DNA of 64,000 bases from assembly GCF_016653405.1 (NCBI RefSeq), contig NZ_NHSN01000018.1, positions 36,524-100,523 of the forward strand. The letters are read 5' to 3'. Below are positions 1 through 64,000 of this stretch, in pieces. This DNA is from Halorhodospira halophila. Its GTDB lineage: Bacteria > Pseudomonadota > Gammaproteobacteria > Nitrococcales > Halorhodospiraceae. Made by a program: the position numbers and the translations under genes. The notes beneath the pieces were generated by a model. The model was not told the origin of the DNA. It was given only the letters and a program-made list of their open reading frames with translations, and ran no database searches. Numbering within the stretch: position 1 is the stretch's first letter; every line of letters begins with the position of its first letter.

Positions 1-911
1 GGTTGCAGCGAGAGAACCGTCCGGCCGTTGCGGCGCAAGGTCCGCCGTTCCAGGCCGCTGTCCACCACCGCGGTAATCCCAGGTACGGTCAGCGAGGTCT
101 CGGCGATATTGGTGGCCAGTACCACGCGACGCGTCGTTCCCGGCTCCAGCGCCCGGCGCTGCTCGGACAGCCGGACCCCGCCGTGGAGCCGGATCACCTC
201 GGCTTCCACCCTGGAGAGCGCCCGGCGCGCCTCCTCGATCTCACCCTGTCCGGGCAGGAAGGCGAGCACGTCCCCGGCCGTCTCGTCCAGCGCCCGCCGG
301 ATCGCCTCGGCCAGGCGCTTGCCGAGATCTCTGCGCTGCGGCATGGTCCGGGGCTGCTCGCCCAGGTGGCATTCACCCACCGGATACCCCCGGCCCGGCG
401 TCTCCAGGTACGTGCCACCCAGCTCCTTGGCCAGTCGCTCCCCGTCCACGGTTGCGGAGGTGATCACCAGGTGCTGAGCGGCATCGGCGCGCAGCAACGC
501 CAGGAGCAGGTCGGTGTCCCAGCGCCGCTCGTGGAACTCGTCGAGGATCACCGTCGTGAACTCGGCCAGCCGCCCCTCGGCCCGCCAGCGCAGGGCCACG
601 CCGGGGGTAACGAACAGGATGCGCGTCCGCTGCGAGTAGCGGCGCTCCAGGCGGACGGCATAGCCCACGCGCTCTCCCGATTCCGTCGCCATTTGTGCGG
701 CCACGAAATCGGCCAGGCTGGTCGCCGCCACGCGGCGGGGCTGGACGACCAGCACCGGACCGCCGGCCTCCGCCGCCCAGACCGGCAGCCGAGTGGACTT
801 GCCGGAGCCGGTTGCGGCCGCCACCACGCAGTGGCCCTGCTCCAGCGCCCGGGTGAACGACGGACGCAGCGGGTCGATGGGCAGAGCCGGATCTTGCTCC
901 TCCTCGCTCAT
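1..911 (-). CDS. hrpB: ATP-dependent helicase HrpB, N-terminal part (cut by window edge)
   Basis: DEAH-family RNA helicase of the HrpB type; ATP-driven, cytoplasmic, cellular substrate poorly defined in the family. Starting at the ATG at 909-911, the translation has Walker A ATGSGKST at about residues 33-40, the QPRRVAA motif, a Walker B of the form DEFHER at about residues 122-127 (DEFH rather than DEAH is typical of HrpB), the SAT motif, and further on LATNIAETSLT and a VVDSG motif. About 303 codons are visible and the C-terminal half lies outside the window. It begins 15 bases after the cysG stop on the same strand, so it is probably the last gene of the corrinoid transcript or partly independent of it. 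A paralogue, HrpA, is encoded at 44502-48437. Confidence 0.9.
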   Translation of the reverse strand, partial: MSEEEQDPALPIDPLRPSFTRALEQGHCVVAAATGSGKSTRLPVWAAEAGGPVLVVQPRRVAATSLADFVAAQMATESGERVGYAVRLERRYSQRTRILFVTPGVALRWRAEGRLAEFTTVILDEFHERRWDTDLLLALLRADAAQHLVITSATVDGERLAKELGGTYLETPGRGYPVGECHLGEQPRTMPQRRDLGKRLAEAIRRALDETAGDVLAFLPGQGEIEEARRALSRVEAEVIRLHGGVRLSEQRRALEPGTTRRVVLATNIAETSLTVPGITAVVDSGLERRTLRRNGRTVLSLQ

Positions 912-926
912 GAGGTCCTCACCGGA

Positions 927-2381
927 TTAGCCGTTCAGCCCGCCCGTCCAGCAGGGGTCGATGCTCGCCGCCGCATCGCGCTCCTCGGCCTCGCCGCGGT
1001 ACCAGCCCAGGCGCGGATGCAGCTGCACCGTCGGCCCGACCACCACCAACGCTGGACTCTCTAGCCGCTCGGAGCGGACCCGCTGTGCCAGCGTCCGGAG
1101 ATTGCCCAGAACCACCCGCTGCTGCGGTGTCGTCGCCTGGGCGACCACAGCGGCCGGATGCTCGGGCGGGAGCCCACATTCGCGTAGTTGTTCGCAAACC
1201 GCCTCGAGGTTGACCAGGCCCATGTAGATGATCAGCGTTTCGTCCTCGCGATAGGGCGCGTGGGCCCTCATCTGCGGGTGCCCGGCACGCCGGTGGCCGG
1301 TGAGCAGGCGGCAGGTCTGGGCGTAGTCCCGATGGGTCAGTGGGATGCCGGCGTAACTCGCCGCCCCCTGGGCAGCACTGATGCCCGGCACCACCTGGAA
1401 GGGGATGTCGTGCTCGATCAGGCCCTCGATCTCCTCACCGCCGCGGCCGAAGAGGAACGGATCACCGCCCTTGAGCCGGAGCACCCGCTTGCCGGAGCGG
1501 GCCAGATCGATCAGCCGTTCGTTGATCCGCTCCTGTGGCAGCGTATGCCGCCCCCGTCGTTTGCCCACCGGGATCCGCTCGGCCTCCTTGCGCACGAGAT
1601 CCAGCAGGGCCGGCGCCGCCAGGCGGTCGTAGAGCACCACGTCCGCCCGCTGCATGAGCCGCAGCGCGCGGAAGGTCAGCAGATCGGGATCCCCGGGGCC
1701 AGCCCCGACCAGAAAGACCTCCCCACGCGGGGCCGGCCGCGCCCGCTCCTCCTCGAGCAGCCGCAACAGCTCGGCCTCCCCCTCGGCCTCGCGACCGGCA
1801 AGCACCGATTCCGCGGCGGCACCATCAAAGATCTGCTCCCAGAACCGCAACCGCCAGTCCTTGTCCGGCAAGGCCACACGCACCCGCTCGCGCATCCGGC
1901 CAGCCAGGCGCGCCAGCCGACCGTAGGCCGCCGGCAGCAGGGTCTCCAGCCGGCTGGCGATCTGTCGAGCCAGCACGGGGGCGGCGCCGCCGCTAGAGAC
2001 CGCCAGTTGCAGGGGCGAACGATCGACCTGCACAGGTGTTATGTAGGTGCTCAATGAAGGGCGTCCGGCTACATTGACCGGGATCCCCCGGACGCGGCAG
2101 GCGTGATAGATGGTGCGGTCGGTGGCCTCGTCCCCGGTGGCCCCCACCACCAGTGCTGCGCCTTCTTCCATGCCCGGGGCGAACCCCTCGGCGCGGTGGT
2201 GGAGTTCGCCGGTAGCGTTCTCCAGCAGGCGCTCACACGGCGCACCCAGCTCCGGCGCGATCAGCTCCACGCGGGCGCCGGCCCGCAGCAGATCACCGGC
2301 GCGTCGGGCCGCGGCTTCGCCGCCGCCGACCACCAGGCAGCGACACCCGTCAAGCTTGAGGAAGATCGGATAGTGGTGCAT
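927..2381 (-). CDS. cysG: Siroheme synthase (uroporphyrinogen III methyltransferase / precorrin-2 dehydrogenase / ferrochelatase)
   Basis: Trifunctional CysG of about 484 residues, close to the usual 457. It makes precorrin-2 from uroporphyrinogen III, oxidises it to sirohydrochlorin and can insert iron. The N-terminal third is Met8-like, with an NAD-binding VVGGGEAAARRA motif near residue 13 and the SSGGAAPVLAR segment. The C-terminal two thirds are the SUMT methyltransferase, with VGAGPGDPDLLT, KGGDPFLFGRGGEE and VVPGISAAQGAA. The start chosen is the ATG giving MHHYPIF; an upstream in-frame extension lies inside cobJ and looks like noise. CysG feeds both siroheme and, through sirohydrochlorin and CbiX, the corrin ring genes upstream. 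Its start lies just before the cobJ stop (5 bases), consistent with co-transcription. Confidence 0.95.
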   Translation of the reverse strand: MHHYPIFLKLDGCRCLVVGGGEAAARRAGDLLRAGARVELIAPELGAPCERLLENATGELHHRAEGFAPGMEEGAALVVGATGDEATDRTIYHACRVRGIPVNVAGRPSLSTYITPVQVDRSPLQLAVSSGGAAPVLARQIASRLETLLPAAYGRLARLAGRMRERVRVALPDKDWRLRFWEQIFDGAAAESVLAGREAEGEAELLRLLEEERARPAPRGEVFLVGAGPGDPDLLTFRALRLMQRADVVLYDRLAAPALLDLVRKEAERIPVGKRRGRHTLPQERINERLIDLARSGKRVLRLKGGDPFLFGRGGEEIEGLIEHDIPFQVVPGISAAQGAASYAGIPLTHRDYAQTCRLLTGHRRAGHPQMRAHAPYREDETLIIYMGLVNLEAVCEQLRECGLPPEHPAAVVAQATTPQQRVVLGNLRTLAQRVRSERLESPALVVVGPTVQLHPRLGWYRGEAEERDAAASIDPCWTGGLNG

Positions 2382-2385
2382 AGAC

Positions 2386-3699
2386 TCAGCCCGCACGCCC
2401 CGATGCGTCCCCGGCCGGGTTCCTGCCGGTAACACGCTGCAGCGAAAGCAGGCCCCGACCGCGTTCATCCACCAGCTCCAGGCTGCAGTGCTGGCAGGTA
2501 CCGGCCAGCGCCCAGGCCGCGGCCACGCGCTGCCAGTCGAGTTCGACCCGGCCGCCTCCGGCACCGAGGACCAGCGTCTCACCGTCGTAGTAGAGCCCCG
2601 CACCAGCCACCGAACAAACCATGCGCGTTCCGGCCGGCCCGCGCACGACAGCCCGGATCCGCGGCCACTCGCGGCACTCCTCCAGGTGACGCGGCAGGTC
2701 CGTCACCTCGATCCGGCTGGTCATGAACGGCGTATCCGGCTCCGCCACGTCGTCCGCAACGGCGGCCAACGCCTCAGCCCAATCGACGTCGAAATGCGCC
2801 GCCGCGGCCTCCAGGCTTGGCGTCTGCTGCTCGCGCAACCACTGACGCAGGACCACCGGCCAGCCCTCCAGCCCCAGACTCAGCGATTGCCCGCGCTGCT
2901 CACCGGGCACGGGCGTGCCAGCCTCGGCGTACTTGGCGGTGTAGCCCCGCGGGGTCACCATCCGGCCGTGCTCGAACCGGGTCGAGCGGTTGCCGATGAT
3001 CACCGTGCTGAGCATACTCGGCTCGGCCTGGTGGAGCTGCTCCAGGGGCAGGTGCTGGACCTGCTGGCGCTCGCGGTAGGCCGAGCGGACCACCGCCACC
3101 GGAGTCTTCGGATCGCGATAGCGCAGCAGGATCTCCTGCGCCCGGGCGATGTGCGCCTGGCGGCGTTTGCTCGCCGGATTGTAGAGGACGGTGACGAAGT
3201 CACCGCGCCCGGCGGCCTCCAGCCTGCGCGCGATCACCGGCCAGGGCGTGAGCAGGTCCGAGAGCGAAATGGTGCAGAAATCGTGGGTCAGGGGGGCACC
3301 GACCAGGGCAGCGCAGGAGGACAGCGCCGAGGTCCCCGGCACCACCTCCACCTGAACCTCCCCGGCGCCCCCCTGCCAGCCCTGTTGAAGCAGGAACTCG
3401 TAGGTCGGCCCTGCCATGCCGTAGACCCCGGGATCGCCGGAAGAGACCAGGGCCACCACCTGCCCGGCCCGGGCCGCTTGCCAGGCTGCCTCGACCCGGT
3501 CAAGCTCCTCGGTCATGGCCTTGCCGATCACTGTCTTACCTTCCAGCAGCTCCGGGATCAGCTTGAGGTACGTCTGGTAACCGATGACCACCTCGGCCTC
3601 GGCGATCGCCTCTCGGGCCCGCGCAGTCATGTGCGCCGGGTCACCCGGGCCGATCCCCACCAGAAGGATCTGCCCCGGAGGGGGAACATCGCCTGTCAT
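2386..3699 (-). CDS. cobJ: Precorrin-3B C17-methyltransferase with a C-terminal ChuX/HutX-like extension
   Basis: SAM-dependent corrin ring-contraction methyltransferase (CobJ/CbiH), 437 residues where stand-alone enzymes have about 240-250. Residues 1 to about 260 carry the tetrapyrrole methylase features: VGIGPGDPAHMT, SSGDPGVYGMA, VVPGTSALSSCAALVGAPL, VLYNPASKRR and a closing GNRSTRFEHGRMVTPRGY. The remaining 165 or so residues form a separate domain with a central EWPRIRAVVRG segment and an ending SLELVDERGRGLLSLQ. By eye this follows the order of ChuX/HutX haem-utilisation proteins, although the histidines they use for haem are not evident. The start is the ATG overlapping the cobE stop (ATGA), which indicates translational coupling. 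Confidence 0.9.
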   Translation of the reverse strand: MTGDVPPPGQILLVGIGPGDPAHMTARAREAIAEAEVVIGYQTYLKLIPELLEGKTVIGKAMTEELDRVEAAWQAARAGQVVALVSSGDPGVYGMAGPTYEFLLQQGWQGGAGEVQVEVVPGTSALSSCAALVGAPLTHDFCTISLSDLLTPWPVIARRLEAAGRGDFVTVLYNPASKRRQAHIARAQEILLRYRDPKTPVAVVRSAYRERQQVQHLPLEQLHQAEPSMLSTVIIGNRSTRFEHGRMVTPRGYTAKYAEAGTPVPGEQRGQSLSLGLEGWPVVLRQWLREQQTPSLEAAAAHFDVDWAEALAAVADDVAEPDTPFMTSRIEVTDLPRHLEECREWPRIRAVVRGPAGTRMVCSVAGAGLYYDGETLVLGAGGGRVELDWQRVAAAWALAGTCQHCSLELVDERGRGLLSLQRVTGRNPAGDASGRAG

Positions 3700-4094
3700 G
3701 CGTTCAGCCTCGCTATCGATACCGTGGCGTTGCGTCCGTCGCCGCCCCGCCAGCGGCGTTTCTCGATGATCAGATCGGCGCTGTCGGCATCGGCCCGGCA
3801 CAGCGCCGCCGCTTCGGCGACCGCCGGCGTCCCGGTGTGCCGGCGCACCACCTCAGAGGGGTGCGGCACCGGGATCGCGGCCAGTTGCGTCGCCGGATAG
3901 AAAACCAGGGGCCAGCCGTGGGCCCGCGCCAGGGCGTGCAGCGCCGGTTCATCGCGCTTGAGGTCGATACTCGCCACCGCAACCACGTCCGCGTTGCACA
4001 GCCCAGCCTCGGCCAGTGCCGCGGCCACCGCCGCGGCCACCGTCTCCTCCGCTGCACCGCGGTCACAGCCAATCCCCAACACCACACGCGGCAT
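3696..4094 (-). CDS. cobE: CobE / CbiG C-terminal domain protein
   Basis: Small protein of 132 residues matching the CobE/CbiG C-terminal family: it begins MPRVVLGIGCDRGA and contains ASIDLKRDEPALHALA and YPATQLAAIPVP, the usual family signature. In organisms with full-length CbiG this domain is fused to the C-terminus; here it is a separate gene directly downstream of the N-terminal part. The start ATG overlaps the cbiG stop (TAATG) and its own stop overlaps the cobJ start, so the three are tightly coupled. CbiG opens the lactone ring and releases acetaldehyde in the anaerobic pathway; how much of that needs this domain is not shown by the sequence. Confidence 0.9.
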   Translation of the reverse strand: MPRVVLGIGCDRGAAEETVAAAVAAALAEAGLCNADVVAVASIDLKRDEPALHALARAHGWPLVFYPATQLAAIPVPHPSEVVRRHTGTPAVAEAAALCRADADSADLIIEKRRWRGGDGRNATVSIARLNA

Positions 4095-4834
4095 TACGGA
4101 CCCCGGCGCGCGGTTCGGTAGCGTACCAGCCGATCGCCCAGGCGTGCCTGCCAATCGGCGGACGGCGCCTCGTCGCGGACCCAGAGCACGGCACTGTAGG
4201 CCCCCGGGTCCAGGGCATCGGACTTGGTGAAGCGGTACAGGTTCGCCGGTGGTGGGGTTGCCGGGCGCCAGGTGTCGGCCTCCTCGATCAGCGCGACCGG
4301 CTCACCGTGAAGCAGCGCCGCCGCGGCCCGACGTAGGGCTGCAGTGGACGCCACCACCCGCCAGCCCTGCTCCCGGCCGAGCAGATCCACCGCAGGCAAC
4401 CCGCGTCGGTCCGAGGCCGTGGTCACCACGGGAGTGGCGCCGAGTTCCCGGGCGACGCGCTGCGCCCAGGCATTGGCCCCGCCCAGGTGGCCGCCGAGCA
4501 CCGCCACCGCGAAATGCGCCGAATCATCCACGCTGACCACCCCGGGGTCACGGGTCTTATCGACCAGATACGGGGCGAGCAGGCGCACACAGGCACCCAC
4601 CGAGGCGAAGCAGATAACCTGTTCGAGGGGGGAGCGGAGACGCTCCCCCAGGGCCTCCGCGAGTGCCCCGGATGCCACCGGCGTGCAGCGCTCGCCGTGG
4701 TCGGCCAGCAGTGGCGCGACCCGCTCGGTGACCAGGATTTCCGCCCCGGGCCAGAGCACCGCCAGGCGCGCCGCACCGGCGGCACCGCCACGGCTGACCA
4801 CCACCAGCAACAGCCCTGCACCCGCCTCGCTCAA
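4094..4834 (-). CDS. cbiG: Cobalt-precorrin 5A hydrolase CbiG (N-terminal and central domains)
   Basis: CbiG homologue of about 246 residues, acting on cobalt-precorrin-5A in the anaerobic B12 route. Recognisable segments are VGACVRLLAPYLVDKTRDPGV, VSVDDSAHFAVAVLGGHLGGAN and ATPVVTTASD, all characteristic of the CbiG N-terminal domain. The C-terminal domain is encoded separately by the next gene (cobE). No ATG fits; I chose the TTG that overlaps the cobI stop (TTGA) and sits a few bases after a GGAGGAGG Shine-Dalgarno. A longer reading upstream runs antisense-free through cobI in another frame and looks like shadow sequence. The presence of CbiG argues for early cobalt insertion rather than the oxygen-dependent CobG route. 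Confidence 0.88.
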   Translation of the reverse strand: MSEAGAGLLLVVVSRGGAAGAARLAVLWPGAEILVTERVAPLLADHGERCTPVASGALAEALGERLRSPLEQVICFASVGACVRLLAPYLVDKTRDPGVVSVDDSAHFAVAVLGGHLGGANAWAQRVARELGATPVVTTASDRRGLPAVDLLGREQGWRVVASTAALRRAAAALLHGEPVALIEEADTWRPATPPPANLYRFTKSDALDPGAYSAVLWVRDEAPSADWQARLGDRLVRYRTARRGP

Positions 4835-5583
4835 ACGCCCTCGCCTCCTCCGGAGGGCGCGCCGGAGCGGCCCTTGCAGACCATCAGCAGCGAGAGGTAA
4901 TGAACCGTCTCGCCGCGCAGCCCGGTGATCTCCGTAACCACCCGCTCCTGCGGGGTGCCGACGCGCTCGACGAAGACGCTGGCGTCGCTCAACCCGCGCC
5001 GCTCGAGCAGCTCGATCAGCGGGTCGAGCAAGGGCTTGACCTTGAGCAGCACCAGCGTATCCACCTCCGGCAACAGTCGTTCCACGGTCTCCATCCCGTA
5101 CCCCCCCGGGAGCACCGCCAGCGCGTCGCCCTGGCTGGCCAACGGCCAGCCGACGCGCGCCGGGGCCGCCAGGAAGGAGGCCACCCCCGGGATGGTCTCC
5201 ACTCCGGCACCGGGCTCCTCGGCGAGCACGGTACGGGCCAGGTGCCCGAAGGTGGCGTAGGTCGAGGCATCGCCCTCGACCAGGAAGGCCACATCCCGCC
5301 CCTGCGCCAGGGTCGTGGCCACGGTCGTCGCCGCCCGCCCCCAGTGCAGCGCCAGCGTCCCCGGGTCGTGGGTCATCGGGAAGACCAGGGGCATGGCATC
5401 GTCCGGTGCCACCAGCCCGCCGCGCTCGACGATATCCAGCGCGTAGCTGCGCTGCCCTTGGGCCCGCACCGGATACGCCCAGCGCGCATCTCCCTGCAGG
5501 ACCTGCCAGGCCCGGCGCGTGATCCATCCGGGATCCCCGGGGCCCAGCGAAACCCCGATCAACCTTCCCGAGGCTGTCGTCAT
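4831..5583 (-). CDS. cobI: Precorrin-2 C20-methyltransferase
   Basis: CobI/CbiL, 250 residues as expected, adds the C20 methyl group that is later lost in ring contraction. The N-terminal SAM-binding motif reads GVSLGPGDPGWIT; it also has LVFPMTHDP, VAFLVEGDASTYATF, ETIPGVASFLAAPARVGWPL, and KVKPLLDPLIELLE. The start ATG overlaps the cobL stop (ATGA) and its stop overlaps the TTG of cbiG. It acts right after CysG and, in the cobalt-early route, after CbiX loads cobalt into sirohydrochlorin. Confidence 0.94.
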   Translation of the reverse strand: MTTASGRLIGVSLGPGDPGWITRRAWQVLQGDARWAYPVRAQGQRSYALDIVERGGLVAPDDAMPLVFPMTHDPGTLALHWGRAATTVATTLAQGRDVAFLVEGDASTYATFGHLARTVLAEEPGAGVETIPGVASFLAAPARVGWPLASQGDALAVLPGGYGMETVERLLPEVDTLVLLKVKPLLDPLIELLERRGLSDASVFVERVGTPQERVVTEITGLRGETVHYLSLLMVCKGRSGAPSGGGEGV

Positions 5584-6878
5584 GCTGTCTCCGTCTTGTT
5601 CGCCGTGAGTACCCAGACCGGGTTCTCCGCGCGGAAAGTGCGCATCCCGGCCAGCTCACCACTGCGGCTGGCCTGCAGCTGCACCGCCTCCCACTGCACG
5701 GTCCCCTGGGCCGCGGCGGCATCGAGCCGGGCCATGGCCTGTTGGAGATTCTCCAGGGTCACCACGTTGATCACCAGCCGCCCGCCCGGACGCAGTCGCT
5801 CCAGGCAGTGGTCGATCAACGTGCCCAGTGCTCCGCCGGAGCCACCGATGAACACCGCGTCCGGATCCGGCCATTGTTCCAGCCCCTGCGGAGCCCGGCC
5901 GTGATGGAGCGTGACATTCCCCGCCCGACGCCGGCGCCGATTCTCCTCGGCGATGGCGAGATCCTCGAGGCGGCGCTCCATGGCCCAGACATGCCCCCGC
6001 GGGCAGAGCCTCGCGGCCTCGAGGGCCACCGCCCCGGAACCGGTCCCGATATCCCAGACCCGGCTCTCGGCGGTCAGCGCCAGACTGGCCAGGGCAACCG
6101 CCCGGACCTCCCGCTTGGTGATCAGGCCGCGCTGCGGGCGACGCTGGGCAAACGATGCATCGGCCCCGGCGAATGGCCAGGCCAGTGCCGCCGTACGGCG
6201 CCGCACCAGCGCCACATGGGGCTGCGCATACCGGTGCGCCGCAGCGCTGCCGAGCGGCGCCGGCGGATGGAGCTGTTCATCCTCCCGCCCGATGCGCGCC
6301 ACTACGGCCACCTCCAGTTCTTCATCGCTGTAGCCGACCGCCTGCAGCTGCCGGGCCAGCCAGTCGGCGCCATTCTCACCGGTGGTGTAGACCGCCACGC
6401 GCTCGTGATCATCCAGGGCACGCAGCACCCCGCTCATCGGGTGCTCGGGCGACGCCGCCTGCGCCGACCAGTCATCGGCCGCGCGGCCGTGCACCGAGGC
6501 GATGGCGGTCTGCGCCACCGGCCAACCGAGCCGGGCACAGGCCAGCTGAACCAGCGACGGGGCCGGCAGTACCCGGCAGCGCGCGGCACCGAGGCTCGCG
6601 GTGACGCGCTCGCCAATGCCGTGGCAGAGCGGGTCGCCACTGGCAAGAACCACCACGTGCCGCCGCTGCGCCGCCGCGGCCTCGATCCAGGCCGGAACTT
6701 GCGCCACGCTGCCGGTCAGATCCCGGCGCTCCGCCCCGGGGGCCAGGGGCGCACAGGTTTCGAGAACGCGCCGCCCGCCGATGAGCAGATCCGCCCCGGC
6801 GATCGCCTCGCGGGCAGCAGGCGCCAGCGCTTCGGGGCCGTCATCCAGCACGCCGACGATGGTGCACACGGGGCTCAC
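5580..6878 (-). CDS. cobL: Precorrin-6Y C5,15-methyltransferase (decarboxylating), fused CbiE-CbiT type
   Basis: Two-domain enzyme of about 432 residues. Residues 1 to about 210 are a tetrapyrrole methylase (CbiE part; VVLASGDPLCHGIGERV, VLPAPSLVQLACARLGWP). The rest is a class I Rossmann methyltransferase (CbiT part) with ITKREVRAVAL, VWDIGTGSGAVALEAARL and the decarboxylase-associated DAVFIGGSGG. It methylates C5 and C15 and removes the acetate carboxyl at C12. The start is a GTG (VSPVCTIVG) overlapping the cobH stop; the longer ATG-started reading extends into cobH and is unlikely. Its stop overlaps the cobI start. Confidence 0.93.
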   Translation of the reverse strand: MSPVCTIVGVLDDGPEALAPAAREAIAGADLLIGGRRVLETCAPLAPGAERRDLTGSVAQVPAWIEAAAAQRRHVVVLASGDPLCHGIGERVTASLGAARCRVLPAPSLVQLACARLGWPVAQTAIASVHGRAADDWSAQAASPEHPMSGVLRALDDHERVAVYTTGENGADWLARQLQAVGYSDEELEVAVVARIGREDEQLHPPAPLGSAAAHRYAQPHVALVRRRTAALAWPFAGADASFAQRRPQRGLITKREVRAVALASLALTAESRVWDIGTGSGAVALEAARLCPRGHVWAMERRLEDLAIAEENRRRRRAGNVTLHHGRAPQGLEQWPDPDAVFIGGSGGALGTLIDHCLERLRPGGRLVINVVTLENLQQAMARLDAAAAQGTVQWEAVQLQASRSGELAGMRTFRAENPVWVLTANKTETA

Positions 6879-7543
6879 GTGCCGGCCTCCCCGGCCAGGC
6901 CAAGCAGGGCGTGGAGGCAGGCCACCACCGCCGGCGTCCCGCCCTTGCGCCCGGCCGTGGCAATCCACGGCACCCGCTGTTGCGCCATAGCCTCGTCGCT
7001 GGACTCGGCGGCGGCGACAAATCCCACCGGCATGGCGATCAGCAGTCGCGGCGCCACCTCGCCACGCTCGATGCGCGCGAGGATCGCCCGCAGGGCGGTC
7101 GGGGCGTTGCCCACGGCGACCATGGCGCCGTCGAGCCGCCCCTGCTCGGCGGCCAGGGCGACGGCCTGCTCGGCCCGTGTCGTCCCGGCGCGCTCGGCAC
7201 GCTCCGCCGCTTGCGGGTCGTTCATCAAGCAGTGGGCCTCGACCCCGAAATAGCGCAGGCGTTCCGCCGAGAGGCCGACCCGGATCATCTCGACATCGAC
7301 GAACACCGGCGCCCCGGAGCGGATCGCCGCCACCCCGGCTGCCACCGCCTGGGGATGGAAGCGGGTCACACCGTTGAAATCAAAATCCGCCGTGGCGTGG
7401 ATCATGCGCCGGACTACCGGCCACTGTGCGGTGTCGTAGGCGCTGCGATCTCCGGCCTCGGCATCAACACGGGCGAAGGAGCACTCCTCGATACGCCGCC
7501 CGGAGGCGGTCTGCTGCTCGGTCACGGACGGCTCACGGGACAT
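6875..7543 (-). CDS. cobH: Precorrin-8X methylmutase
   Basis: CobH/CbiC, 222 residues, moves the methyl group from C11 to C12 to give hydrogenobyrinic or cobyrinic acid. The catalytic histidine is evident at about residue 49 in the conserved RMIHATADFDF motif. Further family segments are PVFVDVEMIRVGL, GNAPTALRAIL and MPVGFVAAAESS. The stop overlaps the cobL GTG start. It follows cbiX by 10 bases with no room for a promoter, so it belongs to the riboswitch-controlled operon. Confidence 0.95.
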   Translation of the reverse strand: MSREPSVTEQQTASGRRIEECSFARVDAEAGDRSAYDTAQWPVVRRMIHATADFDFNGVTRFHPQAVAAGVAAIRSGAPVFVDVEMIRVGLSAERLRYFGVEAHCLMNDPQAAERAERAGTTRAEQAVALAAEQGRLDGAMVAVGNAPTALRAILARIERGEVAPRLLIAMPVGFVAAAESSDEAMAQQRVPWIATAGRKGGTPAVVACLHALLGLAGEAGT

Positions 7544-7553
7544 TGCGGCACCC

Positions 7554-8378
7554 TCAGTGGTGGTGATGATGGTGGTGATGACCGGCCGCGGCCCGGTGCG
7601 GACAGCCGTCGCACTCGAGCATGGCCTGCCCGGTCCGCGCCTCCTCCACCCGGTGGGCGATCAGATCGAAGACTTCCGGCTCGAAACCGAGATAATCCGC
7701 CAGGGCGAAGACCGTCCGGGGATACTGGATGCGCAGCCGCTCCACCTGTTGCTCGATGCGCTCGATCAGCCGTCCGGTGAACAGGTAGTACGGCAGGATC
7801 ACCTGTTGCGTCGCGCCCAGCAGGTGGTGGCGCTGCACCACCGCCTCCAGGCGCGGGTGCGTCACGCCAGTGAAGGCGATATCGACCAGGTCATGCTCGC
7901 CACCCTCGTAGAGCCACCGCCCCAACCGCGCGAGCTCCCCGTTGGCGGTGCGGTCCGAGGACCCCCGACCGAGCAGGATGACGCCGGTGGTCCGCGGATC
8001 GGGGACGTGCAGGGCCTGCATGGCATCGCGCAGACGCCGCTCGACCAGACCCAGCGACGATTCACTGACTCCCAGGTGGCGTGCCAGGCGGAAATCGACG
8101 CCGGGGTGCCGCTCTCGAGCCGCATCGACCTGCTCGGGCACCTCGAGTTTCACGTGCCCGGCGGCATTGAGGATCAGCGGCACGGCAATGACGCGCTCGG
8201 CACGGGCCGCGGCGCGATCCAGGCCCTCGCTAAGCAGCGGATCGGCGAACTCGATGAAGCAGGTCTCCAGTCGCCAGTCCGGATAGCGCTCGGCCAGCAT
8301 CCCGGCGAACCGGCGGATCTCCTCATTGCCGTCCTCTTGGCGTGATCCATGCCCGATCAGAAGGATACAATCACTCAT
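7554..8378 (-). CDS. cbiX: Sirohydrochlorin cobaltochelatase CbiX, with a His-rich tail
   Basis: Class II chelatase of 274 residues, the long two-repeat CbiX form. It inserts Co2+ into sirohydrochlorin, the committed step of the anaerobic pathway. His10 (LLIGHGSR) and His75 (NAAGHVKLEVP) match the two metal-handling histidines of the family. In the second repeat the equivalent first His is replaced (LLGRGSSD), so only the N-terminal half looks catalytic. The C-terminus ends CDGCPHRAAAG followed by eight consecutive histidines encoded by mixed CAC/CAT codons, a likely cobalt storage or delivery tail. It lies 12 bases downstream of cobM. Confidence 0.94.
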   Translation of the reverse strand: MSDCILLIGHGSRQEDGNEEIRRFAGMLAERYPDWRLETCFIEFADPLLSEGLDRAAARAERVIAVPLILNAAGHVKLEVPEQVDAARERHPGVDFRLARHLGVSESSLGLVERRLRDAMQALHVPDPRTTGVILLGRGSSDRTANGELARLGRWLYEGGEHDLVDIAFTGVTHPRLEAVVQRHHLLGATQQVILPYYLFTGRLIERIEQQVERLRIQYPRTVFALADYLGFEPEVFDLIAHRVEEARTGQAMLECDGCPHRAAAGHHHHHHHH

Positions 8379-8390
8379 TCAGAAACGTCC

Positions 8391-9170
8391 TCAGCTTTCA
8401 GGGCGGCGGAAACGGTGCGCGAAGTCCGGATCGTAGAGCCGCGAGCGCGCCGCCGGCGCCGCCTGCCGCGCCCCCAGCGCCGGTCCAACCAGGATCATCG
8501 TCTGGCTGTTGAGCCCGGCGGCGCGGCAGTCTTCGGCGAGATCGCGGATGCAGGTGCGCAGCACCTGCTCCACCCCGGGCCAGGAGGCGCGGTGGACCAC
8601 CACCACCGGGGCATCCTCTTCCCAGCCACCCCGGCAGAGGGCGTCCGCCAGGCGCTCCAGCAGGGTGATCGAGAGATAGATGCACAGGGTGCTGCCGTGG
8701 CGGGCTAGGTCGGCGAGCTGCTCGCCGGCCGGCATGGGGGTACGCCCCTCCACCCGGGTGAAGATCACGGTCTGAGTCCCCTCTGGCAGGGTCAGGCTCT
8801 CGCCGGCGGCCGCCGCGGCAGCCATCGCCGAGGTCACCCCCGGGACCAGGTGGACCGGGATGCCAGCCGCATCCAGCGGACGCACGATCTCCACGAAAGC
8901 GCCGTAGAGCCCCGGATCGCCGGGCTGCAACCGCACCACGCGGCGTCCGGCCCGGGCGCGCTCGAGCAGCCAGCCCTGGATCTCCTCCAGGGTCATGCCC
9001 TTGGAGTCGGCGACCTCACAGTGGGGCGGCGCCCATTCCAGCACCCCGGCGGGTACCAGCGAGCCGGCGTAGAGCACGGCGTCCGCCGCCGCGACACGAT
9101 CCCGCCCGCGGACCGTGATCAGATCGGCCGCCCCGGGCCCCGCCCCCACGAACCAGACCTCACCCGTCAT
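8391..9170 (-). CDS. cobM: Precorrin-4 C11-methyltransferase
   Basis: CobM/CbiF, 259 residues. It methylates C11 of precorrin-4 or cobalt-precorrin-4. Diagnostic segments are VWFVGAGPGAADLITVRG, DAVLYAGSLVP, RLQPGDPGLYGA, HLVPGVTSAMAAAA and FTRVEGRTPMP. The start is the ATG giving MTGEVWF, which overlaps the end of the upstream ABC ATPase gene by 11 bases; the longer reading is antisense-like filler inside that ATPase. It is the first corrin ring gene after the transporter trio, so uptake and synthesis share a transcript. Confidence 0.95.
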   Translation of the reverse strand: MTGEVWFVGAGPGAADLITVRGRDRVAAADAVLYAGSLVPAGVLEWAPPHCEVADSKGMTLEEIQGWLLERARAGRRVVRLQPGDPGLYGAFVEIVRPLDAAGIPVHLVPGVTSAMAAAAAAGESLTLPEGTQTVIFTRVEGRTPMPAGEQLADLARHGSTLCIYLSITLLERLADALCRGGWEEDAPVVVVHRASWPGVEQVLRTCIRDLAEDCRAAGLNSQTMILVGPALGARQAAPAARSRLYDPDFAHRFRRPES

Positions 9171-9957
9171 GCACACCCCCTCTCTGCTGCAATCGGTAGC
9201 CGACCACGAAGGGCGCCTGCTGGTGCTCGACAACGCGGACATCCACGTCATAGGCGGCACGGATGGTCGGCGTGTCGATCACCGCCTGCGGCGGTCCGTC
9301 GGCCATGACCCGGCCATCGCGCAGCAGCACGATGCGGTCAGCCAGTTGCACGGCGATGTTGATATCGTGGAGCACGACCAGCACGCCCTGCCCCTGTTCC
9401 CGGGCGCACGCGGTCAGGATCTCGATGGCATCGCGCTTGTGCTTCATGTCCAGATGGTTGGTTGGCTCGTCGAGCAGCAGGAACGGCGTCTGCCGGACCA
9501 GCGCCCGGGCGATGGCCGCTTTTTGCCGCTGCCCGCCGCTGATCTCGGTCAGCGGCGCCTGCGCCAAATCCGCCATACCCAGACGCTCGAGCACAGCCTC
9601 GGCGCGGGCGAGGTCCGCCGGATCGTGCCGCCAGCTCGCCCGACGCAGACCGAGCAGTACACTCTCGAGCACGGTCAGCGGGTAGACGGCATCGGCGGTC
9701 TGCGCCACGTAGGAGAGCCGGCGGGCGATGCGCGCCTGCCGCTGCCCCTGCACCGGCTCACCGGCGATGGTGAGGGTCCCGTGGCGCGGACGCAGGATGC
9801 CGGTGATGCACTTGAGCAGCGTGCTCTTGCCAGAGCCGTTGGGCCCGATCAGGGCGACCACCTCGCCGGCTTCCACGCGGGCGTCGACACCGCGAAGCAC
9901 CTCGGTGCGCCGATAGGCGTAGCGCACGCCGCGCAGTTCGATCCCGGTCGCCGTCAC
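9160..9957 (-). CDS. btuD: Corrinoid/siderophore-type ABC transporter ATPase (BtuD/FecE-like)
   Basis: Cytoplasmic ATPase of 265 residues for a type II importer. Walker A GPNGSGKST (about residue 38), Q-loop SYVAQTADAVYP, signature ISGGQRQ, Walker B FLLLDEPT and switch histidine VVLHD are all intact. Its stop-side overlaps cobM and its start overlaps the end of the permease gene. The location directly below a cobalamin riboswitch and above the cob genes makes cobalamin or another corrinoid the probable substrate, but FecE-type ATPases look alike, so the symbol rests on context. Confidence 0.85.
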   Translation of the reverse strand: MTATGIELRGVRYAYRRTEVLRGVDARVEAGEVVALIGPNGSGKSTLLKCITGILRPRHGTLTIAGEPVQGQRQARIARRLSYVAQTADAVYPLTVLESVLLGLRRASWRHDPADLARAEAVLERLGMADLAQAPLTEISGGQRQKAAIARALVRQTPFLLLDEPTNHLDMKHKRDAIEILTACAREQGQGVLVVLHDINIAVQLADRIVLLRDGRVMADGPPQAVIDTPTIRAAYDVDVRVVEHQQAPFVVGYRLQQRGGVHDG

Positions 9958-11045
9958 GCCCCCCCTCCCGTCTCGCGGCGACGCAGGATCAGGTAGATGA
10001 AAAGCGGCGAACCGATGAACGCCGTGACCACCCCCACGGGCAATACCACCGATTCGAAGGCGTGCAGCGATACCAGATCCGCCAGCGTCAGCAGCAGGGC
10101 GCCAATCAGGGCAGTGGCCGGGATCAGGAAGCGGTGATCCGAGCCGATCAAAAGCCGCGCTAGGTGCGGCGCCACCAGACCGAGGAAGCCGATCCCGCCG
10201 GTGAACGCCACGGTGACCGCGACCAACAGGGCGACCAGGAACATCAGGCCGATGCGCAGCGGACCGACCGCGATCCCCAAGCTGGTGGCGGTCTCGTCAC
10301 CGAGCAGCAACCGGTTCAGATCGCCGCTTTTCCAGAGGAAGACCGGCAGGGTCGCCACCAGCGCCGCACTGATGAATACGAAGCTCTCCCAGTCGGCGCG
10401 GCTGAGGCTGCCCACGCTCCAGAACATGACCTCTCGGGTGGCGTCGGCATCAGCGAAGTAGATCAGCAGCGTCGTGGTCGCCCCGAAGAAGTACATCAGA
10501 GCAATGCCGGCGAGGATCAGGCTCATCGGCGTCGCCCCCTTCCACTGCCCGATGAGCAGGATGAGCAGGGACACCGCCATGGCGAAGAGGAAGGCGTTGC
10601 CGACGATGCCGTAAACACCGAAGGCCGAGAAGCCGAAAATGATCGCCAGCGCCGCCCCCAGCGAGGCTCCCGAGGCGATCCCCAGGGTGAACGGCGAAGC
10701 CATAGGATTGCGCAGCAGGCTCTGCAGGATGACGCCGCCGAGCGCCAGCCCCATGCCGGCCACCATCGCGGTGGCCAGGCGCGGCAGGCGGATGTTCCAG
10801 ACCACGTTCTCGGTCTGCGCGCTGACCCACGACGCCCCGAGCGGGCGAGCCACCAGCGCCTGCACCACCTCGCTCAGCGGGATGCCCATCGGGCCCAGCG
10901 CCAAGCCAAAGCCCGCCGTAGCCACCAGGGCTGCCGCCAGGCCGAGCAGCACCAGCGTCTTGGCCCGGATCGCGCGCGTGTAGTCGTCAATGAGGCCCCG
11001 CGGTGGCGCCGGCCGGACGGGGGTGCCGACGGTCAACTCAGCCAT
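9954..11045 (-). CDS. btuC: FecCD-family ABC permease (BtuC-like)
   Basis: Inner-membrane permease of 363 residues with about ten hydrophobic segments, typical of the FecCD/BtuC family. Recognisable motifs include RLPRLATAMVAGMGLALGG, LLRNPMASPFTLGIASGAS, GGIGFLGLVAPHLARLLIG and LPVGVVTAFIGSPLFIYLILR. It forms the channel for the BtuD-like ATPase encoded next. Its start overlaps the last codons of the binding-protein gene and its end overlaps btuD, so the three subunits are translationally coupled. Substrate is inferred to be a corrinoid from the riboswitch and neighbours. Confidence 0.87.
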   Translation of the reverse strand: MAELTVGTPVRPAPPRGLIDDYTRAIRAKTLVLLGLAAALVATAGFGLALGPMGIPLSEVVQALVARPLGASWVSAQTENVVWNIRLPRLATAMVAGMGLALGGVILQSLLRNPMASPFTLGIASGASLGAALAIIFGFSAFGVYGIVGNAFLFAMAVSLLILLIGQWKGATPMSLILAGIALMYFFGATTTLLIYFADADATREVMFWSVGSLSRADWESFVFISAALVATLPVFLWKSGDLNRLLLGDETATSLGIAVGPLRIGLMFLVALLVAVTVAFTGGIGFLGLVAPHLARLLIGSDHRFLIPATALIGALLLTLADLVSLHAFESVVLPVGVVTAFIGSPLFIYLILRRRETGGGA

Positions 11046-12153
11046 CCTCGAGGCTGCTGAGCTCCATGAGCCGGTCGTAGAGACCGGGGTCGCCGTAGAA
11101 GACCTCCAGAATCTCCTCGCCGCGGTCGCGGAGATCGACGCCTGCCATGGCCTCCGGGTAGAGGACGCGAGCCATGTGCACCAGATCGATCAACCCCGTC
11201 GCCAGGTCCCAGCCCATGTAGGTGCCCTTGAAGCGGTGGATACGCTCCGCCTCGATGGCTGCTACACCGGACAAGCGCTCATCGTCGAGCACCTCGGCGC
11301 GTTCCACGCGACTCGCTCGGGACGGTGTGTGGAGGAGGATATGCTGGGGATCCCAGCTCAGCAGCTCCTCGGCACTGACCTCGCCATCGTCGCCGGCACG
11401 GCCGGCAGTGACCATCTCGGCACCGAGCAGCTCGACGGGGAAGTAGAAGGAGACGTGGTTGTAGAGATTGCGCCGGTGGGCCAGATAGACCCGAGGCGGC
11501 TGCTCGCCAGCGACCCGCTGCTGCACGGCGGAGACCGTGGCGTGGTAGAAATCGAGCAGCTCTTCGGCCCGCTCCTCGCGACCGGACACTTCGCCGAGGA
11601 GCCGGTAGGCCTGTTCGATCTGCTCCTCGACGGCCTCCTGCGACGCCCGCTCCCGGCCCAGGGTGTTCAGCGCCACCACCGGCACGCCCAGCTGTTGCTC
11701 GTAGCGTTCTGCCTGTTCGGCCATCGCCTGATCGTCATCACCGCGGCTGAAGGCCCAGTAGATAAACAGATCCGGCTCCGTGGCGAGCACCCGCTCGGCA
11801 CTGAACTCCGAACCGGGCTGGCCGCCGCCGACCATGGCCACCTCGTCAAGGCGCCCGAAGGCCTCGACCTCGATGGGCTTCGCCTCGGAGAAACGCGAGC
11901 CGTACATATCGCTCGGGATGCCCACCAGGCGCTCCTCAACCCCCAGGTGGAGCGCCATGCGGAAGGCGTCGACATTGACCGTGGCGATCCGCTCGGCCGA
12001 TTCCGGGACCTCCACGCTGCGGCCGAGCATATCCTCAACCTCACGGGTTTCCCGGACACCCCCTCCATCCGGATCATCGTCGAGGGCATCCCCACACCCG
12101 CCGAGGATAAGGCCGACCCCGGCCACGAGGGCGATGCATGGATTGCGGTGCAT
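11038..12153 (-). CDS. btuF: Periplasmic substrate-binding lipoprotein of the corrinoid-type ABC importer
   Basis: Binding protein of 371 residues for the permease and ATPase downstream. It starts MHRNPC and has a lipoprotein signal with lipobox LGGC near residue 20, then an Asp-rich acidic linker. The FecB/BtuF fold is shown by EVEDMLGRSVEVPESAERI, VGIPSDMYG, the EPDLFIYW segment and the C-terminal RVLYPEAM. It is longer than E. coli BtuF (266). The chosen ATG follows a GGAGGAG Shine-Dalgarno; the longer open frame runs through the riboswitch and is not coding. First gene after the riboswitch. It could also bind an iron chelate; the B12 context favours a corrinoid. Confidence 0.82.
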   Translation of the reverse strand: MHRNPCIALVAGVGLILGGCGDALDDDPDGGGVRETREVEDMLGRSVEVPESAERIATVNVDAFRMALHLGVEERLVGIPSDMYGSRFSEAKPIEVEAFGRLDEVAMVGGGQPGSEFSAERVLATEPDLFIYWAFSRGDDDQAMAEQAERYEQQLGVPVVALNTLGRERASQEAVEEQIEQAYRLLGEVSGREERAEELLDFYHATVSAVQQRVAGEQPPRVYLAHRRNLYNHVSFYFPVELLGAEMVTAGRAGDDGEVSAEELLSWDPQHILLHTPSRASRVERAEVLDDERLSGVAAIEAERIHRFKGTYMGWDLATGLIDLVHMARVLYPEAMAGVDLRDRGEEILEVFYGDPGLYDRLMELSSLEDG

Positions 12154-12261
12154 GGCTCCTCCAGTCACTGGATCCAGTACGCCATGCGGGGAGCGGGTCG
12201 GAAACGGGCACGCCGTGGCGCTGGGACAGGGCGCGGCTGAAGCTACCGTCACCGCCACGCA

Positions 12262-12510
12262 CGGTTCCCCGCCGTGTGGCTGCGACCCCCAGACCGGTCT
12301 CCGGGCTCGCGAGCGGGGTCGAACCCCGGGCGCCGCGCCTTCCCGCACCGGGTGCCAGGGACACCGTGGATGCAGTGGCGATGCAGCGCCCACTCTCGCC
12401 TACCGTTGCGGGGACAGCGTCGGCCTTGCCTGCGCCCGCCCGGGCCGCAGTGCGCACCGACTTCCCGACCGTCCCCGGCGCTGTCGGGCGGACCACGCGG
12501 CGGGGAACGG
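12262..12510 (-). promoter_or_regulatory. Cobalamin riboswitch upstream of the importer and cob operon
   Basis: Read on the minus strand, this leader has the conserved cobalamin aptamer elements in order: GGGAAGTCGGTGCG (12453-12466), GCTGTCCCCGCAACGGT (within 12402-12421) and the B12 box GAGCCCGGAGACCGGTCT (within 12291-12310). The two ends form a long closing helix: 12493-12510 and 12262-12279 are inverted repeats matching at 16 of 18 positions. About 108 bases separate it from the btuF start, which has a strong GGAGGAG site and no U-rich terminator, so control of translation initiation is more likely than attenuation. The whole stretch between the two divergent genes otherwise contains no coding sequence. 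Confidence 0.93.
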
Positions 12511-12707
12511 CCCCGGCAGCGATGGTAACTGCCAGGTCACCTGGGGAGGCTGGACTCTACGGCCGGCTCGGGGCAGCTGTCAACGCGGCCCGATCGGGCG
12601 CCCAGCCGGGCCGATGGCCACAACCTCGAACTTTATGGCACAATTGCGCCGTATCAAAGAAGGGTATGGACGCCCGCGACCCCTCCCGACCCCCCGACGG
12701 AGATGTC

Positions 12708-13883
12708 ATGGGCACAGACGCGAATTCACCCTGCCCCCAGGCGGGTGACATAGTCACCGACGCGCTGGATACCCTGCCGCTGAGCGACCAGGAACCGCAC
12801 CTGCGCCTTAGCGAGCGCTTTGAACGCCTGCGCTGCCATATCAACCAAGCGCTGCCCGGCGGCGCAATCCACCGCATCGCCGTCGCCATCTACGAACCGG
12901 ACGCCAACCGTCTCAAGACCTACGGCGCCGGCGGCGATGCTCCCAGCCCCCTGGATCACTACGAGACCCGGCTAGGCGAGGCCCCCACCCTGCGCGCCCT
13001 GGCCGAGGCGCCGCAGGTGCGCATCATCGACGACTACCGGGAACACCCCAGCCCGAAACCGCACACCGTCAGCATCCGCGAGAGCGGGTTGCGCGCCGGG
13101 ATGATCCTGCCGCTGCAGCACGACGAGAATTTCTTCGGCTTCCTGTTCCTCAACTCCCGGCGGCCGGGCTACTTCTCGGAGGCCGTCGTCGAGCGGCTGG
13201 CGCCTTACATCGACCTGGCCCGCTTGCTCGCCATCACCTCCATCCGCACCACGCAGACCCTGCGCGGCGCGGCGCGCACGGCCATGGCCTTCGGCCGTGC
13301 GCGGGACGACGAGACCGGTGGCCACCTCGCCCGGATGGCGGAGTACAGCCGACTGATCGCTCTGGAGCTGGCCGCAGCTCACGGTCTCGGCGACGAATAC
13401 ATCGAGATGGTCTATCAGTTCGCCCCGGTGCATGACGTGGGCAAGATAGCCGTCCCCGACGGCATCCTGCTCAAGCCCGGCCGGCTCACCGACGAGGAGT
13501 TCGCGCAGATGCGCGAGCACGTCAGCCGCGGCGTGGCCATGGTGCTGGCGATGACCGAGGAGCTGGGGCTGAGCGAGGACCGGCGGGCGGCCATCATGCG
13601 CAACATCGTCGCCTACCACCACGAGCGCCTTGACGGCAGCGGGTATCCGACCGGTGCAAGCGGCGAGCAGATCCCGCTGGAGGGGCGCATTGTGGCCGTC
13701 GCCGACGTCTTCGACGCCCTGACCAGCGAGCGTCCCTACAAACGGCCTTGGGGTTTCGCCGAGGCTGCCGAGACCCTGCGAGCCGAGGCAAAGGCGGGCA
13801 AGCTGTGCGGGGAGTGCGTGGAGGCTTTCCTGCGCCGGGGCGCCGAGATCGAGGCGATCAGACAGCGCCACGGCCACCGCTGA
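12708..13883 (+). CDS. GAF-HD-GYP cyclic-di-GMP phosphodiesterase
   Basis: Soluble signalling protein of about 391 residues. The N-terminal half (about 30-180) resembles a GAF sensor domain, with RIAVAIYEPDANRL, GLRAGMILPLQHDENFFGFLFLNS. The C-terminal half is an HD-GYP phosphodiesterase: HDVGK near residue 242, ILLKPGRLTDEEF, and HHERLDGSGYP near 304-314, followed by VAVADVFDALTSERPYK. All metal and GYP motifs are intact, so it should hydrolyse cyclic-di-GMP. I chose ATG 12708, which has a GGAGA site at a good distance; ATG 12666 in the same frame is an alternative. It heads a small cyclic-di-GMP cluster and is divergent from the B12 riboswitch. Confidence 0.85.
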   Translation: MGTDANSPCPQAGDIVTDALDTLPLSDQEPHLRLSERFERLRCHINQALPGGAIHRIAVAIYEPDANRLKTYGAGGDAPSPLDHYETRLGEAPTLRALAEAPQVRIIDDYREHPSPKPHTVSIRESGLRAGMILPLQHDENFFGFLFLNSRRPGYFSEAVVERLAPYIDLARLLAITSIRTTQTLRGAARTAMAFGRARDDETGGHLARMAEYSRLIALELAAAHGLGDEYIEMVYQFAPVHDVGKIAVPDGILLKPGRLTDEEFAQMREHVSRGVAMVLAMTEELGLSEDRRAAIMRNIVAYHHERLDGSGYPTGASGEQIPLEGRIVAVADVFDALTSERPYKRPWGFAEAAETLRAEAKAGKLCGECVEAFLRRGAEIEAIRQRHGHR

Positions 13884-13884
13884 G

Positions 13885-14448
13885 CTAGCCGCACACGTCC
13901 AAACGAGCGCGACAGGCCCGCGGAATCCGGTAGAGATAGACCGGGGCGTCCAGGCGCACGGGCGGCCGGTGCACGGCGCACGGTTGCCAGCCCGGGATGC
14001 GGAACGTGTTGCTCACCACCAGCGCCCCGGCGGGCAACTCCCGGCGCCATCGCGGCTCGAGCTCGCGAATCGCCTCAAGGTGCAGATAGCAAACCACCGC
14101 ACGGGCATCACGGAAGGACACCTGGCGCAGGTCGCGGCGCCGGAATTCGACATTGGGCACCGGCCGGATCCACTGCAGCAGGCAGGCGAACAACCACGGC
14201 AGCGGCGAGAGCTCGTACCCGATCACCCGGGCCCGCGGGCACCGTCGCCCCACCGCCCGGGCCAGCCCGCCCCATCCAGAGCCAGCCTCGATCACCGTTC
14301 CCTCGAGCTCGGCCGGTAGCGCAGCAATCACCAGCTCCTGCCCCAGACGTGTGGAGGGCAGCGGCGAGATGCCGGTGACCACCGTGTAGCCGACGATCAG
14401 CAACATGCCCCCCAGCATGACGACAAGAATCAACGCCTCCAAAAACAC
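13885..14448 (-). CDS. Membrane-anchored class I SAM-dependent methyltransferase, target unknown
   Basis: About 187 residues. It starts with one strongly hydrophobic segment (VFLEALILVVMLGGMLLIVGYTVV) and continues with a short Rossmann methyltransferase: the SAM-binding motif I is VIEAGSGWGGLARAVG, then RARVIGYELSP, and AVVCYLHLEAI. The start is a GTG four bases after GGAGG; no ATG is well placed. The family of small anchored methyltransferases of this shape has no assigned substrate that I know. It ends one base from the convergent HD-GYP gene and is divergent from the second HD-GYP gene, so it sits inside a signalling cluster without an obvious role in it. Confidence 0.7.
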   Translation of the reverse strand: MFLEALILVVMLGGMLLIVGYTVVTGISPLPSTRLGQELVIAALPAELEGTVIEAGSGWGGLARAVGRRCPRARVIGYELSPLPWLFACLLQWIRPVPNVEFRRRDLRQVSFRDARAVVCYLHLEAIRELEPRWRRELPAGALVVSNTFRIPGWQPCAVHRPPVRLDAPVYLYRIPRACRARLDVCG

Positions 14449-14559
14449 CGTTCCTCCATGGAGTCTCGCACAGCCCCGCCCAGGGCCGGTTCGTTCCGCG
14501 GGCGTATACCCACGCATAGGCTGGTAGAATGGTCGGAGCCGGACAACGAGCCTGAGACC

Positions 14560-15729
14560 ATGAACCAGCGGGCCATCCCCACCAAGCGGGCCACCGTTCA
14601 AGCCGACGACCTGGCGCTCGGAAAGCCCGTGCCCTACGACATCGAGGACGCCTACGGGCACCTACTGCTGCGGCGCGGCTCGATTCTGCGCTCCCGCGAG
14701 CAGCTGGAGCGGCTCCTGCAGATCGGCCGGACGCCCTACCACGTGGCCGCCCGGCGTCAAGAGACCGGCGGGGTCTCGCGGCGGCGCGAGCTCGCCTTGG
14801 CCGCTTTCCGCAACCCCTTCGACCTGATCTATCAGATCTCCCGCGCGCTGCAGGAGACCTTCAAGTGGCTGGGCGAGGATAACGACCGCTTCCTGCGTCG
14901 CCTCGACCACCTCGCCAGCCGTATCGGCGACCTGGTCGAGCGCGACGCCGATGCGGCCATTGGGGCTGCCCACCTCGATGAGGCGTTCGCCTACTCGATC
15001 CGCCACCCGATCCGCCAGGCGATCCTTTGCGATGTCGTTGGCAGCCAGTTGGACATCCCGGACAGCGAGCGGCGTTCCATCGTCCTCGCCGCCCTCTCGG
15101 CGAACATCGGTATGCTCGAGACGCAGGATGGCCTTGATCGCCAGAGTGCACCACTCGACGACGCCCAGCGCAGGGACCTGGAAGAGCACCCGTTGCGCTC
15201 GGTGGAACGCCTGTCGGCAGCCGGGGTCGAGGACCCGATCTGGCTCCGGGTCGTCGCCGAGCACCACGAACGGCTCGACGGCAGCGGCTACCCGGCTGGC
15301 CTGCACGGTACTCAAATCTGCCGCGGGGCGCGGCTCCTGACCATCGCCGACACCTATCTGGCGATGATCAGTAACCGTGTCTACCGGCCTGCCACGGCGG
15401 TCCGCGAGACCCTGCTCGAGCTGATGAATCAGAGTGGCCGGATCTACGACCGCGACATCCTCTCCGGGTTGATCCAGACCATCGGGATCTATCCGGCAGG
15501 CAGTTTCGTCGCCCTGGACAGCGGCGAGCGCGGCGTCGTCATCCAGCGCGGCAACCGCGGCGCCAACCCGGTCGTGGCCGTCCTGATCAAGGCCAACGGC
15601 CAGCCCACGGCACGACCGCTCTATCGCGACACCAGCCAGCCGGACATGCCCAACGTCGACTCACTGGAGCCCACCCATCAGCTGGCACAGCGCTTCCAGC
15701 TCGCCTCGCTGTGGGGCTACGATTCCTGA
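14560..15729 (+). CDS. HD-GYP family protein with degenerate HD motif
   Basis: About 389 residues. The N-terminus (GKPVPYDIEDAYGHLLLRRG, up to about residue 70) resembles the small beta domain found before many HD-GYP domains. The HD-GYP domain follows, but the catalytic HD is replaced: where active proteins have LHDIGK this one has SANIGM at about residues 181-186, so His, Asp and Lys are all lost. The downstream HHERLDGSGYP (about 235-245) and IADTYLAM are retained. The protein probably binds cyclic-di-GMP or a partner without hydrolysing it. A TAGAAT sequence at 14525-14530 could be a -10 element, without a convincing -35. Confidence 0.83.
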   Translation: MNQRAIPTKRATVQADDLALGKPVPYDIEDAYGHLLLRRGSILRSREQLERLLQIGRTPYHVAARRQETGGVSRRRELALAAFRNPFDLIYQISRALQETFKWLGEDNDRFLRRLDHLASRIGDLVERDADAAIGAAHLDEAFAYSIRHPIRQAILCDVVGSQLDIPDSERRSIVLAALSANIGMLETQDGLDRQSAPLDDAQRRDLEEHPLRSVERLSAAGVEDPIWLRVVAEHHERLDGSGYPAGLHGTQICRGARLLTIADTYLAMISNRVYRPATAVRETLLELMNQSGRIYDRDILSGLIQTIGIYPAGSFVALDSGERGVVIQRGNRGANPVVAVLIKANGQPTARPLYRDTSQPDMPNVDSLEPTHQLAQRFQLASLWGYDS

Positions 15730-15769
15730 GCCGCGCGCGCCGGTGCCGCGCGCCCCGGATGGAGACGCA

Positions 15770-17005
15770 ATGGCCGCCGTGCAACGCCTGCTCAGTTCCG
15801 CCTGGCTGCTTCACCTGCTGTTCCTGGCCGCCCTGGCGGCCTGGATCGTCCTGCTTGACGCCCCCTTCCCGCGCCCGGCGATCGCGTTGCTGGAGGCCCA
15901 CTCGTTCGAGTTCCTCGCCATCGCCGGCGGCATGGTGGCGGTGTTGGCCCTGCTCTACCGGCGCGCCAACCTGGCCTTGCAGGCCGCCGCCATCAGCCTG
16001 GCCATCAGCGGGATCGGCGTTGCGCCGTCACCGGCCCACGGGGTCACGGCGGCCGCCATCCTGCTGCCGATCAACCTCCTGATCCTGACCCTGCTCGATG
16101 ACCGGGGCCTGCTCAGCCGAGCCGGGCTGTGGCGCTGCGCCGCCCTGGCGCTGCAAGCCCTGCTCGTCCTCGGCCTGTTCCGCTACCAGCCCGACTGGCT
16201 GGAAGCACTGGCCGCCACCACCTTCCTGCCGCTTGGCTTGGCCGACTGGAGCAGCCTGCCCGAACAGGGCCTGCTGCTCGCCGCGCTGGCCGCCGCGAGC
16301 CTGCTCCTGTGGGCCCTGCTCGACCCCACCCCGCCCCACGTGGGCGCTTTCAGCGCGCTGCTGACCACCACCCTCGGCCTGGAACTGGCCCTTGCAAGGG
16401 GCGGCGAGCTGGTGCTGCCCACCCTGCTGGGCGCGGTTGCCCTCTTCCTCCTGCTTGTCGCCGTTTTACAGGAAGCCCACCGCATGGCGTTCCGCGACGG
16501 GCTCACCGGCCTACCGAACCGGCGCGCCATGGACAGCCTGACGCAGGGACTGAGCGGAAGCTACGCCATCGCCATGACCGACGTCGACCACTTCAAGTCC
16601 TTCAACGACACCCACGGACACGAAGTCGGGGACCAGGTGCTGCGTCGGGTGGCGGCAAACATCGGCCGGGTCGGCGCGGGCGGGCACCCCTTCCGCTACG
16701 GTGGCGAGGAGTTCGCGGTCGTCTTCCCGGGGCGCACCGCGGAGCAGGTCGTCGAGGCGCTGGAAACGGTGCGCGAGACGATCGCCAGCACCCCGTTCCG
16801 CCTCCGGGGTAGCGACCGGCCGGCCGATGACCGGCACGGCAGCCGCAAACGGGGCATCAAGCGCGGGCGGCAGCAGACGCAAATCACCATCAGCATCGGC
16901 GTCGCCGACAGCAGTACCGCGACAGACGCCGACGCCGTCGTACAGGCCGCCGATCAAGCCCTTTACCGGGCCAAGAAGGGCGGACGCAACCGGCTGGCCC
17001 AGTAG
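15770..17005 (+). CDS. Membrane-anchored diguanylate cyclase (GGDEF)
   Basis: About 411 residues. Residues 10 to about 235 contain six or more hydrophobic segments and no recognisable sensor, followed by a GGDEF domain that makes cyclic-di-GMP. The domain has DGLTGLPNRRAMD, TDVDHFKSFNDTHGHEVGDQVL and RYGGEEF at about 309-315, so the active site looks functional (GGEEF variant). No RXXD inhibitory site is present at the usual position before it (GAGG instead). A basic, Arg/Lys-rich insertion of about 30 residues precedes the ITISIGVA strand. The ATG at 15770 has a GGATGGAGA Shine-Dalgarno, 40 bases after the degenerate HD-GYP gene, so the two are probably co-transcribed. Confidence 0.88.
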   Translation: MAAVQRLLSSAWLLHLLFLAALAAWIVLLDAPFPRPAIALLEAHSFEFLAIAGGMVAVLALLYRRANLALQAAAISLAISGIGVAPSPAHGVTAAAILLPINLLILTLLDDRGLLSRAGLWRCAALALQALLVLGLFRYQPDWLEALAATTFLPLGLADWSSLPEQGLLLAALAAASLLLWALLDPTPPHVGAFSALLTTTLGLELALARGGELVLPTLLGAVALFLLLVAVLQEAHRMAFRDGLTGLPNRRAMDSLTQGLSGSYAIAMTDVDHFKSFNDTHGHEVGDQVLRRVAANIGRVGAGGHPFRYGGEEFAVVFPGRTAEQVVEALETVRETIASTPFRLRGSDRPADDRHGSRKRGIKRGRQQTQITISIGVADSSTATDADAVVQAADQALYRAKKGGRNRLAQ

Positions 17006-17063
17006 CACAATCCTCCGCAACCCCACGCCGGGATTGGAGAGGACCGATAAGGAGCTTTCGGGC

Positions 17064-17801
17064 ATGACGAATGAGCACACCACCGACGGAACCATTTGGG
17101 TGGTCAAGACCGGACGCACCCTCCCTGCACTGCGCCGGCAGGGTGACTTCGAGGACTGGATCGGCGCCGGCCTGGGGCGTGCTCCCTGGCGCACCGTGGA
17201 CGCCACCGCCGGACCCGCATCCCTGCCGAAACCGGCTCACCCGGCCGGTATCGTGGTCACTGGTTCACCGGCGATGGTCTCGCATCGTGAACCGTGGAGC
17301 GAAGCCGCCGCCGACTGGCTCGCGCAAGCCGCCGGCAAAGATATCCCGATCCTCGGTATCTGCTACGGCCACCAGTTGCTGGCCCACGGCCTCGGCGGCC
17401 ACGCCGGCCCCAACCCACGCGGCCGCGAGATCGGCACCGTCGGCGTCGAGCGCCTGGCACCGTGCGCCGACGACCCCCTGTTCGCCCCCGTGCCGGAGCG
17501 CTTCGCAGCCCACGTCACCCACGAGGAGTCGGTGCTGGAACTGCCCGAGGGCGCCGTCATTCTCGCCGCCAACGGGCACGACGCCCACCAGGCGTTCCGT
17601 TGGGGGCGTCACGCCTGGGGCGTCCAGTTCCACCCGGAGTTCGACACCGCCATCACCCGCGGCTACATCTTCCATCGCCGCCCGGATCTGCGCCGGGAGG
17701 GCTTCGACCCGCGCGCGCTCTATCGCCAGGTCGCGGCCACGCCGGAGGCGACGGCGCTGCTCGATCGCTTCGCCGCCTACGTCACCAGCCGAGCGCGCTA
17801 G
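17064..17801 (+). CDS. Class I glutamine amidotransferase
   Basis: About 245 residues. A GATase1 domain with the nucleophile Cys100 in LGICYGHQLL and the His190-Glu192 pair in VQFHPEF, so ammonia release from glutamine should be intact. It resembles stand-alone GuaA-like amidotransferases of unknown acceptor (the YfeJ-like group) more than a true biosynthetic subunit; no synthase partner lies nearby. The start follows AAGGAG at 17048-17053. It is 58 bases after the diguanylate cyclase on the same strand and convergent with the moaE-mrp frame. Confidence 0.85.
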   Translation: MTNEHTTDGTIWVVKTGRTLPALRRQGDFEDWIGAGLGRAPWRTVDATAGPASLPKPAHPAGIVVTGSPAMVSHREPWSEAAADWLAQAAGKDIPILGICYGHQLLAHGLGGHAGPNPRGREIGTVGVERLAPCADDPLFAPVPERFAAHVTHEESVLELPEGAVILAANGHDAHQAFRWGRHAWGVQFHPEFDTAITRGYIFHRRPDLRREGFDPRALYRQVAATPEATALLDRFAAYVTSRAR

Positions 17802-17825
17802 ACAACGCGCCCGGCTGGCCGCTGG

Positions 17826-18923
17826 CTACTCGGAGGAATCACCGACGACGATGTTGGGGAAGGCGCTGCCGGAACTGCGCTCGCGCAACGACAACTGGGC
17901 CGCGACGCTGCGCGCCATGTGCCGGTAATCGGTAGCGATCCGGCCGTCGGGGTCGGCGGCCACGGTGGGGTGGCCGCTGTCCGACTGCTCGCGGATGGTG
18001 ATATCCAGCGGCAGCGATCCGAGCAGGTGCACCCCGTACTGGCTGGCCATGGCGGCGCCGCCACCGCTGCCGAAGATGTGCTCCTCATGGCCACAGTTCG
18101 AGCAGATGTGCGTGCTCATGTTCTCGACGATACCGAGCACGGCCACATCCACCTTCTCGAACATGCGCAACCCCTTGCGTGCATCGAGCAGCGCGATGTC
18201 CTGGGGCGTGGTGACGATCACGCCGCCACTGACCGGCACCTTCTGGGCCAGAGTAAGCTGAATGTCCCCGGTCCCCGGCGGCATGTCCACGATGAGGTAG
18301 TCAAGCCCCTCCCAGGCCGTCTCGGTGAGCAGCTGCTCCAGGGCCTGGGTCACCATGGGCCCTCGCCAGATCATCGGGGTCTCTTCATCGACCAGGAAGC
18401 CGGCCGACATCACCTGGATGCCGTGGCCGAGCATCGGCTGCATGTGCTTGCCGTCCCGGGACTCCGGCTGGCCACGCACACCGAGCATGCGCGGCTGGCT
18501 CGGCCCGTAGATGTCGGCGTCGAGCACCCCGACCCGGGCGCCATCGGCCTGCAGCGCGAGGGCCAGATTGGCCGTGACCGTCGACTTGCCCACACCGCCC
18601 TTTCCGGAGGCGACGGCGATGATGTTCTTGATCTCGTCCTGCGCCTTGACGCCCGGCTGAACCGCATGGGCGTGGATGCGCGTCTGCACCGAGATCTGCA
18701 CCTGCTGCGCCCCGGTCCCCTGCTCGATGGCGGCACGCAGCTCCTCGCCCAGCGTCTGGCGATACCCCCCGGCCGGGTAGCCGAGCTGCACCACCACCCG
18801 AACGCTCTCGTCGTCGATCACGATCTCGTCAACGCAGCCGGCCGAGACCGGATCGGTGCCCAGATAGTGATCCCGGACCTGGCGCAGAGCCTGCTCCACG
18901 GCCTCACGGGTGAGATTCGTCAT
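17826..18923 (-). other. mrp: Alternative start for Mrp/ApbC alone
   Basis: If MoaE and Mrp are made separately, Mrp would begin at the internal ATG at 18921-18923 (MTNLTREAV), which is preceded by GGGGGAAAGG, and would be 365 residues, a normal length for Mrp/ApbC. MoaE would then occupy 18924-19385 but has no stop of its own in this sequence. Confidence 0.6.
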
Positions 18924-19385
18924 ACCTTTCCCCCGGCAGTCGTTTTCCCATCCGCGCCGGTCAGGGGGGGTCAGCGGCACCCCCTGCTGATACGCGCGGG
19001 TTCCGTCCTCATAATGCTCGTCCTTCCAGAATGGCGCCCGCACCTTGAGCGTGTCGATGGCGTAACGGGCCGCCTCGAAAGCTTCACCCCGGTGGGCAGC
19101 TCGAACCACGACGACGACGCTCTCCTCACCGATGGCCAACTCGCCGACGCGATGAACGATGCGACAAGCCCCGACACCAAAGCGCTCGATCACCTCGGCC
19201 TCCAGCTCGGCCAGCACGCGCTCGGCCATGGGGCGGTACGCCGAGTAGGCAATCGCCGCCACGCGCCGCCCCTCGTGGTGATCGCGGACCGTCCCGCCGA
19301 AAACCACCAGGGCGCCGGCCGCGGGGTCGGCGGTATCGGCGAGCAGCGGCTCGAGTGCGATGGGCTCGTCGGTCACCCGGTTCAT
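17826..19385 (-). CDS. moaE-mrp: Continuous MoaE-Mrp reading frame: molybdopterin synthase large subunit joined to the Fe-S carrier ATPase Mrp/ApbC
   Basis: One open frame of 519 codons. Residues 1 to about 150 are MoaE, the catalytic subunit that with MoaD sulfurates precursor Z: VVFGGTVRDHHEG, VVRAAHRGEAFEA and KVRAPFWKDEHYEDG, including the active-site lysine in RAPFWK. Residues from about 155 are Mrp/ApbC, a P-loop scaffold that loads Fe-S clusters: DUF59-like start, then VASGKGGVGKST, DADIYGPSQPRM, DMPPGTGD and CSNCGHEEHIF with the cluster CXXC. No stop lies between them. A run of seven C (minus strand) near the junction would give an in-frame TGA if it had eight, so a sequencing indel is possible. 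The start ATG has an AGGAGGTGG site. Confidence 0.75.
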   Translation of the reverse strand: MNRVTDEPIALEPLLADTADPAAGALVVFGGTVRDHHEGRRVAAIAYSAYRPMAERVLAELEAEVIERFGVGACRIVHRVGELAIGEESVVVVVRAAHRGEAFEAARYAIDTLKVRAPFWKDEHYEDGTRAYQQGVPLTPPDRRGWENDCRGKGMTNLTREAVEQALRQVRDHYLGTDPVSAGCVDEIVIDDESVRVVVQLGYPAGGYRQTLGEELRAAIEQGTGAQQVQISVQTRIHAHAVQPGVKAQDEIKNIIAVASGKGGVGKSTVTANLALALQADGARVGVLDADIYGPSQPRMLGVRGQPESRDGKHMQPMLGHGIQVMSAGFLVDEETPMIWRGPMVTQALEQLLTETAWEGLDYLIVDMPPGTGDIQLTLAQKVPVSGGVIVTTPQDIALLDARKGLRMFEKVDVAVLGIVENMSTHICSNCGHEEHIFGSGGGAAMASQYGVHLLGSLPLDITIREQSDSGHPTVAADPDGRIATDYRHMARSVAAQLSLRERSSGSAFPNIVVGDSSE

Positions 19386-19410
19386 ACCACCTCCTGGCCA
19401 GTCTGCGTCA

Positions 19411-21159
19411 TTATGACACGCTGGCTCCGCTGTCGACCTTCGCCGGCTCGGCCCCGCCCAGCTGCAGGGCGCAGAAGCGCCGGTACAAGGGGCTGTGCTG
19501 CTGCAGCTCGCTGTGGGTCCCCTGGGCTTCCACCCGCCCCTGGTCCAGGACCACGATGCGGTCGGCGGCCACGACCGTGGCCAGCCGGTGCGCGATGACC
19601 AGGGTCGTCCGCCCGGCCATGAGGCGCTCAAGCGCCTGCTGCACGGCCTGCTCACTCTCCGCATCCAGTGCGCTGGTGGCCTCGTCGAGCAATAGCACCG
19701 CCGGGTCGCGCAGGATGGCGCGGGCGATGGCGACGCGCTGGCGCTGACCGCCGGAGAGCTGGACCCCACCGGGGCCGAGTTCGGTATCCAGCCCCTGCGG
19801 CAGCCGCTCGAGGAACCCGAGGGCGTTGGCGTCGTGCGCTGCTGCACGCACCTCGGCATCGCCGGCCTCCGGGCGGCCATAGCGGATGTTCTCGGCGGCA
19901 GTCCCGGTGAAAAGCACCGGCTCCTGGGCAACCAGCCCGGTGCAGCGGCGCAGCTCCGCCGGATCCAGGTCGCGCAGGTCCACCCCGTCGAGCTGCACGC
20001 AACCGGCATCCGGATCGTAAAAGCGCAGCAGCAGCTGCAGCAGCGTGCTCTTACCCGCACCCGACGGTCCCACCAGGGCCAGTCGCTCGCCAGGGCGCGC
20101 ACAAAGGGTCACCCCACGCAGTGCCGGCTGATGCGCCCGCGCCGGGTAGGCGAAGGTCACGCCATCGAAACGCACCTCGCCACGCACCGGGTGCGGCAGC
20201 GCTCGCGGGCGGTCCGGAGCCCGGATCCGCGGCTCCGCATCGATCAGCTCGAAGATGCGGTCGGTGGCCCCCATGGCACGCAGGATCTCTCCGGCCACCT
20301 CGGCCATGGCGGCCACCGACCCGGCGGCCAGCACCGCATAGAAGACAAACGCCGACAGCTCCCCCGGCGTCATGCGCCCGACGAGCACATCGTGACCGCC
20401 CTGCCAGAGCACGGCACCGACCGCGCCGAAGACGAAGAGCAGGGCTACGCCGGTCAGCCACGCCCGCTGCCAGGTCCGACGGATGGCGGTCGCGAAGGCC
20501 TCTTCCACCCGCTCGGCATAGCGCTTGCGGTCCTCGGCCTCATGGCCGAAGGCCTGGACCGTGCCGATGGCGTGCAGCGATTCACCGGCGAAACGGCCCA
20601 CGTCGGCCACCCGGTCCTGGCTGTCCCGAGAGAGGCTGCGCACCCGCCGCCCGAACCAGAGGATGGGGATCAGGATCAGCGGAATGCCCACCACCACCAG
20701 GGTGGCCAGGCGCGGGCTGGTGACGAACAGCAGCAACAGGGCGCCGACGAAGGTCAGGGCGTTGCGCAGGGCGATCGACAGCGCCGAGCCGAAGAGATTC
20801 TGCAGGACCGTGGTGTCGGCGGTCAGCCGGGACTGGACCTCGCCCGCCCCGGTGCGCTCGAAAAAGGCCGGCTCCAGGCGGAGCAGGCGGCGGAAGAGCT
20901 GCTCGCGCAGATCCGCGGCCAGCCGTTCGCCGATCCAGGTGATCAGGTAGTAGCGGGTTGCCGAGGCCAGCGCCAGGATGAGGATCATCGCCAGGGTCGC
21001 CAGCAGCGCACGATCAAGCATCGCCGCATCGCCATCGGCGAACCCGTGATCGATGACCAGCCGAAGCCCCTGGCCGATGGCCAGCACGCCTCCGGCGGCG
21101 ACGAGCAGCGCTGCGGCCGCAGCGGCCAGGCGCCAGCGGTACGGCTTGAGCATGCGCAC
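19411..21159 (-). CDS. ABC exporter, fused permease-ATPase (MsbA/LmrA-like)
   Basis: Half-size ABC exporter of 582 residues. Residues 1 to about 310 form a six-helix transmembrane domain (with RLLRLEPAFFERTGAGEVQSRL typical of type I exporters). The rest is the ATPase: Walker A GPSGAGKST, Q-loop LVAQEPVLF, signature LSGGQRQR, Walker B VLLLDEATSALD and the switch histidine in VIAHRLATV. It probably works as a homodimer. Substrate cannot be read from the sequence; lipids, peptides or drugs are the usual candidates. The start is GTG 21159 with ATG 21153 as an alternative; no ATG or GTG lies further upstream before an in-frame stop. It ends 25 bases before moaE. Confidence 0.9.
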   Translation of the reverse strand: MRMLKPYRWRLAAAAAALLVAAGGVLAIGQGLRLVIDHGFADGDAAMLDRALLATLAMILILALASATRYYLITWIGERLAADLREQLFRRLLRLEPAFFERTGAGEVQSRLTADTTVLQNLFGSALSIALRNALTFVGALLLLFVTSPRLATLVVVGIPLILIPILWFGRRVRSLSRDSQDRVADVGRFAGESLHAIGTVQAFGHEAEDRKRYAERVEEAFATAIRRTWQRAWLTGVALLFVFGAVGAVLWQGGHDVLVGRMTPGELSAFVFYAVLAAGSVAAMAEVAGEILRAMGATDRIFELIDAEPRIRAPDRPRALPHPVRGEVRFDGVTFAYPARAHQPALRGVTLCARPGERLALVGPSGAGKSTLLQLLLRFYDPDAGCVQLDGVDLRDLDPAELRRCTGLVAQEPVLFTGTAAENIRYGRPEAGDAEVRAAAHDANALGFLERLPQGLDTELGPGGVQLSGGQRQRVAIARAILRDPAVLLLDEATSALDAESEQAVQQALERLMAGRTTLVIAHRLATVVAADRIVVLDQGRVEAQGTHSELQQHSPLYRRFCALQLGGAEPAKVDSGASVS

Positions 21160-21263
21160 CAGGCGCAGCAGTGTCGATCGACGTCTCAGGGTCTGACTCC
21201 GTTTGCCTTGGCGGTGGATGGACCAGTAAGGTTACAGCTTGCGTGGCGCGGACATGAATCGCG

Positions 21264-21274
21264 CCCCCCCCCCC
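21264..21274. repeat. Run of eleven cytosines
   Basis: A homopolymer of 11 C in the spacer between the divergent ABC exporter and HiPIP genes, about 95 bases before the HiPIP start. A small GC hairpin (21286-21299) follows. The 21160-21369 spacer otherwise shows only a possible GATAAA -10 element at 21314-21319 for HiPIP. Confidence 0.9.
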
Positions 21275-21369
21275 GCTTGAAACGGCGCCCCGGGGGGCGG
21301 CGCGGAACCAAATGATAAAGTCCGTGTCCCACCGTGACACCCAAGAGAAAAACCGACAGGAGGGTGAGC

Positions 21370-21711
21370 ATGAGCAACCCGATCGACGGTGACCGCCGCA
21401 AGTTCCTCAAGAACGGTGCCATGGCCGTGGCCGCCATTCCGCTGGCCACGCTGGTGACCAAGGGCACCGCCGTTGCCGGCCTGCCCGATGGCGTGGAAGA
21501 CCTGCCCAAGGCGGAGGATGACCACGCCCACGACTACGTGAACGACGCCGCCGACACCGACCACGCCCGCTTCCAAGAAGGGCAGCTGTGCGAGAACTGC
21601 CAGTTCTGGGTCGACTACGTGGACGGCGACTGGGGCTACTGCGAGCACCCGAACTTCACCGACGTGCTGGTGCGCGGTGAGGGCTGGTGCTCGGTCTACG
21701 CCCCGGCGTAA
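21370..21711 (+). CDS. hip: High-potential iron-sulfur protein (HiPIP)
   Basis: Periplasmic [4Fe-4S] electron carrier between the cytochrome bc1 complex and the photosynthetic reaction centre in purple bacteria. The precursor has 113 residues with a twin-arginine export signal (DRRKFLKNG) ahead of a hydrophobic stretch ending near residue 37. The four cluster cysteines are C74, C77, C91 and C107 in the order C-x2-C-x13-C-x15-[10 protein letters not shown] closes the protein. The mature part, rich in Asp and Glu, closely resembles the acidic HiPIP of Halorhodospira halophila as I remember it. The start follows AGGAGG by six bases. Single-gene unit with its own terminator. Confidence 0.95.
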
Positions 21712-21758
21712 GCTGCTCGCACTTAGGCGAGCAGCTCCGCCCGCCTGGCGGAACGACG

Positions 21759-21787
21759 AGGGGGCGCCGGCTGGCGCTCCCTTTTTT
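21759..21787 (+). terminator. Rho-independent terminator after HiPIP
   Basis: GGGGGCGCC and GGCGCTCCC form a nine-pair stem (one G-T wobble) with a GGCT loop, directly followed by a run of T. It lies 48 bases after the HiPIP stop. Confidence 0.88.
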
Positions 21788-21838
21788 ATACCCTGAGCGC
21801 GATCGCCACAGGGCATCGGAGGCAACCCGGGACCGACG

Positions 21839-22519
21839 ATGGACGCCCTACGCAGCGATACACCGAACAACCAGTACACTCGCGGCGAGACCGACGCTGC
21901 GGCCAGCCGCCTGTGCGTCGAGCACCTGGCCTGCCGCCGCGGCGAGGAGTTCCTCTTCGAGGAGGTCTCCTTCGCCCTCGGCCCCGGCGAGCTACTTTTC
22001 GTACGCGGGCGCAACGGCAGCGGCAAGACGACGTTGCTGCGCACCCTCTGCGGCCTGACCGAACCGGTCCGTGGCCGCATCCACTGGCTCGATCAGGAGA
22101 TCCGCCGGCTCGATGACCGGGCCCGCCGGCAAATGCTTTACGTTGGCCACCGCGACGCCGTCAAGGACGAGCTGACCCCACTGGAGAACCTGCAGGTCCA
22201 CCAGGGGCTGCGCGGTGAGTCGAGCTCTCTGGACGAACGCCTCGACGCCCTCGAGCAGGCCGGCCTCGCCGGACGCGAGGACATCCCGGTCCGTTACCTT
22301 TCCCAGGGCCAGCGCCGACGCACAGCCTTGGCCCGCCTGCTGCTCTCGCCGGCGCGACTGTGGATCCTCGACGAGCCGCTGACCGCCCTGGACCGGCGCG
22401 CCGTTGCGTGGCTCTTCGAGCGCATCGCCGGCCACCTGCAGCACGGGGGGTTGGTCATCACTACCAGCCATCAATCCATCGACGGCCTGCCCGAGCCGCG
22501 CATCCTGGATCTGGACTAG
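21839..22519 (+). CDS. ccmA: Cytochrome c maturation haem-exporter ATPase CcmA
   Basis: ATPase of the CcmABCD complex, 226 residues. It releases holo-CcmE from CcmC by ATP hydrolysis. Walker A GRNGSGKTT, signature LSQGQRRR, Walker B LWILDEPLTALD are intact; the LSQGQ signature and short length are typical of CcmA. It opens a nine-gene ccm operon in the canonical order; ccmB follows after nine bases. Confidence 0.95.
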   Translation: MDALRSDTPNNQYTRGETDAAASRLCVEHLACRRGEEFLFEEVSFALGPGELLFVRGRNGSGKTTLLRTLCGLTEPVRGRIHWLDQEIRRLDDRARRQMLYVGHRDAVKDELTPLENLQVHQGLRGESSSLDERLDALEQAGLAGREDIPVRYLSQGQRRRTALARLLLSPARLWILDEPLTALDRRAVAWLFERIAGHLQHGGLVITTSHQSIDGLPEPRILDLD

Positions 22520-22528
22520 AACGACACC

Positions 22529-23197
22529 ATGGTGAGGTCTCTCTGGACACTCCTGCGGCGCGACGTTTCGCTCATCGTCCTGCGCCGTCAGGACGTACTG
22601 ACCGTCGTTGCCTTCTTCGTGATCGTCATCACCCTCTTTCCCCTGTCCATCGGCCCCGAGCCGGACAAGCTGCGCACGCTAGCGCCCGGCGGGGTATGGG
22701 TGGCGGCAGCGCTGGCCAGCCTCATCTCGCTGGACCGGCTGTTCGCCGATGACTGGCGCGACGGCACCCTGGAGCAACTGGCCCTGTCGCCACAGCCCCT
22801 GGCCCTGGTGGCGCTGGCCAAGGTCGTGGCTCACTGGCTGGCCCTGGGGCTGCCGCTGGTGATTCTCTCCCCGGCCCTGGGTTACTCGCTGGGTCTGGAG
22901 GGGGCGGAACTGCTGGTACTCGCGCTATCATTGCTGCTCGGGACCCCGGTGTTGAGCCTGCTTGGCGCGGTGGGGGCCGCCATGACCCTGGGCGTGCGGG
23001 CCGGCGGGGCGCTGATGGCACTGCTTATCCTGCCCCTATATGTGCCGGTCCTAGTGCTGGGCGCGGGGGCGGTTTCAGAGGCGATGTTCGACGCCTCTTA
23101 TCAGGCGCACCTGTCGCTGCTCGGTGCCATGCTGGCCCTGGCGCTGCCGTTGGTGCCCCTGGCGATCGCCGGGGCGCTGCGCATTGCCCTGGACTGA
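22529..23197 (+). CDS. ccmB: Haem exporter membrane protein CcmB
   Basis: Six-helix inner-membrane partner of CcmA, 222 residues, the usual length. The N-terminal segment LWTLLRRDVSLIVLRRQDVL and the loop RLFADDWRDGTLEQLALSPQPL are family hallmarks. It supports release of haem-loaded CcmE. The following 95 bases before ccmC contain no gene; they have a 7-base inverted repeat (23212-23218 and 23266-23272) of unknown relevance. Confidence 0.94.
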   Translation: MVRSLWTLLRRDVSLIVLRRQDVLTVVAFFVIVITLFPLSIGPEPDKLRTLAPGGVWVAAALASLISLDRLFADDWRDGTLEQLALSPQPLALVALAKVVAHWLALGLPLVILSPALGYSLGLEGAELLVLALSLLLGTPVLSLLGAVGAAMTLGVRAGGALMALLILPLYVPVLVLGAGAVSEAMFDASYQAHLSLLGAMLALALPLVPLAIAGALRIALD

Positions 23198-23292
23198 GAC
23201 GAGAGCATCCGCGTAACGGGAACTTGACACCCGTTTCCGGGATCGAAGGCGTAGTGACGTAGACGCGTTACGGAGAACGACGGGATAACTGC

Positions 23293-24117
23293 ATGACCGC
23301 TCGACCCATTCCCTGGCTCAAGTACACGGCACCAGCCAACTTCCACGTGCTGGCCCAGCGCCTGGTGCCCTGGCTCTGGGCGGCCGCTGCCCTGTTCGCC
23401 GTGGCAGGCCTTTACGTGGGGTTTTTTGTCGCACCCCCGGATTACCAGCAGGGCAACAGCTACCGGATCATGTTTATCCACGTCCCGGCGGCGTGGATGG
23501 GGATGTTCCTCTATCTACTGATGGCCTTATACGGGGCGATCTACCTGATCTGGCGGATCAAGATGGCCGACATCATGGCCCGGGCCATCGCCCCGACCGG
23601 AGCGCTGATGACCTTCCTGGGCCTGTGGACCGGCGCCCTGTGGGGCGCGCCCACCTGGGGCACCTACTGGGTCTGGGACGCGCGGCTGACCTCGACGCTG
23701 ATCCTGCTCTTCCTCTTTCTCGGCTACATCGCGCTGCACGCCGCCTCGGACGACCGCGAGAAAGGCGGTCGGGCCGCCTCCTTGCTGGCTATTGTCGGCG
23801 CGGTCAACGTACCGATAATCTACTTTTCCGTAGAGTGGTGGTACAACCTGCACCAAGGCGCCTCGGTCATCCGGACGGACGGGCCGAGCATGGCCGATTC
23901 GATGCTCGCTGCGCTGCTGCTGATGACCGCGGCTTTCTGGATCTACTCGGCGGCCATCGTGCTGCGACGCGCCCAGGCCGAGGCCATGAGCCGGGAGTCG
24001 CGCAAGGAGTGGGCCCGGGCGGCAGCCGCCGGCACCCTCACCCGCGACCAGCGCGAGCGGGCTGCTGACGAGACCGCGCGTGAACAGCGCATCGCGGAGT
24101 CCGGAGGAGAAGCCTGA
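23293..24117 (+). CDS. ccmC: Haem handling protein CcmC
   Basis: Inner-membrane protein of 274 residues that holds haem between two histidines and the tryptophan-rich periplasmic loop and attaches it to CcmE. The WWD-type motif is seen as WGTYWVWDARLTST; conserved histidines are in MFIHVPAAWMG and WYNLHQGAS. The C-terminal tail is longer and more charged than usual (about 45 residues after the last helix). The stop overlaps the ccmD start (TGATG). Confidence 0.95.
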   Translation: MTARPIPWLKYTAPANFHVLAQRLVPWLWAAAALFAVAGLYVGFFVAPPDYQQGNSYRIMFIHVPAAWMGMFLYLLMALYGAIYLIWRIKMADIMARAIAPTGALMTFLGLWTGALWGAPTWGTYWVWDARLTSTLILLFLFLGYIALHAASDDREKGGRAASLLAIVGAVNVPIIYFSVEWWYNLHQGASVIRTDGPSMADSMLAALLLMTAAFWIYSAAIVLRRAQAEAMSRESRKEWARAAAAGTLTRDQRERAADETAREQRIAESGGEA

Positions 24118-24305
24118 TGTGGGACGGAATCGGTGATTTTCTGGCCATGGGCGGACACGCGCCCTACGTCTGGGGGTCGTTCGGCATGGTGGCCGCGGTA
24201 CTGCTCGTCGAGTGGCTGCTGGTCAGCCGCCGCCGCCGTCACCTGCAGACCATGCTTCAGCGGCAGTCGCGGCGCACGACCGCCGCACAATCGCAGGGGG
24301 AGTGA
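24117..24305 (+). CDS. ccmD: Haem exporter small subunit CcmD
   Basis: Sixty-two residues with one transmembrane helix (about 18-38) and a basic cytoplasmic tail (SRRRRHLQTMLQ). The N-terminal FLAMGGHAPYVWGSF is the family hallmark. CcmD holds CcmA, CcmB, CcmC and CcmE together. Start overlaps the ccmC stop; ccmE begins three bases after its stop. Confidence 0.93.
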   Translation: MWDGIGDFLAMGGHAPYVWGSFGMVAAVLLVEWLLVSRRRRHLQTMLQRQSRRTTAAQSQGE

Positions 24306-24308
24306 ACG

Positions 24309-24758
24309 ATGAAGAAGCGACACCAGAGGCTGTTCCTGGTACTCGGTGTGGTCGCCGGGGTGAGCGTTGCCACGGCGCTGGTGCTCAATGCCTTCCGTGA
24401 CAACATGACCTTCTTCATCACGCCGTCCGAGGTGATGGCCAAGTCCGATATGCCGGAACGGCACTTTCGCATCGGCGGACTGGTCGAGGACGGCTCCGTG
24501 GAGCGTGACAGCGCCTCCACCCGGGTCCGCTTCCACGTGACCGACACCGAGGCGAGCGTACCCGTCGACTTCGAGGGCATCCTCCCCGACCTCTTCCGCG
24601 AGGGTCAGGGCGTCGTGGTCGAGGGCCGGATCACCTCCGACGGGGTGTTCAAGGCCGATAATGTCATGGCACGTCACGACGAGGACTACATGCCGGCCGA
24701 GGCGCAGGAGGCCCTGGACCGGGTCGAACACTCCTTCGATGAAGCCGGGGACTATTAA
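24309..24758 (+). CDS. ccmE: Haem chaperone CcmE
   Basis: Periplasmic membrane-anchored haem chaperone, 149 residues. One N-terminal anchor helix (8-27) is followed by the OB-fold domain. The covalent haem-binding histidine is His123 in the HxxxY motif ARHDEDYMP, with Tyr127. RIGGLVEDGSV and VEGRITSDGVFKADNVMA are family segments. It carries haem from CcmC to CcmF/H. Confidence 0.96.
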   Translation: MKKRHQRLFLVLGVVAGVSVATALVLNAFRDNMTFFITPSEVMAKSDMPERHFRIGGLVEDGSVERDSASTRVRFHVTDTEASVPVDFEGILPDLFREGQGVVVEGRITSDGVFKADNVMARHDEDYMPAEAQEALDRVEHSFDEAGDY

Positions 24759-24760
24759 CG

Positions 24761-26788
24761 ATGCTTGGTGAGCTCGGCAACTTTGCCCTGATCCTGGCCT
24801 TCTGCCTGGCCGTCATCCAGTCGATCCTCCCGCTGGTCGGCACGGCCACCGGGGATGCCCGGCTGATGAACTCGGGCCGCTCGCTGGCCGTCGGGCAATT
24901 CGTCTTCCTGCTGGTCGCCTACCTGATCCTGACGGCGGCCTTCGTCACCAACGACTTCTCGATCCGCTACGTGGCCGAGAATTCGGCCGCAGCGCTGCCG
25001 CTGGTCTACAAGATCACCGGTGTCTGGGGTGGCCACGAGGGCTCGATGCTCTTCTGGGTCCTGACCCTCAGCGCCTGGACGGTGGCCGTGGCGGTATTCA
25101 GCCGCGCCCTGCCGCGGGAGATGCTGGCCCGGGTGCTGGCGGTGCTCGGCATGGTGGCCGTCGCGTTCATCGCCTTCACTGCCCTGACCTCCAACCCGTT
25201 CGAGCGCATCTTCCCGGCACCGACCGAGGGCACGGACCTGAATCCGCTGCTCCAGGATCCGGGGATGATCATCCACCCACCGCTGCTGTTCATCGGCTAT
25301 ACGGGCCTGGCGGTCGCCTTTGCCTTCGCCGTCGCCGCGCTCATTGGCGGTCGCCTCGATGCCGCCTGGGCGCGCTGGTCGCGGCCGTGGACCACGGCCG
25401 CCTGGGGCTTCCTGACCCTGGGTATCGGGCTCGGCTCCTGGTGGGCGTACTACGAGCTCGGCTGGGGCGGCTGGTGGTTCTGGGACCCGGTGGAGAACGC
25501 CTCTCTGCTGCCCTGGCTCACGGCCACCGCACTGATCCACTCACTGGCGGTGACCGAGAAACGCGGCGGCTTCAAGGTCTGGACCGTGATGCTGGCCATC
25601 GTCAGCTTCGCGCTGACCGTCCTCGGCGGCTTCATCGTCCGCTCGGGCGTGATCACCTCGGTCCACGCCTTCGCCACCGACCCCGACCGCGGCGTCTTCC
25701 TGCTCGCTATCCTGGCGGTCACCCTGCTGGGGGCCCTGGCCCTCTACGCTTGGCGTGCCCCCAAGGTGGGACTGGGCGGCGTATTCGGCTGGTACTCGCG
25801 GGAATCGCTGCTACTAGCGAACAACGTGCTGTTGGTGGTCGCCTGCGCGGCCATCGCCATCGGCACCCTCTACCCGCTGGCCCTGGACGCCTTTGACCTG
25901 GGCAAGATCTCGGTGGGCCCGCCCTACTTCGATGCGGTGTTCATGCCGCTGATGCTACCGCTGCTGTTCTTGATCGGCATCGGGCCGGTGGTCTCCTGGA
26001 AACAGTCGGACCCCATGGAGACGGTCCGCCAGCTGCGCTGGGTGCTGCTGGTCAGTGCCCTAATCGGCGGCGTCTGGCCGCTGACCATGGGCGCCTGGAA
26101 CCCGCTCACCGCCCTCGGCCTCGGCCTGGCGGCGTGGATCCTGCTGACCGCTGCGGTGGACCTGTTCCGGCGCTTCAGCCGGCGGCGTCAACAGGGGGCT
26201 GGCAAGGCGCTGCAGGCGGCCTTGCGCCCGAGCTTCTTCGGCATGCACCTGGCCCACGGCGGCCTGGCCCTGGTGGTCATGGCCATCGCCATGGTCAACA
26301 CCTATGAGGTCGAGCGGGACGTACGCCTGGCCCCGGGCGAGACCGCCACCGCCGGGGCGTACCAGTTCCGCATGCTCGACAGTGAGGTCGTCCGCGGGCC
26401 GAACTTCGACGGCCAGCAGGCCACCGTCGAGGTCCTCAATCAGGACGGCGAGGTCATCGACGTCCTCCACCCGCAGCGGCGCTTCTACGACTCGCAACCG
26501 CAGATGCCCATGCACCAGGCCTCGCTGAACCGCGGCATGACCCGCGATGTCTACGTATCGCTGGGTGATGATCTGGGCGAGGGGGCGTGGACCATGCGGC
26601 TCTACTACAAGCCGTACATGTTCTGGATGTGGACCGGATGCCTGCTGATGGCCTTCGGCGGCTTCCTCGCGGCCGCGGATCGCCGCTACCGCATGGCCAG
26701 CGACCGGCGCACGGTCTCCGAGGCCCACGTCGACAGCAACGACAACCGCGTGGTGGGACCGGCCTCGGCGCAGGAGCCGTCATCATGA
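24761..26788 (+). CDS. ccmF: Cytochrome c haem lyase subunit CcmF
   Basis: Large inner-membrane protein of 675 residues that, with CcmH and CcmI, forms the thioether bonds to apocytochromes. Around 13-15 transmembrane segments; the periplasmic tryptophan-rich motif is WGGWWFWDPVENASLLPW; GGHEGSMLFW and HPPLLFIGY are further hallmarks. The C-terminal periplasmic domain before the last helix is present. The stop overlaps the ccmG start (ATGA). Confidence 0.96.
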   Translation: MLGELGNFALILAFCLAVIQSILPLVGTATGDARLMNSGRSLAVGQFVFLLVAYLILTAAFVTNDFSIRYVAENSAAALPLVYKITGVWGGHEGSMLFWVLTLSAWTVAVAVFSRALPREMLARVLAVLGMVAVAFIAFTALTSNPFERIFPAPTEGTDLNPLLQDPGMIIHPPLLFIGYTGLAVAFAFAVAALIGGRLDAAWARWSRPWTTAAWGFLTLGIGLGSWWAYYELGWGGWWFWDPVENASLLPWLTATALIHSLAVTEKRGGFKVWTVMLAIVSFALTVLGGFIVRSGVITSVHAFATDPDRGVFLLAILAVTLLGALALYAWRAPKVGLGGVFGWYSRESLLLANNVLLVVACAAIAIGTLYPLALDAFDLGKISVGPPYFDAVFMPLMLPLLFLIGIGPVVSWKQSDPMETVRQLRWVLLVSALIGGVWPLTMGAWNPLTALGLGLAAWILLTAAVDLFRRFSRRRQQGAGKALQAALRPSFFGMHLAHGGLALVVMAIAMVNTYEVERDVRLAPGETATAGAYQFRMLDSEVVRGPNFDGQQATVEVLNQDGEVIDVLHPQRRFYDSQPQMPMHQASLNRGMTRDVYVSLGDDLGEGAWTMRLYYKPYMFWMWTGCLLMAFGGFLAAADRRYRMASDRRTVSEAHVDSNDNRVVGPASAQEPSS

Positions 26789-27318
26789 ACAAGCGACTGC
26801 TGCTGCCGCTGCTGCTGACCCTGCCGGTCCTCGGCCTGCTCTACGTGGGCCTGAGCCTGGACTCGCGCAGCCTGCCCTCGCCGCTGGTCGGCCAACCGGC
26901 ACCAGCCTTCGAGCTGGAGTCGCTGCGCGACTCCGGGGTCACCCTGACCCGGGAGGACTTCGTGGGCGAGATCGCCCTGGTCAACGTCTGGGCGTCCTGG
27001 TGCGAGAGCTGCCGCCATGAGCACCCCTACTGGCGCCAGCTGGCTGAGCGGGGCATCGCCATCCACGCCTTCAACTACCGTGACAGCCGGGAGAGTGCCC
27101 AGCGCTACCTGGATCTCTTCGGCGACCCGTTCCGCGAGATCGCCTACGATCCGCGGGCGGAGGCGGGCATGGAGTGGGGCGTGTACGCCACCCCCGAGAC
27201 CTATCTGCTGGACGCCCAAGGCGTCATCCGGCACAAGCACATCGGGCCGGTGAACGCCGAGGTACTGCGCAACGACATCCTGCCCTTGATCGAGGAACTG
27301 GAGGCGGAGCGGTCATGA
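26785..27318 (+). CDS. ccmG: Thiol:disulfide interchange protein CcmG/DsbE
   Basis: Membrane-anchored periplasmic thioredoxin-fold protein of 177 residues that keeps the haem-binding cysteines of apocytochromes reduced. Signal anchor at about 5-23; active site W-C73-E-S-C76 within NVWASWCESCRHEHP; cis-proline region YATPETYLLD. ATGA overlap with ccmF and with ccmH. Confidence 0.95.
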   Translation: MNKRLLLPLLLTLPVLGLLYVGLSLDSRSLPSPLVGQPAPAFELESLRDSGVTLTREDFVGEIALVNVWASWCESCRHEHPYWRQLAERGIAIHAFNYRDSRESAQRYLDLFGDPFREIAYDPRAEAGMEWGVYATPETYLLDAQGVIRHKHIGPVNAEVLRNDILPLIEELEAERS

Positions 27319-27845
27319 GCGTAACTCTGGTTGCAGCGTCGCAGGCGCGCCGCGGCGACACCACCGGGCAGCGTCTTCGAGGGCTGCTCGTGGCGCTTTT
27401 CCTGCTCGCCGGGGCGGCGGTGGCCGCGCCGGCCGGCGCGGTCTCCATTGGCGAGCCGCTGGATTTCGAGACCGAAGAGCAGGAAGAGCAGTACTACACC
27501 CTGGTCCGGCAGCTGCGCTGCACCGTCTGCCAGACCGAGACCATCTACGAGTCGCCGGCAGAGCTGGCCGGGGACATGCGCCGCCGCGTCTACGAGATGA
27601 CCGTCGATGGCTACGACAAGGACGAAATCGTCGATTTCATGACGGCGCGCTACGGCGACTACGTCCGCTACAACCCGCCGCTGCAGATGAACACAGCCCT
27701 GCTCTGGGTCAGCCCCTTTTTGCTGCTGGTCATCGGCGGCGTGGCGTGGCTGCAGGTCATCCGCCACCGTCAGCAGAAGGCGGCGCAGACTGATCTGACC
27801 GAATCCGAGCGGCGGGCGCTGGAACGTTTCCGGCGCGGCGACTAA
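27315..27845 (+). CDS. ccmH: Cytochrome c maturation protein CcmH (CcmL-type)
   Basis: Thiol component of the haem lyase, 176 residues. A signal peptide (about 21-42) precedes the periplasmic helical domain with the redox motif QLRCTVCQTE (Cys69, Cys72), then DEIVDFMTARYGDYVRYNPP and a C-terminal helix anchoring it. It lacks the TPR half, which is encoded by the next gene. The N-terminal 20 residues are a slightly long pre-signal stretch; the ATG overlaps the ccmG stop and is kept. Confidence 0.94.
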   Translation: MSVTLVAASQARRGDTTGQRLRGLLVALFLLAGAAVAAPAGAVSIGEPLDFETEEQEEQYYTLVRQLRCTVCQTETIYESPAELAGDMRRRVYEMTVDGYDKDEIVDFMTARYGDYVRYNPPLQMNTALLWVSPFLLLVIGGVAWLQVIRHRQQKAAQTDLTESERRALERFRRGD

Positions 27846-27860
27846 CCCAAGGGGGAATCG

Positions 27861-28757
27861 ATGAGTGGAGCCTTCGTAGGGGCCGTTGTGGTCCTCTGCA
27901 CCCTCGCCTTGATCTTCGTGCTCTTCCCGCTGCTGCGGGATGCCGCGCGGACGCGGACGCAGTCGCGTCGGCAGGTCAACGCAGCGATCCACCGGGACCG
28001 TATCCGTGAGCTGGACCAGGATCTGGAGAACGGCACCCTGAGCCGGGCGCAGTACGACGCGGCGGTCGCCGACCTGGACCGGGACCTGGTCCAGAGCGGG
28101 GCCATCGACAGCGAGGAGGAGCAAGCCGGCTATCTGCCGCGGGCCCGCCGCGGGGTGGTCATCGCGGCGGCCACCGTCAGTGCCGTGGCCGTGCCGGTGC
28201 TGGCGCTGTCCATGTACCACTCCCTTGGCGACGAGCGCGCCTTCACCCAGGCTGGCACTCCGACCACGCCGGATCGCCAGCAGCAGTCTGGCGCACCGGG
28301 GCAGCCGCAACAGCACGACCCGGACGAGATCGAGGCCATGGCACAACAGCTGCGTGATCGGCTGGAGCAGAGCCCCGACGACCCCACCGGATGGGTCCTC
28401 TACGGCCGCACCATGATCTACCTGGAGAACCTCGACGAGGCCGAGAACGCCTTCCGGCGGGCGCTGGATCTGGGTGCGGACGACGACCCCAACCTTCTCG
28501 CCGAGTACGCCGATATCCTGGCGGCGACCACCGGCAACCTGCAGGGTGAACCCATGGAGTATCTCCAGCGCGCCCTGGAGATCGATCCGGAGAACGTCCG
28601 CGCGCTGTGGCTGGCTGGTACCGCGGCCTACAACAACGCGGACTACGAGGGGGCCCGATCCTACTGGGAAGAGCTTCTGGACGTCGTACCGCCGAACTCC
28701 CAAGAGGCGCAGGCGATCCAGTCGAACCTGCGGCAGCTGCCGGACGGCGAGGGCTGA
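27861..28757 (+). CDS. ccmI: Apocytochrome c chaperone CcmI (CycH)
   Basis: Two-domain protein of 298 residues. The N-terminal part has two membrane segments (about 5-25 and 95-115) flanking a cytoplasmic loop with the CcmI motif (NAAIHRDRIRELDQDLENGTLS). The C-terminal periplasmic part (about 155-298) is made of tetratricopeptide repeats such as GWVLYGRTMIYLENLDEAENAF. It binds apocytochrome C-termini and presents them to CcmF/H. Last gene of the ccm operon. Confidence 0.92.
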   Translation: MSGAFVGAVVVLCTLALIFVLFPLLRDAARTRTQSRRQVNAAIHRDRIRELDQDLENGTLSRAQYDAAVADLDRDLVQSGAIDSEEEQAGYLPRARRGVVIAAATVSAVAVPVLALSMYHSLGDERAFTQAGTPTTPDRQQQSGAPGQPQQHDPDEIEAMAQQLRDRLEQSPDDPTGWVLYGRTMIYLENLDEAENAFRRALDLGADDDPNLLAEYADILAATTGNLQGEPMEYLQRALEIDPENVRALWLAGTAAYNNADYEGARSYWEELLDVVPPNSQEAQAIQSNLRQLPDGEG

Positions 28758-28764
28758 TCCGGCC

Positions 28765-28798
28765 GTCGGGCTGCGGGCGACGCCGCCCGCAGCCCGAC
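28765..28798. terminator. Strong hairpin between convergent ccmI and the thioredoxin-like gene
   Basis: A perfect 15-pair GC stem (GTCGGGCTGCGGGCG and its complement) with an ACGC loop. It has no T run on either strand, so it is terminator-like rather than a classic intrinsic terminator; it may serve both convergent transcripts. Confidence 0.6.
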
Positions 28799-28809
28799 GC
28801 GGGAATGAA

Positions 28810-29262
28810 TCAGTTGTCCGCCACCTCCTGAGCCATATCGCGGATCTCCGACGCATCCCGCGGCGGAGCCAGGGCATCCTGGAATGCGCCCTCGCCGTCG
28901 AAGAACATCAACACCCCGGCGGTGCTTACCCCGTACTGCTCGGCGAACGCCTGCCCCTCAGGGGTCCCCAGGTCGGCCACGATGAACGACACGCCGGCCC
29001 GCTCCTCTTCGCTGAGCCCATCGAGCTGATCCATGATCCCCATGCTGGTCGGGTTGGCGGTCTCGTGCGTGAGCACGCCGATCGGCTCCCCCTGCCCGAT
29101 CCGGGTCAGGTCGGTGCTGAAACCGCCCCCCGGCAAGCTCTGCCAGATCAGGCCCGCGGCACCGAAGATGATCCCCAGCGCCAGCAGCCAGCTGGCCCAG
29201 CGCGGCAGATTCCTCGGCCGCTGCTTCTTCCCGCCCGGCGGCCCCTGCCTGGTCTCGGCCAT
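28810..29262 (-). CDS. Membrane-anchored thioredoxin-fold protein lacking the CXXC
   Basis: About 150 residues, not named in any family I can place firmly. A basic N-terminus (KKQRPRNLPR), one anchor helix (WLLALGIIFGAAGLIW) and a periplasmic domain with the late thioredoxin pattern AFAEQYGVSTAGVLMFFDG (the usual Val-x-x-Thr-Pro region, here STAG). At the position of the active-site cysteines it reads HETANPTSMGIMD: there is no cysteine in the protein. It might bind a thiol protein or act as a scaffold. ATG 29262 follows GGGGAGGAG. It is divergent from nrfA and convergent with ccmI. Confidence 0.72.
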   Translation of the reverse strand: MAETRQGPPGGKKQRPRNLPRWASWLLALGIIFGAAGLIWQSLPGGGFSTDLTRIGQGEPIGVLTHETANPTSMGIMDQLDGLSEEERAGVSFIVADLGTPEGQAFAEQYGVSTAGVLMFFDGEGAFQDALAPPRDASEIRDMAQEVADN

Positions 29263-29379
29263 GTTGCTCCTCCCCTGCTCTGCAATGGATGGTCGGACTG
29301 AACCAGCATCCAAGGCTGCCGCCGGGCGAAGGAACATGCAAGGTTCTGTATTGGACGGCTCCGCTCATCGAGCACTACG

Positions 29380-29393
29380 ATGATCATGATCAA
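29380..29393. promoter_or_regulatory. FNR/ANR-like binding site
   Basis: ATGATCATGATCAA matches the FNR consensus TTGAT-N4-ATCAA at nine of ten positions and contains a 12-base perfect palindrome. It lies between the divergent thioredoxin-like and nrfA genes, 24 bases before the nrfA ATG. That is closer than a class II activator site would allow unless the transcript starts inside the gene, so which gene it serves, and how, is open. Confidence 0.55.
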
Positions 29394-29417
29394 TCCGATC
29401 GACCACGGAGTGGGACG

Positions 29418-31019
29418 ATGGGCGAGTGGGCAACTCGGTTCACGACAGTGATACTCGGTCTCATCCTGATCGGCGGTATCGTCGGCCTGACCCTGGCCGT
29501 TGCCGGCAACGGCGATGGGAGCGCCCCCACCGGGGCCGCAGCGGCGCATCACGACGGCGACGCCGACACCTCCGCCGAGGAGATCGACGCGTGGGATCTG
29601 GGCATCGGCAACAGCGCCTTCCGGCACCTGCCGCAGTATCGCTCGTACCAGAAGAACTGGGACGACACAGTGATGACCGAGTACGGCGGCTCGGTCCCCC
29701 ACCACAAGCACGACGGCGAGAGCCCGCTGCCCGAGGGCTACCGGCACGCCCAGCCGTACCTGAAGAACCTGTGGCTCGGCTACCCCTTCTCGTGGCACTA
29801 CGAGCGCGCCCGCGGCCACACCTATGCGGTCATCGACGTGACCACCACCGACCGGATCAACCGCTACAGCGAACAGGCGGACCTGCCGGCCACCTGCTGG
29901 AACTGCAAGGGCAACACCATGCCGCAGCTGCTCGAGGCCAAGGGCGACGACTTCTGGTCCTCGAACTTCCACGACTACCGCAAGATCCACGATCCGGCGG
30001 ATCACGCCATTGGCTGCACCAATTGCCACGACCCGAACGAGGACATGCGGCTACGGATCACCAGCGTCCCGCTGAAGGCGTACCTGGAGCGCCAGGGTAA
30101 GGACTGGCGCAACAAGTCCACTCAGCAGATGCGCTCGCTGGTCTGTGCCCAATGCCACGTGGAGTACTACTTCGAGGACGGCGATCACGGCGTGGCCGCC
30201 AAGCCGCACCTGCCCTGGGACGAGGGCCTCGACCCGGGGGACATGTTCGAGTTCAAGGAGGACGGTGACCCGGAGCGCGACGGGTTCAAGGGGCAGTTCG
30301 TCGACTGGGTGCACCCGGTCTCGGAGACACCGATGATCAAGGTCCAGCACCCGGAGTTCGAGATGTACCAGGGCAGCGTGCACGCCGAGGCGGACGTCGC
30401 CTGTGCCGACTGCCACATGCCGCGGGTGAGCAAGGGCCGGGCCGATATCACCTCCCACCACCTGACCTCGCCGCTGAGTAGCGAGGAGATGATCAAGAAA
30501 TCGTGCCAGGGCTGCCACGAGGACAAGTCGCCGAGTTGGCTGCGCGAGCGCACCGAGTCTCACCAGGAGCGGGTCTGGCGGCAGCTGAACGTCGCCCAGG
30601 AGAAGTCGGTGCGCGCCCACGAGGCCGTCCGCCTGGCCCGGGAGCTGGACGAGGAACAGCTCGACGCCGACTTGCTGGATGAGGCCCGGCAGATGATCCG
30701 CCGCGGGCAGTGGTACTGGGACTACGTCTCGGCGGAGAACAGCGCCGGCGCCCACAACCCGAGCAAGGCGCTCGATACCCTGGCCTCCTCGCAGCAGTAC
30801 AGCAACCGCGCCGTGGAGCTGGCCCTGCGCGCCAGCGACTACGCGATCGCCTCGGATCTGTTCGCCGCTCCCATCGAGGAGCTGGTGCCACCGATCATGG
30901 AGCACAGCCGGGCGCTGCAGATGGATGAGGAGCACTTGGCCTCCCACCCGTGGCTGGAGTACCTGGACCCGCTGCCGGAGGCTGACAAGGTCTGGGACGG
31001 CCAGAAGCGGCTGCGCTGA
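29418..31019 (+). CDS. nrfA: Ammonia-forming cytochrome c nitrite reductase NrfA
   Basis: Pentahaem periplasmic enzyme reducing nitrite to ammonium with six electrons; 533 residues, slightly longer than E. coli NrfA (478). An N-terminal signal or anchor helix (VILGLILIGGIVGLTLAV) is followed by five haem motifs: CWNCK (about 160, the lysine-ligated catalytic haem), CTNCH (about 199), CAQCH (about 242), CADCH (about 328) and CQGCH (about 362). Active-site features are also present: the CAQCHVEYYF segment and K-x-Q-H in MIKVQHPEFE. The ATG at 29418 follows GGAG; the longer frame upstream covers the FNR-like site. nrfH follows after 20 bases. Confidence 0.95.
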   Translation: MGEWATRFTTVILGLILIGGIVGLTLAVAGNGDGSAPTGAAAAHHDGDADTSAEEIDAWDLGIGNSAFRHLPQYRSYQKNWDDTVMTEYGGSVPHHKHDGESPLPEGYRHAQPYLKNLWLGYPFSWHYERARGHTYAVIDVTTTDRINRYSEQADLPATCWNCKGNTMPQLLEAKGDDFWSSNFHDYRKIHDPADHAIGCTNCHDPNEDMRLRITSVPLKAYLERQGKDWRNKSTQQMRSLVCAQCHVEYYFEDGDHGVAAKPHLPWDEGLDPGDMFEFKEDGDPERDGFKGQFVDWVHPVSETPMIKVQHPEFEMYQGSVHAEADVACADCHMPRVSKGRADITSHHLTSPLSSEEMIKKSCQGCHEDKSPSWLRERTESHQERVWRQLNVAQEKSVRAHEAVRLARELDEEQLDADLLDEARQMIRRGQWYWDYVSAENSAGAHNPSKALDTLASSQQYSNRAVELALRASDYAIASDLFAAPIEELVPPIMEHSRALQMDEEHLASHPWLEYLDPLPEADKVWDGQKRLR

Positions 31020-31039
31020 GCCACGCGGAGGACCCACGG

Positions 31040-31495
31040 ATGAGACGCTTCGGCCCCCTCGGCATCATCGCGCTGCTGATCGTGCTACTGGCCCTCCTGC
31101 TCGGCGGCGGCTACGGCGCCCATGAGCTGACCATCAACAACCACTTCTGCGCCGCGTGCCACGCCTACGAGAAGACCTCGTGGGATCAGAGCGAGCACCG
31201 GCAGGTGGACTGCATTGCCTGCCACACCAAGGGCTTCGCCTACGACAAGATCCAGGGCACACGCAAGGTCTGGCTGACCGTCACCGGGCAGGTGAATCCC
31301 CACAACGACCCCCTGCCCCGCTACCCCGAGGAGACCAGCGAGAACTGTGTGGACTGCCACATCACCGACGCCATCGCCGAGGAACAGCCCTTTTTCATCG
31401 CCCGGCACAACCGCTACATGGAGCATGCCCCCACGTGCATGGCCTGCCACGATTCCGGCCACGACCGGCAGCTGCAGCGGATGAAGCGCCCCTAG
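31040..31495 (+). CDS. nrfH: Tetrahaem quinol dehydrogenase NrfH (NapC/NirT family)
   Basis: Membrane-anchored tetrahaem cytochrome of 151 residues that passes electrons from quinol to NrfA. N-terminal anchor at about 7-27, then haem motifs CAACH (37-41), CIACH (58-62), CVDCH and CMACH. Conserved HNRYMEHAPTCMACHD near the end. The gene follows nrfA, whereas most nrfHA operons place nrfH first. Confidence 0.93.
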   Translation: MRRFGPLGIIALLIVLLALLLGGGYGAHELTINNHFCAACHAYEKTSWDQSEHRQVDCIACHTKGFAYDKIQGTRKVWLTVTGQVNPHNDPLPRYPEETSENCVDCHITDAIAEEQPFFIARHNRYMEHAPTCMACHDSGHDRQLQRMKRP

Positions 31496-31529
31496 GCGGC
31501 TCTGCGGCCGACCCAGCCGCAGAGCCGCC
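31495..31529. terminator. Terminator-like hairpin after nrfH
   Basis: A perfect 14-pair GC-rich stem (GGCGGCTCTGCGGC and its complement) with a 7-base loop, starting at the nrfH stop codon. No T run follows. It lies between convergent nrfH and the oligopeptidase gene. Confidence 0.65.
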
Positions 31530-31547
31530 GCCCTCCGGGGCCGGCGC

Positions 31548-33638
31548 TCAGCCGTCGGGGCGACCGAAGACCCAGAGCACGAAGGCGTAGCGCAACGCCA
31601 CCTCGCGCAGGTAGTCGAAGCGTCCGCCCGGGCCGGCGTGGCCGGCGCTCATGTTGGTGTAGAGCAGCAACGGATTGTCGTCGGTCTTCAGCGCGCGCAG
31701 CCGGGCCACCCACTTGGCCGGCTCCCAGTAGGTCACGCGCGGGTCCGAGACCCCGGCGGTGGCGAGGATCGGTGGATAGGCGCGGGCCTGGACGTTCTCG
31801 TAGGGCGAGTAGCCGAGGATCGTACGGAAGGCCTGCTCGTCTTCCAGCGGATTGCCCCACTCCGGCCACTCCGGCGGGGTCAGCGGCAGGCTCGGATCGC
31901 TCATGGTGTTGAGCACGTCGACGAAGGGGACATCGGCCACGGCCGCCCCGAAGAGCTCCGGGCGCTGATTGAGCACGGCGCCGACGAGCATGCCGCCGGC
32001 CGACCCACCGTGGACGACCACCCGCCCGGCGCCGGTGTAACCGGCCTCGATCAGGTGCTCGGCACAGGCGACGTAGTCGCTGAAGGTGTTCGGCTTGTGC
32101 TCGAGCTTGCCCGCCTCGTACCAGCGATAGCCACGCTCCTTGCCACCGCGGACGTGGGCGATGGCGTAGACGAAGCCGCGATCGACCAGCGAGAGACGGT
32201 GCGGCGAGAAGGCGGCCGGCTGGCTGATGCCGTAGGCGCCGTAGCCGTTGAGCCACAGCGGCGTCTCCGCCCCCGGCTGCACGTCCGCCCGGTGGAGCAG
32301 CGAGATCGGCACCCGCTCCCCATCGGCGGCCGTGGCGTAGAGCCGCCGCGCCACGTAAGCCGCCGGGTCGTGCCCGCTGGGGATCTCCTGCTCCTTGCGC
32401 AGGCTCCGCACCCGGGTCTCCATGTCGTAGTCGTAGACCCGTCCCGGCGTGGTCAGCGAGGAGTAGCTAAAGCGCAGCCGGGTGGTCTCGTATTCGAGCC
32501 CGCCGGCGAGGCCCAGCGCATACGCCGCCTCCTCGAAGGCGACGCTGTGCTCGGCGCCATCGGCCAGACGCCGGACGACGATCCGCGGCAGCGCATCCTC
32601 GCTCTCCAGGCGCACCAGGTGATCGCGGAAGAGCAGCATGTCGTGGATCAGCACACCGGGGCGATGCGGGACCAGCTCCTCGAAACGCCCCGGCTCCGGG
32701 GCCTCGAGCGGCACGCGGACGATGCGAAAGTCCTGCGCCGCCCGGTTGGTCAGGATCAGCCAGTGCTCGCCGCTGTCACTGACCGTGTACTCCACGCCGC
32801 GCTCGCGGGGCATCAGGCAGCGGAACCCGGCCTCCGGATCGTCGGCGGGCGCGGCGTGGACCTCCGAGGTAGTGTGATCGTGGGTCTCGATGAGCAAAAA
32901 CCGCCGGCTCTCGGTGCGCTCCAGGCCGATAAAGAAGCCGGGATCGGTCTCCTCGTAGACCACCTCGTCCGCGCTGGCCGGATCACCCAGCCGATGCCGG
33001 TAGACCCAGAGCGGCCGGTGCTCATCGTCCAGGACGGTGTAGAAGAGCGTGCACCCGTCCCCGGCCCAGACAAAGTCGCCGCGGGCCTGCTCCAGGCACT
33101 CGGGCAGCTCGACCCCGCGCTCGAGATCGCGGATGCGGATGGTGTACGCCTCGGCACCGCTGGTATCCACGGCGTAGGCCAGGTAGCGGTGATCGTCGCT
33201 GTGGGCCCAGTCACCGAGCTGGAAGTAGGCGTGCCCCTCGGCCAGGCGGTCACCGTCGAGCAGGACCTCCTCGGCCCCTCCGCCGCGCGGGCGGCGACAC
33301 GCCACCGGGTGCTGCCCGTCGGCGCGGTAGCGCACGTAGTACTCGTAAGGACCGTCGGGATCCGGGACCGAGGCGTCCTCCTCCTTGATCCGCCCGCGCA
33401 GCTCGGCAAAGAGCCGCTCGCGCAGCGGCGCCACCGGCTCCATCACTGCCTCGGTGTAGGCGTTCTCTGCCTCCAGGTGGGCGCGGATGGCCGGCTGCAG
33501 TTGCCCGGGGTCGAGCATCGCCTCCCGCCAGTTCGGGTCGCGCAGCCAGGCGTAGGGATCGTTCAGTTGCACCCCGAAGCGCTCGATGACCTCGGGGGCC
33601 TCGGCGGCCCGCGGCGGCTGCGGCGTCGATGCGCTCAT
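31548..33638 (-). CDS. ptrB: Oligopeptidase B (prolyl oligopeptidase family S9)
   Basis: Serine peptidase of 696 residues, like E. coli PtrB (686), cleaving short peptides after basic residues. An N-terminal segment (DPYAWLRDPNW) and a seven-bladed propeller occupy about 1-410; the C-terminal alpha/beta hydrolase has the nucleophile in HGGSAGGML (about Ser546), the Asp in AGVSDPRV and the His in MSAGHAG. No signal peptide, so cytoplasmic. Its ATG overlaps the stop of the upstream thioesterase gene, making a three-gene unit of thioesterase, thioesterase, peptidase. Confidence 0.92.
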   Translation of the reverse strand: MSASTPQPPRAAEAPEVIERFGVQLNDPYAWLRDPNWREAMLDPGQLQPAIRAHLEAENAYTEAVMEPVAPLRERLFAELRGRIKEEDASVPDPDGPYEYYVRYRADGQHPVACRRPRGGGAEEVLLDGDRLAEGHAYFQLGDWAHSDDHRYLAYAVDTSGAEAYTIRIRDLERGVELPECLEQARGDFVWAGDGCTLFYTVLDDEHRPLWVYRHRLGDPASADEVVYEETDPGFFIGLERTESRRFLLIETHDHTTSEVHAAPADDPEAGFRCLMPRERGVEYTVSDSGEHWLILTNRAAQDFRIVRVPLEAPEPGRFEELVPHRPGVLIHDMLLFRDHLVRLESEDALPRIVVRRLADGAEHSVAFEEAAYALGLAGGLEYETTRLRFSYSSLTTPGRVYDYDMETRVRSLRKEQEIPSGHDPAAYVARRLYATAADGERVPISLLHRADVQPGAETPLWLNGYGAYGISQPAAFSPHRLSLVDRGFVYAIAHVRGGKERGYRWYEAGKLEHKPNTFSDYVACAEHLIEAGYTGAGRVVVHGGSAGGMLVGAVLNQRPELFGAAVADVPFVDVLNTMSDPSLPLTPPEWPEWGNPLEDEQAFRTILGYSPYENVQARAYPPILATAGVSDPRVTYWEPAKWVARLRALKTDDNPLLLYTNMSAGHAGPGGRFDYLREVALRYAFVLWVFGRPDG

Positions 33639-34099
33639 ATTCCGTCGCTCCCCTCCGGCGGTGTCAGCAGGAAGTGGCCGCGGGCGGCGGCGATCGGCCG
33701 CTGCGGCTCCGACTGCCAGGCGCTGGCGTGCACATTGGCCACACGCCGCCCCTGACGGCGGATCTCCACCGTGGCGTAGGTGGTCTCCTGCGCCCCGCGG
33801 CGCAGATAATCCACGTGGAAGTTGATGATCCGAGGCAGGTAGCAGCTCTGCCCCTCCCAGAGGATCTGCATGATCGCCCCGTGCTCGAGGAAGGCGCCGA
33901 GCAGCCCGCCGTGTAGCGAGCCGCTGCCGGGCCGGCCGATGAGATCGTCGCGGTACGGCAGGCGGATGCACAGCCCCTCGCCCTCCGGACACGGCTCGAA
34001 GCGCATGCCGATCAGCCGGGCGTAGGGGACAAGGTCGGTCAGGCGCTGGCAGTCGCCGGCCGCACGCGCGGAGCGGACCTGTTCCAGGAGTTCAGCCAC
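33635..34099 (-). CDS. PaaI/4HBT hotdog thioesterase, copy 2
   Basis: Acyl-CoA thioesterase-like protein of 154 residues. The hotdog signature is seen as GSLHGGLLGAFLEHGAIM and INFHVDYLRRG, with a basic GRRVANVHAS strand. It overlaps the next upstream thioesterase gene by 8 bases and the ptrB start by 4. Substrate unknown; probably an acyl- or aryl-CoA. Confidence 0.85.
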   Translation of the reverse strand: MAELLEQVRSARAAGDCQRLTDLVPYARLIGMRFEPCPEGEGLCIRLPYRDDLIGRPGSGSLHGGLLGAFLEHGAIMQILWEGQSCYLPRIINFHVDYLRRGAQETTYATVEIRRQGRRVANVHASAWQSEPQRPIAAARGHFLLTPPEGSDGI

Positions 34100-34550
34100 G
34101 GCCCACCCCCTCGCGCAGGCGCATGAAGGCGCTCATGCTGGTGGCGAACGGCTCCGCCGGGTCGTCCTCGTAGGCCACGGCCCGGGCGAAGGCGACTTCA
34201 CCGGCCAGGCGGTAGCACTCGCAGCGGGCGTAGACGTCCCGCCCGGCGGCCGCCGGGCGCAAGTGATCGACCCGCAGGTCGAGGGTGACGATCCGCTCCG
34301 CCGGGCCGGTGGCCATCAGCACCGCCGCCCCGCAGCTCTGGTCGATGAGCGTGGTGATCACGCCGCCGTGGATGTGGCCGGTCTCCGGATTGCCGATCAG
34401 CTCCGGGCGGTACGGCACCCGGGCGATGAGATGATCGTCCCCGAGCTCCACCAGTTCCAGGCCGATCAGCGCCCCGTGGGGTGAGCCCCGGAAGAGGCGC
34501 CGGGCGTGCTCGAGGCCGATCCCGGCACCGTTGTCCGTCTCTGCGGTCAT
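34092..34550 (-). CDS. PaaI/4HBT hotdog thioesterase, copy 1
   Basis: Hotdog-fold thioesterase of about 152 residues. Family signature GHIHGGVITTLIDQSCGAAV and LDLRVDHLRPA; the Asp/His pair expected near the active site is present. It starts at ATG 34550 after GGGA. It resembles the following thioesterase (shared HGG, helix and D-L-R patterns), so the two may be a tandem duplication or form a heteromer. It is divergent from the fadL-type porin gene. Confidence 0.85.
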   Translation of the reverse strand: MTAETDNGAGIGLEHARRLFRGSPHGALIGLELVELGDDHLIARVPYRPELIGNPETGHIHGGVITTLIDQSCGAAVLMATGPAERIVTLDLRVDHLRPAAAGRDVYARCECYRLAGEVAFARAVAYEDDPAEPFATSMSAFMRLREGVGRG

Positions 34551-34840
34551 GTTTCGTCCCTGCCCTGCGGCGGCCGTCCGCAACTGAGACCGCCGTCATG
34601 TCTGGATGGTGCCGCCCAGTCTACGAGCCCGCCGGCGAAGATCAACCAGCCGCCGCGGCGCCACAACTACCCCCCGCGCCGTCGATGCTGCAGGTGCACA
34701 CAACGCGCTCGGCCAACCTATTGATCCCGCAGCAAAGACCGGCCTACCGTTGTGCCGTGGCTCGCCACCGAGTGCACCCGCGGTGCCCCGGGGACACCGC
34801 TGATAACGACACAACAACACCCAGCGCCAGGAGGAAAACC

Positions 34841-36154
34841 ATGCACCCGACCCGTCGCGCCGTCTACCTCGCGCCCTGCCTGCTCGCCCTCGGCGGGGCC
34901 GCCACCAGCGCCCACGGGGCCGCCTTTCAGCTCCAGGAGCAGAGCGCCTCGCTGCTCGGCAGCGCCTTCGCCGGACGCAGCGCGGACGCCCACGACATCA
35001 GCCACACCTTCTTCAACCCGGCCACCCTCGGCGTACACGCCGGTCGCGGTGCCGAGGCGGAACTGGTCCTCAGCTACATCGACCCGACCTTCGATTTCGA
35101 GGCGGATGACCCGCAGGCCGCCGGAGCGCTTGGCTTCGATGCGAGCGCCAGTGGTGGCGAGAGCGCCCTGGCCCCGGTCTTCTACGCCGGCTTCGACCTG
35201 GCCCCGGACCTGCGCGCCGGGCTCGGCATCAACGTCCCCTACGGCCTGGAGACCGACTACCCGGAGGACTGGGTGGGCCGCTACGACGCCGTCAACACCG
35301 ACCTGGTCACCATCGACATCAACCCCCAGCTCGGCTGGCGGGTGGACGAGCGGCTCTCCGTGGGCTTTGGGGTGTCGGCCCAGTACGCCGATGCGACGCT
35401 GTCGCAGATGGTGTCAAATAATCCAAGCGACCCGAACGATGACAACAAACTCAGCGTGGAGGGCGACGACTGGTCGTACGGCTTCAACCTGGGCGCCCAC
35501 TACGCCGTCACCGAGGCCACCCAACTCGGCATCGCCTACCGCCACGGCATGAGCCACACCCTATCCGGCGACGCCGAACTCAGCGAGGACCTTGGATTGG
35601 GCACCGAGACCGGCGGCGAGGCGGATCTGGACATCCCGGCCAGCCTCAACCTGGGTGTCAGCCACCGACTCGACCGCCGGTGGACCCTGCTCGCCGACGC
35701 CACCTGGACCCAGTGGAGTGATTTCGACGAGCTGGCCATCCAATTCGATGAAGCCATCCTCGTGGACGCCGCAGGCGATCCAATCCTCGAACAGTCCGAT
35801 GACTACGACTGGGACGACACCTGGCTGCTCTCCCTGGGCACCCGCTTCGACCTCAACGAGCGCTGGGACCTGCGCGCCGGGGTGGCCTACGACCAGACGC
35901 CCACCGGCGACAGCAACCGCACGCCGCGCATCCCCGACGAGGACCGCACCTGGCTGGCGGTGGGCGGCAGCTGGTACCCGGCGGCGGCCGAGCAGCTGAG
36001 CGTCGACTTCGGCTACACCTACATCTGGCTGGACGATGCCGAGATCACCGTCGCCGACCGTGAGGAACTCGAAGCTGCCGGGGTCGATCCGGTGGACGGC
36101 GAGTACGAATCCAACGTGCAGATCTTCGCCGCCTCCGCCAACTGGCGCTTCTAG
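34841..36154 (+). CDS. FadL-family outer membrane porin (long-chain fatty acid / hydrophobic compound uptake)
   Basis: Outer membrane protein of 437 residues. A signal peptide (to about residue 27, ending SAHGAA) is followed by the FadL N-terminal plug sequence FQLQEQSASLLGSAFAG and the FFNPAT motif, then alternating beta strands ending in the C-terminal aromatic F (ASANWRF). The protein is notably acidic. RBS CCAGGAGGAAAACC precedes the ATG. Divergent from the two thioesterases, suggesting a link between import and acyl-CoA handling. Substrate not determined. Confidence 0.88.
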   Translation: MHPTRRAVYLAPCLLALGGAATSAHGAAFQLQEQSASLLGSAFAGRSADAHDISHTFFNPATLGVHAGRGAEAELVLSYIDPTFDFEADDPQAAGALGFDASASGGESALAPVFYAGFDLAPDLRAGLGINVPYGLETDYPEDWVGRYDAVNTDLVTIDINPQLGWRVDERLSVGFGVSAQYADATLSQMVSNNPSDPNDDNKLSVEGDDWSYGFNLGAHYAVTEATQLGIAYRHGMSHTLSGDAELSEDLGLGTETGGEADLDIPASLNLGVSHRLDRRWTLLADATWTQWSDFDELAIQFDEAILVDAAGDPILEQSDDYDWDDTWLLSLGTRFDLNERWDLRAGVAYDQTPTGDSNRTPRIPDEDRTWLAVGGSWYPAAAEQLSVDFGYTYIWLDDAEITVADREELEAAGVDPVDGEYESNVQIFAASANWRF

Positions 36155-36226
36155 GCGCTGGCTACGCACCCGCTGCCGCGGGATGCCACACTGTCGAATA
36201 CGACCTTGGAACGGGGGGACAGGACC

Positions 36227-36769
36227 ATGGCAGAGACCCGGGCGGCGACCTTCGGCGGCGGGTGTTTCTGGTGCATCGAGGGGGTCTTCCAGCGCCTGCG
36301 CGGGGTCGAGGCGGCCGTCTCCGGCTACGCCGGCGGCGCGACCGAGCACCCGACCTATCGCCAGGTGTGCAGCGGCACCACCGGCCACGCCGAGGTGGTG
36401 CAGGTGCGCTTCGACCCCGAACAGATCGGCTACCGCGAGCTCCTCGAGGTCTTCTTCACCATACACGACCCCACCCAGCGCAACCGGCAGGGGCCGGATG
36501 TCGGCAGCCAGTACCGCTCCATCATCCTCTACGCCGACGAAGAGCAGCGGCGCACCGCCGTGGAGCTCATCCGCGAACTGGATGAGTCCGGCGCCCTGAC
36601 CGGCCCGGTGGTCACCGAGGTCGAGCCACTCTACGCCTTCTACCCTGCCGAGCCGGAGCACCAGCGCTACTACGACGGCGCCCCGCAGGCCCCCTACTGC
36701 CGGGCCATGATCGCGCCGAAGATCGCCCGCGCCCGGGAACGCTACCCGGAGCGCTTCGAGCGGGACTAG
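36227..36769 (+). CDS. msrA: Peptide methionine sulfoxide reductase MsrA
   Basis: Repairs oxidised methionine (S-sulfoxide form); 180 residues, no signal peptide, cytoplasmic. The active-site motif GGCFWCIE has the nucleophilic cysteine at 13; GYAGG, HAEVVQVRFDP, FFTIHDPTQRNRQGPDVGSQYRS are the family signature. A further cysteine in APYCRAM near the C-terminus may resolve the sulfenic acid. Start ATG 36227 is preceded by GGGGGGACAGGA. Confidence 0.95.
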   Translation: MAETRAATFGGGCFWCIEGVFQRLRGVEAAVSGYAGGATEHPTYRQVCSGTTGHAEVVQVRFDPEQIGYRELLEVFFTIHDPTQRNRQGPDVGSQYRSIILYADEEQRRTAVELIRELDESGALTGPVVTEVEPLYAFYPAEPEHQRYYDGAPQAPYCRAMIAPKIARARERYPERFERD

Positions 36770-36829
36770 CCGCAGTCATCGTGCGGGGGCATACTGCCGG
36801 CAGCCGGAATCCATGCAAGGAGCCAGGGT

Positions 36830-37627
36830 ATGACCCCGACCATCACCGTCTCCGAACTCGCCGTCCTGCTGGTGGAGCCCTCCGACGTGCAGCGGCGGAT
36901 CCTCGCCGAAAGCCTGCGCGAGGCCGGCATCCACCACCTGGAGGAGGCCGGCACGCTGGCCGACGCCCGCGAGCGGTTCCGGGCCATGCGGCCCGATCTG
37001 GTGGTCAGCGCCATGTACCTGCCCGACGGGACCGCCGAGGACTTCCTGCTCGAACTCCGCGACGAGCCGGCCACCGCCGACCAGCCCTTCATGCTGGTCT
37101 CCAGCGTGCGCGACCGCGGGCAGCTGGAGACCCTGCGCCAGTCCGGGGTCATGGCCATCCTGCCCAAGCCGTTCACCGCCGATGATCTGGACCGGGCGGT
37201 GCGCGCCAGCGTGGACCTGCTCAGCGAGCAGGAGCTCGAACTCGACCACGTGGACATCACCACCCTGCGCTTTTTGCTGGTGGACGACAGCCGCATGGCG
37301 CGCAGCTACCTGCGCCGGGTCTTCGAGACCCTCGGGGCGGAGCACTTCGTCGAGGCCGCCAACGGGCGCGAGGCGGTGGAGGCACTGCACCGCTCGAGCT
37401 TCGATCTGATCGTTACCGACTACAACATGCCGGAGATGGACGGCGCCGAGCTGGTCCGCTACGTCCGCGAACAGCCGCAGTTCCTGCACCTGCCCATCCT
37501 GATGATCAGCTCCCGTCCCGACCACGCCAGCCTGGCCGGGGTGACCCAGGCCGGGGTGGACACCATCTGCGACAAGCCGTTCGAGCCGGAGACGGCGCGC
37601 CAGACCCTGCTGCGCCTGTTCAGCTGA
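36830..37627 (+). CDS. Tandem receiver-domain protein, first receiver degenerate
   Basis: Response-regulator-like protein of 265 residues made of two receiver (REC) domains and no output domain. The C-terminal REC (about 145-265) is complete: LLVDDS, phosphoacceptor Asp197 in IVTDYNMPEMDG, ISS and Lys249 in CDKPF. The N-terminal REC (about 10-130) keeps Lys113 (LPKPF) but has EP where the acidic pair should be and Ala61 where the phosphoacceptor Asp should be. So only the second REC can be phosphorylated. CheY-like or adaptor roles are possible; no kinase lies nearby. Confidence 0.87.
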   Translation: MTPTITVSELAVLLVEPSDVQRRILAESLREAGIHHLEEAGTLADARERFRAMRPDLVVSAMYLPDGTAEDFLLELRDEPATADQPFMLVSSVRDRGQLETLRQSGVMAILPKPFTADDLDRAVRASVDLLSEQELELDHVDITTLRFLLVDDSRMARSYLRRVFETLGAEHFVEAANGREAVEALHRSSFDLIVTDYNMPEMDGAELVRYVREQPQFLHLPILMISSRPDHASLAGVTQAGVDTICDKPFEPETARQTLLRLFS

Positions 37628-37694
37628 GCGCACCCACCCTCCTGGGGGCCGCCCCGCTCCAACGCCCGCCGAGGCCTCCCCAGGGGCGTATCCC

Positions 37695-38777
37695 TCAGGT
37701 CCGGACCCGACGCCCGCCCCGGGCAACCGACCAGGCCCAGTGGCCGGCGCGGCGCACCGCCCGGCGCGCCGGGACAATGATCAACGTCAGCATGACACCG
37801 GCGGCGGCACGCTCGACCCACTCCGGCCAGATCTCCCGGGCGGCACCGGCCATGGCCGCCGGCTCGAGCCCGCCCAGGGCCACCACGCCATCGACGACCA
37901 GTCCGACCATCAGGGCCGCTACGACGATGCTGCCCAGATAGACCCCTGCGGCCGGGGTGCCCAGCTCCCGGCGCAGGACCAGCAGCGTGGCCAGGCTGGT
38001 CACCGGCCCGGCAATCAAAAAGACCAGCACCGCCCCCGGCGACACCCCGGCGATCAGCATCGCCGCGGCCACCGGCGTGGCCGCCGTGGCACAGACGTAC
38101 AGCGGGATCCCCACCAGGGCCAGCACAACCATGGCCAGCAGCCCGCTGCCCCAGGCCGCCAGAGAACCGGGCGGGACGAAGGTGATCATCAGCCCGGCGA
38201 GGATCAGGCCGATGATCAGCCAGGTGCCAATGTCATCGATGAGCCGGAGCATCACCCGGCCCATGTGGCGCACCGGCCCGGGGTCCGGAGCGTACTCGGC
38301 ATGGTCCGTCGACCCCGTGCACCCCGACGCGCAGCCGGCCTCTCCGACCGTCGCCGGCACGGCCGGCGGCACCCGGCCCACGGCCAGCCCGGTGGCGATG
38401 GCCGTGGCCACGGCACCCACCACCCGTGAGACCGCCATGAACGGACCCATCAGCACCCAGGTCAACACCACCGAGTCGATGCCGATCCCCGGCGTGCCCA
38501 CCAGAAAGGCCGTGGAGGCCCCGCGCGAGCCCCCCCCGCGGTGGAGGGAGAGCGCGGTGGGGATGGCGCCGCAGGAGCACAGCGGCAGCGGCGCTCCGAT
38601 CACCGCGGCACGGGCCACCGGCGCAACCCCCGAACCGCCCAGCCACTGACGGAGCCGGTGGGTCGGGATCAACACCTGGACCACCGCCCCCAGCGCCAGG
38701 CCGATGAGCAGCCAGGGCGCCACCGTTGCGGTGACGTCGAGGATGTTGGTGCCGGCTTCGATGGCTGTGGCGATCAT
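37695..38777 (-). CDS. SO_0444-like permease (DUF318 / putative Cu/Zn or related metal efflux)
   Basis: Inner-membrane protein of 360 residues with about 8-10 helices in two repeat halves. It has the cysteine motif of the permease family, PLCSCGAIPTALSLHRGG, and in the second half the related VCATAATPVAAAML. A cysteine-containing hydrophilic loop (GCASGCTGSTDHAEYAPDP) separates the halves and could bind metal. Members were proposed to export Cu/Zn; ArsP is related. Substrate is inferred only from family. Confidence 0.8.
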   Translation of the reverse strand: MIATAIEAGTNILDVTATVAPWLLIGLALGAVVQVLIPTHRLRQWLGGSGVAPVARAAVIGAPLPLCSCGAIPTALSLHRGGGSRGASTAFLVGTPGIGIDSVVLTWVLMGPFMAVSRVVGAVATAIATGLAVGRVPPAVPATVGEAGCASGCTGSTDHAEYAPDPGPVRHMGRVMLRLIDDIGTWLIIGLILAGLMITFVPPGSLAAWGSGLLAMVVLALVGIPLYVCATAATPVAAAMLIAGVSPGAVLVFLIAGPVTSLATLLVLRRELGTPAAGVYLGSIVVAALMVGLVVDGVVALGGLEPAAMAGAAREIWPEWVERAAAGVMLTLIIVPARRAVRRAGHWAWSVARGGRRVRT

Positions 38778-38820
38778 CGGACGCTCCGCCGGTTGCTTGC
38801 AGGCCGCGGGATGTCCGGAG

Positions 38821-38847
38821 ACGCCCGCCGCATCGCGCGGCGGGCGT
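38821..38847. terminator. Hairpin after the BCCT transporter
   Basis: ACGCCCGCCGC and its complement form an 11-pair stem with loop ATCGC in the 82-base gap between the BCCT gene and the permease gene (both on the minus strand). No T run; a likely hairpin stop or a 3' stabilising structure. Confidence 0.55.
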
Positions 38848-38859
38848 CCGGGTCACCCC

Positions 38860-40434
38860 CTAGAGGTGCGGCGCCGCCGGCGGCCCCTGCCCCGGCTGCC
38901 AGGAGAGCTGCATGCGCCGCTTCTCCTCCTGCAGGCCGCGGATCAGGGCGTAGCACATCAGCAGCATCAGCAGCGAGAACGGCAACGCCGAGACGATGGC
39001 CGCCGCCTGCAGCGCCGCCAATCCGCCGGCGATTAGCAGGACACCGGCCACACACCCCTCAGCGACACCCCAAAAGGCACGCTGGTACGTCGGCGGCTCG
39101 GTATTACCCACGGACAGGAGCATGGTCACCACCAGCGTCGCCGAGTCCGACGAGGTGATGAAGTAGGTGGCGATCAGGACCGTGGCGATCACCGCGAAGA
39201 GGGTGGCGATCACCCCGGGGGCGACGGCCTCGATGGTGTAGTAGAGGGCGATGGTCTCGTCCTCCGCCACGGCGTCCACCAGCCCGCCGGCACCGAAGAG
39301 CTCCTGATACAGCCCGGTACCGCCGAAGACGGTCAGCCAGGCCAGGGCAAGCAGCGTCGGAACCAGCAGCACACCACCGAGGAACTCCCGGATCGTCCGG
39401 CCGCGCGAGATGCGGGCGATGAACATGCCCACGAAGGGCGCCCAGGCAATCCACCAGCCCCAGTAGAAGGCTGTCCAGGACTTCTGCCACCCATCGGCCT
39501 CGCGGGCGCCGCTGGCGTCCGTCCAGAAGCTCAGGTAGACCACGTTCTGCAGGTAGTCACCGATACCCTGGACAAAGCTCGAGAGCAGATAGAGCGTCGG
39601 CCCCAGGGTCAGGAAGAAGAGCAGGATCACGGCGCTGAGGATCAGATTCAGCTGCGAGAGGACCTTCACCCCTCGCCCGACCCCGGAGACCACCGACCCG
39701 ACCGCGATGAGCGTCACCACGGCGACAATGAGCAGCTGATTCGTGGTGCTTAGCCCGATCCCGAACAATTCGTCCAGGCCCGTATTGATCTGGATCGCAC
39801 CGAACCCGAGCGAGGTAGCCACCCCAAAGATGGTGCCGAAGACGGCCAGCACGTCCGCCGCGTGCCCCAGCGGCCCGTAGATGCGGTTGCCGATCAGCGG
39901 GTAGAGCGCCGAGCGGATGGCCAGCGGCAGCTTCTTGCGGTAGCAGAAGAAGGCCAGCGACAGCGCCACGATGGCGTAGATCGCCCAGGGATGGAATCCC
40001 CAGTGGAAGTAAGTCAGGCGCATGGCCGACTCAGCCGCAGCGGCCGTCTCCCCCTCGTCGATAAAGGGGTTGCCCTGGAAGTGCCAGACCGGCTCGGCTA
40101 TGCTCCAGAACAGCAGACCGATGCCCATGCCGGCGCCGAAGAGCATGGAGAACCAGGCGAAGTAGCTGAACTCCGGCGGACGGTCGTCGTCGCCGAGCTT
40201 GAGATCGCCGAAGCGGCTGAACATCAGGAACAGCGCAAACAGCAGGAAGAAGGCGACAACCCCGATGTAGTACCACTTGAAGGTATCGAGGACCCAACCG
40301 CTGACCCCTTCGAAGACTGTCTCTGCGTACTCCGGATCCCAGGCGCCAAAGATCAGGAACCCGATCACGATCAGCGCGGCCGTGCCGGTCAGCGGGACGT
40401 TCAACCCTTTCAGCGGGCCTCTCTGTGCACGCAC
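38860..40434 (-). CDS. BCCT-family betaine/choline transporter
   Basis: Sodium- or proton-coupled osmolyte importer of 524 residues with twelve predicted helices. Family markers are GAGMGIGLLFWSIAEPVWH, FHWGFHPWAIYAIV, AWAPFVGMFIARISRGRTIREF and FITSSDSATLVV. The FWSIAEP and GMGIGLLFW region is part of the glycine betaine site in BetP. The C-terminal tail is short and basic (EEKRRMQLSWQPG) as in transporters with osmosensing tails, though this is not proof. The start is GTG after GGGGGAACAAGAC. It is 21 bases after the unknown 187-residue gene, so the two form an operon. Confidence 0.92.
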   Translation of the reverse strand: MRAQRGPLKGLNVPLTGTAALIVIGFLIFGAWDPEYAETVFEGVSGWVLDTFKWYYIGVVAFFLLFALFLMFSRFGDLKLGDDDRPPEFSYFAWFSMLFGAGMGIGLLFWSIAEPVWHFQGNPFIDEGETAAAAESAMRLTYFHWGFHPWAIYAIVALSLAFFCYRKKLPLAIRSALYPLIGNRIYGPLGHAADVLAVFGTIFGVATSLGFGAIQINTGLDELFGIGLSTTNQLLIVAVVTLIAVGSVVSGVGRGVKVLSQLNLILSAVILLFFLTLGPTLYLLSSFVQGIGDYLQNVVYLSFWTDASGAREADGWQKSWTAFYWGWWIAWAPFVGMFIARISRGRTIREFLGGVLLVPTLLALAWLTVFGGTGLYQELFGAGGLVDAVAEDETIALYYTIEAVAPGVIATLFAVIATVLIATYFITSSDSATLVVTMLLSVGNTEPPTYQRAFWGVAEGCVAGVLLIAGGLAALQAAAIVSALPFSLLMLLMCYALIRGLQEEKRRMQLSWQPGQGPPAAPHL

Positions 40435-40455
40435 GTCTTGTTCCCCCGGCTGCCC

Positions 40456-41019
40456 TTAGAAGTACTCTTCACCGACGTGGTCCCCGTAGCCACCGACGGC
40501 CCGGTAGACGACATCGCCCCGGGGGTTCTCCCGGTGGTCCACCAACGAGACGGTGGGCTGGCGATTGACGGCGGTACGCTGCCCGAGGTAGATGCACACC
40601 GGCATGCCGATGTTCGTCGTGCCCACGGTGATCCACAGGCGGTTGAAGCCGAAACCGCCGCCGACAAAGTCGAGCTGGGTGAGCGCGTCGTCGAAGCCAC
40701 CGACGAAGTAGTTGCGCTGCTCGCGGCTCGCGAAGACGTGGACCCGGATGTAGGCGTGGATGAGTTCGTTGACAAGCTCGGGGAGGCGGAACTCGCCGGT
40801 GATCTCGGCGCCCTCGTGGTGCTCGGCGAAGGGGTCCACGTGGACGGTCAGATCCTCCGGCTGCGGGTTGAAACGCGGCAGGTAGCGCACGTAGGCCGAG
40901 GTGTCGGCCAGGGTGTAGCGCACCCGCACGATGCGCATCTGCTCGACGATCTCATCGACGCCCAGCGACTGCGGGTCGACGTGCTCTTCGGTCTCCGGCG
41001 TCTGCTCCGGTTCGCTCAT
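40456..41019 (-). CDS. Conserved-looking acidic protein of unknown function, upstream of the BCCT gene
   Basis: I do not recognise this 187-residue protein. No membrane segment or signal. The first 25 residues are acidic and rich in Glu/Pro (a disordered leader), then a compact domain with RVRYTLADTSAYVRYLPRF, HVFASREQRNYFVGGFDDA and a C-terminal HRENPRGDVVYRAVGGYGDH. Gly-rich elements (VGGGFGFNRLW) and several Tyr and His residues suggest a folded beta-rich domain. It lies 21 bases upstream of the BCCT transporter and probably is translated from the same mRNA. GGAGG lies six bases before the ATG. It could be a regulatory or accessory subunit; that is inference from position only. Confidence 0.75.
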   Translation of the reverse strand: MSEPEQTPETEEHVDPQSLGVDEIVEQMRIVRVRYTLADTSAYVRYLPRFNPQPEDLTVHVDPFAEHHEGAEITGEFRLPELVNELIHAYIRVHVFASREQRNYFVGGFDDALTQLDFVGGGFGFNRLWITVGTTNIGMPVCIYLGQRTAVNRQPTVSLVDHRENPRGDVVYRAVGGYGDHVGEEYF

Positions 41020-41133
41020 GGTGCCTCCGTGATGTGATAACCCGATGATGGTACTGCAAACACCGTCGCCCGCCCAACCCACACCGTTACCCCACCGGCC
41101 GGCGGTGCATTGCCGACACCCGACGCCCGCTCT

Positions 41134-42423
41134 ATGATCGGCTCCATGGTTGTAACCGGCATCAGCATCGTGGCGGTCGTGCTGGCACTGCTCATCTGGG
41201 CGGTGGCCGCCTCCTACGAGCGCCAGGCAGAAGGCTTCAGCGCCGCCGTGGCCCGGGATGTGAAGTACTGGCAGCGTGGCGCGGCCATCTTTTTCATCAT
41301 CAGCCTGCTGCCTGGCCTGGTCAGCCGCCCGTCGCCGGATCTTCCCCGGGCAGTCTACGAAACCCTCAGCGCGCTGGCACCCGTCTTTCTGTTCCTCGGG
41401 CTGCTGTGCTTCGCCGCGGCACTGAGCAAGCTCATCCCGGCCTGGCGTCGTCACCGAGAGCTGCGCGAGCAAGAGCAGCGCCGCCGCCAGATCGCCGCCC
41501 GGGGCGGCCCCTATCCCGAGCTCTCGGCTGCCTTGGCCGAGAGCATCCAGCAGTGCCTCCCCGAGCTTGAGGTCACCACCGACCAGCGCTCCACCGAAGG
41601 CCACCATGCCAGCCTGCTCATCGACTCCTCCATGGAGTCGCAGCGCTACGTCATCTACGCCCTCCCCCGGGAGCACCTGCATCTGGAGGGCGGCCGCGGG
41701 GTCAACCCCAACGCGGTGCAGCGGGCCTGCGAGACCGCCGCCGCCTTCGCCGGCCGGCCCATCCTCTGGGCCCCGTTGCCCGGCCACGGTACCCCTCAGG
41801 GCTACGCCGCCGACAGCGGCTCGGAGCTGCGGCCGTACATCGTCGAAGGCAAGGACATCCACCTGGCGGAAGCGGTCAAGAAGTTCGATCTAGCGGCGCG
41901 CTCGGAGCGGCGCCGACGCGAAGCCCGCGAAGCCGCTCGCGCCGCCAGCGAGGGCGACCCGCGCCACCACGTCCCGGTGCGCAGCGAGACCACGGCCGAA
42001 CGCGGCCGGCGCCAGCACGACCGCGAGAGCTGGGAGCGCTTCAACCTGCTCGCCCCGCGGCATCCGCACATCGTCGAGGAGGTCCAGCGCCGCACGCGCG
42101 AGCTGTGCGACCGCTGCCTGACGCCGATCCCCGAGGGCAACGGCGAGGTGGTGGTCACCGATCACGACCACATTTGCAAGAACGACGCCTCGGTGCGGAT
42201 CGCCCTCAATGAGGGCAACGAGACCCTGACCCAGCACATGCCGGACTGCGGCCAGTGCCACTACGAGACTCCGGAGCTCTACGAGGAGTGCCTGAGCCGG
42301 CTGACCCTGGTCCACCCCGGCCGCTGCCCGGCGAGCCCGGATGATCCCGAGGAGGTCGAGCGTCAGGAGCAGTTTGAACAGCGCGCGCGGATGGAGGCCC
42401 TGGGCCGGTCATTCCGGGAGTGA
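41134..42423 (+). CDS. Unknown membrane protein with Cys/His-rich C-terminal region
   Basis: About 429 residues, not assigned. Three hydrophobic segments near residues 5-26, 50-67 and 80-103 are followed by a very basic stretch (WRRHRELREQEQRRRQ), so the long C-terminal part is predicted to be cytoplasmic. A folded domain at about 140-250 is followed by an Arg/Glu-rich helix and then a cluster of potential metal ligands: CDRC, HDHIC, H-x4-C-x2-CH, EEC and HPGRC. This looks like a zinc-binding module; the CGQCH in it is probably not a haem site. Start could be ATG 41134 or ATG 41146. It is divergent from the BCCT operon. Confidence 0.75.
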   Translation: MIGSMVVTGISIVAVVLALLIWAVAASYERQAEGFSAAVARDVKYWQRGAAIFFIISLLPGLVSRPSPDLPRAVYETLSALAPVFLFLGLLCFAAALSKLIPAWRRHRELREQEQRRRQIAARGGPYPELSAALAESIQQCLPELEVTTDQRSTEGHHASLLIDSSMESQRYVIYALPREHLHLEGGRGVNPNAVQRACETAAAFAGRPILWAPLPGHGTPQGYAADSGSELRPYIVEGKDIHLAEAVKKFDLAARSERRRREAREAARAASEGDPRHHVPVRSETTAERGRRQHDRESWERFNLLAPRHPHIVEEVQRRTRELCDRCLTPIPEGNGEVVVTDHDHICKNDASVRIALNEGNETLTQHMPDCGQCHYETPELYEECLSRLTLVHPGRCPASPDDPEEVERQEQFEQRARMEALGRSFRE

Positions 42424-44505
42424 ATCGGCCACCGCCTGGCGCAGGGCGGCCAAAGTCGGACGACGCCCCGAGACGCCGAGCCGCTGCGCGGCGTCCACCC
42501 AGGGTCGGTGCTGCAGGACCTTGCCGATGAAAGCCGCCTCACAGTGCGACATGCGCCCGCGCGACCGGTCCGAATCGATCAGCACCGCCTCGGCCAGGAC
42601 ACGCAACGCCGGCAGCGCCGCAGCGTACCCGCGCAGGCTGTGGGCGAAGCCGGCCAGCTCCCGCCGCTGCCAGTCGCTCGGCGCCGGCGGCTCGGCGCCC
42701 TGCGCAGCGCGGACCACAGCCAGGGCGACCTGCGGATCCATGCGCGCCAGCGGCTCGGCCAGAAGCGCCGAGGCCCCGGCACCGAGCCGAAAGCCGGCCT
42801 GCTCCACCCACGCGGCACCTTTCGCATCGAGGCCCCGGGCCATCAGCGCCGAGTGTTCGCCACTGGCCGCATCCCGCCGGGCCCCCACCGCCACGGCGTG
42901 CAAGCCACAGGCCCGCCAGAAGTGGATCAGCCCCGGCGTAGCGCCGAAGCTGGTGCCGACAAGGGCACAGCCGTTCCTGCGGCCACGCTCGGTCACGGCA
43001 TCGACCAGCGCGGCGCCCAGCCCACGCCCCCGTCGCCGGGGGTGAACGGCGATGCGCTGGATGCGCAGGGCGCGGCCGGTGGGTGCCGCCTCGATGCCGG
43101 CGTGGGTGGCCAGGGCCTGGGGCAGCAGGTGGCCATGGGGCCGACGCCGCTCGGCCCACACCTCGTGGGCCGTTGCCGGATCAAGCCCGCCCTCCTCGGC
43201 AGCCACCGCCACGCCGACCACGGCACCTGCCTCCTCGGCCAAGAACAGGTGCCGCCGCGGGCCATCGAGGAGCTGGTGGAGGTCGAAGGGTCGCGTCCGG
43301 TAGTGGGCCGCCACCAGCAGCCCAAAGGCCTGGCGCAGCCGCTGCTCATCCTGCGCCAAAGCCTCCTGGCTGACCGGCACGATCCGCGCTGCCGGGGCCT
43401 CTGCGGTGTCCCCGAGTTCGGCCGGCTCGGCGTCGAGGCAGAGCACGCGCCCCAGCCACGCCTCCAGGGGATCGTCGAGCTCCCAGCGGATCGGCGTCTC
43501 CAGCCGGACTGCCCGCCATCCGGGGGCCTCGGCATCGAGCACGCCTCGAAAGCGCAGGTCGAAGCCACGCCCACTGCCCTCGTAGCCGTGCACCGTGCTC
43601 GCGAAGGCGATGCGCGAGGCGTGCTCGAGTAGACGCCGAAGCAGATCCACCGGCAGCCCCGCGGCCTCGTCCACCAGCAGCAGATCGCCGGTTTCCGGAC
43701 GGTCGATCAGTGCCTCGGGCTCGCGGTAGACGACCTCGGCACCGGCACAGCACAGGCGGCGGCGCTCGACCCGCACGCCGCCGCAGCGCTCGGCGGCGTG
43801 CTCGAACAGACCGTCGGCGGCGTGGATCGTCGGCGCGGTGATCACCACCCGCTGCACCCGGCGTTGAAGCAGGAGCTCACCCACCGCAATGCCCAGCGCG
43901 GCGGACTTGCCGCGACCACGATCGGCGGTTAGCACCGCCGGGCGGCGGCGGTGACCGTCGACCACCCGCATCACCGCCTCCACGGCGCGCTGTTGATCGG
44001 CGCTTCGGCAACCGTAGGGGTGGTCACCATGGGGCACCGGCGGCGGCGCCGGCTCGAGGTCGGGGGGCGGTTGCGCCGGGGTCAGGCAGGCGACGCTCGA
44101 AGACTGCTCCAGCCCGACCATCAGGCGCCGGAGGAAGCGAGTGCCGACCTCCTCCCGCCGGTGCCCGGCAGGGATCAGCCGACCGAGCAGCGGATCCGGA
44201 GCGCTCGGCCACTGCCCCCAGGCCGGCGTGAGCATGACCAGCACGCCGCCCCCGCGCAATGATCCGACCGCGGCACCGAGGGCATCTGCATCGACACCGG
44301 CGTGCGCGTCGTAGACCAAGAGATCCACGGTGCGCCCGAGCACGCGCCGGAAGTCCCGTGCCACCAGCCGCTCCACCCGATCGGGCAACCCCTCCGCCGG
44401 CGGCTCGCCGATCCAGCAGATCCGGGCGTCGGCGGGGAGCTGTCGCGCCGCCGTATCGCGCCCCCAGTGCGGCGGCCCAGCGAGGACCACCGTGCGGCGG
44501 CTCAC
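42409..44505 (-). CDS. tmcA: tRNA(Met) cytidine acetyltransferase TmcA
   Basis: Makes N4-acetylcytidine at the wobble base of elongator tRNA-Met; 698 residues against 671 in E. coli. The N-terminal DUF1726-like part is followed by an RNA-helicase ATPase module with LTADRGRGKSAALG, LLLVDEAAGLP and a TVHGYEGSGRGF segment. A GNAT acetyltransferase comes next (IQRIAVHPRRRGRGLGAAL, GTSFGATPGLIHFW), and a C-terminal tRNA-binding tail. Its start overlaps the stop of hrpA by 4 bases, so it is co-translated with that helicase. The + strand gene ending at 42423 overlaps its 3' end by 15 bases. Confidence 0.93.
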   Translation of the reverse strand: MSRRTVVLAGPPHWGRDTAARQLPADARICWIGEPPAEGLPDRVERLVARDFRRVLGRTVDLLVYDAHAGVDADALGAAVGSLRGGGVLVMLTPAWGQWPSAPDPLLGRLIPAGHRREEVGTRFLRRLMVGLEQSSSVACLTPAQPPPDLEPAPPPVPHGDHPYGCRSADQQRAVEAVMRVVDGHRRRPAVLTADRGRGKSAALGIAVGELLLQRRVQRVVITAPTIHAADGLFEHAAERCGGVRVERRRLCCAGAEVVYREPEALIDRPETGDLLLVDEAAGLPVDLLRRLLEHASRIAFASTVHGYEGSGRGFDLRFRGVLDAEAPGWRAVRLETPIRWELDDPLEAWLGRVLCLDAEPAELGDTAEAPAARIVPVSQEALAQDEQRLRQAFGLLVAAHYRTRPFDLHQLLDGPRRHLFLAEEAGAVVGVAVAAEEGGLDPATAHEVWAERRRPHGHLLPQALATHAGIEAAPTGRALRIQRIAVHPRRRGRGLGAALVDAVTERGRRNGCALVGTSFGATPGLIHFWRACGLHAVAVGARRDAASGEHSALMARGLDAKGAAWVEQAGFRLGAGASALLAEPLARMDPQVALAVVRAAQGAEPPAPSDWQRRELAGFAHSLRGYAAALPALRVLAEAVLIDSDRSRGRMSHCEAAFIGKVLQHRPWVDAAQRLGVSGRRPTLAALRQAVADSLPE

Positions 44506-47500
44506 GCCACCTCCCGCCAGAGCTCCTGGAGGCGTTTCTCCGAGACCTTCTCCCGGGCACCGACGTCCTGGGCGAAGAGCGAGATACGGTACTCCTCGAG
44601 CATCCAGCGCAGTTGCTCCAGTGCCGGATCCGGAACGCCGCGCTCGGCCCGCGCCGCCAGGCGTTGATGCACCCGCTCGTGCCAGGGGCGGATGGTGCGC
44701 AGCGGCGCTCGATCCTTGGCCGGGTCAAGTCTCAGCTTCTCCACCCGGCGTTCGAGCCCCCGCAGGTAACGCGGCAGCTCGCCGAATCGCTGCGGCGGCA
44801 GGTCTTCCAGGAAGCCGGGGTAAACCAGGCTGTTCAGGTGCTCGTCGATGTCCCGCAGGCTCTCCAGCAGGGCGGGACTGTTGAGCTTTTTCAGCGCCTG
44901 GCGCAGCGACTGGTAGCGGGTCAGTACGTCATCCAGGGCGGCACACAGGCCCTGGGCGCAGGAGACCAGCTCGCCGCGCCCGGCGGCGAGGCGGGCCTCG
45001 AAGGTCGCGGCATCCCGCGGCAGCCCGTCGGCGAGGAAGCAGCGGTCGAAGACCGCCCGCAGCAAGGCCTCACGCAGCTGATCATCGCTGCCCAGGCCGC
45101 GGTATTTGAGCCGCAGGGCCTTGAGCTCATCGAGCTTACGCAGCGCGCGCACCTGCTGCGGCAGGGCCAGCATGAACAGCCGCCGCACCCCGGCGTGGGT
45201 CTGTGCCACAGCAGGCTCGGCAGCATCGAGCAGCAGCCGGGTGACGGAGTCCCCTTCATCCCGGAGCGCCGGGTAGCCCTGGAAGCGGACACCGCCCTCC
45301 TCCAGCACCACCGATTCGGGCAGCGGCCCGAAATCCCAGGCGGTGATGCCCTCGCGGTGCCACTCGGTGCCGGGGCCAGAGCCGCTGCCGCCGCCCGTGG
45401 CGGCAAACTCCTCGCTGGCCGCCTCGCTCAGCCCGGACTGGAGCGCAAGCAGATCGCGACCCTCCTCCAGGGTGCGGCCCTCGCGGTCTACCACACGGAA
45501 GGCCATGCGCAGGTGCTCCGGCAGCTCCACGGCCTCAAAGGCGCCAGGCGGCAGCTCCACCCCGGTAACCCGCTGCAGGTGGCGGGCCACCGCGTCGGTC
45601 AGCGCCCCCTCCCGGTGGGGCACCGCCTCCAGCACAGCGCGGGCGAAATCCGGCGCCGGCACGAAGTGCTTGCGCAGGGCCTTGGGCAGTCCGCGGATCA
45701 AGGCCGTTACCTTCTCCTGCAGCAGTCCCGGCACCAGCCACTCGAACGGCTCGGGCTGCAACTGTTTCAGCGCCGCCACCGGGATCACGGCGGTGACCCC
45801 GTCACGCTCGCTGCCCGGCTCCAGGTGGTACTCCAGGGCCAGCTCCACCCCGCCGACGGTCATTCGGTCGGGGTACTGATCGACGGAGATCTCCTCTGTA
45901 TCCCGGCGCATCAGCGCCTCGCGGGTCATATACAGGCACTGCGGGTCGTCCCGTTCGGCGCGCCGGCGCCAACGCTCGAAGGCCGCGGCATCGTGGATCT
46001 CCGCCGGTATGCGGGCATCGTAGAAGGCCACCAGCTGCTCTTCATCGACGAGGACGTCGCGCCGCCGGGCCTTGGCCTCGAGACGCTCGACATCGTCGAC
46101 GAGGGCCTGGTTGTGGGCCAGGAACGAGCCGCGGGTACGGATCTCGCCGGCGACCAGGCCGTCACGCAGGAACAGCCGCCGCGCCTCCTGCGGGTCGAGC
46201 CGCCCGTAGTCGACCTTGCGCCCCGAGACCAGGGTGAGCCCGAATAGACTCACCTGCTCCTCGGTGACCACACGCCCGGCCCGCTTCTCCCAGCGCGGCT
46301 CGCCGTAGCTACGCGAGACCAGGTGCCCGGCCAGCTGCTCGACCCACTCCGGGCGGATCTCGGCCACCGTGCGGGCGAAGAGCCGGCTGGTTTCCATCAG
46401 CTCGGCGGCCACGATCCACTTGGGGCGACGCCGCGCCAGCCCCGATCCGGGGAAGATCTGCAGCTTGACGCCGCGCGCGCCGAGGTAGGTGCGCTCCTCG
46501 TGCAGGGTGGCCACCTGGCTGAGCAGCCCGGTGAGCAGGGCCCGGTGGACGGCCTCGTAGGGGAAGTCCGCCTCGTCGGACCGCCCCGCCGACTCGCCCT
46601 GCCCGCCCTCGTCGCCGGAGGACCGGCGGCGCTCCGCCTCCTTGAGCATCTCCGCGAACTGGCGGCGGATGTCGGCCCACTCACGCATGCGCTGTGGCGC
46701 TAGGAAGTGCTCCCGGCACCACTGCGTCAGCTTGCGCCGGGACAGGCTGCGCCGCTGCGCCTGGTAATCATCCCACAGCCTCAGCAGGGCAGCGAAATCG
46801 CTCTTCGGATCGTGCCAGCGCGCATGGGCCCGGTCCGCGGCCTCCTGCGCCTCCATCGGCCGCTCACGCGGATCCTGCACGGAGAGCGCGGCGGCGATGA
46901 TCAGGACTTCGCGCTGCACACCCGTCTCGCGGGCAGCGAGCAGCATGCGACCGATGCGCGGATCCGCCGGGATGCGCGCCAGGCGCCGGCCCAGGTCGGT
47001 GAGTTCCCGGCGCTCATCCACGGCCTCGAGCTCGAAGAGCAGGCGCAGGGCGTCGTTGATGTAGCGCCGCTCCGGGGGCTCGACGAACGGAAAGCGCTCG
47101 ATATCGCCCAGGCCCATGGCCTTCATCTGCAGGATGACCCCGGCGAGGTTGGTGCGCAGGATCTCCGGGTCGGTATAGCGGGGCCGACTCGCGTAATCCT
47201 CCTCGCTGTAGAGACGGATGCAGATCCCCGGCGCCTCGCGCCCGCAGCGACCGGCGCGCTGGTCTGCGGAGGCCTGGGCGATGGGCTCGACCGGCAGCCG
47301 CGAGACCTTGGTTCGATGGCTGTAGCGGCTGATCCGCGCCCGCCCGGTATCCACCACGTAGCGGATGCCGGGAACGGTCAGCGAGGTCTCCGCCACGTTG
47401 GTGGCGAGCACCACCCTTCGCCCGCCGGCGCCGGGATGGAAGACCCGCTGCTGCTCGGCGCTGGAGAGCCGGGCGTAGAGCGGCAGGATCTCGGTGCCCC

Positions 47501-48437
47501 GGGGCGGCTGCTTGCGCAGGGCCTCGGCGCACTCGCGGATCTCGCGCTCACCGGAGAGAAAGACCAGCACGTCGCCCGGGCCCTCACGGGCGAGCTCATG
47601 CACCGCCTCGGTCACCGCCTGGGGCTGCTCAACCCCCTCGCGCTCCTCGTAGGGCCGGTAGCGGATCTCCACCGGGTACGTGCGTCCGGACACCTCGCGC
47701 ACCGGTGCGCCGTCGAAATGCTCGGCGAAGCGCTCCGGATCGATGGTCGCCGAGGTGACGATCACCTTCAGGTCCGGCCGGCGCGGCAGCAGGCGCTTGA
47801 GATAGCCGAGGATGAAGTCGATGTTGAGGCTGCGCTCGTGGGCCTCGTCGATGATCAGGGTGTCGTAGGCGTCCAGGTGCCGGTCGGACTGGATCTCGGC
47901 GAGCAACATCCCGTCGGTAAGCAGCTTGATCCGGCTCTCTTCACCCACCTGATCGGTGAAACGGACCTTGTAGCCCACCGTCTCCCCGATCCGGGTATCC
48001 GTCTCCTCGGCCAGGCGCTCGGCCAGCGCCCGGGCGGCGATGCGCCGTGGCTGGGTGTGGCCGATCAGTCCGCGGCTGCCCAGGCCAAGCTCCAGGCACA
48101 TCTTGGGCAGCTGGGTGGATTTACCCGAGCCCGTGGCACCACAGACCACCACGACCTGGTGATCGCGCAGGGCCTCGAGCAGTTCCTCGCGGCGCTGGAC
48201 CACCGGCAGGTCGGGGTCGTAGCGAAGCGCCACGGCCTCGTCCCGGCGCCGGGCGACCTCCGCCTCGGCGGCGGCCAGATCCTGCTCCAGGCGCGCCACC
48301 CCGCGGTCGAAGGGCTTGCCCTGCCGGGCACGCCGTTCGAGCCCGGCCAGACGGCGCCGCAGGATCGGGCGCTGCGGGCCGAAGGCCCCCTCAATGCGCT
48401 CACGCAGCGCCCGGAGCTGGCGCGGTACGCCCCCCAC
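44502..48437 (-). CDS. hrpA: ATP-dependent RNA helicase HrpA
   Basis: DEAH-box helicase of 1311 residues (E. coli 1300). N-terminal helicase core: Walker A CGATGSGKST near residue 100, HTQPRRIAAR, DEAH box in IIDEAHERSLNIDF, VTSATID, LATNVAETSLT, QRAGRCGREAPG. The C-terminal half contains the OB-like and HrpA-specific domains. HrpA in E. coli rescues stalled ribosomes; a similar role is expected. The start is GTG (VGGVPRQL) 10 bases after the phosphoesterase stop, with GAGGAG ahead. The ATG-less start makes a longer or shorter N-terminus possible by a few codons. Confidence 0.94.
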   Translation of the reverse strand: MGGVPRQLRALRERIEGAFGPQRPILRRRLAGLERRARQGKPFDRGVARLEQDLAAAEAEVARRRDEAVALRYDPDLPVVQRREELLEALRDHQVVVVCGATGSGKSTQLPKMCLELGLGSRGLIGHTQPRRIAARALAERLAEETDTRIGETVGYKVRFTDQVGEESRIKLLTDGMLLAEIQSDRHLDAYDTLIIDEAHERSLNIDFILGYLKRLLPRRPDLKVIVTSATIDPERFAEHFDGAPVREVSGRTYPVEIRYRPYEEREGVEQPQAVTEAVHELAREGPGDVLVFLSGEREIRECAEALRKQPPRGTEILPLYARLSSAEQQRVFHPGAGGRRVVLATNVAETSLTVPGIRYVVDTGRARISRYSHRTKVSRLPVEPIAQASADQRAGRCGREAPGICIRLYSEEDYASRPRYTDPEILRTNLAGVILQMKAMGLGDIERFPFVEPPERRYINDALRLLFELEAVDERRELTDLGRRLARIPADPRIGRMLLAARETGVQREVLIIAAALSVQDPRERPMEAQEAADRAHARWHDPKSDFAALLRLWDDYQAQRRSLSRRKLTQWCREHFLAPQRMREWADIRRQFAEMLKEAERRRSSGDEGGQGESAGRSDEADFPYEAVHRALLTGLLSQVATLHEERTYLGARGVKLQIFPGSGLARRRPKWIVAAELMETSRLFARTVAEIRPEWVEQLAGHLVSRSYGEPRWEKRAGRVVTEEQVSLFGLTLVSGRKVDYGRLDPQEARRLFLRDGLVAGEIRTRGSFLAHNQALVDDVERLEAKARRRDVLVDEEQLVAFYDARIPAEIHDAAAFERWRRRAERDDPQCLYMTREALMRRDTEEISVDQYPDRMTVGGVELALEYHLEPGSERDGVTAVIPVAALKQLQPEPFEWLVPGLLQEKVTALIRGLPKALRKHFVPAPDFARAVLEAVPHREGALTDAVARHLQRVTGVELPPGAFEAVELPEHLRMAFRVVDREGRTLEEGRDLLALQSGLSEAASEEFAATGGGSGSGPGTEWHREGITAWDFGPLPESVVLEEGGVRFQGYPALRDEGDSVTRLLLDAAEPAVAQTHAGVRRLFMLALPQQVRALRKLDELKALRLKYRGLGSDDQLREALLRAVFDRCFLADGLPRDAATFEARLAAGRGELVSCAQGLCAALDDVLTRYQSLRQALKKLNSPALLESLRDIDEHLNSLVYPGFLEDLPPQRFGELPRYLRGLERRVEKLRLDPAKDRAPLRTIRPWHERVHQRLAARAERGVPDPALEQLRWMLEEYRISLFAQDVGAREKVSEKRLQELWREVA

Positions 48438-48446
48438 GAGTGCCGG

Positions 48447-48983
48447 CTACTCCTCGTGGCCGGTAATAGCCCGGTACTTGCGGGGCGGCAGCTGCACCAC
48501 CTGCACCGACCAGCCATCTTCCTCGCAGTCGAGGATGAGCATCGACGGCCCCTCGTTGACCCGCACACGGCCCGCGGCCCCCGGGTTGAGCACCCACGGC
48601 TGCGTGTTGTCGTCGACGCTCAGCTGGTGGCTGTGCCCGCAGGCGATGGCCCGCACCCGCGGGAAGGCCGCGCGCAGGCGCTCATGCCGGCGCGAGGCGG
48701 GCTCGTAGCCATCGCCGTGGATGACCGCCAGCTCGCCGCCGGGCAGGTCAAGGACCGAGTGCGCCGGCAGGTTCTCGAGCATGTGCGCCTCGTGGTCCGG
48801 CCAGGTCTCTGGCCCGTCGACGTTGCCGCGTACGGCCACCACCTCCTCGCGCGGCTGCATGGCACAGAGCACATCGGCCCCGCCCACATCGCCGGCGTGC
48901 ACCGCCAGGTCACACTCGGCGATGTGGTCGGCGATGCGTGGGTCGAGGAAGCCGTGGGTATCGGCGATGATACCTACTCGCAT
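48447..48983 (-). CDS. YfcE/MJ0936-family metallophosphoesterase
   Basis: Small calcineurin-like phosphodiesterase of 178 residues. Metal-binding motifs: DTHG (residues 8-11), GDVGG, GNVDG, HGDG and GHSHQ, all intact, so a dinuclear active site is likely. Family members hydrolyse artificial phosphodiesters in vitro; the natural substrate is unclear. ATG 48983 follows AAGGGG. It lies between thrH and hrpA on the same strand. Confidence 0.88.
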   Translation of the reverse strand: MRVGIIADTHGFLDPRIADHIAECDLAVHAGDVGGADVLCAMQPREEVVAVRGNVDGPETWPDHEAHMLENLPAHSVLDLPGGELAVIHGDGYEPASRRHERLRAAFPRVRAIACGHSHQLSVDDNTQPWVLNPGAAGRVRVNEGPSMLILDCEEDGWSVQVVQLPPRKYRAITGHEE

Positions 48984-49016
48984 GGGGACCCCTTCCCTGA
49001 CGCAGGGCGGTCGCAA

Positions 49017-49625
49017 TCAGCCGCGCGCGAAGGCCTCGTCTAGGGCCTGGCGCAGCGCGGCGTAATCGTGGGTAACCGGGAACTGCGGGAACTGCCCGGC
49101 GATCTCCGCTGGTGGGCAGAAGAAGATCCCCTGGTCCGCTGCGCCGAGCATCCGCGTGTCGTTGTAAGAGTCGCCAGCGGCGGCTACCCGGAAGTTCAGG
49201 CTGCGCAGCGATTCCACGGCCTGTCGCTTGTGATCCTCGAGGCGGATGTGGAAGTCGGCAATCCGACCCGCCTCGCTCACCTCAAGGCTGTGGCAGAACA
49301 GCGTCGGCCAGCCGAGCTGCGCCATCAGCGGACGGGCAAACTCGTAGAAGGTGTCGGAGAGGATGATCACCTGATAGTCGGCGCGCAGCCCGTCGAGGAA
49401 CTCGCGGGCCCCGGGCAGCGGCTCGAGCCGGGCCACCACGGACTGGATGTCGGCCAGTCCCAGGCCGTGCCGGTCCATGTCCGCCAGGCGCATGGTCATC
49501 AGCTCGTTGTAGTCCGGAACGTCCCGCGTCGTGGCGCGGAAGGCGTCGATGCCGGTGATGTCGGCGAGGTTGATCCAGATCTCCGGAACCAGCACGCCCT
49601 CGAGATCGAGACAGACGATGTTCAA
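49017..49625 (-). CDS. thrH: Bifunctional phosphoserine phosphatase / homoserine phosphotransferase ThrH
   Basis: HAD-superfamily enzyme, 202 residues against 205 for Pseudomonas ThrH. The catalytic DLEG (CLDLEGVLVPEIW), the conserved LSDTF segment, the EDHKRQAV lysine motif and GDSYNDTRM are present. It hydrolyses phosphoserine and can transfer phosphate to homoserine, tying serine and threonine biosynthesis. No ATG fits; the start is TTG 49625 after AGGAGGAC, which gives the usual N-terminus (LNIVCLDLEG). The longer reading begins in the promoter region and is unlikely. Confidence 0.92.
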   Translation of the reverse strand: MNIVCLDLEGVLVPEIWINLADITGIDAFRATTRDVPDYNELMTMRLADMDRHGLGLADIQSVVARLEPLPGAREFLDGLRADYQVIILSDTFYEFARPLMAQLGWPTLFCHSLEVSEAGRIADFHIRLEDHKRQAVESLRSLNFRVAAAGDSYNDTRMLGAADQGIFFCPPAEIAGQFPQFPVTHDYAALRQALDEAFARG

Positions 49626-49837
49626 GCGATTGTCCTCCTGGCGAGCGTTTCCCGGGCACACTTGCCCCGGTTGGCGCGATTGCGCGGCCAATCTATTCAT
49701 ATTGGATGCCGGGTGCAAGCGAAACGGCACGACCCGCGGGACAATGTAGCGTCGACCGGCCAGAACGTCGATAATGGGCGCGCTAGCCGTAGACGCTGCG
49801 GCCCACGATCGCGGAACCGAACAAGGAGGCAGACCCT

Positions 49838-50518
49838 ATGTCCGAGCGCTATTCCGATAGTCGCGTCGCGACGGCAACCGGCGGTGCCGCCACCCAGGCG
49901 CTGGCCACCAACCGGCTGATCCGCAACACTTACATCCTTCTGGCCATGACGCTGGCGTTCAGCGCCGTGACGGCCGGCGCGGCCGTGCTCACCGACGCAC
50001 CGCGTCTGAACATCTTCGTCGTCCTCGGCGGGTTCTTCGGTCTTCTTTTCCTGACCCAGTACCTGCGCAACAGCGTCTGGGGGCTGGCGTCGATCTTCGC
50101 CCTGACCGGGTTCATGGGCTACACCCTGGGGCCGATCATCAACCTCTACCTGGGCCTGCCCAACGGCGGTCAGACCGTGATGATGGCCTTCGGTGGCACG
50201 GCGGCGATCTTCCTGGGCCTGTCGGCCTACGCCCTGACTACCCGGCGCGACTTCAGCTTCATGCGCGGCTTCCTCTTCGCCGGGATCCTGGTCGCGTTCG
50301 TCGCCGCCCTGGCCGCCTACTTCCTGCAGATGCCGGGCCTGTCGCTGGCGGTCAGCGTGATGTTCATGATCCTGATGAGCGGGCTGATCCTTTACCAGAC
50401 CAGCGAGATGATCAACGGCGGTGAGGACAACTACATCATGGCCACCATCACCCTCTACGTGGCCATCTACAACCTGTTCACCAGCCTGCTGCACCTGCTC
50501 GGGCTGGCCAACGAGTAA
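49838..50518 (+). CDS. Bax inhibitor-1/YccA family membrane protein
   Basis: Inner-membrane protein of 226 residues with seven hydrophobic segments, typical of the BI-1/YccA family. Signature elements include LIRNTYILLAMTLAFSAVTAG, FALTGFMGYTLGPI and the C-terminal ATITLYVAIYNLFTSLLHLLG. YccA in E. coli protects against FtsH-mediated degradation of jammed SecY; a similar role is possible. Preceded by AAGGAGG. The 49626-49837 spacer before it shows no other gene. Confidence 0.92.
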   Translation: MSERYSDSRVATATGGAATQALATNRLIRNTYILLAMTLAFSAVTAGAAVLTDAPRLNIFVVLGGFFGLLFLTQYLRNSVWGLASIFALTGFMGYTLGPIINLYLGLPNGGQTVMMAFGGTAAIFLGLSAYALTTRRDFSFMRGFLFAGILVAFVAALAAYFLQMPGLSLAVSVMFMILMSGLILYQTSEMINGGEDNYIMATITLYVAIYNLFTSLLHLLGLANE

Positions 50519-50539
50519 CCCGCCGGATCCGTGCGTATC

Positions 50540-50562
50540 GGGCCGGGCGCAATGCCCGGCCC
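50540..50562. terminator. Terminator-like hairpin after the BI-1 family gene
   Basis: GGGCCGGGC and GCCCGGCCC form a nine-pair stem with loop GCAAT, followed closely by a second small stem (GCCCC/GGGGC). No clear T run. It separates the convergent BI-1 and serS genes. Confidence 0.6.
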
Positions 50563-50658
50563 GCCCCTTGCGGGGCTTCCTCCCGATACTGCCGCGTCCC
50601 GTCCGCGACCGGAGATCCCGCCGCACGCCGGTGATCGGGATTCAGGGGCCGGGCGCTC

Positions 50659-51987
<1,329 letters not shown>

Positions 51988-52028
51988 CTAATGATTTCCG
52001 GGCGGTCGGCGCCACGGCGCGGCGCGCA

Positions 52029-53312
52029 TTACGCCTGCCGGGTGCGCAACCGCCGGAAGCGCTCGGCAATGCGCTGCTCCAGCCCGCGGTCGGAGGGCTC
52101 GTAGTACCGGGTTCCGGCCAACGCATCCGGCATGTACTCGACGCCGGCGGCGAAGGCCTCCGGCTCATCGTGGGCGTAACGGTAACCGCTGCCGAAACCC
52201 TGCTCCTTCATGATCCCGGTCGGGGCGTTGCGCAAGTGCATGGGCACCTCCAGCGAGCCGTACCGGCGGACGTCCCGCTCGGCCGCCTGCCAGGCAGTGT
52301 AGACGCGGTTGCTCTTGGGTACCGAGGCCTGGAATGCGGCCGCATGGGCCAGGGCCAGGTCCCCCTCCGGCGAACCGAGACGCTCGTACGCCTCGGCGGC
52401 GTTCAGGGCCACCTGCAGGGCCCGCGGGTCGGCGTTGCCGATGTCCTCGGAGGCAACCCGGATCAACCGCCGGGCGATGTAGAGCGGATCGCAGCCACCA
52501 TCGAGCATGCGCGCTAGCCAGTACAGCGCAGCGTCCGGATCCGAACCGCGGATCGACTTGTGCAGCGCCGAGATCTGATCGTAGAAATCGTCGCCCCCCT
52601 TGTCGAAGCGCCGTGCCCCGCCGGCGACCGCCTCGGCCACGGCATCGGCGTCGAGGGTTTGCGCATCGACCAGGTCCGCAGCAATCTCGAGGGCCGAGAG
52701 CAATCGCCGGGCGTCGCCGTCGGCGGCACGCAGCAGCAGAGCCCGGGCCTCGTCGGTGGCCTGCAGCCGACGCTCCCCCAGGCCGCGCTCCGGGTCGCGC
52801 AACGCCCGCTCGAGCAGCTCGGACAGGGCCGTATCGTCCAGGGCCCGCAGCATGTAGACCCGCGCCCGCGAGAGCAGCGCCTTGTTGAGCTCGAAGGAGG
52901 GGTTTTCCGTGGTGGCCCCGATAAAGACCACCGTGCCGTCCTCCACGTAGGGCAGGAAGGCGTCCTGTTGCGCCTTGTTGAACCGGTGCACTTCGTCGAC
53001 GAAAAGCACCGTGCGCCGGCCCGTCTTCCAGAGATCCGTGGCCTCGGCCATGGCACCGCGGATCTCGCGCACCCCGGCGGTCACCGCGGAGAGGGTCAGG
53101 AACCGGGCCTCGGCGTGCTCGGCCACCAGGCGGGCGAGCGTCGTCTTGCCACTGCCTGGAGGCCCCCACAGGATCATGGAGTGGGGACGCCCGGCCTCCA
53201 CGCTCTGCACCAGCGCCCGACCGGAATCGAGCAGATGCCCCTGCCCGGCCATCTCGTCGATGCTGCGCGGGCGCATGCGCTCGGCCAGCGGTGCACTCGG
53301 AGGTGCGCTCAA
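52029..53312 (-). CDS. rarA: Replication-associated recombination protein A (RarA/MgsA)
   Basis: AAA+ ATPase of 427 residues acting at stalled replication forks. Walker A GPPGSGKTT, Walker B LFVDEVHRFNKAQQD, sensor 1 GATTENPSFELN; the C-terminal tetramerisation part includes RLIRVASEDIGNADP and FGSGYRYAHDEP. The ATG overlaps the lolA stop (ATGA). Confidence 0.96.
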   Translation of the reverse strand: MSAPPSAPLAERMRPRSIDEMAGQGHLLDSGRALVQSVEAGRPHSMILWGPPGSGKTTLARLVAEHAEARFLTLSAVTAGVREIRGAMAEATDLWKTGRRTVLFVDEVHRFNKAQQDAFLPYVEDGTVVFIGATTENPSFELNKALLSRARVYMLRALDDTALSELLERALRDPERGLGERRLQATDEARALLLRAADGDARRLLSALEIAADLVDAQTLDADAVAEAVAGGARRFDKGGDDFYDQISALHKSIRGSDPDAALYWLARMLDGGCDPLYIARRLIRVASEDIGNADPRALQVALNAAEAYERLGSPEGDLALAHAAAFQASVPKSNRVYTAWQAAERDVRRYGSLEVPMHLRNAPTGIMKEQGFGSGYRYAHDEPEAFAAGVEYMPDALAGTRYYEPSDRGLEQRIAERFRRLRTRQA

Positions 53313-53944
53313 CGGACCCCCTCGTCCGGATCGGTCTCGTAGACGTCGACCCCTTCCGGCGGGTCGAAACGGAACCGGTCGGCATCCACGGACTCGTTGA
53401 TGCGCACCTCGTCGAGTTCGACCCGGGTCACCTGCCCCAGGGCGTCGTCGATCTCCAGCGCACTCGGGTGCCCGTCGCGCATACCCAGCCGGGCCTCATC
53501 AAAGGCCTCGCCGCCGTCGCGGGGAGTGAGCCGGACGTAGTCCTCGGTCTCGGCCAACTCGAACAGTTCCGCTAGATCAGCGTAATCGCCGGAGAGCAGC
53601 TGCGCGGGTGCACTGCCCAGGACGGCGCGCTGATCCCGCACGGTGACCTGATCGAGCTCGACGTCGTAGACCCAGAGACGCTCACCGTCAGCGATGATCT
53701 CTTGGGAGAACGGGCCGGCGTAGGACCAGTGAAAGCGATCCGGGCGGTGGATGGCGAAGTCACCGGAGGACTCCTCAATCACCTGCCCGCGATCGTCCAG
53801 AGTGAACTGCTTGAACACCCCCTGGACCGTCTCCACATCGCGGTAGTAGTCCTCCAGTGCCGCCAGCTGCCCGGCTTGCACGGCGTTCAGCGCGAGCGCC
53901 AGCACCAGGGCGAGCGCGATTGCGGTTCGTTGGATGGGCGTCAT
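53309..53944 (-). CDS. lolA: Outer-membrane lipoprotein carrier protein LolA
   Basis: Periplasmic chaperone that moves lipoproteins from LolCDE to LolB; 211 residues. N-terminal signal peptide ends near residue 24 (NAVQAGQ). Family segments: YYRDVETVQGVFKQF, SSGDFAIHRPDRFHWSY and VYDVELDQVTVRD. The mature protein is very acidic, with a DPDEG tail. ATG 53944 is the first start after the ftsK stop (53994). Confidence 0.93.
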   Translation of the reverse strand: MTPIQRTAIALALVLALALNAVQAGQLAALEDYYRDVETVQGVFKQFTLDDRGQVIEESSGDFAIHRPDRFHWSYAGPFSQEIIADGERLWVYDVELDQVTVRDQRAVLGSAPAQLLSGDYADLAELFELAETEDYVRLTPRDGGEAFDEARLGMRDGHPSALEIDDALGQVTRVELDEVRINESVDADRFRFDPPEGVDVYETDPDEGVR

Positions 53945-53993
53945 GGGCGTTTTGCCTCCGGGGTTGCGTGCATGGGCACGTCGTGGGAAACGC

Positions 53994-56456
53994 TCAGGCA
54001 TCCGGCGGCGGCGGCGCCAGGACCTCGCGACCGCCGTTGGACTGCAACGGCCCGACCACCCCGGCGGCCTCCATCTCCTCGACCAGCCGGGCAGCCCGGT
54101 TGTAACCAATCTTCAGCCGCCGCTGCACGCCGGAGATGGAGGCGCGCCGGGTTTCGGTGACGATGCGCACGGCATCGTCATAGAGCGGATCGCTCTCGCT
54201 GCCGCCGCCACCACCCCCGTTACCGCCCTCGCCGGGCAGGCCCGGGATGGGGGCCGATTCGCTGGCATCCTGGAGCACTTCGTCGACGTACTCCGGCTCG
54301 GCGACCGCCTTGAGATGCTCGACGACACGGTGCACCTCGGCGTCAGAGACGAAGGCGCCATGCACGCGCTGCGGCACGCCGCTGCCCGGCGGCACGTAGA
54401 GCATATCGCCGTGCCCGAGCAGCGCCTCGGCGCCCTGCTGGTCCAGGATCGTACGCGAATCCACTTTCGAGGAGACCTGGTAGCCGATCCGCGTGGGGAT
54501 GTTCGCCTTGATCAGCCCGGTGATGACGTCCACCGAGGGGCGCTGGGTCGCTAGGATGAGATGGATCCCCGCCGCCCGGGCCTTTTGCGCCAGCCTAGCG
54601 ATGAGCTCTTCAACCTTCTTGCCGACAATCATCATCATGTCGGCCAGCTCGTCGACCACTACCACGATGAAGGGCAGCTCCTCCAGCTCCGGGGCCTGCG
54701 GGGTCTCGCCGTCCAAGGTCTGTTCGTTGGGGTCGGCGGCATCAAACAACGGGTCGAGCAGCGGCTCGCCGGCCTCGCGGGCCGCGCGCACCTTGTCGTT
54801 GAAGCCGGTGACGTTGCGCACGCCGAGCGCCGCCATCAGGCGGTAGCGCCGCTCCATTTCGGCCACGCACCAGCGCAGGGCGTTGGCGGCGTCGTTCATG
54901 TCGGTGACCACCGGGGCGAGCAGATGCGGGATCCCGTCGTAGACCGACAGCTCCAGCATCTTGGGATCGACCATGATCAGCCGGGTCTGCTCGGGGGTGT
55001 TGCGGTAGAGCAGCGAGAGGATCATGGCGTTGATCCCCACCGACTTGCCGGAGCCGGTCGTACCGGCCACGAGCAGGTGGGGCATCTTGGCCAGGTCGGC
55101 GGTGACCGGATTGCCCCCGATATCCTTGCCCAGCGCCACGGTCAGCGCCGACTTCATGCGTGCGTACTCCTGGGAACGGATGATCTCCGAGAGCGCGATC
55201 ACGTCGCGCTGCTCATTGGGGATCTCCAGCCCCACCGTGGACTTGCCGGGGATGACCTCCACCACGCGGACCGAGCGCACCGACATGGCGCGGGCCAGAT
55301 CCTTGGCCAGGTTAGAGATCTGGCTGACCTTGACGCCCGCGGCTGGCAAGACCTCGAAGCGCGTAATGACCGGCCCCGGCTGAACGGTCTCGACCTGGAC
55401 CTCGACGCCGAAATCGCGCAGCCGCTCCTCGACCTGCTGCGACATGGTCGCCAGCACCTCGCGGCTGTAACCGCCCTTGCCCGCCGGCGGCTGGTCGAGC
55501 AAATCCACCGGCGGCACCGGCGAGCCGCCTGCGGCGGGTCCGCTGCGCTTGCTGCGCTCGCTCTTGCGTTGCCGGCGCGGCTTCTCTGCGGCAGAGGAGG
55601 GTTCGCGCTGGACCGGCGGCTCCTCAATGACCTGCTCCGGCGGATCCCCGGCACGGGCCCGGGGCAGCAACTGGATCGCCTTGCGCACTTTGCCGCCACC
55701 CGACTCCTGCTGCGCCGGTGGCGCGATCCGCGGGGGCTCGGCCCGGGCCGTTCCCTGCTCCTCACGCGACTGGCGCCGCCGCTCCAGCCGCCCCCGTGCG
55801 GCCCGCACGCCCCCGACCACACCGCCGACGAGCATCCGCCCGAGCAAGGCACGCAATCTCCCGAACAACTCCAGCGTCCAGCGTCCGACGCGTTCGGCCA
55901 GCGCCAGCCACGAAAACCCCGTGGCCAGGGTCAGCGCCGCCAGAAACAGCGCGCCGGCCATCAGCGACGCCCCGACGAAGCCCAGCCAGCTCTCGAGCTC
56001 ACCGGCGCTCAGCTCACCGAGCAGCCCACCCGCGCCGAGCGGCAGCGCCTCACCCTCCAGGTGCAGGCTTGCCAGCGCGGCGCCCGCCAGAAGCGCGAGC
56101 ACCAGCCCCACCGAGCGGACCGCCAGCGCCAGCGGATCGAAACCGGGTTCGTCGAGCATCCGAAACACCCGGTAGGCGGCCCACGCCATGAACAACGGCA
56201 CCAGATAAGCCAGGTAGCCAAAAAGCACCAGGGCGATATCGGCAAACCAGGCACCGGCAATGCCGCCGAAGTTCTCCACGTCGGCGACGGCGCTGACCCG
56301 GCTCCAGCTCGGATCGTCGGCGTCGTAACTCCACAGAGCCAGAAGCATGAAGGCGGCCACGCCCGCGAGCAGCACCATGGCTGCCTCGCGCAGGCGGCGC
56401 TGCAGCTGATGACCGAGGAACGGCTCGTCCCCGTGTTGTTCTTCCGGCTCCGCCAC
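53994..56456 (-). CDS. ftsK: DNA translocase FtsK
   Basis: Septal dsDNA translocase of about 820 residues that resolves chromosome dimers with XerCD. N-terminal region (about 25-200) has four to five membrane segments, followed by a basic linker (about 220-360, shorter than in E. coli). The motor domain carries Walker [32 protein letters not shown] and [30 protein letters not shown]. The C-terminal winged-helix gamma domain ([24 protein letters not shown]) recognises KOPS. Start is GTG ([10 protein letters not shown]); no better ATG exists. Confidence 0.95.
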
Positions 56457-56618
56457 GGATCTCGTACCCTTTGCAGGAATCAATCCACCATTGTCAGTGA
56501 CCACCGCGGCAGCGGCAAGTCGCCCCGGCGATGCCTGCACGACGGCGTGAGCAGGCGGTATCATGCTCCGGTGCCCTCAAGGCCCACTTGCCCCGAGCAA
56601 AAGAGAGCGTCTTCATCC

Positions 56619-57362
56619 ATGCGGCGGCTACGCTGGCTCAACGAACACACCCCGGACGAGCCGTTCCCCTCGGCGGACCAGGCCCTGGCCGACCCCAACG
56701 GCCTGCTCGCCGTCGGAGGGGATCTTTCCGCCGAGCGCCTCATGGCCGCCTACCGCAATGGGATCTTCCCGTGGTACGGCGAGGGGCAGCCCATCCTCTG
56801 GTGGAGCCCTGACCCCCGCGGGATCTTCCTGCCCGGGGACTTCCACGTCAGCCGCAGCCTGCGCCGACGGCTTAACCAGACCCGCATGACGGTCACCCTG
56901 GACACCGAGTTCGAGGCCGTGATGGCCGGCTGCGCCGCCCCACGCCCCGACCAGGACGGCACCTGGATCACCCGCGAGATGATCGCCGCCTACACCGAAC
57001 TCCACCACCTCGGTTGCGCGCACTCCGCCGAGGTCTGGCTGGAGGGGGAGCTGGTCGGCGGGGTCTACGGCGTGGCCCTGAACGGGGCCTTCTTCGGCGA
57101 GTCCATGTTCAGTCGCATGGAAGACGCCTCAAAGGTGGGTCTGACTTGGCTGACCGCGCAGCTCTGGCGCTGGGGCTTTCAGCTCTTCGACTGCCAGATG
57201 AGCAACCCCCACCTGGCCCGACTGGGCGTCCGCCAGATCCCTCGCAGCGAATACCTGGCGCGCCTGGACCGGGCACTGCAGGCCTCCCATCGCGACTCAC
57301 CATGGCGCCTGGATAACGACCTCGACCCCGCCACCGAGCACCGCAGCCGGGAGGGGTCGTGA
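56619..57362 (+). CDS. aat: Leucyl/phenylalanyl-tRNA-protein transferase
   Basis: Adds Leu or Phe to proteins with N-terminal Arg or Lys, marking them for ClpS/ClpAP. 247 residues, like E. coli (234). Family segments: [64 protein letters not shown] and [24 protein letters not shown] 56619 gives [16 protein letters not shown]; the upstream open frame overlaps ftsK antisense and is spurious. The stop overlaps the bpt GTG start. Confidence 0.95.
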
Positions 57363-58069
57363 CCCGCAGCCGCGTCACCCTGCTGCGCACCGATTGCCAT
57401 GAGTGCGCCTACGTCTCCGGGCGAACGGCGCGACTCGAGTTCCTCTCGCCGCAATTGGCGCTGGATGATCGGCGCTATCAGCTGCTGCTCGAGCAGGGGT
57501 TCCGGCGCAGCGGACCCTACATCTACCGGCCGCGGTGCCCCGGCTGCGCGGCGTGTCAGTCGCTGCGCATCCCGGTGGCCCGTTTCCGCGCTCGGCGCCG
57601 CCACCGCCGTTGCCGGCGCGACAACGCCGACCTGCACGTCACGGCCTGCCCGCCGGTTCTCACCGACGAACAGCTGGCGCTCTACCGGCGCTACATCGAC
57701 CATCGGCATCCCCATAGCAGCATGGCCGACCCCGACCGCGCGGAGGCCGAAGGGTTCCTGACAGCCCCCTGGTGCACCACCGTCTTCTATGAGCTGCGCA
57801 GCACGGAGCGTGGCCCCCTGCTCGGTGTGGCCGTCACCGACGTGCTCCCCGGCGCCCTGTCCGCCGTCTATACCTTCTACGCCCCCGAGGCCGAGCACCG
57901 CGGCCTGGGCAACCTGGCCGTGCTCTGGCAACTCTCGGAGGCACGCCGGCTGGGCGCACAGCACGTATACCTCGGGTACTGGATTGCGGACGCCCCGACC
58001 ATGGCCTACAAGGCCACGTTCCGTCCCCACGAGGTGTTTGACGGACGCCGGTGGCTCGCCGGCGCATAG
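57359..58069 (+). CDS. bpt: Aspartate/glutamate leucyltransferase Bpt
   Basis: Bacterial ATE1 homologue of 236 residues that adds Leu to proteins with N-terminal Asp or Glu. Characteristic segments: [42 protein letters not shown] (Cys motif), [11 protein letters not shown] and [18 protein letters not shown]. Start is GTG 57359, overlapping the aat stop. Placement next to aat is a functional pair. Confidence 0.95.
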
Positions 58070-58082
58070 ACGGCGCACCGCC

Positions 58083-58111
58083 TTGCCGCCAGAGCTACAG
58101 GCCGGTATAGT
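58083..58111 (+). promoter_or_regulatory. Predicted sigma-70 promoter for infA
   Basis: TTGCCG (58083-58088) and TATAGT (58106-58111) are separated by exactly 17 bases, in the gap between bpt and infA. It gives a leader of roughly 60 bases before the infA start at 58181. Confidence 0.6.
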
Positions 58112-58180
58112 TCGCGCGTTCAGAAGTCCCGTGCAAGCGGGACTCCATCCGACCGCAGCGACCACGAATCAGAGAGGCGC

Positions 58181-58399
58181 ATGGCGAAGGAAGACTCCAT
58201 CCGCATGCAGGGGGTGATCGTCGACACCCTGCCCAATACGATGTTCCGCGTCGAGCTGGAGAACGGCCACGTGATCACGGCCCACATCTCCGGGAAGATG
58301 CGCAAGCACTACATCCGCATCCTGACCGGGGACAAGGTGACGGTGGAGCTGACCCCGTACGACCTGAACAAGGGTCGCATCGTCTACCGAGAGCGGTAA
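58181..58399 (+). CDS. infA: Translation initiation factor IF-1
   Basis: S1/OB-fold protein of 72 residues, essential for 30S initiation; sequence [19 protein letters not shown] is the normal IF-1 start and RIVYRER the normal end. Preceded by GAGAGG. It lies between bpt and the convergent clpA, the same neighbourhood as in E. coli. Confidence 0.98.
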
Positions 58400-58424
58400 C
58401 GCCCCGCCCCGGAACACCCGTCGC

Positions 58425-58443
58425 CGGGGCCACGGGGGCCCCG
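58425..58443. terminator. Hairpin between infA and clpA
   Basis: A seven-pair GC stem (CGGGGCC and its complement) with a 5-base loop between convergent infA and clpA; no T run. Confidence 0.5.
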
Positions 58444-58452
58444 CTCGCCGGG

Positions 58453-60723
58453 CTACGCTCCCTCGGTGTCCTTTTCCCGGACGTGGATGGCCAGATCGCC
58501 GTCCTCGACCGTGACCTCGACCTCGCCGCCGCCGGTGAGCTCGCCGAAGAGCAGCTGCTCCGCCAGGGGCTTCTTGATGTGCTGCTGGATCACGCGGGCC
58601 ATCGGGCGTGCGCCCATCTGCGGATCGTAGCCCTTCTCGCCGATCCACCGCCGGGCGTCGCCATCGACCACCAGCGTGACGCGCTTCTCGGCCAGCTGCA
58701 CCGAGAGCTCGCGGATGAACTTGTCGACCACGCGCTGCACGGTGTCCTGCCCCAGGGGCTGGAACTGCACCACCGCGTCGATGCGGTTACGGAACTCCGG
58801 CGAGAACGTGCGCCGGATCGCCTCCATGCTGTCCTGGGTGTCGTTCTCGTTGGTGAAGCCGATCGAGCGCTTGCTCATCTCCTCGGCGCCGGCGTTGGTG
58901 GTCATCACCAGGATCACGTTGCGGAAATCCGCCTCGCGGCCGTTGTTGTCGGTCAGCGTGCCGTGATCCATCACCTGCAGCAGCAGGTTGAACACGTCCG
59001 GATGGGCCTTCTCGATCTCGTCGAGCAGCAGCACCGAGTGCGGGTGCTTGATCACCTCCTCGGTGAGCAGACCGCCCTGATCGTAGCCGACATACCCCGG
59101 CGGGGCCCCGATCAACCGCGAGACCGTGTGCCGCTCCATGTACTCGGACATGTCGAAGCGGATCAGCTGCACTCCGGTCAGGTCGGCCAGCTGGCGGGTG
59201 ACCTCCGTCTTGCCCACGCCGGTCGGGCCGGCGAAGAGGAACGTCCCCACCGGCCGATCCGGCGTGCCCAGTCCGGCACGGGACATCTTGATGGTCGACG
59301 CCAGGCTCTCGATGGCCTCGTCCTGGCCGAAGATCAGCCCCTTGAGCTCGCCCTCGAGGTTCTCGAGGATCTTCATGTCCTGACTGGAGACTCGCTTGGG
59401 CGGAATCCGCGCGATCTTCGCCACAATCGACTCGATGTCCGGCAGGCCCACGGTCTTGCGCCGCTTGGAACGGGGCCGCAGCCGGAGCCGCGCGCCCGCC
59501 TCGTCGATGACGTCGATGGCCTTATCCGGCAGGCGCCGGTCATTGATGTACTTGGCCGACAGCTCCGCCGCCGCCTGCAGCGCCGGCTCGGTGAAGCGGA
59601 CGTTGTGGTGCTCCTCGAAGCGACTCTTGAGCCCCTTGAGGATCTGCACGGTGTCCTCCACCGTCGGCTCGCTGACGTCGATCTTCTGGAAGCGCCGGGC
59701 CAGGGCGCGATCCTTCTCGAAGATGCCCCGGTACTCCTGATACGTCGTCGACCCGATGCAGCGCAGTTCGCCGGAGGCGAGCATCGGCTTGATCAGGTTC
59801 GAGGCATCCATCACGCCGCCGGAGGCAGAGCCGGCTCCGATGATCGTGTGAATCTCATCGATGAACAGGATCGAGCCGCTGTCCTTCTTGAGCTGATGCA
59901 GCAACGCCTTGAGGCGCTTCTCGAAGTCGCCGCGATACTTGGTGCCGGCCACCAGGGCGCCCAGATCCAGCGAGTAGATGGTGCTCTCCTTGAGCACATC
60001 GGGCACCTCGCCCTCGACGATCTGCTTGGCCAGCCCCTCGGCAATGGCCGTCTTGCCCACACCGGCCTCGCCGACGAACAGCGGGTTGTTCTTGCGGCGC
60101 CGGCAGAGCACCTGCACGGTGCGCTCGATCTCGTAGCGCCTCCCGATCAGCGGGTCGATCTGCCCGTGCCGGGCGCGCTGATTGAGGTTGGTGGCGTACT
60201 GCTCCAGGGGCGACCCCCCTTGAGCCGGCTCGGCCGCACCTTCTTCATCCGCCGGGCCACTCTCTTCCTTGCCCATGTCTTCTTCACCCCCCACCGAGGA
60301 GATGCCGTGGGAAATGTAGTTCACCACGTCCAGGCGGGAGATGTTCTGCTTATGCAGGAAGTAGACCGCCTGCGACTCCTGTTCGCTGAAGATCGCCACC
60401 AGCACGTTGGCTCCGGTGACCTCCCGCTTGCCGGAGGACTGGACGTGGAGGATGGCGCGTTGCAGGACGCGCTGGAACCCGAGGGTCGGCTGCGTCTCGC
60501 GGCTGTCGTTGACCGGCAGCAGCGGCGTGGTCTCATCCAGAAAGGCCTGCAACTCGCCGCGCAGCCGTTCGAGGTCGGCACCACACGCCTTGAGCACCTG
60601 CGAGGCAGCGGGGTTATCGGTCAAGGCCAGCAGGAGGTGCTCGACGGTGAGGAACTCGTGGCGCTTCTCACGCGCGTCCTTGAAGGCCAGATTGAGCGTG
60701 AACTCTAACTCTTTACTCAGCAT
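58453..60723 (-). CDS. clpA: ATP-dependent Clp protease ATP-binding subunit ClpA
   Basis: Unfoldase of 756 residues (E. coli 758). N-domain with double Clp_N repeats (1-145), first AAA+ with GEAGVGKTA and the DEIHT Walker B, second AAA+ with GPTGVGKTE and [13 protein letters not shown]. It feeds ClpP; with ClpS it handles N-degron substrates. A charged linker ([18 protein letters not shown]) sits after the N-domain. Downstream of clpS on the same strand. Confidence 0.97.
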
Positions 60724-60806
60724 GCCCTATTACCTCGCCTGGGGCTCGACCGGGGTACCTCCCCGGAGATTGGACCGGCCAGTACCGCCACGGTTCCTGG
60801 AACGAT

Positions 60807-61130
60807 TCAAGCTTCCTCCATCGTACACAGTAGCGGGTGTTCGTGCTCGCGGGCGTAGTCGTTGACCTGAGAGACCTTGGTCTCGGCGACATCCCGGGTA
60901 TAGACCCCGCAGACACCTTTCCCCCGCGTGTGCACGTGCAACATGATCTGCGTGGCCTGGTTGCGGTCCTTGTTGAAAAACCGCTGCAGCACCTCCACGA
61001 CGAAGTCCATCGGCGTGTAGTCGTCGTTGAGCAGCACCACCTTGTACATCGGGGGCTGCTTGAGCGACGGTTTGGCCGCTTCAACCTCGGGGCCCTGCGG
61101 ATCGTCTTGGTTCGGCTCGTCGGTCATCAC
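60807..61130 (-). CDS. clpS: ClpS adaptor
   Basis: Adaptor of 107 residues that binds N-terminal Leu, Phe, Tyr and Trp and delivers the proteins to ClpA. Core motif [41 protein letters not shown]. The first 25 residues are acidic and disordered. clpA follows after an 83-base gap. Confidence 0.96.
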
Positions 61131-61188
61131 CCTTCATTTTATAGAGTCGCGCGCCAACCGGCCAATGTAGGCCACCCATAACCACCAT

Positions 61189-61225
61189 AAAAAAACCCCG
61201 GGACGGCTGCACGCCACCCCGGGGT
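61189..61225 (-). terminator. Rho-independent terminator of isocitrate lyase
   Basis: On the minus strand, ACCCCGGG and CCCGGGGT pair around a 15-base loop with a small inner stem, followed by a run of seven T. It lies 31 bases after the aceA stop. Confidence 0.9.
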
Positions 61226-61256
61226 CGGCTTACGCCGGTGGCGACCAGGCGCCGTC

Positions 61257-62528
61257 TCAGAACTGCTCTTCCTCCGTCGAGCCTTTCAGCGCCGTGACCG
61301 AGGACTGACCGCCCTGGATCACGTTGGTGACCTGGTCGAAGTAGCCGGCGCCCACCTCCCGCTGGTGACGGGTAGCGGTGTAGCCGTGCTTCTCGGCGGC
61401 GAACTCGGCCTGCTGCAGCTCGGAGTACGCCTCCATCTGCCGCTCCTTGTAGCCGCGCGCCAGCTCGAACATCGAGTAGTTCAGCGAGTGGAAGCCAGCC
61501 AGCGTGATGAACTGGAACTTGAAGCCCATCTCGCCGAGCTCGTCCTGGAACTTGCGGATGGTGGCCTCGTCCAGGTTGCCCGCCCAGTTGAACGAGGGCG
61601 AGCAGTTGTAGGCGAGCAGCTTGCCCGGATACTTCTCGTGGATGGCCTGCGCGAACTCGCGGGCAAACCCGAGATCCGGCTTGCCGGTCTCGCACCAGAT
61701 CACATCGGCGTAGGGGGCGTAGGCCAGACCACGGCTGATGGCCTGCTCGATGCCCGGCTTGGTGCGGAAGAACCCCTCTGCCGTGCGCTCGCCGGTGATG
61801 AACGGCTTGTCGTTGTCGTCGACGTCGGAGGTCAGCAGGTCCGCCGCTTCCGCGTCGGTGCGGGCGACCAGGATGGTCGGCACATCCATGGTGTCGGCCG
61901 CCAGGCGCGCGGCGATCAGCTTCTGGACCGCCTCCTGGGTGGGCAGCAGCACCTTGCCGCCCATGTGGCCGCACTTCTTGACCGAGGCCAGCTGGTCCTC
62001 GAAGTGCACGCCCGCAGCACCGGCGCGGATCATCCCCTTCATCAGCTCGAAGGCGTTGAGCACACCGCCGAAGCCGGCCTCGGCATCGGCCACGATGGGC
62101 TTCATGAAGTCGAACGGCGGGTTGCCCTCGGCGTGGTTGATCTCATCGGCGCGCAGCAGCGCGTTGTTGATGCGGTCCACCACCGCGGGGACCGAATTGG
62201 CCGGGTACAGCGACTGGTCCGGGTACATGGTCTGACCCAGGTTGGCGTCCGCGGCCACCTGCCAGCCCGAGAGGTAGATGGCGTTGAGCCCGGCCTTGAC
62301 CTGCTGCAGGGCCTGGTTGCCGGTCAGTGCGCCGAGGGCGTTGACGTAGGGCATCTCGTGCATGGACTTCCAGAGCTTCTCCGCACCCTGGCGCGCCAGG
62401 CTGTACTCAACCTGCACGGTCCCACGGAGACGGACGACCTCATCGGCCCCGTAGCCCCGCTGCACCCCTTTCCAGCGCGGGTTCTCCGCCCAGTCACGCT
62501 CAATCGCCGCTTGATCTTTCAACATCAT
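61257..62528 (-). CDS. aceA: Isocitrate lyase
   Basis: Glyoxylate-shunt enzyme of about 423 residues, cleaving isocitrate to glyoxylate and succinate. Catalytic signature KKCGHMGGK is present, with [24 protein letters not shown] and [11 protein letters not shown]. The start is one of two adjacent ATGs (62528 or 62525) after GGGAGGAG. Expressed divergently from a LysR-type gene whose promoter overlaps its own. Confidence 0.95.
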
Positions 62529-62733
62529 GCTCCTCCCAATCGGGCTGGTACGCCGTACCCCCGAAAATCCTGTATGACGGTCTCTTGCTGTCGGCCCGAG
62601 GGGCCATCGCGGTTGCCCTCGTGGGGCACGAACCCCGGGCGGGGTTAACCCGGGGCCCAGAACCCGTACCGCTACGTTCGCCAGCCGCCGGCAGCCGGGT
62701 GGCGTACTGCCGCGCCTGAATAACGCGTCACTG

Positions 62734-62762
62734 ATAGTATGGCGCGCCGCAGCATTTGACAA
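62734..62762 (-). promoter_or_regulatory. Predicted sigma-70 promoter for aceA
   Basis: Minus-strand TTGTCA (62757-62762) and TACTAT (62734-62739) are separated by exactly 17 bases. The transcript would have a leader of about 200 bases containing GC-rich inverted repeats (for example 62633-62639 with 62649-62655). The leader contains no gene. Confidence 0.65.
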
Positions 62763-62790
62763 TATTTCCCAAACTATATTGCATATTGAT
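62756..62790 (+). promoter_or_regulatory. AT-rich divergent promoter/operator of the LysR gene
   Basis: An AT-rich island in a GC-rich genome. TTGACA (62756-62761) overlaps the aceA -35 on the other strand. Repeated ATATT elements (62762-62787) look like LysR-type operator half-sites. The best -10 candidates (TATATT at 62775-62780 or CATATT at 62782-62787) do not have ideal spacing, so the exact promoter is uncertain. Confidence 0.45.
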
Positions 62791-62797
62791 CGGCCCA

Positions 62798-63805
62798 ATG
62801 GACGAAGATCGAGAAGCCTTGGATCACGAATCCCCCCGCCACTACTACCGCCACAACCGGCTCAAGCAGTTGCGCGCGTTCTGCCACGCCGCGCAGGAGC
62901 GCAGCATCTCCCGTGCTGCCGAGCGGCTAGAGCTGAGTCAACCGTCGGTGTCGCTGCAGATCCAGGCCCTTGAGCGGGAGATGGGAATCACCCTGTTCGA
63001 GCGCCGGGGCCCCCGGATCCGGCTGACTCCGGATGGCGAGGGCCTGTACGAGGTTGCCGCACCACTCGTCGAGGGGATCGACTCCCTGCCCGAGCAGTTC
63101 GTGGCGCGCAACCGCCGGCAGCAGCTCGGTCATCTGGACATCGCCGCCGGCGAGTCGACCTCACTCTATGTCCTGCCCGATCTGCTACGCGCCTTCATGG
63201 AACACCACCCCAAGGTCCACGTCCGTCTGCACAACCTCATCGGTGAGGAGCAGATCCACGCCGTGCAGCAGGACCGCGTGGACATTGCCGTCGGGTCGAA
63301 TCTGGACCTGCCCGATGACGTGGTCTATCGCGCCACGCACACCTTCGAACTGAAGCTGATCACGCCCCTGAATCACCCGCTGGCCGAGAAGGAGGAGATC
63401 ACCCTCGAGGACCTGGCCGCCGGCGAGCTGATCCTTCCGCCACGCCAGCTGACCACCTGGCGCCTGGTGAACTTGATCTTCCAGCAGCACAGCGTGCCTT
63501 ACCAGGTGCGCCTGGAGGTCGGCGGCTGGGAGATCATGAAGCGCTATGTCGAGCTCGGCTTCGGGGTCGGCATCGCCAGCGCGATCTGCCTGACCGGGCA
63601 GGAGCAGCTGGCGATCCGCGACCTGCCAGCGATCTTCCCGCGGCGCACCTACGGCGTCATGCTGCGTCGCGGCCGCTACCTCTCCCCTCAGGCCCGTCGT
63701 TTCCTGGAGCTGATCGACCCCGAGGGCTTCGGCGAGGCGGCGGAGTGGGACGGCGTCCCGGGCAGCCAAGAGAGCGTGCTTGTCCCCGGCCGCGGCCCGG
63801 AGTGA
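62798..63805 (+). CDS. LysR-family transcriptional regulator
   Basis: About 335 residues. N-terminal winged helix-turn-helix [37 protein letters not shown], then the effector domain (about 100-300) with [24 protein letters not shown] and [12 protein letters not shown]. Divergent from aceA and overlapping its promoter, which is the typical layout of a LysR regulator and its target. Chosen start ATG 62798 (MDEDREAL); the upstream ATG-like frame would run through the promoter. Effector unknown. Confidence 0.9.
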
Positions 63806-63813
63806 GCCGTGGC

Positions 63814-63839
63814 GGTCACCCCGGTCTACCGGGGTGACC
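63814..63839. terminator. Hairpin between the LysR gene and mnmA
   Basis: GGTCACCCCGG and its complement form a perfect 11-pair stem with loop TCTA, 9 bases after the LysR stop. No T run. Confidence 0.6.
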
Positions 63840-63889
63840 CGCGGACTGTGGTAGCCTCTCGGCCCGGGACACCTGATAGATCCGGCCCC

Positions 63890-64000
63890 ATGACTGAATC
63901 CCCCAAGCGAATCGTTGTCGGCCTCTCCGGTGGCGTGGACTCTGCCGTGGCGGCGCTGCGCCTCGTTCGCGCCGGTCACGAGGTGATCGGCCTGTTCATG
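63890..64000 (+). CDS. mnmA: tRNA-specific 2-thiouridylase MnmA, N-terminus (cut by window edge)
   Basis: Thirty-seven codons are visible: [25 protein letters not shown]. The PP-loop motif SGGVDS and the following [17 protein letters not shown] identify MnmA, which makes the 2-thio group of U34 in tRNAs for Lys, Glu and Gln. The rest lies outside the window. Confidence 0.88.

Follow-up and report, generated by a model that had tools for sequence, protein, structure and literature searches.

The CobJ protein encoded in the stretch of Halorhodospira halophila DNA analysed here (64,000 nucleotides; the window) consists of a methyltransferase domain, a conserved flexible linker and a domain related to ChuX, HutX and HemS. 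One clade of CobJ proteins has conserved this fusion, whose gene lies within a cbi operon. The gene is located on the minus strand (3699..2386), starts with ATG and encodes 437 amino acids without internal stops; its start overlaps the stop of the preceding CbiG_C gene by four bases (ATGA). The operon runs in the order CbiX, CbiC, CbiE-T, CbiL, CbiG_N, CbiG_C, CobJ-tail and CysG (Table 1), and the start of CysG is likely the ATG at 2381, directly past the CobJ stop. CbiD of the same genome is encoded on a contig other than that of the cbi operon (G000:C25:214270-215052). The eight consecutive C-terminal histidines of the CbiX-type chelatase (7554-8378, minus strand) are probably a metal-holding tail.

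Table 1. Features of the CobJ-tail gene and its operon, in window coordinates.
Feature	Position	Strand	Basis
CobJ/CbiH C17-methyltransferase domain, residues 1-254	2938..3699	-	TIGR01466 312.8 bits, PF00590
Linker, residues 255-279, conserved E..G-S-L-x-x-G-L motif of tail-bearing CobJs	2863..2937	-	conservation, pLDDT
ChuX/HutX/HemS-like domain, residues 280-426	2422..2862	-	relatives' profiles, L096 fold, secondary structure of the window model
R349 and R353	2641..2655	-	alignment A4; R353 at the place of ChuX His65
GRVE, residues 383-386, at the place of the relatives' F-H-x-H motif, both His lost	2542..2553	-	alignment
Low-confidence end, residues 427-437, and stop	2386..2421	-	pLDDT <50 at 427-437
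CbiG C-terminal half	3696..4154	-	PF01890 E 2.1e-36; ORF ends
CbiG N-terminal and central portion (start uncertain)	4094..4900	-	PF11760, PF11761
CobI/CbiL C20-methyltransferase	4831..5583	-	TIGR01467 209.6 bits, cut-off 163.25
CbiE-CbiT fusion	5580..6968	-	TIGR02467 and TIGR02469 over cut-off
CbiC precorrin-8X methylmutase	6875..7543	-	PF02570
CbiX-type chelatase with two CbiX stretches and eight C-terminal His	7554..8378	-	PF01903; translation
CysG siroheme synthase	927..2603	-	NF007922 574.4 bits

The match to the CobJ/CbiH profile covers residues 11–254 and exceeds the NCBIfam cut-off of 246.35 bits. In the predicted model of the window protein, the methylase domain superposes on solved CobJ structures with Z scores of 28.6 (2zvb) and 25.9 (3nut). 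Profile and fold together show the protein to be a predicted CobJ/CbiH-type C17-methyltransferase. A plain Pfam scan of the whole protein shows the methylase only, with TP_methylase as the sole domain found. The two solved proteins (239–259 residues) cover only residues 7–254 of the model; since the profile also ends at 254, about 170 residues are extra. The initial annotation, which had the methyltransferase complete by about residue 260 and the frame open beyond it, was right on both points.

The extra domain is recognised through its relatives. Against the Pfam family ChuX_HutX (PF06228), the isolated window tail reaches 13.3 bits, under the cut-off of 25, and a scan of the full protein does not report the family; none of five proteins of the genus (L039, L006, L007, L008 and L013) reaches the cut-off. 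Outside the genus, it is passed by 10 of the 12 full-length tail-clade proteins tested (all eight of one set, at 32.9–49.1 bits, plus L044 and L112), while L167 and the half-tail protein L169 stay under it. When 19 tails were searched at a loose threshold (E 10), 17 matched ChuX_HutX (best E 3e-13), 15 matched HemS and nine matched the LFE_1968-like family (best E 1.1e-6, below that model's cut-off where the score was seen). The Pfam matches over cut-off in the scanned tails are of ChuX/HemS type only. A VMAP-M19 match of the window tail (E 0.12) was taken for chance. A profile built from the 19 tails matches HemS-type proteins among PDB sequences, with the best E value of 3.2e-7 for the C-terminal half of 7qxv and further matches to 3fm2 and 2hqv; ChuX (2ovi, 6u9j) and HutX (5exv) are absent from this search at E 10. 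Profile-profile comparison with HemS loci (hhalign) gives the tail family a probability of 94.8%, and a profile limited to the genus one of 89.8%.

The predicted structures agree with this placement. AlphaFold2 models were obtained with a mean pLDDT of 80.3 for the protein of Methylotuvimicrobium buryatense (L096) and 78.5 for the window protein. Residues 269–439 of the L096 model superpose on HutX (5exv) with a Z score of 17.0 and 2.4 Å over 160 aligned residues, and the modelled tail superposes on ChuX with Z scores of 16.7 (6u9j) and 16.6 (2ovi). In the window model, residues 280–426 form three helices, a strand, a helix and a sheet, an order that agrees with the L096 model except for the last helix, which spans residues 424–438 in L096 and is missing in the window model. 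Neither model resolves the linker with confidence (pLDDT <50 at residues 251–277 of the window protein). Foldseek searches with the full-length models of both proteins returned methylase folds for all the best 50 matches, and the best 50 superpositions of the full-length window model are likewise methylases; as the larger domain fills the list, these results bear on the methylase part only.

These data support a relation of the tail to the ChuX/HutX/HemS superfamily, as judged by sequence and predicted fold. Because its own Pfam score is under the cut-off and those of its relatives are over it, the window tail is best called ChuX-like and would not itself count as a ChuX. The homology to ChuX/HutX proposed in the initial annotation is thereby borne out through the relatives' profiles, the L096 fold match and the order of secondary-structure elements in the window model. 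Two landmarks picked out by eye also fall into place: EWP (residues 344–346) aligns with the EWG of ChuX and HutX, and SLELVD (residues 406–411) aligns with ASILFFN of ChuX. The outcomes that would have spoken against the assignment, namely an unrelated or disordered class and an ordinary CobJ C-terminus, were looked for and did not occur; a disordered tail is rejected on this evidence.

To compare the pocket residues, we used alignments A4 and A5, which contain 46 of the 68 prepared locus proteins (from 80 loci) and the window protein. In A4, 45 of the 47 rows have H-x-H in the columns that hold window residues 384 and 386, a count that leaves out the genome-sample members L042, L053, L167 and L168; the exceptions are the window (GRVE) and L072 (FYLH). 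The second histidine is found in all 46 non-window rows of A5, and the window has Glu386 there. This second histidine of F-H-x-H aligns with His98 of ChuX and with the histidine of the HemS FNLHL motif, and R353 of the window aligns with His65 of ChuX. His65 and His98 have reportedly been studied in ChuX, and Tyr90 is reportedly a ligand in HutX. Over 75 of the best 80 loci (L097, L124, L127, L133 and L142 left out), the alignment gives HxH in 73; L118, whose row is misaligned, has NDAFHLH, and L072 has FYLH. One or both histidines are missing in a few members outside the genus: L042 (SLE), L053 (RMH), L072 and, by eye, L167 and L168. Every one of the 47 rows of A4, the window included, retains R349 and R353; within the genus, the R353 place is not invariant, with His in L004 and Val in L006. 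The window protein lacks G346, E361, F383, H384 and H386, each of which is present in 44–46 of the 46 relatives in A5. The linker residues E267, G270, S272, L273, G276 and L277 are conserved in all 46 of these relatives and are kept in the window protein.

Judged from these alignments, the tail in most of the family looks like a candidate ligand-binding domain of ChuX type, and the window's genus appears to have retained the domain but altered or abandoned its metal-ligand part. The initial annotation had noted that the haem histidines of ChuX are not evident and had argued for a different ligand. The absence holds for the window's genus and a few other members and does not extend to the architecture, in which most relatives have F-H-x-H; the argument drawn from it can therefore be made for the window's lineage only.

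The window tail is under purifying selection. Comparison of the window gene with those of five related genomes of the genus gives dN/dS values of 0.08, 0.11, 0.27, 0.32 and 0.43 over residues 276–426, and 0.07–0.27 for the methylase part. The tail is present in eight of the nine genomes of the genus; in the ninth (G005), and in three genomes of other genera of the family, weak methylase matches were obtained and the tail was not found. The dN/dS values, together with the presence of the tail in the genus and far outside it, indicate that the extension is not a chance read-through. A decaying relic of a once functional domain would account for the features missing from the window tail (F-H-x-H, E361, G346 and the C-terminal helix), and for a tail dN that is 1.5–2.8 times the methylase dN in the same comparisons. 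However, such decay fits poorly with the low dN/dS, the lack of any stop inside the compared frames (window, L002, L003, L004, L005 and L006) and the retention of the tail in eight of nine genomes, and we give the relic only a slim chance for the window's genus.

To trace the distribution of the fusion, an alignment of the genus was searched against 369 genomes of the class. At E 0.01, 28 genomes match, 21 of them at E <1e-17. The seven weak matches (G072, G131, G207, G274, G318, G340 and G361; E 0.0025–0.0093) were dropped, and none of them is among the CobJ-bearing genomes. CobJ itself is found in 41 of the 369 genomes (E 1e-40), with 40 over the family cut-off and a fragment in G243 below it. 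The architecture that the initial annotation wished to see counted is present in 21 of these 41 genomes and absent from 20; the chemistry therefore does not depend on the domain. In all 21 strong matches the tail is in one frame with CobJ, as it would be if it were simply the ordinary CobJ C-terminus. That explanation is already refuted: the solved enzymes match only residues 7–254 of the model, and the 20 tail-less class CobJs include some, such as L171 and L173, that are joined to other corrin domains (partners assigned by eye). In L171 (G079; minus strand, a frame of 522 amino acids), the partner of CobJ is by eye a precorrin-6A reductase (CobK/CbiJ).

In a sample of the phylum (398 genomes, E 1e-6), 24 genomes match: the window's own, 21 long matches outside the class and two short ones, which cover 34 (G694) and 23 (G508) profile positions. 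A stop inside the matched stretch in several other phylum rows was taken for the natural end of the tail. A scan of a named genome collection, which used linker patterns from the wider alignment A3 and was not exhaustive, found 93 relatives, and the best 80 were kept. By title, these best 80 of 93 are proteobacteria wherever a group is named. They include many unclassified gammaproteobacterial MAGs, Methylococcales, Mariprofundaceae/Ghiorsea, a single Sideroxydans and a single Ferrovum. Searches of viral contigs with the full protein found no relative.

The methylase-domain tree contains 58 rows (37 with the tail, 20 without it and one with half a tail). A single branch, supported at 85/89 and recovered in 88% of 200 bootstrap trees, splits the tail-less rows from the tail rows; several tail-less rows, L171 and L172 among them, have long branches. 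The simplest reading of this tree is one gain of the tail followed by descent, with partial loss in L169. The L169 frame (G694; 481-1734, plus strand) contains CobJ, the conserved linker and the first tail helices, and it has no beta sheet; a partial tail loss is probable from this sequence.

Several relatives show further rearrangements. CbiG_C-CobJ-tail triple fusions are present in the genus members L007 and L008 and in L112, a MAG named Proteobacteria bacterium FK4.bin2. In L044 and L070, a frame of 704 amino acids joins CobJ-tail to a nitroreductase-family domain (PF00881, 102.8 bits in L044) that looks like BluB, the enzyme that makes the lower ligand of B12. A second, short copy lies in L013/L024 (contig 82 of G007) beside a frame that by eye is helicase-like; the L013 frame (1153-2058, plus strand) contains the first half of the methylase (PF00590 34.2 bits, positions 2–106 of 212) with a degenerate SAM motif, followed by the tail. 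This short copy may be a binding-only paralogue.

The gene neighbourhood ties the fusion to corrin synthesis. Among the best 80 of the 93 relatives' loci, same-strand neighbours are CbiG_C in 74, CbiG_N in 71, CbiL in 58, CbiET in 54, CbiD in 49 (all within 6 kb of CobJ), CbiC in 36 and CbiX in 20; as the flanks stop at 6 kb or where the contig does, distant genes are undercounted, and CysG was left out because of cross-matches to CobJ. The tail also marks a difference in pathway among the 41 CobJ-bearing class genomes. CobN is over its cut-off in none of the 21 tail genomes and in 13 of the 20 tail-less ones (Fisher p 4e-6), and CobG in none of 21 against five of 20 (Fisher p 0.02), a contrast that is not independent of ancestry as the tail genomes are related members of one clade. 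CbiD is similar in both groups (20 of 21 and 17 of 20), and the contrast therefore rests on CobN and CobG. The CobN matches of two tail genomes at 308 bits (G000) and 563 bits (G249) are under the cut-off of 822.05 and are probably Mg-chelatase relatives. The CobG search was loose: 27 of the 41 genomes match at E 1e-10, and tail genomes reach 162 bits (cut-off 234.8). For this reason, only the five matches over the cut-off were counted. We read the others as mostly sulfite-reductase-type relatives; two tail-less genomes at 203 and 211 bits may have CobG too.

A haem or siroheme sensor, in which ligand binding would tune CobJ so that B12 synthesis follows the haem or iron supply, is one way to explain such a domain. 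ChuX and HutX bind haem 1:1 (PMC10404700), and HutX passes haem to HutZ (PMC6775658). The alignment of the second motif histidine with ChuX His98 and the position of CysG next to the CobJ-tail gene in the window would suit a sensor. However, the gene is tied to the corrin enzymes CbiG, CbiL and CbiET in a survey of corrin-synthesis genes, no separate ChuX was found in the window's genome (PF06228, E 0.01), and the window's genus has lost the histidine ligands and kept the gene. We regard the sensor as distinctly unlikely.

We favour, at about an even chance, the reading that the tail serves anaerobic ring contraction as a module that holds a tetrapyrrole, the nature of this ligand being inferred. 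On the anaerobic route, CbiH turns cobalt-factor III into cobalt-precorrin-4 by contracting its ring, and two steps later CbiG opens the lactone (PMC7242693). The old haem cleft would accept either the substrate cobalt-factor III, a planar metallo-tetrapyrrole, or the product of the contraction. The tail could keep the bound tetrapyrrole reduced and away from oxygen, and hand it over between the catalytic domain and CbiL and CbiG, the neighbouring enzymes. Cobalt would be ligated, in most relatives, by a histidine of the F-H-x-H strand, with the ring carboxylates held by the two conserved arginines. In the window's genus, where the histidines are gone, the domain may bind the ring by its carboxylates only or may serve as a docking module; in our judgement, ligand-free docking is here about as probable as carboxylate-only binding. 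We favour the holding module because of the homology and fold, the conserved fusion, the motif, the pathway contrast, the operon, the fusions with CbiG_C, the purifying selection and the haem binding of ChuX and HutX. Against it count the window tail, which lacks both histidines, E361 and the last helix and scores under the Pfam cut-off, the tails outside the genus that lack one or both histidines, the 20 class CobJs that do without the domain, the shared ancestry behind the pathway contrast, and the low confidence of both models in the linker, which sets the geometry between pocket and active site.

For the family as a whole, a ligand-free docking or scaffold domain that joins CobJ to CbiG or CbiL for channelling, with pocket residues that matter in part of the family only, appears unlikely, although it has a modest claim. 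The triple fusions with CbiG_C, the constant gene neighbourhood, and a window tail that keeps the linker, the core and the two arginines without the histidine pair and is under purifying selection would all agree with docking. By contrast, F-H-x-H is near-invariant on one strand in most relatives and looks like a ligand site, not a protein interface. On the holding-module reading, a more specific history can be proposed tentatively, and we consider it less likely than not. An early proteobacterial CbiH would have acquired a haem-carrier fold in a single event and used it as a dedicated cobalt-tetrapyrrole carrier, in which the histidine strand ligates cobalt and the oxygen-sensitive intermediates of ring contraction stay bound. 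Methanotrophs, iron oxidisers and other oxygen-exposed bacteria could thereby run the oxygen-independent cobalamin route, and the window's genus would since have changed to a histidine-free pocket.

The tails differ from the known members of the superfamily in several respects. The L096 tail has the same whole-domain fold as ChuX and HutX (PF06228), which serve haem trafficking in E. coli O157:H7 and Vibrio cholerae, and the tails share with them the EWG turn, the G-H strand and the closing strand pair. Unlike ChuX and HutX, they are fused to CobJ in a corrin operon. Compared with ChuX, most tails have Arg in place of His65, the relatives have an extra histidine before the His98 position, and the window tail lacks the His98 equivalent and the last helix. 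The tails match the C-terminal half of HemS/ChuS (PF05171) by profile, with HemS FNLHL corresponding to FHLHI; HemS has two such domains, whereas a tail has one, attached to a methyltransferase. Plain CobJ proteins (3nut and the Thermus thermophilus 2zvb) share the methylase domain and have no extra domain.

CbiH60 of Bacillus (Priestia) megaterium is reportedly a ring-contraction C17-methyltransferase of the anaerobic pathway with a long C-terminal extension, which is said to be nitrite-reductase-like and to carry an Fe-S centre. CbiH60 is thus also an extended CbiH; in contrast, the tails here show ChuX/HemS-type Pfam matches over cut-off, and a CbiH60-type Fe-S/nitrite-reductase-like Pfam domain was not found in the 10 tail proteins scanned at E 1. 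Extended CbiH proteins are already known. For the ChuX-type extension, a literature search at the level of titles and abstract openings returned no description of a fusion of CobJ/CbiH with ChuX or HemS. Since many members pass Pfam's own cut-off, we expect domain databases to show the architecture mechanically, and the fusion to be undescribed rather than invisible.

To our knowledge, little is understood of how CbiH contracts the ring anaerobically in corrin synthesis, and the ChuX/HutX/HemS superfamily has so far been known for haem. A CbiH with a built-in haem-carrier-like domain offers a handle on how labile cobalt intermediates are held and handed over, and the fusion is carried by cultured organisms, M. 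buryatense and Methylococcus capsulatus (L084). If the tail does bind a corrin intermediate, the superfamily would gain a new ligand. The analysis suggests that a borrowed haem pocket holds a B12 intermediate in this bacterium and in many other proteobacteria.
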